A stretch of 64,000 bases of DNA from Sipunculus nudus. Its lineage: Eukaryota; Annelida; Sipuncula; Golfingiida; Sipunculidae. Position 1 is the first letter of the stretch. Each line of letters starts with the position of its first letter. The notes under the pieces are model-generated. The model was not told the DNA's origin and ran no database searches. It saw only the letters and a program-made list of their open reading frames with translations. This document shows, in pieces, positions 1-64,000 of this stretch. The DNA lies in NCBI GenBank assembly GCA_026874595.1, contig CM049307.1, forward strand, positions 35,692,862 through 35,756,861, read 5' to 3'. The position numbers were made by a program, and so were the translations under genes.

Positions 1-2010
1 GCTGGCAGATCTTGTAACTCGGTATTCCGAACGTTCGCCTTTCGACTTCCTCCAATATGGCTGTTACTGCGGAATTGGCGGATATGGGGAACCTCTGGAT
101 AACATAGACAGGTAGACGTCATGCAGGGTTTTCTTTCCATTTGATATATGCAGTATTTGGCCTCGTTCACACATATTATTTTGTAACTAGAAAGCGTTCA
201 AAGACCACATACTTCTGGATCACTAAATCACTAAAATATTACCAGGACCAGAGATATTAAAAGAAGGAAAATACTATCAATTATTAATCCAAGCAGGGAA
301 AAATGCGACAGTTGCATCACAGGTAAGCTCTGTCTGCCAGACCAAAGGCGGGTATATTTAGATGACATCTGTCCAGATTGTAATTCTGACATTTTCATAC
401 TTCTGTATCAGTTCCAACATCAGGGCCCATTCAGAGCCCTTTTTCCTTCCTCTAACTCAAAACACTTGGTTCCGGACAAACCTCTTCCCGTCCCCTAGCT
501 CAAACATCGGGTCCCGGAGAACCTCTTCTGTCGGACCGGTTTAAGACTCATTTGTCTATTGCTTCAGACTCGCTATTAACGTGTGCATGTCCGTTTAATT
601 CATGATCGACCTTAAATTCATGTCAAACACAGTTATAACATTTTTTCTGTTTTATTTTCACGTCCTCCTGTACTGATCTCTTCCCCTTGCAATATTTGCG
701 CGTGTAAAATAAAAATATAAAAAAAAATACAAAAATAATAAAAAAAAGGTCTGGCCCCAACAATTCCAATTTATAGAACAAGAACTGCTTATTTGTAATT
801 CTATACAAGGTTTGCTACATACTTGTATGTTTTATTCCATCAACAGGAGCTTGGTCAGAATGTTATCCCTGGTGTGTTTGCCCTTTTCCTCAAAGAAAGG
901 ACAATGATATATTAAAAGTAGCAATACCATCGATTGTCAACGGAATGAGAGTTGTATATTTCTGTAAATGACTATAACTTCATGTTCTTGTGACCAGGTG
1001 TTGTAAGCAGCATGATCAGTGCTACAACCTGGGAGCAGGATGCAAGGCAGCCTTGTCACTCAGCTACTCAAAGTCCTGTCACGGAATGGGCTGCTCATGC
1101 TCAGGTAACGTAGTGCATACTACTCATTCTTGCCGAAACTGTTATGTTCTCATACATTGTATGTGGATACGAAATGCAGTTACGGAAACGGCTCAAAGTA
1201 TCGCAACCTATTATCATTATCCATATACATGAATTGTGATAATAGATACGGATATGCAAATAGGTGTGATAGGATTTTGTTAAAATACAGAGGTCCAGGT
1301 TTACAAGTCATATCTTTATGAATATACAATTTGTTCGTATGCCGATCCATGACCTCAAAACCTTTACCGGAAAATTAAGACAGGCGCAACGTTAAATATG
1401 AAGTGTATTTGTGTCTTTGTGAAAGGGAAGCTACATGTTAACCATTTATATGACATCATATAGGTAAATTTATGTGAAGGTACATGACCGTCCGGCGTGT
1501 ATGTGTACATGTAAATACTGTGAAACATTTTCATCATTGAAACTTGCAGAAACTGTTACTTAAAAACAAATGAGGTTCATTATATATCCGAGTTTTTCGG
1601 GTGAATACATTTTCGTGAATTTCATTTGCTCAAATGAATGTCACTCAGGGGTTAAATTTACACACTCTACGGAAATTTAAATGCTTAATCTCATCTTGTA
1701 TTCAAGGTCAACCCAATACCAATTCTTTCTGATTCAAATGCCTTTTTTATGTCTCATTATTTTATACGTTTGACCAAAATATCGTCACGTAGCGGTGTTT
1801 ATGTTGATCATCTCCATATGGGCGTGTGTGTGTTATAAATACACATACTTCTATGTTTTTGCAGAAACTGAGGACGAATGCGAGCAAAAAGTATGCCAGT
1901 GTGACGTCACATTCGCAGAGTGCCTTAAAGAACACACGTCTGTCTACAATGAGAGTTTAGTCGGGGTCAGGAACAGGATGTGCAAACGTTCAAAGAATCG
2001 TGACCTTTGA
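1..2010 (+). CDS. Secreted phospholipase A2-like protein, 3' part (three exons, 5' end outside window)
   Basis: Exons are 1-111 (open at the window edge), 998-1104 and 1865-2010, with TGA at 2008-2010. All joins use GT-AG and keep frame (AG|G, then G|AA). Exon 1 encodes the calcium-loop pattern YGCYCGIGG followed by a conserved LDNIDR stretch. Exon 2 begins with the active-site signature CCKQHDQC, with the catalytic His-Asp pair, and continues through Cys-rich CHGMGCSCS. Exon 3 adds CQCD and the last disulfide cysteines and ends in a basic tail. In this family the His and Ca2+ hydrolyse the sn-2 ester of phospholipids, and the enzyme is secreted and disulfide-rich. The signal peptide must lie upstream. 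Intron 1 holds two copies of a roughly 43-bp minisatellite unit (about 445-525). I cannot say whether it is digestive, venom-like or otoconin-like. A broken copy of its 3' end lies at 30085-30925. Confidence 0.9.
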
Positions 2011-2028
2011 CCCCCCTCTCTGTTCTAA

Positions 2029-2034
2029 AATAAA
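2029..2034 (+). promoter_or_regulatory. Poly(A) signal of the PLA2-like gene
   Basis: AATAAA lies 19 bases after the stop codon, a usual position for a short 3' UTR. The pseudogene copy has a changed word at the equivalent place. Confidence 0.6.
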
Positions 2035-2481
2035 TACATTTAGAATTATTGTTGAACTGTTTGTCTTTTGTACTTTCTAATTTAGGTGTATTTTCCAACA
2101 TGAGAAGCATTGCTATACCACATACACACTGACCGTAAAGGGTGCGGGGTGTAATGAAGGGTGGCTCGCGGTTTAGGAGATATATCATTTTAGAAGCACG
2201 GTTTCATTTTCAACGATTTCTTAAAAACTGCAATCTTTCCTTTAAAATAAAGTATGTTACTTAATGTCTCTGCTAATTCTACATGTCATGCATGTCCGTC
2301 TGCGTATATGCGTTAAAAATCTCTACTGGAGCGATTTTCACGCATACAGTCCGTATGAACTCAGGGATTCGGTGTATAGTGACGTCACTTCACCATATTT
2401 TGTGGAAGGCCTGCTCGATCCACTGTACAAATATACGTCTGCCAGTTCATGCATATACGCGCACATGGAAATACGCCTTTG

Positions 2482-2483
<2 letters not shown>

Positions 2484-2523
<40 letters not shown>
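2484..2523. repeat. (AT)n microsatellite
   Basis: About 20 AT dinucleotides. The paralogous position in copy B (near 36485) has almost none, so the array expanded, or was lost, after the duplication. The Tyr-Ile open frames across it are artefacts. Confidence 0.9.
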
Positions 2524-2527
<4 letters not shown>

Positions 2528-2869
2528 GCCGCTACACGGCAACACCTTTGACCGTGTCCATCGTTCCAGGCAAGCACGTTCCACGTACTCCAAATTTCAT
2601 TATGTTATCATATAACACAAGTGCCTATGAAAAAAATATCAATATAGATTTAACATAAACTGAATTCCATTCCTGGAGGAAAAACATTTTTTTCAATTTT
2701 TCCACATAAAAATGAGGTTGTGTGATTTGTTCAAAAAATATTACACATATTACTCATCCAAAGTAAAATGGGCTGTGATTGCAACCACTGACACGGTCAC
2801 AGTCTCTTGGTTTAATCTTAACAAATAGAAATATTTGGAGTTTCCAATATGTAAATCAACCAATTTCAA

Positions 2870-3084
2870 AATGGTTGTGCTGTAATGGGAATCATCATAC
2901 CTCTTTGAACTGTGAACATGAATCGGTTATATGGTGGCGTTCGGTAGTCTGTATAGGGATGGAGGAAACCAGGGGGAGCGGGAACATACACCCCTACGTT
3001 AGATGGGGCACTGTACAACCCGGGGATCGAACCGGGATCGCCAGTGGAGGGCGATGAGCGTTTTATCACTTGACTCTCCAACCA
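2870..3084 (-). mobile_element. tRNA-derived SINE, copy A
   Basis: On the minus strand the head reads GAGAGTCAAGTGATAAAACG, an A-box-like stretch, followed by GGTTCGATCCC, a perfect B box, at 3023-3033. These are the internal Pol III promoter parts of a tRNA-like head. A roughly 130-bp body follows. The same sequence, with the same flanks, is in copy B at 37310-37526, so the insertion predates the duplication. Confidence 0.75.
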
Positions 3085-3096
3085 ATCTAAATGTCG

Positions 3097-3107
3097 CACT
3101 CTAAAAA
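3097..3107. repeat. Left terminal inverted repeat of the CACTA-like element
   Basis: CACTCTAAAAA matches the inverse of 18199-18209 at 10 of 11 positions. It directly follows TCTAAATGTCG, which aligns with the empty site TCTAAATTTCG in copy B. Confidence 0.8.
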
Positions 3108-3560
3108 CTGAGGACATGTTTTATGTTTCAATATGAAACATCATTTTGTCCCGTTTTTTGAAACATGTGTTGGTGTTGTAAGATGTTTCAAGTAAGGGTC
3201 AAGTTTCAAATATTCATGAAACATGTTTCAAACGAAACCATGTCTCAAGAGCTTGATTTCAATTTATGAGACATGTTTTGGATACACATGTTTAGACTTG
3301 AAACATGCTTAAATTAAAACATGTCATAGGATATGTTTCAAATAAGGTGGAACATGTTATGTTATTTAAACATGTTTGAGGCAACATGTTTTGAATGACG
3401 TTTCAACTTGAAATATCAAATTTTTGAAACATCTTCTGAGACATCATTTGTCCCGTTTTTTGAAACACATGTCAACCGCACATGATGTTTCAACGTATGT
3501 ACGTTTTATTAAGCAAAAGACATGTTCTCATATGAAACATGCATCCAGAAGATTTGTAGG
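3108..3560. repeat. Left subterminal repeat region
   Basis: About 450 bp with many copies, in both orientations, of ATGTTTCA and TGAAACAT, often as ACATGTTTCA palindromes. A longer unit starting at ACATCATTTTGTCCCG appears near 3137 and again near 3441. The same words fill the other end at 18020-18198. In CACTA elements such words are binding sites for the accessory transposition protein. Confidence 0.75.
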
Positions 3561-4883
3561 CACCTTTTTTAAAGTAAAAGAACTTAAATTGGGTTCAGTG
3601 ATGGGAATATTCCACATTTCAATCTTACTGAAAATAGGAAAAAAAAAACAATATGCACACTTTTCCCATGAAAAATATACTTTTTAATACATGTATTCAA
3701 AATTAAAGAATGTAATAATTACAAATCATATTCATTTTTATAGTGCACAAACTTGTGCTTAGATTAGATAACGAATGGTTCAATTATATGAATACCAGAA
3801 ATAATTAGAAGGCATCAATCAGATGCCGAGACAGTTATGAACAGTTTGAAATAAGCAAAGAACACTCTGAATGGTCCAAACTGAACATTTACTGGTTCAT
3901 CATATTTAAATGGAACAAACTGTTATGTTTTCTTTTATTTCAGTTTTATTTGGGAATTATTAAGATCCAGTAATTACTAAATTAAGGTTATAATTAAACA
4001 CCTCCTGAAACCTAACACTACTGTTATTTTTGTTTTACTGTAAAAGGGACAAAAATAGGATTAAAATTAAACAATGAATGACATCATACCATTGTCATCT
4101 TAATTTTAAACTTATAATCTTTTCAAAATAAAAGTGTATTTTTTAATGGAAAATCATTCAACTCCTCATCCTGAGAGCTATACAAATGATCAACATGAAA
4201 TACTGGTAATTTAACCTAAACCTGAACCTATGAATTCTAAAAGTCCCTTCTTGTGATAATCTTAAGCTAAATCTTAGGATACGTTTACCCAGTCCTGCTG
4301 AAACACAGACATCTGCATCTAGCTTAAATATGAAAATAACATTAGCCGGTTAACACTCATCTTAAACGAATAGAAGCAAACAAACATTGTAAGTGCCCTG
4401 ATGTAACAACATCACAATGGTCATACCTTAACAATTACTAGTACATCCAATTTAAATGAAACAAACTGTTATGTTTTTTTTATATTTCAGTTTAATTAGG
4501 GAAATATAAGCATCTAGTAATTCCTAAACTAAGGTTATACATAAACACCTCTAGAAATCTAACATGGCTGCTATTTTTGTTTTACTGAAAACAAAGAACT
4601 AAATATGATTCAGCTAGTCCTGCTGAAACAAAGTAAGACATCTGCTTCTATCTTAAATATAAGAATAACATTAGCTGGTTAACAATGATCTCAAATGAAC
4701 AGAAGCAACCAACCAATATAAGTGCCCTGATGTAACAACATCACAACTGTTTCATATACCCCCACTCTGATACAGCAAGTATTCATTGTTACATTAAACT
4801 AGTGGCCAATGGGCCATGATGCTCAGCTTAATTCTAGGAAAATTTAACAATAGGTTACATGACTTCCAAGTGTCAAAGATATA

Positions 4884-4946
<63 letters not shown>

Positions 4947-5355
4947 AAGCCACTAAGCACTCATCAATAAATAACAATAGACAAAATTTAGTATCAGAGA
5001 TACTCACACAGAATGACTGGCAAAAAAACTGACTTGTATTATCAAATTATTCTGTCTTTCTACAAATGAATAAGGCTAAAAGTTACTAGTTTAGTTCTAA
5101 AGAGGTTTGGTTTATGGTAGGGGTGGTGGCTTACTGAATTAACAAACACTTGTTAAGTATTACCAGATTAACTGCCAGCTTGTAGCCAGCATTGAAAGAA
5201 ACAGAGCAAAAGTAAATACCAACGTCTGTAACATTTCAATGTGCCAGCAGGTCTGATCCTGTGAACAAACCCATAAAAATTCAATGTCTGGTGTGAGCAG
5301 CAAAAGTCTTTAACAGCAATAAAGTCTTTCTGAGTAGTTTTCTACAGAATAAACC
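3561..5355. repeat. Element 3' segment with a diverged internal duplication
   Basis: No coding exon is seen. A block starting AACAAACTGTTATGTTTT (near 3912 and 4460) and a second starting CAGTCCTGCTGAAACA (near 4292 and 4615) each occur twice in the same order; the copies are diverged and the spacer between the blocks is shorter in the second. An (AT)n tract occupies about 4884-4947. The stretch also holds the 3' UTR of the SAM gene, but I found no clear poly(A) signal. Confidence 0.6.
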
Positions 5356-8300
5356 TTATTTGTTAAGAGCCCCTATAAACTGCTTGTATGATGTGCTCTT
5401 GTCTTTCTCTGGAACCTTCACCTGCAAACACTTTTCTTGGAACAAGTTTAAAATCTGTGCATAGTCACGAGGATATGCCAAGAACAAGATGTAGTAACAT
5501 GACAACAATAAGTAGCATGTTTTCCAGACGCATCCGTGTTCTAAATGACAGACTGTTTTCCCATCTGCAAGAATCACACTAGATCTTACTTCTTGGCCAT
5601 TCAAAACAAAAACAGCAAATGGTTCAGCCCCCTCTGATGTTTTGAAGGAAGTATCCGTGATATCTTCCTGAAAAGAAGTGATCAGTTATAAATTATGCAT
5701 GAGTCTAAATTATTATAACTCATAAATATATGCAGTATAATCATATATTAAAGACTAGTACACAGAAAATACTGAACAAATCAAAGAGAAACTCGAAAAT
5801 TTGCATTTGCAGGCAAATGCATTAAGCGCCCCGTGAAGCACAAATATAATTTCTGTAAATATGGGTCAAGGTCAACCAAAAGTTACTCAGTTCGGGCGAG
5901 TCATTAGTCAATGGCTTTCACAAAATTAGAATGAACTCTTGGTGCTATTGTGTTGACAAACAAATGATTCCCAAAGTCTACTGTGATTTGATCTTGAGAG
6001 CACAAGTTGCATAATGAGTGAAATGGGTACTGTTAAACAAACTGATGAATAATGCATGGTTTGGTATAATTCTGATGAATAATAAATGATTTCAGAAAAA
6101 TGAGATTAGTATGATGCAAAACTGATATACAAGAATATTTGACAGTATGTCTAAAATCATTTTTCCATGATACTGAGTCATTGGGAGAGTAGTTAGTCCT
6201 TGCCTTCCACTTAGAAATCCAATCAAAACCCTTGGTGCTATCTTGCTAACATCCAACTGATGCCCAAAGTCTACGCTGACTTGACCTTGAGAGCATATGT
6301 CTATGTCAAGGTCACAACACCAGTGTAAATATTTTTGCTTCTACTATACAGAACTATGATATAATATTGATAGATGGCAGCATGTGGGAGCTATGAGCAT
6401 TTTTAAAGTATAGATAGGGACACCCATATGGTAAAACAGTAAGCCCCCCCCCCCCCCCCCCCCGAGGTATTTAATTATAACTCAATATTAGGCAATGTGT
6501 ATAGCGATTTTGAATGAAAAATGTGCAGTATTTCAAAAGTTAGCTCTATCACCAAAAATCACATAAACGAAAATTCCAAATAAAAAAAATCCTTGATCAA
6601 GTTCACCCAAAGGTTGATGCATTTGAGCAAGTCATAAGGCCCAGCTTTTCACAAAGTAATACGCATATTAAATGAAAACCATAGCCAATATCAGGCTAAC
6701 GGGCATGTTAGGGGTGAGATTTCCAGTAAGAGCTGACCTTGAATGTAATCCAAACAACCAAAAAAAAATCTGTTGCCTTTCTAGCGCAGGATTACGAGAA
6801 TATTTTGATAGGTGGCAGCACTTCTGAGGTACAAGCCTCTAGAAATCTGCAGATGACGCGTAGCAGGTAAAACAATAAGCCCCCCTTATGGGGTGCTTAA
6901 TTAAAGATCTTATTATATAAAACAACTAAACTTGACACAAGGACTGCATTTTTATGCATGGGAAAAACAATGGTCTTTTATATCGAATGTTGGAGAAACT
7001 AATATTTTCTGTAAAAAAGATCATTTACTGTGTCAGATGTATCATTAGCTTTTCAAATGACATGACAATAGATTAGTTGAAAATTTCCTTAAAAGCAAAG
7101 ACAGAGCCTTAATCATGGAAAAGAAACAGCCTGAAGCTTATATTCTAAATATTAGAATTGTCTTGTGAAAATCCACAGTTAAAAAAAGTGGTTTGCACAT
7201 TGCAAATCATGCCACGCTGAGCAGTTCTGATGGTTAAGTGTAATGAGTTGGTAGGCAGAAGCAGGACTTGTCACTACAGGGTAGATTTAGGTCTTTTTCT
7301 TCTGTATCAGCATCAGTTAGATATTGGAGTGTAAAGAAATATATGAAACTTACTGAAGAAATAACCTGAACTGCTGATTTCTTCTTCTTTGCTCTACCTC
7401 GGCCACAGGATACACGTGCCTCTGCAACTTTAATCAGATCTAGCATGGTCTCTTCTTTATCTAAGTCAGCATTACTATCATGGAACTGTTCAATCTGCTT
7501 CATTAGATCTTTGAAATTTTTCTCAAACATGTTTGGACAAAAGCCCAACAATTTCATTTCAAGATGTAACATGCTTTCCTCATGGAGCCAAGGATACTGT
7601 CCCCACACAGTACTGAGTTTTAATTCAGTGGAAGGTTTACTGCGTATCCACTTCTGTCTTTCTTCAAATGTTTTACTCTGCCACTTCTCCACTTTTTCCA
7701 TATCTGGCTTATCCTTCACTTTCTCTTCCTTCAATTTTATAACTAAATCTCCTTCATCTTCTGATGAATCTCCTGAACAACTTGGAACTGCTACTGCCGC
7801 AGATGCATTATCCTTTGGTCTTTTCCACTGTGATACATTCAAGTCATTCAGTGATGCAATTCTCTTTTGCCTTCCTTTCTGTCTTGTTCGAATGTTTCTC
7901 AATTTGGCTGAGAGCTTTGTATTGAAGAACTGCCATTCAGTCCGCCCTGGCATAGCAAGTACAGGATATTTCCGGGTAATAGATTTACCTATTAAACAAG
8001 AAGCACAAAATACAAAACTGGTATTTACAGAAAACCACCAGAAAACATTCTAAATATATTTAGTTAATAAGAAAAGCAGAAAAGTAATTACTTATGGATA
8101 AATAACATTCTTTTGTAACCACTTTATAATGGCACTAAATGAAGAACCTTTTATCTAAGTCTTTAAACTTCCTGTAGCTGTTTGATTCACATGCATGGTA
8201 CTAAACCTGATAAATAAAATACTCCACCAAAAGCTATCTGTATGTGCATTCACACAGCTTTTTTTGTAAACAGCCATTTTCAGTTGGACACACATTTTGA

Positions 8301-11300
8301 AAGTTATCTGCAACAGTCAGAACAGATCTTTACATAAACAACTATAACATATCAGTCATAGTAAAACAGCAAGCTACCACCTATAAAGTAACTTTAAAAT
8401 AGGTAAGTATCCATTTTTTTAATTACTGAAGACCATCTTAACACTTCCTGATTACCAATCAAGTCATTACAGATGACAGTTTTAAGAGTTCAATAAAAAT
8501 TTTGTATTAACACTCTCCTTAGATTTCTTGCTTCTTTCAAGGTGACACTAAACACTGCCCGAAATAAACAAAACTCACTCAGGAATAGTTTTTGTATGAC
8601 TAAGAAAACCTGGACCATTAATCATTGATTGGAGTCTCAAAACTTGCAGAGAATTCTTACAGGATATAGGGATTTAAGGCATAATTTCCTGCAATTTTAA
8701 GCAATTCACAAATTTGACATGACTACCATCAGGACAAGAATAGGGGGGGGGGGGAGTAAGAGGGTTGCCACATCGGCTTCAGTACCAAAGTGTCTGAAAG
8801 GCTGATGGATGGCAGGCACATGGAAGGTGATTACTATTGCTCAGCCTGACTGATAGTTAACTTAGCTAATATATTTACAGCAACTGATAAGGTAAAAGTA
8901 GACATTTTCGGGAAATACTTTTTCTCACCTATGTTCTCAAATGAAAGTCTTGCTTCCTCCCTTGTTGTGGGGCAGATTGGCATGTAGAAAGCAGCTGACT
9001 CATCTATAATGTCATTGTATATTGCCAGAGCCTTCCCCTTGTTCTTTTCATCCAGGATACTTAGGATATGTTTGGAAAAATCTGGCAATGGAGCTGGGAA
9101 AGCAACAACAGGAATCTGTGCATCTTGTAAATCCAAACATGATGGTACTATCTGGGGTTGCAAGGTATTAACTGATCCTGCTTTCCCCTTGGCAGCAAGA
9201 TTTTCTGTAACCTGAAATATAATATGGTACTTTTAAACTTGAACAGGTATCTTAGATTTTATTGAAAATATTATTGCTGGCAGCTTGGTTGATATCGAAG
9301 CATTAAACAAGCATGTGCTGTGACAAAACAGTCACATCCATTTACTTAAATATTGGAAAGAACAGACAACATAGGCACATTTCATGAAAAAAATATGCCA
9401 AAATGAGAATTTTTTTCCAAGTGGTTAGTGCATGGGGCAGTCTTGAGAAAATACAATAAGTTTTATTATAAAACTGAAGTACTCCTTTAATTTCCGGAAG
9501 GATAAAGGTCACAGTGACCTGTTACAGGTTGGAAGGTTGTATTGAATTCTGAGCTTATGTCCAAGTTAAAGTATGTAAGCATTAGCTGTTTCAATTTGTG
9601 CTGGTCTAATGGATGCTGGATCGTCACGTTAAGCTATAAATTGAACAAGGGACCCATGGGTCACATCGCTCAGCCGTATTTTGGAAAATATTAGTAACTG
9701 CAAAATATTTTTATTTCTTTTGGTTTTTCATGTATATTATCATTTGAAAAGCTATGAGAAAATGGCCCTGCTAAAATGAAACTCTGTAAATTATAAAATA
9801 ATGGACATGACCAAAACCAGTTTGTGATGCACCAAGGGAAAAAATGGGCTTACGGTAAGTGTTATATAAAAGTAACATTTCATAAACAAATAATGTGTGA
9901 AGGTAATCAAGTTTTCAAAAGTTAAATATATGGCCATATGAATTAAAATTTAATCCCACAAAGTTTGACCAATATTTCTAATTTTAATACTAAGTTAACA
10001 GTGTTATTCACACCTAAGCCATGCCAACTTTAAGAGATATGAATGAAATGCTACAAAGTATTTATATCTTCTTATACCTTGTCAGTTAGCAGTTAGCCCT
10101 TACATTAGATCCTAATATTTTATCACATTTGAATATTAGGATTAAATTCCTGAACATTTTTTCTTTAAAAAAAATCAAAATTGTCTTAAGTCTTAATTTG
10201 TTTATTAGTCCTGTGTATTAAAGGGGTGGGTGGGGGGAGGGGGTCTCTGTTGTCACTGCTCGTTGCTGAAAAAAATGTTAATTATAAGATTCATCTAGTT
10301 CATAGTACAGTACAGGTCTGTCAACAGAATAGGGTGGGGGGGGGGGGGAGGGGAGGAAGAGAAAAAGGCTCCTTGTGGTATTAACTGCAGACAGCCTGAT
10401 CTCTGTGGAGATCAGTGATCCCAGCTCAACTCAGTGGAGAGAGGGCTTGCCTAGTGATGGGATTACATAACAACAGCCTGGGGAGCATAGAGAGCTGCAC
10501 TGAATGACCTACAGTGACCAAAGTGGACTGCTTGACAATGTAAGGGAATACAACAAAAGCCTCCAAAAAAATCAATAACTTGCCTAATTTTGCAGTTTTT
10601 ATTTTCAAAATTAGATATTAACAGATTAAATCCTTATGTGTACATGCTGTGAAAATTAAATCCACAGTACTTACAGGAAAAAAAAGTGCCATGGCAAAAG
10701 TTGTGCAAAATTTAAGGTACCAATTTTTTGTGCTGGTCTAATGGATGCTGGATCGTCACGTTAAGCTATAAATTGAACAAGGGACCCATGGGTCACATCG
10801 CTCAGCCGTATTTTGGAAAATATTAGTAACTGCAAAATATTTTTATTTCTTTTGGTTTTTCATGTATATTATCATTTGAAAAGCTATGAGAAAATGGCCC
10901 TGCTAAAATGAAACTCTGTAAATTATAAAATAATGGACATGACCAAAACCAGTTTGTGATGCACCAAGGGAAAAAATGGGCTTACGGTAAGTGTTATATA
11001 AAAGTAACATTTCATAAACAAATAATGTGTGAAGGTAATCAAGTTTTCAAAAGTTAAATATATGGCAATATGAATTAAAATTTAATCCCACAAAGTTTGA
11101 CCAATATTCCTAATTTTAATACTAAGTTAACAGTGTTATTCACACCTAAGCCATGCCAACTTTAAGAGATATGAATGAAATGCTACAAAGTATTTATATC
11201 TTCTTATACCTTGTCAGTTAGCAGTTAGCCCTTACATTAGATCCTAATATTTTATCACATTTGAATATTAGGATTAAATTCCTGAACATTTTTTCTTTAA

Positions 11301-14300
11301 AAAAAATCAAAATTGTCTTAAGTCTTAACTTGTTTATTAGTCCTGTGTATTAAAGGGGTGGGTGGGGGGAGGGGGTCTCTGTTGTCACTGCTCGTTGCTG
11401 AAGAAAATGTTAATTATAAGATTCATCTAGTTCATAGTACAGTACAGGTCTGTCAACAGAATAGGGTGGGGGGGGGGGGGGGAGGGGAGGAAGAGAAAAA
11501 GGCTCCTTGTGGTATTAACTGCAGACAGCCTGATCTCTGTGGAGATCAGTGATCCCAGCTCAACTCAGTGGAGAGAGGGCTTGCCTAGTGATGGGATTAC
11601 ATAACAACAGCCTGGGGAGCATAGAGAGCTGCACTGAATGACCTACAGTGACCAAAGTGGACTGCTTGACAATGTAAGGGAATACAACAAAAGCCTCCAA
11701 AAAAATCAATAACTTGCCTAATTTTGCAGTTTTTATTTTCAAAATTAGATATTAACAGATTAAATCCTTATGTGTACATGCTGTGAAAATTAAATCCACA
11801 GTACTTACAGGAAAAAAAAGTGCCATGGCAAAAGTTGTGCAAAATTTAAGGTACCAATTTTTTATTTTTGCCAATATTTTTAAAAAATTTAAAAGATTTT
11901 GATCTAATTTTGGGTATATAATTTAATTTTGATTAATTAAAGTTAAATTACTGGAAAAAAGTCCTAAGCTTTAACAAGTTTTGTTTTAAGTGATCAAATA
12001 TCTTTCCTGATTTTTTACAAAATGCATTATGTTTGTGCCCATAACTTTTTTTAATTATATAATACAGACTTCATTTCTGGCAGGTACATAGGAAATATAT
12101 AGAGGAATATTTATGATAAATATGAGGAAAAACAGATGAGTGGTTTTGATATTAGGCGGTCCTGAAGTTTTTCTCCTGAAGTTTGAAAATAGGTTTTTAA
12201 TAAAAAATTGAGGTTTTTCATAATTTCTCAAAGGAACGAAGTCGCAAAGACCCAGGTTTCGGCTTGGTAGAAGATCTTGGGGACATCTAAAATTATGCTG
12301 AATTTTGGATTCCTAGGTCTTATGGTTTCAAAACATGTCATATCTACGGACGGACGGACAACGGACAATGGACCACGACTATAGCTCAGATGACTTATAG
12401 TCAGCTGAGCTAAAAATCTTAACAAAGGTAGTGCCACCATTAAAAGAATGAGGTTGGTAAAATAAATGCATGAGAAATTTTAGGAAAATTAATCCACCAA
12501 AAGAAATAATTGACATGAGAACAAAAAGGGAACAAATCATTTGACTAAATACCTCATTAGACACTGTTAGGATGCTATGTGGTGTTAAATCTGAAAGGAC
12601 ACAAATGATATATTGATAAAAAAATTACTTTTTGTCAATCATGGCTCAACATATGGTGCTGATATGATGACTGCAACCATAGCTGCTCCCCCTGTAGAGA
12701 AGCACAACACTGGCCAGGGCACATCCAACTGTTCTGGATGAATGTTTGTGTTCTCACCACCATCAAAAGTAATTTTGTAGGTGTTAGAGTTTTCAAGGTA
12801 TGAACATGAACTATGCTTTCTTCCATGAAAGATTACTTTTCTGGCCAAGCTTGAAACATATATCTCGGATATTTCAACAAATAAGCACACAGTGTCCTCA
12901 TTCCAATCTGCTACTACACAACCAGTTTTATATGTAACGCCATGCAGACTCACACTATCAGTCCTAAACCAGTTTTCACCTTGAGAAGATGGTACACTTG
13001 TGACATAATTTGGCAATGGAACATACTCGCCCACACCAGTGACTGGACTTAGTTCCAAGAATGCCTGGTTTTCATACTGATGTAAGCACATCCACCTCTG
13101 GTGGTTGAAAGCTAGTGTTTTAGGAATGTTTTTGAAGTTTCTGTATTTCATCCTTTTAAAGAGCTGGTTTTTTGCTTCCATCCGCATACACCAATGAAAT
13201 CTGAGTGGGCCAAATTTCTTCATTTGTTCTGGCAAGTGAACCATATAGTGAATCTTTGGTATCATATCCACATCTGGATATAAAGCAGCAAACTGTGTCA
13301 TAAATGTAGTCACCATCTGCTTTAGCAAATTAACTGTTATTGTATCTGCTACTGGTGAAGTAACTAACACTTGTATTTTTAACAGAGTAATGAAATGCTG
13401 CCATTTTGGGTAGCCCTCTGGTATATATTTTCCAATCAAAAGTGGCAGTATATGGCACAAACACTGCATTTGACTCGCAGTCTGCCTCAGTTTAGCAGAT
13501 TTAAGGGAAGACTTCTCAATGGCATTTGGTATGTTATTCAGTTTCTGGCTTTGCTTAACCCTTTCAAGAGAGCTGTTTAAGTCATCCAATGTGAACAAAT
13601 TTTGACCAATACAGCTGTTCAGCAGTTCCTTGACAATATACATAGATATCCCCTCAAAAAAGATGTGCATAGGGTCGTGCAGCAAGCATTTGGTCACATC
13701 AAATTCTGGAATACCTGCAAGGACAGATTTGATATTGATGCCAAATTCTTTGGACCAATATGTCCGAGCTGCTGGTGATAAAGCTCCAGACAAAATTTCA
13801 CATTCTCTGTTGTACTTATGTATGGTGCGCAAAGTGCAGTCCTCATGTATCAACAAACTGGGGATGTCATTTTTCACTGCATAGCATGTCATACATATCC
13901 TATGACTAAACCCTACTCCTACCTTGAATCCCCCCATGGTGTGGAGTGCCAAATTGTCACCTGTAAATACAAGTAACCTGCCAAAAACAGTTCCCAGACC
14001 TTCTACTTCAACTCCCTTTTCAAAGAGCTCTTGGAGGCCTCCAATGAAATCACTTAACAGTTCACTCATCCCAAAGAGTTTGAGATCTTTTGACTTGGCT
14101 ACACCAATGAGTTGGATACATTGTAGTTTTGACCTGCTCTGTCTGGGGATATTAAGCAGCTGCCAGTAAAACAGTGCTACTTTGTGTTTTCTAGTATTGA
14201 CACCTACTGGGTTGGCAATTTCTAGATCATCATAATATGCCCCTAACCAGAGTTTGCACCTGTTTTCTTGATTCCCTTCAAAGATATGCCCATCATAAAA

Positions 14301-17103
14301 GTCCCTCATTTTTCCATCATTACTCCTGCAGTTCTGTACTGACTGAATGTATTTTTTTACATCAGGGATTTTCAGCAAAGCTTTTAAATTGTCCATAAAT
14401 GGTACAACATAACCAAATGACTTTACCTCTACCAGTCTTTTTCTCTTTTGGCTCCATTTAATTCTGCCTCCTAGTGTCACAGCCACTGGCTCCAATAAAT
14501 TTAAATGATCCCTAAAAAATTGTTGCTGCTTATATTCACTATGTAGTGGACCAACTATTTCTGCTGGCATCTGAATACAAACATCCCTACACAGTTCTGC
14601 ACTTGCATCAAAAGCACTTTCAATGTGGTCACATACTGCATTTGCTGTTTGTTGAATTAATTGTGTCTGAGACACCAAAATTTCATTAATTCCAGCCTGA
14701 CTGAGGTTATAATGAGATTTGAGTTTTAATAATAAAAGTGCAAGTGATTTTGTGATGCAAGATGAGTCTTTATCATTAGAATCTGGACCTTCTTGCACAG
14801 TTTCTACCCTTTCAGGCTCTCCTTCATCATATGCATCATCATTCCATTCCTGGAACTTGTGCTTCCTGAAGATATGTTTCCTAAATGTCTCATAGTTCTT
14901 GTACAGAGCTCCACACTGGATACACGACACTTTAAAGTATGGGTGGGACTTATGTTTATTTATTATATGTTTTGACAGTGTCTGGTCTGATATAAACTTG
15001 TGTGGGCATAATGGACATGTAAACAGGGGCTCCATCTTAAAGCTTGCTGAATACCTGCCATCCTTCTTCCTGGAGAACTCTTGTTACCAATTTCTGAAGC
15101 CCAATCTCTGGAAATATCTTGTGAACTTCCTCCGCAGTCAAACTTGTAAGGGCTTCTCCATCAATGTAGTTTTCTGAAATGCAGGGCACACATTCACATA
15201 TGTATCAATGTCTAACACTGTCCGAATTGTTGTTTATACACAGGTGTGGGGGGAATCGAGACCCCCTGCTCTTAACCACCAAACTTGTTTAGACAAATTT
15301 TATGCATGACAGGTAAATAAGCACCCAATGACACCCCCTGACTACCCCCCCCCCCTCCAAAAAAAAAATCCTGAATCTGTGCCTGTTACATGTCCTTGGA
15401 CCATAAAACTCAAGCTGGAATGAACTAGAAGAGTAACTGTGGATTTAAATAAGCTTGCCTTTACTAACTTGAAACCAATTCCTTAAAACTTTTTCAGTAA
15501 TTGTTAAAGCTTACAGGAATTCCTTGTAAATATATAAATTTTAATATAAAATTCAATAAATGATTATTTGTTTGCTTCCATCGTGATAAGGGTTTGCAGA
15601 TTTTAGCCATCATCTGGGTAAAACTGGGGATTAACCCAGTTTTAACCCGGGTTGGGTAAAATAGGTTTTACCCAGGTTTTATCCGGGTTTTACACAGGCT
15701 TTCTTTTCAGTCCCACATTTTCTCTAGTTTTAAACATAAAGTTTATGTAAAAATTGCATAATTTTAAACATTTTTATTCTATACAATTGAATATAGTAAT
15801 AATTCAGTGCATCATGCTTGCAGTACCTTAAGAGTGATCAGATATCAGCTGTCCCTGTTAAAGAGTCATACAAACCATATGAAGGCAAAATGACCTGTTT
15901 ATATATTAGTGCTGTGCCCTGCATTGCCCAACATAAGATCAAGTGTGAGTAGATCCTAATATGAGTTCAATTCTGAGAGGTACATGACTCTGAGCGAGCC
16001 TGTTGATTAGCTAGGTGCTCTGTATAGCCAAAACATGAATTCCAGTGTGACTGGAAAAAGGCTGCTTCTTGACTGGGGTGATGTTTCTATGGATCATGAC
16101 TGCTAACCAATCAGGAAGTAACTAAGGTGTGATGCTCATGTATGATTAACCCTTTACTGTTTACATTTATTTTAGTTTTCCGACAATTTCTGTCGGATTT
16201 AAATTTACATTAACAGCAATATCTTTTCAAGCTTTTAATGTATCTTTATCAAATTTTCAACAGTTTCAACAAAGAGGGTTTGCTGAAGATTATTGAAAAT
16301 CATTGAAACTTAAAAATAATATGCAATATTTTTGTCCTGAAAGAATCTATACATATCATGGCATCCTAGTTGCCCATTTTGAGTGCTCTTTAGTGGCTTG
16401 TAAACAGTGAAGGGTTAAAGCAAATAAATGTGAAAAACCTGGATAATTCACTGGGTAAAAACTGGATAAAATACCTTTTACTTGGGGTTTACCTGCTGGG
16501 TTGGTTAAAATAGGTTCAAACCCTGATGGTGATGCTAACCTGGTAAAGATCCTGGGCTTACATTGTCATTTGTAATATTTGCAAAGCTCTGGTTTATTGG
16601 ACTTGCTGTCATAAGCCCATGTTGAATTTGTTTTATTTTTGCATGCCCCAACATGTTATAAACACGTTAATATAAACAAAACAAGCAGCCTGTGTGTGGT
16701 GATATCCACGTCTTCTGGCATTTTCTTATATAAGCTCCATGGGATGACCTTTAGCTTATACAGGACAGATAGGTGACTGGGCCCCTTTAAGACCCCACTG
16801 AGACTGAGCAAGCTGTAAAGGGGTTTCCAAACCACAAAGTGATACAAATGGGAATACAGTTAGGGGGAGGGCGCTCATTGATAATCATGCAGACTTCTCA
16901 AAGCATTAAGACTTTTAGTATTCATTTTTTGGTTAGTAAGTCACACAGATCTCTTTATACAAAGTTTCAAACTTAAAATAAGTAAGATCATTTCATAACC
17001 TTCAATAATGGTTTATGATTATGAATGTTTTTATAACAACTTTCACCTGAGGATCAGGTCTCATCCCGTCTGTAGTGAATGTAATGTTATTTTTCTTCAT
17101 TGT

Positions 17104-17135
<32 letters not shown>

Positions 17136-17227
17136 AATAAAACAATGAAGAAAAACAACACCTTAAATTCACTACAGACTGTTTCATGGGATGAGACCTG
17201 ATCCTCAGGTGAATTGAGAAAGACTCA

Positions 17228-17275
<48 letters not shown>

Positions 17276-17854
17276 ATATATATGTATATACTGTTAACTA
17301 GATACAATCAATTTCTTGTACTTTAGATTTTAATATTGGAAAGCTAAATTTATTATTTATTAAAATTTCTACATCATAGACGGTACATGACCAAACTTCG
17401 GATAAAACAGGATTAAAGTTAAAATCTGTTTTATCCAATCTGGATTAAATCTCTGGATTAAACTGGCTGCGGATTAAACTACCAACTCTGAACATAACTT
17501 TAGCTCAGATGACTTATAGTCAGCTGAGCTAAAAGGCGAAGGGGGGGGGGGGGGGGGGTTCACATTTAAATTTTAAATTAAAAAATATAAATTATATTTA
17601 ATTTATATGAAAACTATTTTATTTAATAGGACAATGAAGCCAAATAAATCTAAATTAAATTGTTTATTGAGGTTGAGCACTTTAATTATGCTGAAATCTA
17701 GTCAGCTCGTTTAACAATTTAATTGAAACTTACCAGCAAAGCGCTTGGCCACAACTTCATGAGGAAATTTCTCTCTTGCATATGCCTGAACATCTTCCAG
17801 GGAGGAGTGTTTGTTTACTGCCCGAGGATGTCCTGTTTCTGGTGGCTCGGACAT
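5356..17854 (-). CDS. SAM-domain protein (SAMD3-like), candidate accessory transposition protein
   Basis: Five exons read on the minus strand: 17854-17734, 15173-15055, 9211-8929, 7988-7354 and 5667-5356. They give 489 aa with every GT-AG join in frame. Residues about 15-80, across exons 1 and 2, form a sterile alpha motif ([15 protein letters not shown], then [15 protein letters not shown], then the final helix). Exon 3 has a Pro-rich linker. Exon 4 has a basic segment, an acidic patch (SSEDEGD), a [16 protein letters not shown] helix region and a KKKK tail. Exon 5 has an [10 protein letters not shown] beta region and a YYILFLAYP segment. The order resembles proteins annotated 'sterile alpha motif domain-containing protein 3-like', known to me as multicopy genes in fish and invertebrates. 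SAM domains usually self-associate. The gene spans most of the transposon, and its intron 2 contains the transposase exon. A DNA-binding or assembly role is inferred from this arrangement. Confidence 0.85.
5860..6900. repeat. Three diverged repeat units in SAM-gene intron 4
   Basis: Units near 5870-6060, 6170-6460 and 6600-6890 share CTTGGTGCTAT-like words, a CCCAAAGTCTAC-type block and GATAGNTGGCAGCA followed by GTAAAACARTAAGCCCCCC. A pure poly-C tract lies at about 6443-6462. No exon is seen in 5668-7353. Confidence 0.55.
9594..11863. repeat. Recent 1.13-kb tandem duplication inside SAM-gene intron 2
   Basis: The block from about 9594 to 10725 is repeated almost perfectly at about 10726-11863, offset 1132-1134 bp. 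Differences are a few substitutions and the length of the GGGTGGGGGG tracts. Each unit holds a poly-G-rich stretch and a 60-codon minus-strand open frame that is identical in both but looks fortuitous. It could be a recent duplication or an assembly artefact. Confidence 0.9.
12240..12415. repeat. Dispersed repeat with GGACGGACGGACAACGGACA and a terminal palindrome
   Basis: The segment begins at GTCGCAAAGACCCAGG and ends at an imperfect palindrome, AGCTCAGATGACT-TAT-AGTCAGCTGAGCT, at 12383-12411. The same 29 bases recur at 17502-17530. This looks like the end of a non-autonomous mobile repeat; the family is not recognised. Confidence 0.5.
12639..15035 (-). CDS. Zinc-finger DDE-type transposase of the CACTA-like element
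   Basis: This is one uninterrupted frame of 798 codons. ATG at 15035 is the first after an in-frame TAA. Two C2H2 fingers sit at the N-terminus (C7, C10, H23, H28; C38, C41, H54, H59), followed by an acidic stretch (about 65-90). The core holds motifs shared with EnSpm/CACTA-like transposases: [10 protein letters not shown] (D269/D270), FTGDNLA (D360), [12 protein letters not shown] (D454), [26 protein letters not shown] (E620) and [10 protein letters not shown]. The acidic residues are candidate RNase-H-fold catalytic residues; which Asp are used is inferred. The frame is intact, so the copy may be young. It starts 19 bp after the donor of SAM exon 2 and lies wholly inside that intron, so it must be made by alternative splicing, intron retention or a separate promoter. 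Confidence 0.88.
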   Translation of the reverse strand: MEPLFTCPLCPHKFISDQTLSKHIINKHKSHPYFKVSCIQCGALYKNYETFRKHIFRKHKFQEWNDDAYDEGEPERVETVQEGPDSNDKDSSCITKSLALLLLKLKSHYNLSQAGINEILVSQTQLIQQTANAVCDHIESAFDASAELCRDVCIQMPAEIVGPLHSEYKQQQFFRDHLNLLEPVAVTLGGRIKWSQKRKRLVEVKSFGYVVPFMDNLKALLKIPDVKKYIQSVQNCRSNDGKMRDFYDGHIFEGNQENRCKLWLGAYYDDLEIANPVGVNTRKHKVALFYWQLLNIPRQSRSKLQCIQLIGVAKSKDLKLFGMSELLSDFIGGLQELFEKGVEVEGLGTVFGRLLVFTGDNLALHTMGGFKVGVGFSHRICMTCYAVKNDIPSLLIHEDCTLRTIHKYNRECEILSGALSPAARTYWSKEFGINIKSVLAGIPEFDVTKCLLHDPMHIFFEGISMYIVKELLNSCIGQNLFTLDDLNSSLERVKQSQKLNNIPNAIEKSSLKSAKLRQTASQMQCLCHILPLLIGKYIPEGYPKWQHFITLLKIQVLVTSPVADTITVNLLKQMVTTFMTQFAALYPDVDMIPKIHYMVHLPEQMKKFGPLRFHWCMRMEAKNQLFKRMKYRNFKNIPKTLAFNHQRWMCLHQYENQAFLELSPVTGVGEYVPLPNYVTSVPSSQGENWFRTDSVSLHGVTYKTGCVVADWNEDTVCLFVEISEIYVSSLARKVIFHGRKHSSCSYLENSNTYKITFDGGENTNIHPEQLDVPWPVLCFSTGGAAMVAVIISAPYVEP
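15589..16524. mobile_element. Possible non-autonomous element with AGGGTTTG ends
   Basis: The left end AGGGTTTGCAGATTTTAGCC and the inverse of the right end, AGGGTTTGAACCTATTTTAACC in shortened alignment, are similar. Both ends are followed by GGGTAAAA/ACCCGGGTT-type words. No clear target duplication was found. It contains the TTAA-flanked insertion at 16150-16414. It lies in SAM-gene intron 1. Confidence 0.4.
16146..16418. mobile_element. piggyBac-like MITE with TTAA target duplications
   Basis: TTAA followed by CCCTTTACTGTTTAC at the left mirrors GTAAACAGTGAAGGG followed by TTAA at the right, with one mismatch in 15. TTAA duplication and CCY ends are the hallmark of piggyBac-type transposition. 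It is about 265 bp and non-coding. Confidence 0.7.
17040..17284. repeat. Imperfect inverted repeat around (AT)n loops
   Basis: TTCACCTGAGGATCAGG (about 17042) and its inverse ending CCTGATCCTCAGGTGAA (about 17197-17213) flank an (AT)n tract. The arms extend outward-in to AAGAAAAACAAC-type words for about 70 bp, and a second (AT)n tract follows. It is probably a small foldback element. Confidence 0.6.
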
Positions 17855-18019
17855 ACTTGTACCGTCGTACGTCTTCTTTAATTTCACGTTTTCAGGTCCC
17901 TAAACTTACTGACCTGGGACGCTCCCGCGCGTTCCATTAGCTACTTCCGGCGTATTAAACAACGGAATATTTCGCCTGCTTTATCATAATTGTTTACCAG
18001 TTATTCCATACCAGCAGCT

Positions 18020-18198
18020 TCGTGAAACATGAGATATGACTCAAACATGCATATGAAACATGTATCGAAAAGAAGGATGTTTCAAACTAGAAAGTCTGTC
18101 AGATATTTAATATTACATGTTTCAAAACATGTTTAATTTGAATACATGTTTTCTAATGAAACATGTACCATCATTTTGAAACATCATGTGAAACGTCA
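18020..18198. repeat. Right subterminal repeat region
   Basis: At least ten ATGTTTC/GAAACAT words, in both orientations, lie within about 180 bp. It is the counterpart of 3108-3560 and lies upstream of the SAM-gene start, where promoter and transposition sites would overlap. Confidence 0.75.
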
Positions 18199-18209
18199 TT
18201 TTTACAGTG
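18199..18209. repeat. Right terminal inverted repeat of the CACTA-like element
   Basis: TTTTTACAGTG; its inverse CACTGTAAAAA pairs with 3097-3107. Sequence homologous to copy B resumes immediately afterwards (GTGACAAACTGCATGCGCAA). Confidence 0.8.
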
Positions 18210-18212
18210 ACG

Positions 18213-20546
18213 CGTGTGACAAACTGCATGCGCAAGAAAAAGGTATGTGGCGCGGGAGTCTGGTACAGCCTATATATACACGCGATGTTTTAGACCCGTT
18301 ATACCGTTGCAATTCGTGACAAAGCAAATGTTTGTATATTTTCACTAAAATTGACCAATTTAAGGTCATTCTCATACTGGAGCCCATAAACTCTTATTTA
18401 ACAGGCTTAAACCTCTGATCCATATGTGTGCTTATGCAAGTATCCATGGAATCTTCTCAGCCATCGATAGGAAAGCTGAATAATGATCATTTTTCAGGCA
18501 AAACATGGCATAAAACTGAATCGAAACAGCTGCTCTACAGCTAGTGCCACAAAAAACAAGGGGTAGCAAGTTTCCCCAAAAAAGCAGCAAAGTGCAAACT
18601 TTGTAAATAATATAGTCGCTTGATAAACACCAGAAGGACGTGTCGCACGGGTCGTGCTGCGTAAAAGCATCTGCCTCTACAGGTATTTACAGATTGGCTC
18701 CAGAAAAGCGTTTAACAAGCGGATAACAGGATGATCGAATGCCCACATAATGCAGTCATGAACCAAGATACAAACGGGATACGTAACATTAATAAAGGTG
18801 GTGCCAGCTGTGGCATACAGCTCACATGTTCAACACCTGTAAAAAATTTCCGGTGGTATATAGGTGCTGCGTTCTTCGGGTGTTTTTGTATCAAATGACA
18901 ATCACAATAACATTAACACTATTGTGTTTTCCCTTGCTCCAGGAAACTTTTAATCATTAAATAAATGAGAAAGTGTCCAAAATTGGTAACTAATTTTGAA
19001 TGAGAAGTTAATACCGCTCCAACCACAGATATGAGTCAACACCGGTAGCGCCACCTGCAGATTACTATACAATATTTAATATTGGATATCGACAACCGAT
19101 CAAGTGCATCCGCCAAATCACTGAGACATGACCAAATCCATCGTTTGGATTGTGAGAGCCCGGCAAAATTCCTTACATCAGATTTGACGAAAAATCGCCT
19201 GAGTCTGTAAAAGCATCTATAATTAGGTTTTGGTTTGTGACCCCTGTCCATTTAATTGCTGCAAAGTTCAATATATGACTATATAAAATTTGTGTAGCTG
19301 TCGCCATGAGCACGTGCAATGGCAAAAGATAAGGAAATTCATGGGAATATCTGTTTTCAAAATTATTTGAAGCGATTTGAGGTATAATTAAGTAAAGTAG
19401 GCCTATAGCTGCATCCACAGACACTGCAAAAACGCCTTTATGGGCAGCGACGCCTGTACTCTTGTTTACGATTAGAACTAACGTTATTAAAGATTTATGG
19501 ACGTTAAACGTCTGGCCAATTTATACACGCATCTAGGCCTTACGCCAGAATCATGTGTAATTTTCACCATGGAAAGTACTCTTATTAAATAATAGTCGCA
19601 TTTTCCCGCTTCATCGACCTATCATGACAAACTATTTCATCGAAGCCATATGTATCCGTTGCGAGCAAAATTTTCCCCAAAAGACAGGCCAATATGGGTG
19701 CCGGGCTGATGAGCAGTCCGTGAAGCGGGAACGCAGAGGGGGCAAAATTGGACCTATTATTTATTAAGGGTTCCCTATAACCTACATGGAAAGATACCGG
19801 AATTTACGTAAAAATGATTCTTTCCCCGGTATTAAAATGTAATTGCCTAAAATTAAAAAAAAAACATACAATGACGTAGCGTACCTGCACTAGCAAATAA
19901 CCCGGATTATGAACTGGTTAGTCTAAATAATTTAGTCTGTCCCACCAGGCCACTTAATAATATCGAGTAAAAGCAGGATTTTGGAAACAGGGAGGTCCAA
20001 CCAGAAAGAACAAGTCATCTAGAACTTGTCAGAAAAAAAAAGTCATCTGGAACTGGTCCGGAGGATTAAGATGCGCGAACCAAGAGCGGATACGGTAACA
20101 TGTACAGCTGGTTACCCACTCTTTAGGCTTAAAGGGGTAGGTATTAATAGGCCTACACTGGAATATCTCAAAACTTTTTTATATAATTAGGCCTATACAG
20201 TTATAATTCCAAATAGGCCTAGATCTGTAAGTATGAATGCATGCTGTACCCCTAGGGTACTATATATAGAATGTAAATGTAGGCCTACCGGTAGGCCTAC
20301 ACATGCAGTTTACAGATAATACGTATAGGTATATTATTGTTGAAGTGTGCGCGTGTGTAATGTCCTGAAAGTGAAATAGGTCAAATGTGGTTATACTGCG
20401 CCTGCAAGGACTAGTTGCGGCTCGCACATCCGTGCAAGTGTCCCGCTGGCAGGAAATGTCGGTCGATCTTGTTTATCGTTAGAAAACCGCGCCAGTACTT
20501 TTTTAGGATTGTTTACATCGTAAGCGAGATTAAAGTTCACGCCAGA
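18213..20546. other. Upstream flank of kinase A, shared with copy B
   Basis: No gene is recognised. The stretch aligns in blocks with 37530-40440. Short minus-strand open frames here (near 18712 and 19036) are not kept as coding across the two copies. TAGGCCTA-type words are frequent at 20130-20301. Confidence 0.6.
20278..20301. repeat. Perfect 24-bp palindrome built from TAGGCCTA
   Basis: TGTAGGCCTACC is followed directly by its own inverse complement. It sits in a patch where AGGCCTA recurs several times within 170 bp. Confidence 0.85.
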
Positions 20547-20612
20547 TGACGTAGACTTCACAGCCAATGATACTGATGGTTGGTGACTTTTCAACTCTGA
20601 ACTTGGCGCCAA
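20547..20612 (+). promoter_or_regulatory. Kinase A core promoter elements (CRE-like, CCAAT, E2F-like)
   Basis: TGACGT (20547-20552), CCAAT (20564-20568) and the palindrome TTGGCGCCAA (20603-20612) lie within 105 bp of the start codon. All three are present in the same order upstream of kinase B. TTGGCGCCAA resembles the E2F consensus, which fits S-phase control of a nucleotide salvage gene. No TATA box is seen. Confidence 0.5.
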
Positions 20613-20648
20613 CTTTGATCATCAACTGACAGTCAACGCAGGAAGCCA

Positions 20649-23600
20649 ATGTCATCTCTTTTTATCCTGAAGATTTTAGAGAACTTAAAAATATTGAACG
20701 GCGAGGTATCATTTCAAGATTTGGAGGAAGTGGGTGTGTATTCTAGATGTCAGATTTGTCTTTTAAATTACACTTTATACCTTATTAGAATAATTGCACG
20801 AAACGAATGTTTGCGTGGAGGTGGGCGCCGCTATGTTGAAAGGGGGGTCAGATGGGGACATGCTGCTATGAGCTGCGCGTGGTCAGTATGTGCCAGGGCA
20901 AGTCCGGATGGTCTTTTCCTGATGGAACGCTGAGGGCAAGTCTGAATCTGACAAGCGGGCCACTCGTCCGTCGCCTGGACCTGTGTGGTGGCCGATCAGA
21001 AAGACTGAGGACTTTTTTATGGTTGAGGATGCCGTGCGACGTTTCATCACAGACATCAGACTTAGGCCTACAGACGCACGTTCCCTGTGTAGACTGATTC
21101 CGATTATGTCAATTAACTGATGTTTCAGGTTCTAGCTTTGTCAAATCTGAGAAGGTAGATGTCTTTGTTCAAAGATGTAACTTTAATTAATTTCATAATT
21201 AATAAAGTGTCCTCTTTCTAAAATTTCTATATATCAGATAAAATACCAAATAAGTATACATGGTTAGAGCAATACCCATTAAAATTTTAAGGAAACTTCA
21301 GTGAGACATTTCTGATAAGGTCTGTGACTTCCGATTACATTGGACAGATCCAGAATACTGTATGGTATTTAATCTACAGATGATGCTTACATTTGCTTGA
21401 TTTCATAATCATATGTGTGCCGAGATTCATGAGGAGACTGAGCAGATAAAGCATTTGCGAGCAATTTATTGCATTGTGAAAAATACTAATGTCAATTCAA
21501 ATATCTATGACTTGAGAATGTATAATTTATGCTCGACCAATTCTTAAGAAAGTTCAAACCTGCATAATAGCTGCCAGAGCAAGGTTCAATTTTGCATCAG
21601 ATTTTGTCAAAAAAAGTAAGTCCTCCATTAGAACAAGCATACAATGGCTTTGCTGAGGATTGGGAATTTAAGTCATTCCGCATCGCAGGATCAAATTGAA
21701 TGAGCCGCCATGAACTGGTTTCAGAAATATAAACATTTGTTGATATTGCCTAATCTCCTGATGCGGATGATCCGGTCAGCGCCGTGCTAACACCTGGAAA
21801 CTGAGAAAGATGTTTAGCAAGGAACTGATGATTAAAGGTGTCCCACGCGACCAAGGTTTCCTTTGGTTTAACTCTAACAGAAAGCAAAATGTTTTGTGTG
21901 CTGAAGCTCGTGTGGAGACTTTTGTCTTTTTATACCCCTTTTACAGAATAAACAAAAAGTGTCAAAACTTGTGATTGATATGTTTTAAATTATTTTAACT
22001 TTTCTGTGCATTTTTTTTAATCTACAGCAAAACAAGTTTATAAGGCAAATCACTCCTTGATTTTAAAAAATTTCTTGTCAAATGATTATTTTGTATACTC
22101 AGGGGTCTTAATTCTCAAAGTGGGCCTTTTTGCTTAAAGGATAAATTATTTTCATGATGCCCTGGGAGTTTTAAGTTATCACTTGGGAGTTTCATGTAAA
22201 AAAACGCCTAATATATTGAGAGGGGAAGGGAAAGAAAATTGACCATAGAAAGGCCATATAGTCCCTGATATAATGGCCTTATATGGTAAATTAAGTGCAT
22301 GTGTCAATGTTTAGCTTTCAGAAAGGGATTTTTCAATGTGTCAGTTTGACATAACAGTTATGATTGTGGTGTTTCTATTCACATGATCTGAATCCTTGTA
22401 TTTGCTGTATAAGACAGTGTATCAGGACTTAAGGAGTTCTGTCAGAAAAGGATAAGAAAGTTTACTGTAAGTTGATTAAAGGAGCAAGTACATCAGCTTT
22501 ACCATATTAAGTTGAAATGTCAAGATAAAAGATAGAATGCAGTTTTTTAAACCATAACATCATAAGAAACTCATATTCTTCATCAGAGTACAAAAAAAGT
22601 GTTTCACGAGGTATTTATAATGTTGTACGTAGTTGTTTGTTCATCATTTTGTCTGTTAACAGCAAGATCATAATTATTGTCCTGTCAACACGATAACTTT
22701 TGTAGGGTTGGATATTTTCCCCCAAAATTTGAAACACTGTCTGAATTTTGCAAGTGCAAAAATAAGCCATTCTAGCTCTTTATATTTTCTTCATATCTCG
22801 AGGAAGATATGTATTTGTAGGTATCAGTGGAAGGAAATATTGGATGTGGAAAATCAACATTTCTCGAATACTTCCAGTCTTGTCCAAAAGTTGAGGTAAG
22901 TGTAGCAAGATCATTTCTTCAAAATTGTTTATGTGGCTGGTGTGGTCGGTGGTGTTGCATGGTCCCTTTTCTTCAGTGTCTAATGGTAGAATACATTTTA
23001 TTCCGACTCGTATTAGTTATTATGACAGATAGATGATTGATTGAAGAATTTCATTTTAAGTGTGGTTTCTTTTCCTATCACCAGTCATAAATTAAATTGG
23101 AGAAAACATTTAAGGGCAAATAAATTTGTGCTGTGCACAACCTGCTGTTTCTGCATTTACAGCTTGCTAATGTATAAAGCTTTGTAGTTTGGGCATAACA
23201 TGCATTACACTTGTATAACAGAATTACATCGATTAAAGGAAGTCCCAGGTCTTGACTGTTATAAAAAATTCGATATATGGAGGCAAACCCTGTGCAGTCT
23301 CATTTTTATAAAAATCATCCCAAAACTGTCAATGTATTTTTTGTCATGATATGCAATTTCGATATTGTCATGTGTATACATTTTGTCAGTAGGCATTGAA
23401 GGAGCCAGTTGAACAATGGAGAGATCTCAGAGGACATAATGCATTGGTAAGTTCAGATCAATAAACAATTAAGCAGTTCCTATGACAGACAGTGAACATA
23501 TACATTTTACTGTTAATTTATTTGTGTGGAATGATCTGCAAGTAATTATTAGGCAGCATTTGGTAGGTAATTGTTACTTTTGTCGTGACAATTTATTTTT

Positions 23601-26600
23601 TGTCATTAAGCTTTCATGAGTCCTTGAAGTCGTAACAATTATTTAAGTTTCACGAAGTCTCTTGATGTTATAAATTTTTCTCTTGGTATTTACTTTTAAT
23701 TTAGCTAATTTGTGAGAAAAACTAACTTGATAATCTTATTAATATTGTGGTATCACTGGGAGGCAATATCTTAAATAAAACTAGAAACTGTATATTTATT
23801 TTAATAGAAGTTTATACAATTATTATACAGGAACTGCTGTACAAGGATCCCACAAGGTGGAACTTCTCATTCAACAATTATGCTTTGTTGACCGGGCTTG
23901 AAATGCACAAAAAAGAAGTGGTAAGTTTACACATGTTCATTCATACATTATATTAATGCATTGGTCTGATAACACTTTTATTTATTATGTAGCAATTATA
24001 TCCTTTGGAATCATTTAATGTAATTCCTCATTTTCCATATTCAGGAGCAAGAATTAAATGTGTAAAATTTTGTCAGTTTCAGTAGTAATTTCCCATGAAA
24101 AACACTTAAATGTATCAGCAGTAATTACGCAGATTTTAATTCTTTTATTCTGTTCTTCAATCTTGCTAGTGTAGATTCATTGTTAAAATCATTAATGAAA
24201 GATATATATATACTTAAGATATATATTCTGTATTTACAGTAGTTCTTCATAAGTTATTATATACATCTTGCAGCCCGTCCCAGTGAAGATGTTGGAACGA
24301 TCATTGTTCAGTACCAGATACGTATTTGTAGAAAACAGTCATCTAAGGTAAGCATGAACGTTCAAATCTTTTGTAATTGATCATAATTATACACAGAAAA
24401 ATTAAGTTATGGTAAAAAGAAAAACAAATTAACATCGGGGGGGGGGGGGCTTATTGAACATGACGTAAAAAAATGCAATGTCCTTAGTATTGTAATGATT
24501 TGTAGCATAACTGACTTAACTGACTCGGAACTGTATTCAAAGATGTCTCCATAGCATTAGTTCAAAAATAGAAAAGACTTTATTTTTTTTTTTTGTAAAT
24601 TTTCACTTAGATATAATGTGATGTATCCATTTTTCATTTTGGTGATTTCCTTTTATATAATTATGTATTTTTTTATTTAATAAATAAATAAATAATAGGA
24701 AAGCTTGTATTAAACCGTCTTTCACTGATTTAGGTGTGTTAATTTCATCCAGTGGTTTCCTGACAAGTCTTGAATATGCAGTTTTGTCAGAATGGTTTGA
24801 TTTCATCACTGCAACAGAGAAAATACATGTTGATCTCTTTGGTATGTACTTTATTTGTTTAAATCATACCAGCTGTTAAAATGTGGAATAGCCTGTTTCA
24901 GTAAAGACTTCCGGTAAATAAGCTTCCGTAATAGGCCATTAATTTATCAAGTCAGCATTTTTGTTTATTTAGAATTTTTAAGTAAATTTTCTTTTCAGTG
25001 TTGGTCTAATTAAGAATAGGAACATAAATTTCGTCTTTAATGACTAGTATGTTTAGCCTCTGATGAACAGTATTATTACATACCTGTAGTCATTTAAATG
25101 TGCATTTACAAACCAAACTGTACAAATTATGATATATAGAGTTAATTGCGACAACGAAAAACTTCATGCTCCAAGGTACTCAAGTTAAAAGGAACTATCA
25201 GTATAGGTTTATATGATTTAACATTCATAAATACAGATTGTGTGAGCCAAACTATGGTGCTTGCATTAACGGGGTCTATTTTGATATTTTAACTCTATTA
25301 ACTAAAGATGCCCCTAAACTACTTAACTAAACATACACAAAAATGGCCAGGAAATGCTGTATAAAGATACCCCTTAACTACTTAACTAAACATACACAAA
25401 AATGGCCAGGAAAAGCTGTTTCCATTGCACACAGGCTGTTTGTTTTGTTTAAAAAACGTGCAGGGCCCACCAAAATAATCCAAACACAAAAGCAAGGACA
25501 TCTGGAAGCAAGTCAGATGAACCAGAATTTAGCAAAGGGTGATTTGCAACTAATGATCTTTCAACTTCCATGCACATGCAACCAGCCACCCTAGGATACA
25601 TATTTTTTCGTGTCAACAATGCTATGTTTACTGACTGTACATATTGTAGATAAACAAGCTCATATATCCATCACAGAAGCATATTAAGAACTTTTCTAAG
25701 CAGGAATTACCTAGAGTTCATTAATATGCAGGGTAAGCCCTGATTACAGTTTACCTGCGTGCTTCACCTGAGATCTGCAATGGCCGTATTGGTGTCAGAA
25801 ACAGAAAAGAAGAGTCAGGTGTACACCTGGTAAGACTTTCAGATAGCTACATTTTTTTACCTATTATTTCAAACTTGGTCACCAAGTATGACATTTTCGT
25901 ACTTTGCAGTGGTGAAAAGGTAAATAAAACGAGGGAGTATTGTCTGATATACGTTTCATTTTGTCTGCTTAGTATAAATAACTGACCGTTAATGTGAAAA
26001 TAATAAATGTATTATGGAGATTTAATAAAGAAGTTTTATTTTAATAGTCTTTTATTGAGGATCTTCATGATATCTATGAAGACTGGTTCATGAAAGAAAA
26101 ATACCCAGTCCCTGCACCTGTTCTGGTAAGACGGATATGATTGTGTTATATTTTAAACCATTTATTTCATGTCAAAATAAAAAAAAAACTTTTGACACAA
26201 TACATTCTACTACTAAAGGCTTGTGAGATCTGCAACACACATCTATTTAAAGACCAGAGTTCTGTATGAAAAAAGGTGGAAACCCTGGTCTCTTAGTATA
26301 TTAGTTTATCCATGTATTACCTGGGTCACTGATGGTCTAAACTTTCGTTGGACACTGAAAATGTTTATATAATCTAAAATTAATACCTTTACTCTGATCA
26401 GGTCCCTTATCCCATGGGGGAGATTAACAGTGTATTTGGTCTGTTGGCAGTGGTGTCTGAAATTTCTTGTAAACACGATAACTCAAATTTTTTCATGGAT
26501 TTTGAATTGATTCTGCCAATATCTCAGACTAGTGTTAAAATTGGTGACCTTGACCTTCAAGGTCAAATTAGCCGATATAAAAATATTGTGAACTTTTGAA

Positions 26601-27581
26601 ATATTGCACATTTTTTTCTCAAATTTGATACACAAGTTAAATTTCACCAAGTTCTTGGATGAGTTTGAAACTGGTGACCATGACCTTGATCACTTTAACC
26701 TTGACCACTCAATATATTTTCTTGAAATTTGATACGCGAATTGTTTCATCTCAAATCTCAGTGTTGAAAAACTGATGACAATTAGCCAAAATTGAATTTT
26801 TGTAAACTCTTTTTGGGGACGCCTTTTGTACTATATACAAATTTGAATGTTACTCTTCTCCTATACATTCAAACTTTAGTCTTGAATTGGTTATTTTTTT
26901 TTGTTCTGGGTAAATCCTACATGGTATGCAAACTTAAAATATTAATAAACATGAAATAAACAACCGTTAACAGTCTAATTTGTAAAGCACAAAGGCGCCC
27001 CCTAGTAGCAGTGATAGCAGATATATAGCAAGCAGCCATGTTTGAACAGACGATAGGCTGTTACTGAGTACTCAGGTGGATTAAGACACACATACACAAA
27101 AGTTATAACATTTCAGCCAAATAATTATTATGTAAACCTGCTGTGGATATACCAATCAAACAGAAAAAAAAACATTTTTTTATGCTATTTCATCCAGATA
27201 AAAGGTGAGAAGCTGTCAGTTTAAAAGCTAGTTCTAACATTTTTGTTTTGATATCGAAGTGTATGGATACTGAGAGCGCCACCAGTGATGATAGTTTTGC
27301 TTGTATGGTATATATACCGCTACTTGTTTAGCTGCTCACTCGGTGGTCAGCTCTACCTAATTAACGTTGCTCATTTCTTGCTGCCTTTTTTCTGCAGTTT
27401 AGTCAAGTCAGTTTAGTTGGTTTTAACATCACAATTCACTCTTAACATTTCACCATCTTCATATAAGATCACCAGTGTAACCTTTTCTGATTATCAGGTG
27501 TTGGACGCCAGCCATGAGTTGAAGCAGATGGAACAGATATACGAGGAACACAGGTCAGAGATTCTGTTTGGATGTACGTGA
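20649..27581 (+). CDS. Deoxynucleoside kinase (TK2/dNK-like), copy A
   Basis: Ten exons: 20649-20733, 22414-22466, 22821-22895, 23393-23446, 23831-23920, 24274-24347, 24753-24841, 25750-25829, 26048-26125 and 27498-27581. They give 253 aa, all joins in frame. Motifs in order: P-loop EGNIGCGKST, substrate residues EPVEQW, YKDPTRWNFSFNNY, ERSLFSTRYVFVEN, VYLRASPE, the Arg-rich LID RIGVRNRKEES and LHDIYEDWF. The enzyme transfers phosphate from ATP to the 5'-OH of deoxynucleosides in salvage. Compared with copy B, exon 8 reads ICNGRIG instead of VCYDRIG and VHL instead of VPL, and exon 9 reads IYEDWF instead of LHEDWL. Several of these changes leave the family consensus. The start used by copy B is ATA here; the nearest in-frame ATG adds 14 residues. 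It may be active with altered properties or decaying. Confidence 0.87.
25235..25735. repeat. Insertion in intron 7 of kinase A with a 57-bp tandem repeat
   Basis: Copy B lacks this block between equivalent points. A unit containing ACTACTTAACTAAACATACA occurs twice at about 25318-25420. The 83-codon open frame over it shows no similarity I recognise. Confidence 0.5.
26414..27340. repeat. Intron 9 repeats of the CTTGACCTTCAAGGTCAAAT type (kinase A)
   Basis: Diverged units at about 26450-26810 combine ACACGATAACTCAAAT, TTCTGCCAATATCTCAGA and GACCTTCAAGGTCAAA words, followed by unit-less insertion sequence to about 27340. Copy B has a longer array of the same family at 50920-51600. Confidence 0.6.
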
Positions 27582-29527
27582 TGATTGCTTAACGTACATT
27601 CCATAGCACCACACCTGTTGTCACACAGTGGATCTGTTCTGTGCTAGTGCCAAGCTGCAAAATATTGTTAAATTCATCTCAAATGTATATATATGTGTAT
27701 AACTAGAGATCATGTTTAGGAGTATGCTTGAATATAGGATAGGTTGAAAATATTACAAGTGTGCACTGGTGTATAAAGAAGCACTGTCAGAAAGGAAAGG
27801 GAATGTAAATGTGATAAAGTATATTTTTATCTATATGCTTTTAAAGTTAATGCAACTAGTGTTGAAGTCATGATTCATGATTAAAGGAAGTCAGGCAATC
27901 ATGTATTTTAGTATAGAGTGCTTTAGCCACGATCCAACGATTTGAAGTTTCTATTGTGAAATAACAACCTGTGCTTAATGATAGTACCATCGGAATTCAG
28001 CTATTCAAATATGAAGAAAGGTAAGTTTATGTATAAAAATGCCACATGTTCATAGAGGTGGCTAGAAGATAGATCTGGACACATTTTGGGTTGAGCATTG
28101 ATAGGTCATTTTAAGATTTATAGATGTGTGTATGTATATATTAAATGAACACTTGGCCTTCTTTGGTGTTGACATTGCTATGTGCACTATGTTTAACGAG
28201 ATTTTTTGGAGTAATCTTTTGAATATAACCAAAACTTGTGTTCTTATTGCCAAGAAAGGTAACTCGGGGCATTTTATACTCATCTTTACTTGTGTGGCTT
28301 TTTACAAAAGCGACTTGTACGCTGATGAACCAACAAGTTATTACAAACTGATACTGTTAGTTGTGATTCTGATTCTGATTCCTAAAAACAAGTCAGTTCA
28401 ATATTTGCAAATGATGTCATCTGTAATTATGATCTGGATTAATGCTTGTATCATGGCAAAATGAGCTAGATAAGAACCCATAGAAAATCTGTTTAAATGA
28501 TAAACACTAGGTATCAACAAGAGATTTTTTACAAAGTCTAGTTTATTTGATTTTTGTAAAATGCCATAAACTAAAACTTGCACTTAGAATACCGTATCCA
28601 ATTGGCCAGATAAGATGTTGCACAAGAACCTGGGTGAAAGATGTGTTCACATGGGACTGAGCCACAATTGATAAGGAATACTGTTATTGAGTAGCTTAAG
28701 ACTGTTGATGTTTGTCTGATGTGCATCCAGTAGATGATTTCAACTTTTTTATATTTACCATGTAAATTAAATGATCTTTGAACCGTACCACTCATGACTG
28801 TGTTATTTTTAACCAATTCTCAGTATGTGCATGTGATACAGATAAAAAGTGTAGTGTATGAGTTGACAGGACAGTTTTAAAATTCAGGTAGTTTATGCCT
28901 GGAATAATTACTATGAAAAAGACATTGCTCAGATTTTCATATAAAAAGTAGTGCAGCTATACATATTTTAATGCAATGTGAAACTAAGAAATGAACATTC
29001 AAAAATTGAAATAGGACTGGACTTTTATACCACACGAGTTTTTATGTAGTTATATGCCAATAGTAACATTCACATAAAATCCCAACAGGTTCCTGTCATC
29101 ATAATTGCCCCCTGCTCCGCGGATGACATTGATTTTGGTTTGTCTGTCCGTCTGTCTGACAGTCTGTCAGGTTTTTTTCGTTTCCATGCGATAAGTTTAC
29201 TTATTTTTATCCGATATCATTTAAATTTGGGTCTGTGATTTCTCTCATGCACACCTTGGTTGGGATTGGTTTTGGAGTGTCTTTCTGAAAAAAAAAAAAT
29301 TCTCTCCAGCTGAAAAACAAAATTATCACATCTTGGTCCAATTTCTCAATGTGCTTTAGTTTTAATGTTCGTTTGCAGATGTCTCTATATGTCATAGTGG
29401 ATTTTGGTCTTATTTCTCCATGTGTTTTAGTTTTTATATTCGCCTGCAAATGTCTCCACATGTCATAGTGCATCTGTTTAAAGTTTTCATGTACCCTCAA
29501 GATTTTCTCCACATGTTATTGTATCTT
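27582..29527. other. 3' flank of kinase A and edge of duplication copy A
   Basis: Block-wise similarity to 51932-54365 runs to about 29065. The 112-codon frame at 28126-28464 is not preserved in copy B. From 29066 to 29527 there is low-complexity sequence with CTGTCTGTCCGTCTGTC-like words and a GTCTCCACATGTCATAGTG-like repeat. Confidence 0.55.
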
Positions 29528-29770
29528 CATCTAGCTTAAACACTGGGTCCCGGAGAACCTCTCCCCTTCCCCGAGCATAAACATCGGGTCTTGGAGAACC
29601 TCATCCCTTCCTCTTGCTCAAACATCGGGTCCCAGAGAACCTCTTCCCTCATCTAACTCAAACACTGGGTCCCGGAGAACCTCTCCCCTTCCCCTAGATC
29701 AAACATCGGGTCCTTGAGAACCTCTTCCCTTCCTCTAGCTCAAACATTGGGTCCCGGAGAACCTCTGCTG
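29528..29770. repeat. Minisatellite, six units of about 43 bp
   Basis: The unit core CATCGGGTCCCGGAGAACCTC begins near 29537, 29582, 29625, 29662, 29703 and 29746. Copy A has only two units at 445-525, so unit number changed after duplication. Confidence 0.85.
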
Positions 29771-30084
29771 CGACCCTGTTTAAGACTCATTGGTCTATTG
29801 TTTCAGACTCCCTATTAACGTGTGCATGTCCGTTAAATTTATGTCCATCCCTTAAATTCATGTCAAATACAGTTATAACATTTTTCTGTTTTATTTTTAC
29901 GTCCTCCTGTACTGCTCTCTTCCGCTTGCAATATAATCGTATAAAAATTTAATAAAAACATTGAAAAAATGAAAATATAATAAAAAAAACGGCCCAAACA
30001 ATTCCCATTTATAGAACAAGAACTGCCTATTTGTCATTATATACAAGGTTTGCTACATACTAGTATCTTTTATTCCATCAACAG

Positions 30085-30925
30085 GAGCTGCGTCCGAATG
30101 TTATCCTTTTCCTCAACTACGTGATCTCTGGTTATTAGGGTCCGTAACAATTGTGATACATAGATACGGATATGCAAATAGGTGTGATAGGATTTTGTTA
30201 AATGTCACAGGGCCAGATATACAATTCATATCGTTTTGAATATATAATTTGTTCGTATGCTGATCCATAACCTCAAAACCATCACTGGGAAATTAAGACA
30301 AGCGCAACGTTAAATGTGAAGTGTATTTGTGTCTTCGTGAAAGGAAGGCTATATATGTTAACCATATATATGACATCAGATGCGTAAATTATTGTGAAGG
30401 TACACGGTCGTGTATGTGTACATTTAAACGTTGTGAAACATTTTCTTCAATGAAACTTGCAGAAGCTATTACTTTTAAACAAAAGAGGCTCATTAAAAAT
30501 CCGTTTTTTTTCTGGTTAATGCAGTTTTGTGAATTTCATATACTAAAATGTCACATAAATTTAATTTACACACTCTACGGAAATCTAAATGCTTGTATAC
30601 AAGGTCCACCCAATATCAGTTCTGGTTTCTTTCTGATTCGAATGCCTTTCGCATGTCTCATTTTTATATAAATTTGACCAATGAGTCTTCATGTAGGGTT
30701 GCTTACGTTAATCAGTTATTCTCCATATGGGCATGTGTATGTTAAATCCATATATAAATACACACTTCTATGTTTTGCAGCAACCCAGGACGAATGCGAG
30801 TAAAAGTATGCCAGTGTGACGTCACATTCGCAGAGTGCCTTAAGGAACACACGTCTATCTACAATGAGAGTTTGGTTGGGGTCAGGAACAGGATGTGCAA
30901 ACGTTCAAGGAATCGTGACCTTTGA
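30085..30925 (+). pseudogene. Broken copy of the PLA2-like gene 3' end
   Basis: The last exon is recognisable at 30781-30925, after a good acceptor. It carries a C-to-T change that makes a stop (GAG TAA) and a one-base deletion in the adjacent A run, so the frame is lost early. The region matching the catalytic exon 2 (998-1104 in copy A) is missing: intron 1 sequence near 30120 runs directly into intron 2 sequence (GATACGGATATGCAAATAGG). A functional enzyme is excluded. The parent gene remains intact at 1-2010 as far as visible. Confidence 0.85.
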
Positions 30926-31067
30926 CCTCCACTCTGTCCTAACATAAATGTATTTAGAACTATTGATAAACTGTTTGTCATTTGGACTTTATTATTTAGC
31001 AGTTACTCCCCAATCGAAGACCATATAAGCAGGGATCTGTACACGAGTCTTATATGTATATATATAA

Positions 31068-31113
<46 letters not shown>

Positions 31114-31645
31114 GGTCCATGTCATTTTAGGCTTTACGCACAAGGTCACCGTCCATTTGTTTTAGCTCAATTTAATTATCAACTGCTAGGTGTTTCAGCA
31201 AGATAGAAAGCAAAATCAAGTGCAATCAACTTGGTTGTTTGACCATGCGTGAAGTTGCGGTCACTCGCAACGATTTCTGTTTCTTTTACTGGTGTGCGTG
31301 CATGTGTACGGAGCACAGACTGGTGATAATTTGAACCCTGGGTCTGGATCCCCAGGCGGGCAACCTGACTGGCCCACTCGACCTATTAGTCCACATGAAT
31401 GGAGGTACCCCGAAGTTAATTTAAATCTGTGCCTCTGTGATCCGTCTTTGATCTTTTCAGTGCATTACATCAAATTACACAGATAAGTACATGTACATTT
31501 GTGTGCAATTACAAAACACCAAGGTCGTTCCCTTTTGCAGATATTTATTTATAGTCCTAAAGATGGTCTAATATGTATATTTCCGTCATACATGTCAGCT
31601 AGATTTATGCAGTTGCTAAATGTTCAAAACCTGTCAAATAAGACC

Positions 31646-31701
31646 ACCTGTCTAATGCGACCACTTTGCCCAGTTTCCTTGGGTGGTCGCATTAGACAGG
31701 T
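31646..31701. repeat. Perfect 19-bp hairpin
   Basis: ACCTGTCTAATGCGACCAC (31646-31664) and its exact inverse (31683-31701) are separated by 18 bases. It could be a fragment of a terminal-inverted-repeat element. Confidence 0.8.
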
Positions 31702-32464
31702 TCGACTGTAAATGAAGTTGCTGTTTTTGCATAACGTCTGCATAAAACAACCAAAGTTATCATAAAATACACAAAGCTAGGGGTTGCCAAACGCAAGGTA
31801 TTCAAGAAAGGCACTCTTGAAGTAATTTATTTAGTTATTTGGATAATATTATAGAGCAGATGATAATTAATATTTAGGATTAATGGTATTTTGGCCCTGT
31901 AGGCTGACATTTTGAATACATAATTAGATAAATGTTTACACATATTTTTGTCAATCATCATATATTTTTTAAATATAATAATCGAAGTAAAAATAACAAT
32001 TGTGAAGTAATATTTGCTAGCTAATGATGATCTCCTCTGAGTATAAATATGCCTGTTATTTGAAATTTGGTCATTTTGACCGATTAGGCTTCCATTTTGA
32101 ATATAAAATGAGGCAGCTGTTTCCGCATAACATCATCAATGTATGAGCAAATTTATCATGCAGTGCGCCATTTTTTTTATTGTCAAGTGGAAGGAATACA
32201 AAAGAGATACTCATGATCAAATTATGGCATAATTAAAAACATATTTCAGTGCAGACTTTAATTACGATTTGAAATTGATAATAAGTATGGCCTTGCCTGC
32301 TGCCATTTTGAATACATAATTAGGCACATGAAGAATTAGATTTATGTTCAAATAATTCTTAAATATGAAGTGTGAGATATGTATACTTAGGTTTTCTGGG
32401 TCAAGGAATCCGATTTCGATAAGTATAGAGTGATATATTAAGTCCTTTTCAAAATATTGCCTAA

Positions 32465-32505
<41 letters not shown>

Positions 32506-33491
32506 TAGAAATGAACCATTATATAACATAAAATAAATTACATAACAAGTCCTGCATATAGATTTGAATATATGTGGATTTTGGGTATGTGAGCTGCTAT
32601 TTGGAATGTGTAACCATATATTTCCTTCCGCATAACATCATGAATACAACTTTTATGGCTATTAAGTATCATTGAATACACTAGATATGGGGTTGTCTAT
32701 CCCAAAGGAATTAAAAAATGACACTCATAAAAAAATTTAGCCATCATAAACAAGAATACTAATGGGCAAATAATAAGTAATATTTTGATGTGATAAGGTA
32801 TTTGTTCTCGCGGCTTGCTATTATGAATATGTAATTAGCTGTATGCAGAAATGTACTTTTTTTCAAATATCAAAATTATATTTTAAATATGTACTCATAG
32901 GATTTTCGGTTTAACAGTTTGACAGTTTTACATTGATATTATGCAAAAATATTTCCTAGATTTATATAACGTTGTACAACGTGGTTTTAACTCTTTTTCA
33001 AATTGCTAAGATTATGTTATAAACAATGTGGATGTAAACTATTTAGTACAATAGGTAAGTAGACCCAACTAACCTGTATTGAAGGAAAGGTTTAAATATG
33101 GACTTTGTATAATTCATTTGCCTTGTGATCAATATGAAAACAGTTGGCCTCGGTCACGGCGCTCAGCTGTCTATTAGGGCTTATTAAGTCTAGAATAGCT
33201 ATATTGAATGTTTTTAACAAGCCAATCTTTATTAAACATGGAAACAAAAAGGAGCCAAAGATCAGCTCAGTAGTTTTAAGATACACGAGCGTGAAATTAA
33301 CTGAAATCTCTTAATGAGTTGGTCTGTCTATTTTGACCAAACGAAAACTAGGGAGCCATGGGTATAACGACGCTCAGCTGAACTTTGTAAAATTTTAGCA
33401 AATGCAGAATGTACTTATTTCGATTTTGTTACATATAAGCATTTGAAAAGCTTAGAGCAAATGGCCTTGCTATTTGGCAATAATCAAATAA

Positions 33492-33549
<58 letters not shown>

Positions 33550-34621
33550 AGACAAATACTACATGTGCACTTTTTGGACTACATCAAAGATGCAGGAGCC
33601 TCTCATGATCAAATATTTGTAAAACTATCTGTATTTCAACTATCTGAAAGTAATATGTGTTTAAAATACCCACTGGAAATAGCTGTAGCCCTGTAAAATA
33701 TAGAATAAGGAAGAAAGTGGAGATGAGCTGTTGTATGATAATACACATTCAATTTATTACCTGAAATAAAATACTGTAAAAATATTGCAGGATTACATGA
33801 ATATATGCTTGACTACATTCTTTTAAACGATACAATTCTTAAGATTACATATGCAAAATGGATTCAAGAACACTGCCTGGTGAAAATAATGGCGTTTTGT
33901 TTAATCTGAAATGCGGCAGCTAATATCTTCTCAAAAGTACCAAACATTTAATAAAGATGCTGCTCTGACAAGAGCATTTGCTGCCTGGCATTTGGCTGCC
34001 TGGCATATCAAGGTCAAGCCACCAGTTTGTGTTCCTCTTCAAAGAAAATTGTTGAAAAAAAATCCATGTATCAAACTTGAGGAAAATATGTGCAATACGG
34101 CAATAATTATGGGATTCCGATATTTTAACTTCAAATTTGAGAACTTTGTTCAAACAGCTTGTGCATCACATTTGAGTAAGAATATGTAGTACTTCAAATG
34201 GTATGATTTCCATAAGAAATCCTTTATTTCCATATGTTATGGCCTTGAACCCCAAGGTCAAGGTCTGTTCTGAGAACCTGGTTGAAACAATTTCAGGAAA
34301 AATATGCAATGCTTCAAACACTTCAAAGAGTCTCACAATTATTGTGCATGTTTTACCACGTGCCTTGCATAATATACGTCACTAAGACCTACTTTCTGGT
34401 TCCAAAAAGTGCCAGTCTAACAGATGGACGGAACTACATGTAAACGATGTATATGTGAAAGATAAATAACAACAGATGTGGGTCTCTACCAATGATAATC
34501 CTATTATAAAGGTTATGAACTCTGTTAAAGTATCATTTAAAACCATATTTTACATTTTACAATTTTACATCCACATATTTTATAACTAAGTTTTATTATG
34601 AATAAAAATAGAGAATGTGGG

Positions 34622-34683
<62 letters not shown>

Positions 34684-35004
34684 GTAATATTTTGAAAAAG
34701 ACTGACCAAAAATACCTATGTATACATATATATAACACTTCATAGTTAAGATGCTACAGCAAAAATGTAATTTCTGCATATGGCAAATTATATATTCAAA
34801 ATGGCGGCATACTAGGCCAAATCATTATCAATCTCAAATCGTAATTATGACCTGCACTATAATATCTTTTTAATTATGGCATAGTTTGACCGAGAGTTCT
34901 ATTTGTTTTGTATTCCTTGGACTTGACAATTATAAATTTGGTACATTGCATAACTTTGCTCATACATTGAGGGAGTTACGCAGAAACAGCTACCTCATTA
35001 TATA

Positions 35005-35054
<50 letters not shown>

Positions 35055-35710
35055 CAATGGAAGCCTTATTGGTCAAAAATCACCAAATATGGAACGGCAG
35101 ACATTAATCAGTACTCAAAGGTGATAAGCATTAGCTATCAAATGTTACATCATAACTGTTATTTGTACTTCGGTTATATATTGATAAAAAAAATGTGGAC
35201 CGACAAAAATATGTGGAAACAATTATCTAATTATATATTCAAAATGGCGGCCTGTCGGGCCAAAATTACCAATAATTCAAATGGTACTTGTCATATCTTC
35301 CCTGTAATATCTTCCAAATGATGGCAAATATTTGTCCAAGAGTGTATTCTTGAATTCCCCACGCTTAACAAGTTAACAACCCAAAACTTTATGCATGCCA
35401 TGAAAACTTTGGTTACATATTGATACAGTTATCCAAAACGGCAGCCTCATTATATATACGAAATGGCGACCTGCAAGGCCAAAATCACCAATGGTCGCCA
35501 GGCAAACAACCATATCCTTATATAACATCAACGTAAATGCATGCATAATCTTCGACGTAGAAAGTTTTTTAATGGATCCCAATTGAATATACGTATATAT
35601 ACTTGGTAGAATATTACGTGTGGGCTCAGTGGTCTGATTATTGTTCACTTGGCAAAGTAATATATGTCATTATGATGTCTAAGTGACCATTAGCTCGCTC
35701 AATAATATAA

Positions 35711-35921
35711 CAGAAGCGGATCCAGGGGGGGGGGGGGTCCAAGGGGTCCGCCCCCCCCCCCCTTTTTCACCCGAAGCAACCTTTTTTAAGGGGTTTTGGA
35801 CATAATTTTGCGGCCTGGACCCCCCCCCCCCTTTCCCAGACCTGATGACCTTTTTTTTAGGAATTTCAACAGTACTCCTGGGTTGGACCCCCCCTTTCCC
35901 TAAATCCTGGATCCGCCCCTG
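35711..35921. mobile_element. MITE with GCGGATCCAGG ends
   Basis: CAGAAGCGGATCCAGG at the left mirrors CCTGGATCCGCCCCTG at the right. TATAA flanks both sides as a perfect 5-bp duplication. The inside is poly-G/C with AAGGGGTTTTGGAC words. A second copy lies at 49504-49719. Confidence 0.75.
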
Positions 35922-36230
35922 TATAATGATGTTTAAGAAATGCTGTTCAGTGCAGGATCATTTTTAAATACTAGGAAGTGCTCCGCACATTTAGCTATTC
36001 TATATTTGAAACGCATACACTGGTGGAGTTCGCCTATAATCAGTATTCATAATATATATTACAATACAAAATCTTCTTTGGACCATACTCCTTTTTTATC
36101 CCTTTTTTCAATGCAGAAATGAGAAGTTCTGCTGTAAAAAAAAATAACTTGCATCCCGCCTGTTATCCCATGCTTCTTCGGATCAGACAATCACCTCAAT
36201 GCTAAACCAAAGACTAAAGGGGTGTTTCCA

Positions 36231-37300
36231 TGTGTCTGTCAGCGTATATGCGTACATGTGCGTGAAAATCGCCACTGGAGCGATTTTCACGCATAGGCCT
36301 ACAGTCCGCGTGAACTAATGGATTCAGGGTAAAAATGACGTCACTTCACCATACTTTTAGGAAGACCTGCTCGATCGACTGTACAAATATATTAGTCTTC
36401 CAGTTCACGCATATACGCGCACATGGAAAGTTGGAAACACACCTATATTTTCACGCATATACGCGCGTATGGAAACACGCCTTTAGTTATATAATTTGCC
36501 GCTACACGGCAGCACCTTTGACCGTGTCCATCGTTCGAGGTCAAGCAAGTTTCACTAGCTCCAAATATCATGTTATCATATAGCACAATTGCCAATGGGT
36601 AATATAGTAATATAGATTTAACATAAACTGAATTTCATGCCTGGAGGAAAAACATTTCTTTCTATTTATTTTTACACTTAAAAAGTGAGGTTGTGTGATT
36701 TGTTCAAAAACTGTTGTCACATCTGTGAGCACTGTCAACTCGGCAGTGACGTCACACACAGGGAAGTCCCCTGTGACTATAAGAATTCAAGATCTCATCA
36801 AAAGCTTAGTATTTCTGACACTGTCAATCACAATTTTTCAGGGAAGAATAAAAACAACATGTATTGTCAGATTTAAGTCATTTCTAAATTTCACCTGTGA
36901 CGTCACACCATGCATGCAGCCAAACTTTTCAAGACCCAGTCTCTGTTCTGGATGAAAAGCTCCATACTCATAACATCACCACATTCTATCAGGTTTACCT
37001 AACCTTCCACGAACAGGCAGTTCGTTCATGAAGACATAATTGCAGAAGTTCCGGACTCCTCGACGTCTATATATACAGACACTGATTCCTACATTTTATA
37101 ACACATATTTTAGTAGCAAATATAATACGAATTAATATAGGCCTAATACGAACGATATGGCTGATATAGATTTCTTTTTTTTGGGGGGGGGGGGGACATA
37201 TATTTGTAACTCTGTAAGGACTAAACTTCTGTAGGTTGATATATATGTCCAACTGAAAAAACCAGTCAATTAACTCATCCAAAGAAAAATTTCGATAAAT
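36231..37300. other. Copy B equivalent of 2280-2870
   Basis: Similar to copy A with small indels: TGACGTCACTTCACCATA, GCCGCTACACGGCA and TAGATTTAACATAAACTGAA blocks occur in both. No gene is recognised. Confidence 0.6.
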
Positions 37301-37309
37301 TTCGAAATG

Positions 37310-37526
37310 ATTGCGCTGTAATGGCAATCATCAAACCTCTTTGAACTGTGAACATGAATCGATTATAAGGTGGCGTTCGCGGTAGTCTGTAGGGATGGAG
37401 GAAACCATGCAGAGGGAGCGGAGAATACCCCTCACCGTGGATCTGGGCCACTGTGCAACGCGCCGGGGATCGAACCGGGATCGCCAGCGGAGAGCGATGA
37501 GCGTTTTACCACTAGACTCTCCACCC
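37310..37526 (-). mobile_element. tRNA-derived SINE, copy B
   Basis: Better preserved than copy A. On the minus strand GAGAGTCTAGTGGTAAAACG is the A-box region, and GGTTCGATCCC (37466-37476) is a perfect B box. The body and the flanks match copy A. Confidence 0.8.
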
Positions 37527-40447
37527 CCTCTAAATTTCGCGTGACAATCTCCATGCGTAAGAAAAAGCTTTGTGACGCCCGCAGTCTGGTACAGCCAACA
37601 CGCGATGTTTTCGACCGTATATACCATTCAATTCTCTTACTTATTCATGACAAATCAAATATTTATATATTTTCACAAGAAAAAAAAAATTCATGACCAA
37701 TTTAAGGTCATTCTCATATTGAAGCATATGAACCCTATATGCCCTTTAACAGGCTTAATCCTCTGACCCATATGTGTGCGTTGCTAGTATCCATGGAATC
37801 TGCTCAGCAATTGCTATTGGAAAAGCTGAAGAATGATCATAAACCTGTATTTTATATAGGCAAAAAATTGAAACGAAACAGCTAATATTCAAGTAGTGCC
37901 ACAAAAGCAAGGGGTAACAAGTTTCCCCAAAATAAGCAGCAATGTACAAAATTTTTAAATAACATTGTAATATAGTCGCTTGGTGAACACCAGAAGGACA
38001 TGTTTCGCGCCGGTCGGTGCTGCGTAAAAGCATCTGCCTCTACAGGTATTTATACAGATTGGCTCCAGAAAAGCTGTTAACAAACAGATAACTGGATGAT
38101 CGAATGCCCACATAATGCAGTCATGAACCAAGATACAAACGGGATGCGTAACATTAATAAAGGTGGTGGCAGCTGTGGCATACAGCTCACATGATCAATA
38201 CACCTACAGGTAAAATTTTGCCCTGGTATATAGGTGCTGTGTTCTTCGAGTATTTTTATATCAAATAACATTTACAATAACATTAACACAATTGTGTTTT
38301 CTCTTGTTCTAGGAAACTGTTAACCATTAAATAAATGAGAAAGTGTCAAAAAATTTGTAACTTATTTTGAATGGGTATTAAATACCGTTCCGCCCATATA
38401 AGTCATCACAGGTGGCGCCACCTGCTGATTACTATATATAATATGGGACGTCGACAACCGACCCTGTGCATCTGCCAAATCACTGAGGCATGGCCAAAAC
38501 CATAGTATGGATTATGAGAGCCCGGAAAATTTATTACATAAGAGACGACGAAGAATCGCCCGCCTAGCTGCTACGCTCCTTAGGCAGCGGAAATCCTGCA
38601 CTTCTAAAGAAGCTACTGACTTTCCGGCTGCCTGCTTTGACCGTTTATGATGCACTTAAACACCAGGTGGCCTGTCTGCTGAAAAAAATGCTGATGTGAC
38701 TAGCAGCTAACCAAATGCTAGTCAACAAACACTCGACAGGCATCAGGCTCCGCCCAGAAACCACGTGTAAGGTCATTCTCTCTGAGCCTGCATGTGGCGT
38801 GTTCAAACGGTTTCCGGGGCGATGAGCGGTCACTCAAAACGAAATTAACAACATTAGCCCCGTGTATTCCTCGCTTGGCTGGTAAACCGTTTTGTCTTCC
38901 AGCACAGGGTCTCATATCTGATTGGGCCAAAACAGTGCTCCCCTCTGGTGTAGAGATTCAGGATACGAGGTCAAAACAAACAGCGCTTACGATATAGGTA
39001 TATAGTAGGTCTATAGGTAAAGCGCTGTGTAAAGAGCGTACCCGTCTGAAAAAGCATATCTTTTAATTAGGTCTTGGTATGTGGCCCCTGTCCATTGAAA
39101 TGCTGCAAAGTTTTATAGAAAAATGATTAGGCCTACTTTGTATAGCTGTATCCATGAGCACGTGCAATGGCAAAAGCTAAGGAAATTTATGGGAATATCT
39201 ATTTTCAAATCGATTTGAAGCGATTTTAGCTATAAGGAGTTGTGATTTTCACTGAAAGTATCTAGGCCTAAAGCCGAATCCTTCGACACTGCAAAAAAAA
39301 AAAAAAAAAAAAGTATATACATATATAGGTAGCTTGCAACACCAGTAGGCCTACTCTTGTTTACGATTAGAACTAACGATAGGCTTATTCAAGATTTATG
39401 GACGTAAAATTTCAGGCCAATTAATACATGCAACTAGGCCTTACTCCTGAGTCATGTCGATCCATTTTTTACCAAGCATAGTACTCTTTCTAAATAATAG
39501 AACGTCTGTGTTTTTTTTTTGTTTGTTTTTCACCCTTTTTATTTCTGTTATGTATTTTGTAATATTTTGTACTGTCGTTTGTACTACTTGTATTAGTTTT
39601 TTTTAAGTATTACGATGTCATATTGCATCATTTTTGTTTATCTTTTTTTCTTTTCTTGTAACTGTTTGAAGTGCAATTTGTATTAATTGCTTTCATGTAT
39701 ATTTTATATGCTTTGTATTTTCTTTGTGTATTGCTTGCATTAGGGGCATTTGGAGTGTATTACGGTATCAAATATTGCATCATTTTTGTTTATCTTCTTT
39801 TTTATTCTTTTCTTAATTTTTACTGTTGGGCTGTGCATTAATTGTCACGGTAGTAATTGCTTTTATGTATTTTTTATTTTCTTTGTGTACTACTTGCATT
39901 AGGGGCATTTGGAGTGTATTAATTATGGTATCATTGCATTTCTATTATTACTATTATTATTATTGATATTTATTTTAATACAACAAAATAATTAATATAT
40001 TACATTGAATATGTTACGTACTATATATATTCCGTATAATCGAATCCATGCAATAATTTTGTATTTTCTTTTTTTTTTTTGTCCATTATATTGTTAATGT
40101 AACATATGCATATATATAAACAAGATTAGTTTTATTTTGTATTGGTTTAAACCAGAATAAATATTTATTAATTGATTCATTGTAAACCTACCGGTGATCC
40201 GGTATAGGTCTATAGATGCAATTTACTGGCCTACGGAGGCTTATTATTATTGAAGTGTGCGCGTGTGTAATGTCCTGAAACTGAAATAGGTCAAATGTGC
40301 GCCTGCATGGACCAGATGTGGCTCACACATCCGTGCAAGTGTCCCGCTTGCAGGAACTGTAGGTCGGTCTTTGTTGTCGTTAGAAAACCCCGCCAGTACT
40401 TTGTTAGGATTGTTTACATCGTGAGCGAGATTCAAGTTCCCGCCAGG
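37527..40447. other. Upstream flank of kinase B with the empty transposon site
   Basis: TCTAAATTTCGCGTGACA at about 37530-37547 is the uninterrupted version of the CACTA-like target. Downstream blocks match 18213-20546. B-specific insertions lie at about 38565-39045 and at 39560-39950. No coding frame is supported. Confidence 0.65.
39560..39950. repeat. Short tandem repeat of about 165 bp
   Basis: ATTGCATCATTTTTGTTTAT occurs near 39622 and 39774, and GCATTAGGGGCATTTGGAGT near 39738 and 39896. Together they give about two and a half units of T-rich sequence, absent from copy A. Confidence 0.7.
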
Positions 40448-40514
40448 TGACGTAGACTTCACAGCCAATGATACTGAATGGTTGGTCACCTTTCAACTCT
40501 GAACTTGGCGCCAA
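40448..40514 (+). promoter_or_regulatory. Kinase B core promoter elements
   Basis: TGACGT (40448-40453), CCAAT (40465-40469) and TTGGCGCCAA (40505-40514) match the order and near-identical spacing seen in kinase A. Their survival in both copies beside less similar flanks suggests function. Confidence 0.5.
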
Positions 40515-40592
40515 CTTTGATCATCAACTGACAGTCAACGCAAGAAGCCAGTGTCATCTCTTTTTATCCTGAAGATTTTAGAGAACTCGAAA

Positions 40593-43500
40593 ATGTTGGA
40601 CGGCGATGTATCATTTCAAGATCTGGAGGAAGTGGGTGAGTATTCGAGATGTCAGATTTGTCTTTTAAATTCCAGTTTAAGCCTTATTTGAATAAATGCA
40701 CGAAACGAAGGTTTGCGTGGAGGTGTGTGCCGCCATGTTGACGGTCGGGAGGTCAGATGGGGACATGCTGCTGTGTGCTGCGCGTGGTCAGTATGTGCCA
40801 GGGCAAGTTGCCCTGCCCAGTCAGCAAAAACATCTATAAAAACTGCTGAGCAACTCACAGTCACGCGCACAGAGAACCCTGGTCTTGTCAGGATAGAACG
40901 CTGAACAGGGCGAGTCAAAATCTGACAGCGGACCACACGTCCGTCGCCTTGACCTGTGTCAGCGTGTGGTGCACGATCAGAAAGATTGAGGCCTTCTGGT
41001 ACTGGTACAGGGTGCGGCGTTTCATCAGACTTTTAGACACACTTTCACAGTTTCTTTGTTTAGACTGATTCTCATTATGTCAGTGAATTGATGTTTCAGA
41101 TTCTAGGCTATAGTCCATTTCATCCCCTCATGTCCACCTGTTTTTTGCTATGAAAATTTTTATTAGTTACATTTCAAGGGAAACAATTATAGTGTAGAGC
41201 AGAGGATTAAAGAACCTAATTTTCAACAAGGTAAATAAATACCTCCCTTACACCTTATTTAAGAAACAGAATTATTTTAAAATATGAGAAATCAGTCTAC
41301 ATTTTACAACATATCAGACCCATTTATGGCGGTCAAGGTCATTGGTCACATGCAAAAACAGCCTCAACTGACAGCTGTTGATTGGATGATCTCATGTAAA
41401 CATTCTAAAAAATATAACCAGCTAAAACAATGATGGCTACTTATGGAGGGACACTTCATATCTGCCAGTTCATGGTGAAGAGACTTAAATGTTGTAAAAC
41501 ATAAACGGCAGATTTATTGTAAATTTCTTGATTGCCATATTAGGTTGTCACTTCCATATGTTAGTTTATTGGAAATTTATGAAAAATATAAACATTTAAG
41601 AAAATTATCAACAAAAAACAGGTGGACAGCATGTGGTGAAACGGACTATAGCTTTGTCAAATCTAAGAGGGTAGCTGTCATTGATCAAAGCCAATTAAAG
41701 GTGTAACTTTAAATTTTAATTAATATCAAAATAAAATAAAGTGTCATCTTTCTTAATTTGTAAATATCAAATAAAAAACCAAATAAGTATACATGGTTAG
41801 AGCAAAACCCATTAAAATTTATAAGGAAACTTCAGTGAGACTTTTCTGATAAGCAAATCTAAGAAGGTAGCTGTCTTTGATCAAAGGTGTAACTTTAATT
41901 AATATCAAAAATTCATAAAGTGTCCTCTTTCTAAATTTGTTAATATATCAAAGCATTACCCATTTAAAATTACAAGGACCCTTCAGTGAGACTTTTTTCT
42001 GAAAAGGCCTGGGACTCGCATTGCACAGATCCAGAATACTGGATAAGATGAAATCTACAGATGTTGTCAACATTCGCTTGATTTCATAATCATATCTGTG
42101 CTAAGATTCATGAAGGGACTGAGCAGATGAGTGCATTATGAAAAATACCAATGTCAATTCAAGTATCTGTGACTTGAGAATTTATAATTTATGCTCGATC
42201 AAATCTCAAGAAAGTTCAGACCTGCAAAGTAACATTCTTACAATCACAGCTGCCAGAGCAAAGTTCAATTTTGTGTCAGAATTTGTCACAAAAGAGTGGG
42301 AGAATTGTCCATCAGAACATGCATACAATGGCTTTACTGAGGATTGGGAATTCAAGTCTCTGTGCATCGCAGTGTCAAATTGAATGAGCCATTATGAGCT
42401 GGTGTCAAAAATATAAACATCTGTGGACGCTGCAGAAACCCCTGCTTCGAATGATCCATTCAGCGCCGTGCCTCTGTAACTCCCGGACTGTTAGCTACGT
42501 CAGGAAACTTGGGAGGATGTTGAGCAAGGATTTGATGATTGAAGGTGTGACATGCGGAGTTCAATTTATTTAAGCATAATCTTTTGTGTGCTGTAGCTCA
42601 TATGGGGACTTCTGTCTTTTACAACCCTTTAATAGAATAAACAAAAAGTGTCAAAACTAATTGATATGTTTTAAATTATTTAAGCACTTTTGTGTATTCC
42701 TTTTAATCTATAGCAAAACTAGATTATAAGGCAAAGCACTCCTTGAATAAAAAAGTTTCCTGTCAAATAAAATTTTGTATATTCAGGGGTCTTCCCAGAG
42801 TGAGCCCTTTTGCCTAAAGAATAACTATTTTCATGATGCATTGGGTAATTTTAAGTTATCACTTGGGCGTTTCATGTAAAAAAAACCCTGAAGTATTCAG
42901 GGGGGAAGGGAAAGGAAAACGACCTTAGAAATTCCTGATATAATGGCCTGATATGGTAAATTAAGTGTATGCTTCATTTTCAAAATGTTTAGCTTGAGAT
43001 AGGGAAATTTTCATTTGTCACTTTGCCATCACAGTTATGAGTGTAGTGTTTTTCTATTCACATGATCTGATTATTGTATTTGCGGTTTCAGACAGTGTAT
43101 CAGGACTGAAGGAGTTCTGTCAGAAGAGGAAAAGAAAGTTTACTGTAAGTTTATTAAAGGAGCATACATCAGCTTTACAGTACAATATAAGTTAAAATGT
43201 TAAGATTAAAGAAAAATGCAGTTTTTTTAAGCCATTTGATTTAACAATCTCATAAGTGATATTCTACATTAGAGTACAAAAAGGTGTTTCATGAGGTATT
43301 GATAATGTCATTTGTATGTAGTTGTGTGTTCATTATTTGGGCCCCGCTGAAATAAGCGGGTGCCCTATAGTGGTCACCCTGGCTGCCCATCTGTCTGTCC
43401 ACAAATTCGTTTCCACAAATGTAATTATGCCTCTGATGCTTCGGATCCTCCACTCCTGCACCTTCATACACAACTATCACTGATTCAAACCTTCTTCTGT

Positions 43501-46500
43501 ATTTGTAGGTATCAGTGGAAGGAAATATTGGATGTGGAAAATCAACATTTCTCAAATACTTCCAGTCTTGTCCAACAGTTGAGGTAAGTGTAGCAAGATC
43601 ATTTCTTAAAAATTGTTTTACGGGGATGCTGTGGTCAGTTTGGTTGCATGGTCCCTTTTCTTTGTAATGTCTTCAGTGACTAAAGGTAGGATATGCTTTA
43701 TTCTGACTCTTATTAGTTATTTATGACAGATAGATGACTGATTGTAGAGTTTCATTTTAAGTGTGGTACTGCTTTTCCCATCAGCAGTCATAAAATTAAT
43801 TTGGAGAAAAACATTTAAAGGCAAACAAATTTGTGCTGCAGCTATTCACCCCCTGTTGTTCCTGCATTCACAGCCTGCTAATATATAAAGCTTTGTAGTT
43901 TGGGCATAAAATGAATTTTACTTGTATAACAGAATTACATCAATTAATCCTGGGTCTTGAAAGTTAAACATAATCCAATATTAGAAGGCAAACCCTGTGC
44001 TGGTTCATTATTATAATATTCCTCTCAAAACTTTCATGTATATTTTTCATGATATGCCATTTTGATATTTTCATGTGTTCACATTTTGTCTGTAGGCATT
44101 GAAGGAACCAGTTGAACAATGGACAGATCTCAGAGGACATAATGCATTGGTAAGTACATATCATTAAACAATTAAGCAGTTCCTGTGAGAGACAGTGAAA
44201 ATTTATACATTTTACTGTAAATTTGATCTCAATGAGTGAACATTTGTGTGAAATATTCGGTAAGTGGTTATTTGAGAGCATTTAGGATATAATTATTGTC
44301 AAGGGGAAACGTGTTGTTTTTAATGCTGTTGTTGTCTGTAGGGTATATTGTGAACATAGTAACTTTTGATGGGCTGTATATTTTCCTTCCAAATTTGACA
44401 CTGATTGTTCGCACCAAAATCTTGGACGAGTTCGAAAACTGGTGAATTTGACCTTTATCTTCTAGGTCAGATCTGTTGAAATGTGAAATTTGTGAAGCAC
44501 ATAACTTTTAAAGTATTTATCATTTTGTCCACAAATTTAGTAAACCAACTCTTCTTACCAAGTTCACGGATGAGTTTGAAACCTGGTGACCTTAAGCAGG
44601 ATCTTCAAGGTCAAATCTGCCGAAGTATAGTTATTGTCTTGTGGACGTGATAACTATTGAAGGCTCTATATTTTCCTAAAAAAATTTGAAACACATTGTT
44701 ATCTGAAAATCTTGGATGAGTTTGAAACAGGGTGACTTTGACCTTGATATTCAAGGTCAGATTTATGCAATTCTAGGATTATTCAGTACTTTGAAAGTAC
44801 TGAAGATTTTTTCTTCAAATTTGACACACCAATTCATTCTGCCAAAAACCCATCTGAGTTTGAAAAGCAGTGAACTTGACCTTCAAGGTCAAATCTGCTG
44901 AAATCTTGAATCATTAAGATAGTGCATGTTTTACCCCTAATGTTTCGGGATTGTCCATGGGGGGGGGGGGGGCAGATGCTGCAAAAACAAAGCCATTCTA
45001 GTTGTTACTTTTATATCATGACAAATGTTAAGTTTTACCAGGTCTCCTGATGATTATTAATTTGCTTTTGGTATTTACTTTTACCAGTAGTATAGCTAAT
45101 TTGTGAGGAAAACTAACTCGATGATCTTATTAATATTGTGGTATCACTGGGAGGCAATATCTTAAATAAAACAAGAAACTGTATATTTATTTTAATAGAA
45201 GTTTATACAATTATTATACAGGAACTGCTGTACAAGGATCCCACAAGGTGGAACTTCTCATTCAACAATTATGCTTTGTTGACCAGGCTTGAAATGCACA
45301 AAAAAGAAGCTGTAAGTTTACACATGTCAATTCATACTTTATGATATTTTCTTCACTTCTTTCAGTTATAATGTAGCTATTATAATACCCTTTTGAATCA
45401 TTTGATGTAAATTCCTTATTTTTCATATTCAGGAGCCAGAATTTAATGTGCTAATTTTTGTCAGTTTCAGTTTTGATTTCCCATGACAAACGTCTAAATG
45501 TATTGGCATTGAGAATGTAGATTTTAATTTCTTTTATTCTGTTCTTCAGTCTTGCTTAGTGAAAATATCATTGTTAAAATCATTAATGAAAGATATATAT
45601 ACTAAAGATCTATATACTGTATTTTAGATAATTGTATCCCCAGACAAAGTCGGGGGATACTATGTTTTCATACCGGTCCCGCCGCCGCCGCCGCCGCCGC
45701 CGCATATAAATCTTGTTGGCGCGATAACCCAAAAAATATTTCACAGAACTTTACCAAACTTGGTATATGTATAGATATGGGTAAGAGGACGACGCCTATT
45801 TAAAATGAGGTCATGACCTTTACTAGGAGAGTGTCCTTGACCTTGAATAGGTCCAATTTTGTGGAAAATCACACAAATTCTTTAATATCTCAAGAAATCT
45901 TGCATGGATTTATCCTAAAATCAAGTTGATGGAAGATCATGGATAGGGTTGTCATGTTCCAGAAACTGGTGGCGCCACCTATTATTCTTTACTTGTTTTC
46001 ATGCCGTTTAATACCCCCAAAATTGCCACCTTACAGTACTGTGAGCATTATAAGTCAAAAACTAATGGATAGATTTCTTTTATATTATGCATATACATAG
46101 GTATGGGTTATGGGATGATGTTTATTTAAATTGGGGTCATGACCTTTCCTATGATAGTGGCCTTGACCTTGAATATTGCCATATATGGTGAAAATCACAC
46201 ACCTCTTATGATATCTCCAGTGTTGATAGCCATATGGATTTCAAACTTGACTTGTATATGTCCCAATGGAAAAGCAAGACCCAAATTGATTTTGGGGTCA
46301 TGAGGTCAAAGGTCAAGGTCACAGGACGCATCTTTAAAAAGATGTGGATGCATTTTAAGCAAAACTTTCATCCCAGGTCTTCCCTCTTGAATATATAGCT
46401 CACTTGCCAATAGTGGATAATCCATATAAATTTTGGGGTCACAAGGTCAAAGGTCAAGGCCACAGGAGCTATCTGTCCAAAAATTAGTTTCTTGATGATA

Positions 46501-49500
46501 ATTCCTTCTTTTATTGATGTATGGATTTCAAACTTGACTTGTATTTGACCCATTGGAAAAGAAAGACCTGAATTGATTTTGGGGTCATGAGGTCAAAGGT
46601 CAAGGTCACAGGAAACCTCTGTTAAAAGGTTGTGGATGCAATTTCAGCCAAAAAATTCATCTGAGATCTTTCATCTTGCACATATAGTTCACCTGCCAAG
46701 AGTGGAAGACCCCTATCAATTTTGAGGTCACAGGGTCAAAGGTGAAGGTCACAGGAGCCATCTGTCCAAAAATTAGTTTCTGGATGATAATTCCTGCTTT
46801 TATTGATGTATGGATTTCAAACTTGACTTGTATATGTCCCATTGGAAAGGCAAGACCTGAATTGATTTTGGGGTCATGAGGTCAAAGGTCAAGGTCACAG
46901 GACACATCTTTTAAAAGATGTGGATGCATTTTCAGCCAAACATTTCATCTCAGATCTTTCATCTTGCACATATAGTTCACCTGCCAATAGTGGAAAACCC
47001 CTATCAATTTTGAGGTCACAAGGTCAAAGGTGAAGGTCACAGGAGCCATCTGTCAAAAAATTAGTTTCTGGATGATAATTCCTGCTTTTATTGATGTATG
47101 GATTTCAAACTTGACTTGTATATGTCCCATTGGAAAAGCAAGACCCAAATTGATTTTGGGGTCATGAGGTCAAAGGTCAAGGTCACAGGACGCATCTTTA
47201 AAAAGATGTGGATGCATTTTAAGCCAAACTTTCATCCCAGGTCTTCCCTCTTGAATATATAGCTCACTTGCCAATAGTGGATAATCCATGTAAATTTTGG
47301 GGTCACAAGGTCAAAGGTGAAGGTCACAGGAGCTATCTGTCCAAAATTAGTTTCTGGATGATAATTCCTTCTTTTATTGATGTATGGATTTCAAACTTGA
47401 CTTGTATTTGACCCATTGGAAAAGAAAGACCTGAATTGATTTTGGGGTCATGAGGTCAAAGGTCAAGGTCACAGGAAACCTCTGTAAAAAGGTTGTGGAT
47501 GCAATTTCAGCCAAAAAATTCATCTGAGATCTTTCATCTTGCACATATAGTTCACCTGCCAAGAGTGGAAGCCCCCTTTCAATTTTGAGGTCACAAGGTC
47601 AAAGGTGAAGGTCACAGGAGCCATCTGTCCAAAAATTAGTTTCTGGATGATAATTCCTGCTTTTATTGATGTATGGATTTCAAACTTGACTTGTATATGT
47701 CCAATTGGAAAAGCAAGACCTGAATTGATATTGGGGTCATAAGGTCAAAGGTCAAGGTCACAGGACACATCCTTAAAAAGATGTGGATGCATTTTCAGCC
47801 AAACATTTCATCTCAGATCTTTCATCTTGCACATATAGTTCTCCTGCCAAGAGAGGAAGAACCCTATCAATTTTGAGGTCACAAGGTCAAAGGTGAAGGT
47901 CACAGGAGCCATCTGTCCAAAAATTATTTTCTGGATGATAATTCCTTCTTTTATTGATGTATGGATTTCAAACTTGACTTGTATTTGACCCATTGGAAAG
48001 CAAGACCTGAATTGATTTTGGGGTCATGAGGTCAAAGGTCAAAGTCACAGGAAACCTCTTTATAAAGATTGTGGATGCATTTTCAGCCAAACAATTCATC
48101 TGAGATCTTTCATCTTGCACATATAGTTCACCTGCCAAGAGTGGAAAACCCTTATCAATTTTGAGGTCACAAGGTCAAAGGTGAAGGTCACAAGAGCCAT
48201 CTGTCCAAAAATTAGTTTCTGGATGATAATTCCTGCTTTTATTGATGTATGGTTTTCAAACTTGACTTGTATATGTCCAATTGGAAAAGCAAGACCAAAA
48301 TTGATTTTGGGGTCATGAGGTCAAAGGTCAAGGTCACAGGACACATCTTTAAAAAGATGTGGATGCATTTTCAGCCAAACATTTCATCTCAGATCTTTCA
48401 TCTTGCACATATAGTTCTCCTGCCAAGAGAGGAAGAACACTTTCAATTTTGAGGTCACAAGGTCAAAGGTGAAGGTCAGAGGAGCCACCTGTAAAAAAAA
48501 AAATTAGTTTCTGGATGATAATTCCTGCTTTATTGATGTATAGATTTCAAACTTGACTTGCATATGTCCCATTGGGAAAAGCAAGACCCAAATTGATTTT
48601 GGGGTCATGAGGTCAAAGGTCAAGGTCACAGGACACATCTTTAAAACAATCAAGGTCACAGGACCAACATCTTCAACAAGATTGTGGATTGTTAGATGGA
48701 AGAAACAATAAATATGCCAAGTGTCAGTATATGCTGCCAAAATTGGGGGTCTGTTCTTAAAGGAGGGGGGCCTACTATGTCTGGGGATACTCTGGCACCT
48801 GCGGTGCCAAGAAATGTCTAGTTCTTCACAAGTTTTTATATACATCTTGCAGCCCGTCCCAGTGAAGATGTTGGAACGATCACTGTTCAGTACCAGATAT
48901 GTATTTGTAGAAAACAGTCATCTGAGGTAAGCATGAACATCCAGATCTTTTATAATTCATCATAATTGTACACAGCAAAAAAATAAGAGATGGTCAAATA
49001 AGAAATTAAAAAAAAAATATTTTTTGGGGGAGGGGGTTATTAAACACAAGATAAAAAATGCAATTTACTGAGTATTGTGAGGATTTGTAGCCCAACATTC
49101 TCAACTGACTCACATCTGTATTCAAAGAAGTCTCCATAGTGCAGAAATCGGACCAAGAAATTGGCTTCAAGGTAGTCTGATGTATCTATTTTCCATTTGG
49201 ATGATTTCTTTTTATATTTTTTTTGCACCTTTTTGTTATTTATTAAATATTTTTTAAAAATGAGGGATAACTTAAGAAAAGTTGTATTCAAACTCTTTGT
49301 TTAGAGATGTTGTGATAATTTCTTACAGTGGTTTCCTGACAAGTCTTGAATATGCAGTTTTGTCAGAATGGTTTGATTTCATCACTGCAACAGAGAAAAT
49401 ACATGTTGATCTCTTTGGTATGTAATTTATTTGTTTGAATCATACAAGCTGTTAAAATGTGGAATAGCCTTGTTCAGTTAAGACTTAAAGTAAATAAGCT

Positions 49501-51931
49501 TCACAGAAGCGGATCCATGTGGATGGTCCGGACCCCCGTTTTTCATCCGAAACAACATTTTTTTTAAGGGTTTAGACAAAATTTGCGACCTAGACCCCCA
49601 CCCCCCACCCCTTTACCGGACCTTGGGGACCATTTTTTAGAGTTTTCATAAGTCCTCCTGCGTTGGACCCCCCCTTTCCCTTAGTCCTGGATCCCCCCCC
49701 CCCCCCCCCCCCCGCTTCAGTAATAGTCACTTAATTTTTCAAGTCAGTACTTTAGTCTATTTTGAATTTTTTTAAAGTAAATTTCCTTGCAGTGTTCCTC
49801 TAATTAAGAATAGACACAAATTTCTTGTTTAATGACTATTAATATTAGCCTCTGATAAACAGTATGATTATATTTTAATGCGCATTTACAAACAAACAAT
49901 AGTGTACAATTATGATATATGGAAGTTATTGTAACAGTGAAAAATTACATGCTCCAGGGTACTTTAGTTGAAAAGAACTATCAGTATGGGTTTTATATTC
50001 GTGATTTAACATTTGTAAATACAGATACATAAATACATAAATAGATAGAGATTATAAATACATTTCTGATTACAGTTTACCTGCGTGCTTCACCTGAGGT
50101 CTGCTATGACCGTATTGGTGTCAGAAACAGAAAAGAAGAGTCCGGTGTACCTTTGGTAAGACTTTCAGATAGCAGCATTTTGTTACTTTGTATGTCAAAC
50201 CTGGTCACCTAGTATGACATTTTCGTACTTTTTCTTATAGACTTCTTTGCCAAATTAATCTGAAGTTTGAAGAATTTATGTTTTTATGTGTAGCTTTGTG
50301 AGGTGGTGAATAAGTAAATGAAAAGAGGGAGTATTGTCTAAAATATGTTTCATTATGTCTGCTTAGTACAAATAACTTACAGTTAATGGGCAGTCCTTTT
50401 CCCAGATATTGTGAAATGACAAAATCATCATGTATAATGGAGATTTAATAAGGAAGTTTTATTTTAACAGTCTTTTATTGAGGATCTTCATGATCTCCAT
50501 GAAGACTGGTTGATGAAAGAAAAATACCCAGTCCCAGCACCTGTTCTGGTAAGTAGGATATTATATCTTAATCCTTATATTTAATGTCAAAATTTAATTA
50601 AAACAAAAAACAGAACAAGCTGTTTTTATACAATACTTTGTATTACTGAAGGCCTGTGAGATCTGCGACGTGCATGTATTGAAAGACCAGTTCAGTGTTT
50701 TGTATAGAAAGAAGGTGGACACCTCAGTTCTCTTTGTATTTTAATTTACCCATGTATAACCCACTCACAGGTGGATTAAACTTTCGTTTGACACTCAAAA
50801 TGTTTATATAATCTAAAATTATCACCTTTTACTCTGATCAGGTCACCTCTCCCATTTGGGGAATCCATAGTGTTTGGTCTGTTGGCAGCGCTGTCTGTAT
50901 TATTGCTTGTAAACACGATAACTCAGTATTTTTCCCATGAAATTTGAATTGATTCTACCAATATCTCAGACTAGTTTGTAAACTGGTGACCTTGACCTTC
51001 ATTGTCAAGGTCAAATCAGTCGAATTAAAAAATTGTGAACTTTTGAAGTATTGCATATTATTTCCTCAAATTTGATAAACAAGTTGTTTCAACCAAGTTC
51101 TTACTTAGGATGGAAAACTGGTGCCCTTGACCTTCATATTTTAAGGTCAAATCACCCAAAATTGTATTGTTTTAGATTACTATAACTTTGTACCACTCAA
51201 TATATTTTCTTGACATTTGATACATAAATTGTTTCTATCAAAATATCAGTTGAAAAACCGATGACCTTGACCTGTTCAAGGTCAAAGTAGCCAAAATTGA
51301 TTTTTTTGCGAACTCTTTAAATATTTGAACCGCTCAGTATTTTTTAGGAAATTTGTTACACAAATTATTTCTACCAATATAATAGATAGTTCAAGGTCAA
51401 ATTAGCCAAATTGTAAATTTGTTTTATGAATACTATAATCTTTATACCACTAGAAATATTTTCATGAAGTTTGATACATGAATGGTTTCCATTGAAATCT
51501 CAGATGAGTTTGAAAAAAAGGTCATATCTTATGAATTCTAGAATTATTGTGAACCTCACAATTTTTTAAGTAGTCTATATTTTTTCTTCAAGTTTGGGGA
51601 TGGAGGGGGGGGGGGGGCATATGGTCCTGTTTTTGCTGTTGCAAAAACAAATTCATTCTAGTTTGCTTGTTTAACTGCTCACTTGTTGGTCAACTCTATC
51701 TAATTAACATTCCCCATTTCTTGCTGCCATTTCACTGCAGTTAAGTCAAGTAAGTTTAGTTGGTTTTGACATCACATTCATGGGTCACTCTTTAACATTT
51801 CACCAGCTTCATACAAGATTACGAGTGTAACTTTTCCTGATTATCAGGTGTTGGACGCCAGCCATGAGTTGAAGCAGATGGAACAGATATATGAGGAACA
51901 CAGGTCAGAGATTCTGTGTGGGTGTACATGA
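40593..51931 (+). CDS. Deoxynucleoside kinase (TK2/dNK-like), copy B
   Basis: Ten exons: 40593-40635, 43092-43144, 43509-43583, 44096-44149, 45222-45311, 48853-48926, 49329-49417, 50076-50155, 50471-50548 and 51848-51931. They give 239 aa, all joins GT-AG and in frame. Motifs: a basic KRKRK before the core, P-loop EGNIGCGKST, EPVEQW, ERSLFSTRYVFVEN, LRASPEVCYDRIG, the LID arginines in RIGVRNRKEES, and VPL with LHDLHEDWL. This copy matches insect dNK and vertebrate TK2 at family-conserved positions. No mitochondrial leader is evident, so cytosol or nucleus is more likely than mitochondrion; that is inference. Exons 6 and 7 encode the same residues as copy A. Intron 5 is ten times longer than in copy A because of an inserted repeat array. 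Confidence 0.9.
41108..41651. mobile_element. 544-bp MITE in intron 1 of kinase B
   Basis: The left end CTATAGTCCATTTCATC mirrors the right end GATGGACTATAG-type sequence (GGTGAAACGGACTATAG). The similarity continues for about 40 bp to a GTCCACCTGTTTTTTG word. Copy A has the uninterrupted TTCTAGCTTTGTC. The target duplication is short (possibly TAG) and uncertain. Confidence 0.75.
43337..43500. repeat. Insertion before exon 3 of kinase B
   Basis: A block starting TGGGCCCCGCTGAAATAAGC replaces different intron sequence in copy A and ends just before the exon 3 acceptor. It contains CTGTCTGTCCAC and TTATGCCTCTGATGCTTCGG. It is probably part of a dispersed repeat; no target duplication was recognised. 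Confidence 0.45.
44380..44935. repeat. GACCTTCAAGGTCAAATCTG-type repeat array in kinase B intron 4
   Basis: Three or four diverged units of about 140 bp. Each has a TTGGATGAGTTTGAAA-like word and an AAGGTCAAATCTGCYGAA-like word. Copy A's intron 4 lacks them. Confidence 0.65.
45628..48825. mobile_element. 3.2-kb insertion in kinase B intron 5 with a 288-bp higher-order repeat
   Basis: The insert begins near ATTGTATCCCCAGACAAAGT and ends near TGTCTGGGGATACTCTGGCA, GGTGCCAAGAAATGTCTAG. A (GCC)n run lies at about 45679-45702. Nine units of about 288 bp occupy roughly 46090-48640. Each carries GGGGTCATGAGGTCAAAGG, then AGGTCAAGGTCACAGGA, and GAGGTCACAAGGTCAAAGGTGAAGG-like words. Units fall into three types that follow the order ABC ABC BC C. 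Short open frames inside recur from unit to unit and are not genes. Confidence 0.75.
49504..49719. mobile_element. Second copy of the GCGGATCC MITE, in kinase B intron 7
   Basis: It begins CAGAAGCGGATCCATG and ends in a long poly-C and GCTTCA. GCTTCA also precedes the left end, a likely target duplication. Copy A at about 24925 has the empty site AAGCTTCCGTAATAGG. Confidence 0.7.
50920..51600. repeat. CTTGACCTTCAAGGTCAAAT-type array in kinase B intron 9
   Basis: About five diverged units with TTGATACATAAATTGTTTC-like and GACCTTGACCTGTTCAAGG-like words, followed by a poly-G tract at about 51606-51618. It is longer than the homologous array in kinase A. Confidence 0.65.
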
Positions 51932-54364
51932 TGATTGCTTAATGTACATTCCCAAGCACCACACCTGTTGTCACACAGTGGATCTGTTCTCTGCTAGTGC
52001 CTTGCTGCCAAATATTGTAAAATTAATCTCAAATGTATATATATATATATGTATAACTAGAGACTATGTTATAAGAGTATGCTTGAATATAGGATAAGTT
52101 GAAAATATTACCAGTGTGTACTGGTGTATATAGTAGCACTGTCAGAAAGGAAAGTGAATGTCAGGATTGGTGAGGTTATTTTAATTTTCCACTGAAAATT
52201 TCTTTTAAATTACTTGCTTTTCCAGGTAAAACTGCTAATAGACAATGATCTCTCATGGGTCACTAAAAATGTTAAAAAATGCAGAATGGGGATACTCAAG
52301 GTCCAAGGCATCTTGGATATCATTCCAGAAGCTTGCAAGGCTCACATGCGGGTCCTTCTGAATGAAGTTTACACATTGTGTGGTGTCAATGTCAACTTTT
52401 TAAATATTGCTCTCTTACCCCTCTCCTCAAACCCATCCAGAGACCAGAGTTTAAGGTTTTCTCATGACTATCTTTTATGTAACTCTCCTAGCTTATCAGT
52501 GATGACAGATCAATATTAATCAGGTTTATCAGTTGTTAGCTGGGATTGGTTGTTAGGCATAGAGCTGTTTGATTTGCACTTCGTATAGACATTGTATTCA
52601 GACAGTCAAAGGCAAGTTCTCATTTGATGTAATTCCTAAAAGTGCAAAACATATACCATAAGAAAAATGGCTAATAAAACCATTTTAATAATGATCCCAA
52701 CATCACAACATTCTGGGGAATTTTCCTGGTTTGACTATTGCATTTTTAAATCTGCTGTTTATAAATTAACTCAGTCATAACCATTGTGACATGCCTCATA
52801 TTGTATGGAAATCACAGGCAAGGATGGATTGCCTCTCATTCAGACATTTTGAGTACTTCAGTTTTACAAGGCTGTGTGTTGCATAGTTTTTTTTCCCTGT
52901 CTGACGTAACAGTGAATAAACATTTGCCAAATACACAGTGCTTTAAGTTTCCAACCAATATAATAAAGAAAATTGACTTGCTCAAACATGATATATTGTA
53001 AACACATAGCACACATGTAATTTTAATAGAACTCTCTAAACTTTCAGGTTGTGGTTTAGATGGAGTGATCTGGTTTGGTGTAAATTATATTTTTATCTTA
53101 ATGCTTTTAAGGTTAATGCAACTTGTGTTGAAGTCATGATTTTATAGAATTTTGTTTTATATTTATTTTTTCAGAGATCTAGGTCAGACAATCATGCAAT
53201 TTACATACTGAATGTTTTAGCCATGAACCCTCATGATTTGATGTCTGTATTGAAGAATAAGAACTAAATACTAGTATCATCCAGGTTTAATTGAATCTTA
53301 AAAAAATTCTTATGAAAGATAAGTTAATGTTAAAAATGCCACATGTTCCCAGGGATGGCTAGAAAATAGATCTGGACACATTTTGTGTTGAGAGGTGTTA
53401 GGTCTTGTTTAGTTTTATAGATGTGTGCATGTTAATATTAAATTGCTACCTTTGGTGCTGACTTTGCTATGTGCACTGTGTTTTACCAGATTTTTGGAGT
53501 GATCTTTTGAATATAACCAAAACTTGTGTTCATGTTGCCAAGAAAGGTATCTCAGGGCTTTTTATACTCATTGTACATCACCATCTGTACTTGTGTAGCA
53601 TTTTACAAAAGCAACTTGTACGCTGCAGTACCAACAGGATTAGTTTTTGAATACTGGTACTGGTATTTTTTTTGTTTCATAAAATCAAGTCACAATACAA
53701 TATATGCAAATTATGTCATCTGTAATTATGATCCAGATTAATGCTTGTATCATGGCAAAATGAACAAGATTAAGAAACCGTAGAAAATCTAAAAAAAAAT
53801 TTTTAATTATAAATACTGCACTCTCATCTAGAAAGTGTTTTATTTATTTTGTATATGGTGCCATAAACTTTAAACTTGCACTAGAAATACTGTATCCCAT
53901 TGGCCAGATAAGATGTTGCACAAGAAATTGGGTGAAAAATGTGTTCATGGGGGACTGAGCCGCAATGCATAAGGTATACTGTTATCGAGTAGCTTAAGCC
54001 TGTTGATGTTTGTCTGATATTCATCCAGTGACTGATTTCATGTTCATATAACTTTTATATCTACTATGTAAATTAAATTATCTTTGAACTGTACCACTGT
54101 GTTATTTTGAACTAATTCTCAGTATGCGCATGTGATATGGAGAAAAAGTGTAGCATATGAATTGACAGGACAGTTTTAAAATTAAGGTAGTTTATGCCTG
54201 GAATTATTACTCTGGAAAAGACATCTTTGTAATGACTGCACAGATTGTCATATAACAAGTGAGGCAGCTATACACATTTTCATGAAGTGTGAAACCTAGA
54301 AATGAACAGTCAAAACAGGACTGGGCTGTAACACCACACTTCAGTTTATATGCAGTTAATATTG
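51932..54364. other. 3' flank of kinase B
   Basis: Blocks match 27582-29065. A B-only insertion spans about 52165-53075 and holds a 101-codon frame at 52214-52519 that I do not recognise. Splicing exon 10 into it would create an immediate stop. Confidence 0.55.
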
Positions 54365-56290
54365 ACCTATTGAATTGCAGACTTGTCGGAGTTCCAATAT
54401 GGCCGTCACAGCCCGATCCCTAATTTTCTTTCGCGCACGATAACTCAACAACCTACTGCAGCTTTCCCAAATTCAAAGGCATGATTGGTACCTATGATGG
54501 CTCCAGACCTATTGATTTACAGACCTGTCGAAATTCCAGTATGGTCGCCACAGCCAGATCGCCGATTTTCTTTAGCGCCCTATAAATCAACAACTTTATG
54601 CAGCTTTCCCAAACTCACAGGGATGATTGGTACCTTTTCCGCTCCAGACCTATTGAATTGCGGACTTGTCAGAGTTCCAATATGGCCGTCACAGCCCGAT
54701 CCCTAATTTTCTTTCGCGCAGGATAACTCAACAACAACCTACTGCAGCTTTCCCAAATTCACAGGCATGATTGGTACCTATGAGGGCTCAAGACCTATTG
54801 AATTATAGACCTGTCGGAATTCCAATATTGCCGCAACAGCCCGATTGCTGATTTTTTTTCGCACAATAACTCAACAACAACCTATTGCAAATATCCCAAA
54901 TTCACAGGGATGATTGGTACCTTTGAGGGCTCCAGACCTTTAGAATTACAGACCTGTTGGAATTCCAATATGGCCGCCACAGCCAGATTGTTGATTTTGT
55001 TTCGAGCACGATAATTCAACAACCTACTGCAGCTTTCCAAAATTCACAGGGATGATTGGTAACTTTGCCGCTCCAGACCTATTGAATTGCAGACTTTTCG
55101 GGAGTTCCAATATGGCCGTCACAGCCCGATCCCTAATTTTCTCTTGCGCACGATAACTCAACAACAACCTACTGCAGCTTTCCCAAATTCTCAGGCATGA
55201 TTGGTACCTATGATGGCTCCAGACCTATTGAATTACAGACCTGTCGGAATTCCAGTATGGTCGCCACAGCCAGATCGCCGATTTTCTTTAGCCCCCCCTA
55301 TAAATCAACAACCTTATGCAGCTTTCCCAAATTCTCAGGCATGATTGGTACCTATGAGGGCTCAAGACCTATTGAATAACAGACCTGTCGGAATTCCAGT
55401 ATTGCCGCCACAGCCAGATTGCTGATTTTTTTTCGCGCGATAACTCAACAACAACCTATTGCAGCTATCCCAAATTCACAGGGTTGATTGGTACCTTTGA
55501 GGGCTTCAGACCTTTTGAATTACAAACCTGTTGGAATTCAAATATGGTCGCCTGTAGCCAGATGGTTGATTTTCTTTCGAGCACGATAACTCAACAACAA
55601 CTTACTGTAGCTTTCCCAAATTCACAGGGATGATTGGTACTTATGAGGGCTCCAGACCTATTGAATTACAGACCTGTTGGAATTCCAGTATGGCTGCCAC
55701 AGCCCGATTGCTGATTTCTTTTTGTGCGTGATAACTCAACAACAACCTTATGCAGCTCCATATTCACAGGGACGATTGATACATATGAGGGCTCCAGACC
55801 TATTGATTTACAGACCTGTCAGAATTCCAATATGTCTGCCACAGCCCAATTGCCGATTTTTTTTTCGCACACGATAACTCGACAACAACATACTTCAGCT
55901 TTCCCAAATTTACAGGGATGACTGGTACCTATGAGGGCTCAAGACCTATTGAATTATAGACCTGTCTGAATTCCAATATGGCCGCAACAGCACGATTGCT
56001 GTTTTTTTTTGCGCAATAACTCAACAAGCTATTGCAGCTTTCCCAAATTCACAGGGATGATCGGTACCTATGATGGCTCCAGACCTTTTGAATTACAGAC
56101 CTGTTGGGATTCCAATATGGCCACCACAGCTCGAATTACAGACCTGTTGGAATTCCAGTATTGCCGCCACAGCCCAATTGCTGATTTTCTTTCGCGCAGG
56201 ATAACTCAACAACAACCTACTGCAGCTTTTCCAATTTCACAGGGATGATTGGTACTTATGAGGGCTCCAGACCTATTGAATTAGAGACTT
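54365..56290. repeat. Satellite with a period of about 144 bp, 13 to 14 units
   Basis: The phrase GATTGGTACCTATGAGGGCT, or close variants, recurs near 54482, 54623, 54769, 54911, 55054, 55197, 55340, 55484, 55632, 55774, 55919, 56058 and 56246. Each unit also has CAGACCTGTCGGAATTCCA, TATGGCCGCCACAGCC and CACGATAACTCAACAACAAC. Unit types alternate, and one partial unit is doubled near 56090-56150. The array begins where duplication copy B ends. Confidence 0.9.
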
Positions 56291-57545
56291 GCTCAAAATC
56301 AAATATGGCCAACAGACTACATTCGTTGAATTTCTATTGCACACATTATTTCAGACATATCTTCTTCAATATCATTTGATCCAGTAGGATTTTTTCCCTC
56401 ATGCATATGGATAAAAACCTCTTTCTGTTAGTCATATTTTAAAATTTAACTTAATTTTTCACCCATATGTAAAGTAGTCCAGCACTACCAGAAATGCGGG
56501 GCCCTCTGAGGACCATTGTCCAACCACATCTAGTTAATTTTTAATTTTTTCGTACGTTTCAATAAAAATGTCAAATTATACGGGAAAAGCATGATAATAA
56601 CAGTTTTATTTTGCCAAACAAGTAAAAGCACTACATAACAAAGAAAGTTGTATGATTTTATCTTCTTGAAAGAAATGTTTGAGGGGCTGCAACTCAAAAT
56701 TGGTGAGTTTCTAATGATCAAAATAAAAATTTTTCATGCAGGGATTTAAAATTGTTGCAGGCGGTGCCTGAGAACCATATCTTTTATTTTTTTTTGCCCA
56801 ACATTCACACACAATCCCTACAGGTTTCTGTCATAATTTAAGTTAAAACCAACCTTGCTGAACCAACTTAAGAACTGTATATCCAACTTGCCAAACCTAT
56901 GTTTCAGTATCAATGAGCATTCTTAAATAAGAGCATTGATACTTTCCCCAAAATATCACCTGTTATCACTGTTTCAACTATAAGCTCAACCTGACCTTAA
57001 TCAAGTTCAAAAGGGCTGCTGCAAGTATATAAAGCTTGTGGGGTTTCTATCGGGGCGTGGAAAGAATTGTGAATATTTTGTATAATACTAGAGTGAACTT
57101 GCAAAGAAATGTATGAAAAAGTATAAAAGATAAATGTGTACTTCATGCATCAAGACAAATCTGGAGTTACATTTGAGAAAACATGCAATTCTTTTTATTA
57201 AAATTTCAATACTCATATATCACAGGTCATTTTTACCTACTGTTTATAACAGCAGTGTGTTGTATTATCTGATGTTAAGTTTAATACTGAATAGTCCCTG
57301 TACCTGACCGTCTGAACTTTGTCAGCAACAATTAAAGTTAAATTGTAAATATGACTGTGTCTTTGAGTAACCATAACATGGCATTTGCTGGAAAGAAGCA
57401 GAACACAGCCACTGTCAGAAGTACAGCACATCCGTGTAAGTTCACATATTTTACAGTACTGGTATTTCATCATTTGTATGTTTGGCACTTCATATCACAG
57501 AAAGCTTGTCAGGTAATATGGCATGTAGACTTTAGTCTTGAGCTG
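56291..57545. other. Intergenic stretch between the satellite and the FAM227 gene
   Basis: No gene is recognised. A dispersed-repeat fragment near 56740-56790 (GGTGCCTGAGAACCATA) resembles pieces in a FAM227 intron at 60510-60550 and 60780-60800. The rest is AT-rich unique-looking sequence, including the likely 3' UTR of the FAM227 gene next to 57545. Confidence 0.5.
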
Positions 57546-60500
57546 TCAGTGCTGTGCTGCTTGGTTTACATTCGCTGACAGCCCCTCCCCTTTTTCCTTT
57601 GACAGTCTTTCTATGGCAGCCTCGATAGCAGCATCAGCTCCAGCCTTCATGGATTCTTGATCTTTCTGTAACATTCAACAGATACTCCTTATAATATTGT
57701 GTAAGGAAATGCAAAAAATAAAGGCAGGACAGATTATTACCCAGTATTTAACAACCTGGGAAGTTTCACAGATACATATCTGCAATAATGACAAACTTGT
57801 GGTAATATGAGTATATGCTAGCAAAACTACACTACTGTGGAAAAGAATGAAAAATACCAGTATTTTTTACTTTTAAATTTTTTTCTGTTAAGTTGTGAAA
57901 GATCTTTCAGAGTTTATTTGTATGTTATATATGCACGTGCTCTTATGCTATCACAAAATCCTGCACAGAATCCCTTTAAAACATATATCTGCATTGTAAC
58001 AGAGACTGCAAGGTTAGTTAAAGTAAAATGTAAAATATGGACTGAAATGACATAACCTATTCTAGGATCAGTAATCTATAGAGACAAGGTTTAAATGAAG
58101 GAGCAGGACCCACCCTCTGCTCTAGAACGATCAGGTCACTCAGTCTCTTGACCTCTTGTGAGTTGCTAAGCAGCAGCGCCTCTCGGCTCTGGAACTCTTT
58201 CGTAGCTTGGCGTTGTGTCTTGAGAAAGCGGGCGTGTTCCTTAGCCCCTTTGTCTGCCATTCTGAAATGTGAAAAAAAGTTTGTGTGAATGTGGGATAAG
58301 CTATTCCTAGTTTATAAACAACTTCATGTATCTTTGTATTTTTCTCTACACTAGCAAAACTTGTCAATCAATAAATTGTTACCGCCAAAACAAAGTTTTG
58401 CAGATACTATGTTCTTTACCGGGTTTCGCCATCTCCGCTGCGTTTGTTTCCGGATAACTCCTTTGAGACCCTTGGACTGATCTTTCCAAAACTGGCATAG
58501 TTATTTGCTCACTTACTAGTATGTAGTTGTGCCTAACAAAGACAGGTGGCGCCAGCTGCAATCCTTGATGTGCAGTTTTAACCTGGGTGTCTTTGTGGTA
58601 ACAGTGTGTGTTCAATGTAGTGAGCTGAAATTTTGCATGTTCATAGATCTTGGATCTCTGCATCGCATATTCAAGTCTGGTGGCGCCACTTACAATCACT
58701 TTCACATGGCGACCATCCACAAAATTTGCCTCTGTTTGTCTTAGTGATTGGTTCAATGTATTTGGCTACAATTGTGCATGTCCATGGATCTTGGATACCT
58801 CCACCCACTACTAAAGACTGCAACTGTTTTGGATGGCATTCATCAGGGCGTTGGATTTTGGTGAAAATTGCTCGTATCTCAGGAGTGCCTTAATATATTG
58901 GTCTAAAATTTGCTTAGATAAAAAGTGGCGCTATCCATTCCTCTATGATTTGGCGTATACTCAGTCGCTTGTCGACTACCTTTATTCTAGTTTTGCTTAA
59001 GTCACCAGTAAAATTTTATATTTAGCCCCAGTACTTAGCCTGTGAAACATGACTCTTTCATAGAGCAGAAAACTTAAAAGCATGGCCAAGTATTTTATAT
59101 TAAATACACTTTTCATTTAACAATGAAAATGAAGTTATTGACAAGTGTTATGTATACTCACGTTTGAAACTTTCTGCCTATGTCTCTGACTGTCCTGTAG
59201 GACTCATGGATTACATCTTTGTAGGTTTTTGAATCTAATGTGTCAATGTTAAGGAGAGATTTCAAGGATAACCATAGTCATAATTGTCCCTGAAATGATG
59301 GACAACTCAGTAATGGCAATGTTATACCAGTGAGTCTGATTACCAAGTAAATGATGAACCTTACATAAGTCCAGTGTGTTCAGCTTAATTGCATATCCAC
59401 ACAGCATATGTGTGCTTTAAGCCTGTTCAATTCAGGTTTTCTCTGGGGGGTATCTGTCTGCACTGGAAATAATTACTGGTAATAAGAAAAGCCTGCAGCC
59501 CAATCAGACACAAAACCTGCCAGTTTAACAGACTGCTGGTCTGGAATATTGAGAACAGGTACCTATGTAGTATGTACATATTTGTAGACTATCAGACAAA
59601 AATAATCACATACAAAAAATTCAAACTTGTTATCTGTTGGGTCAAAATTGTTTTGTTATCTCCCCTATTTGTCCATGTTGGACTGGCTACTTGAAACAAA
59701 ACTTGTTTAATAAAATCACTGACCGTGTAGTATCAGATGAACAGTGCACTTATTTATGCAGTTAGCAACATTTTTTTTTTCAGCTACACACCAAAGACAC
59801 ACTCACTGTAGTACTATTTTAATGTTTTGTAGTAGTAAAATGTATAGCATGTTTAACCTATGAACCTGACTTTTAAGTTAAAGACACAGAGACTCCTCAG
59901 AGCTAATACCAATCCTGTTTAGTAAACAGTTTGAAAAGGATATGGAGGTAGATCTTCCAACTCTGTTCTCTGGACTCGAAAGTTGATGCCCGCCTCTGGC
60001 TGTAGATTCTGCATACTAAGGAAATGAGCCACCAGGGGGCTCTGACCATTTATATTGAAAACACTGCGGACAAAGGTGGGTCCTTTGCAGGCTGGATGGG
60101 ACTGGAATTAAAATTTAAAACGTAAAATTCAGTTACTTGCATTCAAAGCAATTCTGTTACCGTCAGTATACTGAATATACTATGCTTTTTAAATGAATCA
60201 TTAGCTTTTATGAAAGTGAAATTTCAAGAGATTTTATCATGAAAAAATTTATTTAAAACTTTACTACAATACAGTAATGAATTGACAAGTAAATAATTCA
60301 AACCACTGTGAAATGTCATAGTTTAAAGTGCCATGTAAAATGAAATAGAAGAATAAATAAATATTTATAATAAAGATATGAACTTAGGATAAAAATTTGA
60401 AAAAAATAACATAAATGTAATTTCTAAATAGGAGTCTAATGGCTTTAAGTGAAGCAGCAGTTACTGCTTTAGTAAAATTGCAGTATGCACTAGAATTAGA

Positions 60501-63500
60501 CCCCCCAAAAAATGTAAAGGATGGTTCTCAGGCCCTGCCTGTGTCAATTTTAAACCCCCCCCCCCCCTGTCAAATATTTTTATTTTGGTTTTCATCTTTC
60601 AAGAAGATAAAATAATACAATTTTGATAAGTTCTCCTTTGTTATGTTGGGCTTTTACCTGTTTAGAAAAAGAATTATGTTATTATCTTGCTTTTCCCTGA
60701 TCATATGACATTTTTATCGAAACATACAAAAAAAGGTAATACAAAAAACCTGCCCACCCGCACTGAATTCTGAATAAAAGTGCCCGAGAACCATACCTTT
60801 TTTTTTGGCCTTACCTCTCTGGGTGAATTCCTGTGTGTCATATAACCAGGCAGCGAGCGTCTGATGGCTGCAGACTCCCTCCCTGGGTTGATGGAGGAAA
60901 GCTCCTCATCAAACTCGTCTATTGGAGTGAGACCATCATGCGTGTCTCTCCTGTCTACAGCTCGCAGTGTATCTTTAGACTGTGAAGACTGTTTCTTATC
61001 TTTAACTCGTTCTGTCTGAGGTACCTGTGCTTGTGCTACTTTATCGATAGCTAACTGGTCAGTGACTGTGACTGCCTTGTTCGGTACAGTTTGTTGCCTT
61101 CCTTTAAGCTGTGTGCTGCGTCGTCTGTTGTGTGATGCAAGTGAACTTGTTGATCCCATCTGATTTAGTGTTGACTGAGAACCAGTCAGGTGACTTGATG
61201 GATACAGATCATCGAGAAAGTCAAAATTCAGCAGAGATGCAGCTGAAATTAAAAATCACCAGATTTATCATCTACTGTTAGAACCTTATCTGAACAGGAA
61301 TGGAAAATATTTTCTATGCAAGATTTTGTTCAGAAAGTGCCAAATGAAATTGTTTTCATTCAACAGCAGGAGCACTAGTTGAGAGATATTAGCAATCAAA
61401 GAGAAAAAAATTCCAAATTTGGGGAGCAAATGCAGTTTAATTTATATGAACTCAACAGGTGACTGTTGCCTACCTGTGCAAACTTCATTATATAAGCACC
61501 ACACTGACTTTTCTTATATAATCTTCCAAAAATGATAGTTTTCTTTTGTCTGCCATTTCTTTACAATTAATTAAACATTGAAAAAATAAATTTCAGTTAA
61601 AATTCAATCCTTACTTGCCTGACAAGATAAATATTTTTTAAAGTAAGTTTTTATCTGATTTTCATACATTGTTAACTTCCACCTGAACCTTTCCACTGGA
61701 AATGAGATGGTCAGTTATAATGATTAAATTTTCAGTAGTGTCATAGTATTGTTAGTGAGGTACATACACAACTTCTAAGACTTACTTTTCTTCTGTTGTT
61801 TATTAGAGTTATTCATAATATCCTCTCTGATTTTAATGTTGGGAGGCTCCAGTGCTTCCATATTCCACTGCATCCAAGTACGAGGGGCGGGCCTAATTCC
61901 TGTCAATCACAGAGAATCACTGTGGTCATGTATATATAGGCATAACTGGATCATTTTGTTATGCAAAAAGTTCAGATTGTAACAGCTATGACAAGTATAA
62001 TTCTACTTCAAATATCTCATTTCTACTTTTGGTTTTAATGATGTTTCAAAGTGTAACTCCCTTTACTAATTACTCAAAACCATAATTTGTAATTCTATTG
62101 ATCTGTCATCTATGATTTATTATTGCATGTTATTCCATTATTTTCTCACTCTGATCTACATTTGTTTTCATATTTAACTGGTGAAATGGAGATTATTTTA
62201 TGAAGAACAGTAAAGAAGAATAGGGCACCAGGTATGCATCCTACAGCTTAAAATGTGTGACACAAGATTCATACAGTAAGGTGGCTGTACTTCTGAATTA
62301 GTTAAGAATTTTAAATATGAATTTAAACAAATCTCTGTTATGAATGTGGTGAGGACACAGATGACTGACAAGGGTTGGACAGACAGATGTAAGAGATTGG
62401 AAAGCAAGATTCATTGTTTAACCAGTCAGTAAAATAAATTATGTATACCCCACAGCATCCTCAATGAACAAAGAGCATCAAAAGAGCAACAGTACATAAA
62501 ACCTTCATTATATTTCACACTGGATTATAAATACCTTCTGTACTAGGATTCTACCAAATGAACTTTCATTACCTGCCACCCATTCATACACTAAATTGAC
62601 CAGATCTTCTTTAAACTGTTCTCCAAACTGACGGTAAGAGTCGGGGAATGATTCGCAGAAAGCTGCATAAACTGTCTGGGCAAGAAGGCATGGATAATCC
62701 TGGAATATAGAAACAATAACACAGATATGATAACACTGAAAATAAGACAAAAGTTTAGAATGTTACTTCACCAATTTATGAAATTGTCCACCCCTATTTT
62801 ACCATTGTAAAATTTAAAGTATACATGTATTTGAAAAGCTCCTACACAATGCCCACACATAATGCTATACAAAGAAGCAAAGGAAAACTATAACTTTTAC
62901 TTATTTTCAAGAGTATTTCCTATTAAGCACTACATGTTATTCATAACTATATGGAACAATACAAAGACCATTCAATGGCTCATGAGTCTGTAACACTGAG
63001 TTAAACAAACAAAATATATGAATGCACTGTGGATAAAATTATTATAAATAGCTGGAACCATAGACAAAATACACACCCTGAGGAAGACCTCTCTGTAGTT
63101 AGGATGGTTAGCATATGTCAGCAGCTTGACGTAGTTAAAGGCCGTGCGGTTAAACAGCTTGACCTGGTTATGTCTGCTGCTCTGGTACTTCTCAAGGAAC
63201 AACCACCAAAATATGTCCTGCAATGAAGTATGGCAGGAAAGCTTGAGGTTGGTAAAGTACACAGATTCTTCAAATTAATGTCAAGATTTCTAAATATCGG
63301 ATAAATGCAACATCAAGAAGAAAAGAATAAAAAGTCCTCTCACAATATGTACATCTTTTACATCTAATTAAATACAACACAGTAATCCTTGTTAATTGCC
63401 ATTCATTTACTTGCCTTACATGCCTATTGACAGAAAAAGAAATTCTCATTTTAAGATGTTCTAATCACTTTTTCTAAGCAATTTGCAGAACATGTGATCT

Positions 63501-64000
63501 GTAATTTTCTGACTGTGGTGTATGACAGCAAGCTTGGGGCTCATTTTTTCTATATTTTATGTGTTGTTACTTAATGTTTATTATTACATTAAATCAAGTG
63601 TGATATGTTCATTGTGGCTGTGGTGCAGGCAATAGAATGTCACCTGATATCAGATACATCACATCATGTTAATCTTTATGAATTTTTGATACAACAGTTA
63701 CAAAAGAATTTAAAAATTATTTTGATATAACTAACCTGTAAAACTGCCTGAGACATCTGTGAGTAGAACAACCTCTCAAATACTGGTCGATACTGACTCT
63801 GAAATAAGCAAAAAATTAACAAATGAAACTGGCTAAATATCCTAGAAAAAAGGATAATATGCACATCAAGTTGTTTATGTGTATTAGAATTACTGTTCTT
63901 AGCATGTCAAAGGAGATAAAAACACTGAATACTTGAACATTTAAAATTGTATATTATAAAGTACCATTTTACCCATTTTTTTGTGGGCAATGCTTCTCTG
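57546..64000 (-). CDS. FAM227 (FWWh) family protein, C-terminal part (5' exons outside window)
   Basis: Exons on the minus strand: 64000-63973 (partial, less certain), 63798-63736, 63217-63077, 62699-62573, 61899-61786, 61242-60815, 60101-59944, 59239-59162, 58261-58114 and 57665-57546 (stop TGA). Every join keeps frame; the nine firm exons give 458 residues. The family signature DIFWWLFLEKY starts the exon at 63217. It is followed by LFNRTAFNYVKLL, YPCLLAQTVYAAF.ESFPDSY and GIRPAPRTW. A long, polar, probably disordered exon (60815-61242) comes next, then SHPACKGPTFVRSVFNINGQSPLV, RTELEDLPP, TYKDVI and a charged, probably coiled-coil C-terminus. FAM227 proteins have no established biochemical function. 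I cannot tell the A and B members apart. The intron at 59240-59943 looks U12-type. Confidence 0.88.
58379..59000. repeat. Intronic dispersed repeat in the FAM227 gene
   Basis: Words such as GGTGGCGCCA and CATAGATCTTGGATC/CATGGATCTTGGATAC occur twice about 150 bp apart. The 125-codon minus-strand frame here interrupts no splice join and looks like repeat sequence. Confidence 0.5.
59240..59943 (-). other. Putative U12-type AT-AC intron
   Basis: Read on the minus strand, the intron begins ATATCCTTTT, an exact match to the minor-spliceosome 5' site. It ends CTCCTTAACATTGACAC, with a near-perfect branch site (59256-59248; consensus TTCCTTAAC) about nine bases before the terminal AC. This choice joins CC|A in frame and yields LEDLPPLDSKTYKDVI. 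No GT-AG alternative near these exon ends keeps the frame. Confidence 0.75.

Follow-up and report, generated by a model that had tools for sequence, protein, structure and literature searches.

The window analysed here is a 64-kb stretch of Sipunculus nudus DNA on contig CM049307.1, taken from a genome of 1.43 Gb, and it contains a DNA transposon that carries two genes on one strand, with an intact transposase frame lying inside an intron of a gene for a SAM-domain protein (Table 1).

Table 1. Features of the transposon, in positions of the 64-kb window
Feature	Position	Strand	Remarks
Whole DNA transposon	3097..18209	-	15,113 bp; genes point from the 18209 end toward the 3097 end
Distal terminal inverted repeat	3097..3107	+	CACTCTAAAAA
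Subterminal repeats, distal end	3108..3597	.	AAACATG(TTT)-rich; 12 AAACATG, both strands, in 3098-3597
SAM gene exon 5	5356..5667	-	With stop
SAM gene exon 4	7354..7988	-	Donor 7354 favoured by the C17b gene; 7366 possible
SAM gene exon 3	8929..9211	-	283 nt; equal length in sister copy C17b
SAM gene intron 2	9212..15054	-	Holds the transposase ORF
Transposase ORF	12639..15035	-	798 aa, intact; wholly within SAM intron 2
SAM gene exon 2	15055..15173	-	119 nt; SAM domain second half; equal length in sister copy C17b
SAM gene exon 1	17734..17854	-	ATG; SAM domain first half
Subterminal repeats, promoter-proximal end	17960..18198	.	8 AAACATG, both strands, in 17960-18209
Promoter-proximal terminal inverted repeat	18199..18209	-	CACTGTAAAAA

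The 15.1-kb element with CACTSTAAAAA ends that a sequence-only reading of this DNA had proposed is borne out: the CACTCTAAAAA at 3097 and the TTTTTACAGTG ending at 18209 form the only inverted CACT(C/G)TAAAAA pair in the 64-kb window, and the left end recurs at other loci (see below). The ends are further marked by the heptamer AAACATG, of which the 750 terminal bases contain 20 copies, counting both strands, as against 18 in the remaining 63 kb of the window (binomial P about 7e-29, for 500- and 250-bp stretches picked after the repeats had been seen). In its last 75 bp, the distal end shares 81% identity with its counterpart in the sister family described below. At the window copy, no target-site duplication (TSD) is found at 3 bp (TCG/ACG) or 2 bp (CG/AC), which may reflect either a lost TSD or a rearranged end.

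The SAM gene model has five exons joined by GT-AG introns only, and encodes an intact product of 489 aa (485 aa with donor 7366). The earlier statement that the spliced SAM frame and the 798-aa transposase ORF are both intact is therefore correct for the window copy. The exon 2 donor is followed by 19 intron bases before the transposase ATG is reached; if intron 2 is retained, the SAM frame terminates one base ahead of that ATG (TAAGATG). The window protein shows the SAM domain weakly (SAM_3 E 0.012 and SAM_1 E 0.015, both below cutoffs); the domain is just at the cutoff in the sister-family protein (SAM_Ste50p, 21.3 vs 21 bits), and exceeds the Pfam cutoff in a third family, C2, when the two halves are joined (SAM_1 E 1.5e-8). 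Domain profile searches recognised no DNA-binding domain in the SAM protein, and a comparison with 5.8 billion proteins returned no match at E<=0.001; the kinship to SAMD3 described below emerged only in profile comparisons.

The transposase is predicted to consist of two N-terminal C2H2 fingers, a RAG1-like DDE core and a BAH-like C-terminus, with a putative RAG1-like fold in a structure model of low confidence (mean pLDDT 58.6). Residues D269, D360, C381xxC384, H596xxxH600 and E620 are invariant among seven aligned transposase sequences, and the candidate catalytic acidic residues are assigned by position. Such a C(2)C and H(3-4)H signature is described as a mark of CMC-clade transposases in the available part of PMC12730594. 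The HMM search suggested for placing the 798-aa protein came out against the CACTA family in the strict sense: the window transposase and six relatives gave no match to Pfam Transposase_21 at E<=1 and weak DUF4218/Plavaka matches only, with the Plavaka profile found in two relatives, below cutoff. No transposase relatives were found in viral and prokaryote contigs. The genome-wide search yielded 56 scored matches (56 of 205 candidates scored), comprising one identical match (the window transposase itself), the sister family at 57-63%, further matches at 26-42%, and a small number of short fragments at 44-57%.

For ten of the best transposase matches, we retrieved 20 kb of surrounding sequence. 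In all seven near-complete copies of the sister family (one each on C11, C1, C12 and C8, and three on C17, that is, five contigs), tblastn places exon 2 immediately 5' of the transposase and exons 3, 4 and 5 on its 3' side, with SAM exons and transposase on the same strand and in the same order. These copies are 96-99% identical to one another, and their transposase is 58% identical to that of the window. The transposase frame is unbroken in three of the seven (C11, C17b and C1) and has at least one stop or frame break in the other four. An eighth copy, C10, at about 57%, retains SAM exon 2 only. The sister elements are bounded by CACTCTAAAAAGTGC and GCTTTTACAGTG and span about 16.5 kb in C17b, C12, C8 and C17c. 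Five copies have element ends on both sides and differ in their flanks, while C1 and C17a each lack one end. A 2-bp TSD is present in four of the five copies in which both flanks are readable (TA in C12, C17b and C8; TG in C17c; none in C11). The nesting of a transposase in intron 2 of a same-strand, five-exon SAM gene, claimed from the window and seen there in the gene models, thus recurs in every near-complete sister copy retrieved. As related transposons on other chromosomes have the same two-gene layout, it is a real, conserved design. The element is mobile in its relatives.

C17b is the one sister copy in which we modelled the complete SAM gene; there it also has five exons, with exons 2 and 3 of the same lengths as in the window, and encodes 481 aa. 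Amino-acid identity between the window and C17b is 48% for the SAM protein and 58% for the transposase. As codon-based dN/dS was saturated and dS unobtainable, we report divergence by codon position (positions 1+2 / position 3): 0.352/0.614 for the SAM gene and 0.266/0.552 for the transposase. Positions 1+2 are far less changed than position 3, and therefore selection kept both genes; the transposase and the SAM gene alike have been under purifying selection between the window and C17b.

More distant families carry variants of the plan. In C2, three copies are more than 99% identical across the 2 kb ahead of the transposase, and a SAM first-half exon lies just upstream of the transposase, with the second half downstream; to judge from the order of these exons, the C2 transposase is nested within an intron that interrupts the SAM domain. 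In both the window gene and C2, the intron that divides this domain follows the FAG/FQG motif. The second gene of C3 differs at its N-terminus and seems to begin downstream of the transposase, at an ATG of its own. C15, with a transposase at 32% identity, has CACTGTAAAAA at both ends, a length of 13.3 kb and a TA TSD. SAM exon matches in C15 and C7 are weak, and a CIDE-N-like half domain lies 3' of the transposase in both (E 0.0023 and 0.0058, below cutoff); one search pattern for a first half upstream of these transposases found none.

The window's left end (bases 3098-3600) is present at at least ten other loci at 90-97% identity, nine over the whole query and one over 404 bp, and all ten matches start at query base 1, which is window position 3098, one base inside the edge. 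At least 29 further loci have similarity confined to the initial 71-74 bp (88-90%), and an additional region matches at 71%. Copies with the same terminus, for which a search had been proposed, do therefore exist as far as the left end, the end searched, is concerned. By eye, the tables (with 56 scored matches) show no transposase match near the ten loci, the nearest lying about 250 kb away. The one full copy found, with 56 of 205 transposase candidates scored, is thus that in the window, set among relatives without its transposase. The pattern is similar to that of Spm/dSpm, as seen from left ends. The suggestion of recent activity has good support in the sister family and only indirect support in the window copy; the window element may still be active today.

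The second protein, which seemed to resemble SAMD3, was compared with vertebrate SAMD3, for which 247 records were matched and ten aligned into a profile. Profile comparison with hhalign gives P 8e-6 and a probability of 83.5% (best of 60 column shuffles, 0.011). By part, the values are 1.5e-5 for the SAM domain alone, 0.003 for residues 86-489 (best shuffle 0.045) and 9.5e-4 for residues 260-345; the same comparison gives no significant match for residues 110-215 or 380-475. When the SAMD3 profile is run over 3,888 six-frame ORFs from six element regions, 16 rows (15 ORFs) appear at E<=5, and every one lies on the strand of the transposase. In C2, they follow in order: model positions 2-26 (E 0.14), the transposase, 25-89 (0.003), 219-273 (0.0025), 274-337 (4e-7) and 400-429 (0.54). 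C3 likewise has ordered rows at model positions 189-213 (E 0.009), 282-335 (1e-5) and 440-502 (6e-8), and window exon 4 matches weakly (E 0.059). A profile built from the window protein and its C17b counterpart picks up frames in C15, C3 and C7 at E 8e-10 to 0.009, again on the transposase strand. In the search with the SAMD3 profile, rows above E 1 are probably noise; the C17b row at 20895 lies beyond the element end, and the C3 row at 16795 (E 4) is out of order.

Vertebrate SAMD3 thus appears as a collinear remote relative, with similarity across the SAM, middle and C-terminal parts; in the window/sister protein alone, only the SAM part and residues 260-345 are significant. For the clade's second protein, the profile matches make for a solid kinship, whether it came about by domestication or by capture; for the window protein alone, they suggest a thinner one. 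Vertebrate SAMD3 is about 520 aa long and has no attached transposase among the records listed (at least 120). The second protein is thus a SAM protein, as first described, but not an orphan.

In maize En/Spm and plant CACTA elements (Tam1, Tgmt*), the transposase frame likewise lies in an intron of a second gene on one strand, the ends are rich in repeats, and deleted copies occur, according to the available part of PMC2613891. The accessible text of PMC2613891 and PMC1636069 describes a tnpD transcript with a large ORF from tnpA intron 1, and TNPA binding to subterminal repeats, with both proteins required. These plant elements belong to the same wider DDE clade, and the En/Spm-style layout of nested transposase, second multi-exon gene and repeat-rich ends is upheld by gene models in the window, the sister family and C2. 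The differences lie in the second protein (SAM/SAMD3-like vs TNPA or TNP1, set apart by description), in the ends (CACTS vs CACTA), in the TSDs of the relatives (2 bp vs 3 bp), in the zinc fingers and BAH-like tail of the transposase, and in the nesting site, which is intron 2 in the window element, the SAM-splitting intron in C2 and intron 1 in Spm. We reject strict CACTA/EnSpm membership: the terminal repeats begin CACTC/CACTG, the relatives have 2-bp TSDs and Transposase_21 is unmatched, and because of this "CACTA-like" holds only at the level of the CMC/Transib/RAG clade.

Other members of that wider group resemble the element in part. The fungal CMCT-clade elements ESTA and Plavaka share the C(2)C and H(3-4)H signature; TSDs are TA in ESTA and 2 bp in PlavakaA, and most of the clade has CA..TG ends, with CACT..AGTG here, but these elements are fungal, some carry TET/JBP genes, the Plavaka ends are TGT or CATCA, and no SAM gene is mentioned in the part of the source available (PMC12730594). 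SmTRC1 and other TRC elements likewise come from animals, are related to CACTA, and have 2-bp direct repeats as well as alternative splicing, yet SmTRC1 is 4.5 kb long with CCC ends and a recognisable Transposase_21, and the available part of PMC1636069 mentions no SAM partner. ProtoRAG, Transib and RAG1 are set apart by a sequence identity of about 10% and by the partner protein, which here is SAMD3-like and not RAG2-like. A non-exhaustive literature search found no transposon of this kind described with a SAM or SAMD3 protein; an abalone paper (PMC5405107) treats SAMD9 and transposable elements separately in its available part and has no bearing here. What is new is a CMC-clade transposon variant, outside strict CACTA, with a SAMD3-like partner.

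Taken together, the findings describe what is very probably a cut-and-paste transposon of the CMC/Transib/RAG clade, autonomous now or until recently, whose two genes share one strand. Its transcription would begin just inside the 18209 end; splicing out of intron 2 would give the SAM protein, and retention of intron 2, or use of an acceptor just ahead of the transposase start, would give the transposase. The zinc fingers and RAG1-like core of the transposase would bind and cut the ends, and the SAM protein, through SAM-SAM contacts, may aid assembly or regulation of the complex on the repeat-rich ends and may act in trans on gene-less copies.

Seen alone and without a TSD, the window would be compatible with a host SAM gene into whose intron an unrelated transposon had inserted. 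We regard this as extremely improbable, as every SAM exon lies within the terminal inverted repeats, all seven sister copies on five contigs carry the same gene pair (five with both ends seen and differing flanks), and the third family, C2, has the pair as well; segmental duplication, which might rescue the idea, fits poorly with the differing flanks and 2-bp TSDs. The case that would have spoken for a host gene, a SAM gene lacking ends and transposase, is not what the related full copies present, for they carry both genes together. Kinship to SAMD3 might also suggest a passenger: the element would have picked up a host SAMD3 gene that serves no purpose in transposition. This we consider improbable: the gene occurs in the window and sister families, with weaker profile matches in C2, C3, C15 and C7 (transposases 26-34% identical), and it is under purifying selection between the window and the sister family, so that it is too old and too conserved for a passenger.

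A narrower form of the transposon explanation is a real possibility, though we stop short of favouring it: the SAM/SAMD3-like protein would be a regulator rather than a synapsis partner, acting by repression or de-repression of the element's promoter or by countering host silencing, and the zinc-finger transposase alone would bind and cut. SAM domains commonly polymerise. The transposase has two C2H2 fingers and a BAH-like C-terminus of its own, the SAM protein has no recognised DNA-binding domain, and TNPA of Spm also regulates, as stated in the available part of PMC1636069; strict conservation together with the transposase, however, fits an essential partner equally well.

For the two-gene transposon, we put forward, with some hesitation, the broader idea that vertebrate SAMD3, a human gene, might be a domesticated second protein of this clade, and that the nested RAG1-like transposase with its SAMD3-like partner might be an old two-component machine for transposition that either parallels the plant tnpA/tnpD plan or shares its origin. 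SAMD3, a conserved vertebrate gene, would gain a concrete, testable origin. The element provides an animal example of the En/Spm plan, with the transposase in an intron of its partner gene and a SAM-type partner identified as SAMD3-like, and a transposase of predicted RAG1-like fold with a partner other than RAG2 may serve as a comparison point in tracing how V(D)J recombination arose. The near-identical sister copies, with the transposase unbroken in three of seven, make both the splicing and the requirement for the partner testable.

Within intron 2 of the SAM gene, the second gene of the element, a segment of about 1.13 kb beside the transposase is duplicated in tandem, and this duplication is probably a recent event, since 300-nt blocks in the window sequence are 100% identical between the two copies. 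A 45-nt stretch with a GCTCAGATGACTTATAGTCAGCTGAGCTAAAA core, which occurs twice inside the element at 91% identity, may be a small unrelated repeat.

Features within the element and related matches in the same-species genome (G000)
Feature	Coordinates
Tandem duplication, SAM gene intron 2	9595-11769
45-nt repeat, two occurrences	12371-12415; 17490-17534
71-bp element end, four on the same strand	G000:C3:38126003-38162079
Transposase-like match	G000:C16:45625855-45627501

When the left end was searched against the genome, at least 29 places matched the element over its first 71-74 bp only (88-90% identity), perhaps representing another non-autonomous family with an end in common. Among the matches listed, the four ends on contig C3 are spaced nearly regularly, at about 12 kb, as if a 12-kb unit bearing the element end were tandemly repeated. 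The open frame around the C16 match, which was found with 56 of 205 candidates scored, runs to 2,249 aa, far beyond the usual 800 aa, and is possibly a fusion or a host gene.

Related elements on C15 (L025/L026), C7 (L027/L028), and C3 (L031/L032) have the SAMD3-like core in common. The SAM domain is replaced by a CIDE-N-like half domain (below cutoff) in the C15 and C7 elements, and by a different N-terminal part, with a weak, below-cutoff DUF5537 match, in the C3 element. Because the core is kept while the N-terminal part differs, these sequences suggest that N-terminal domains have been swapped between element families.
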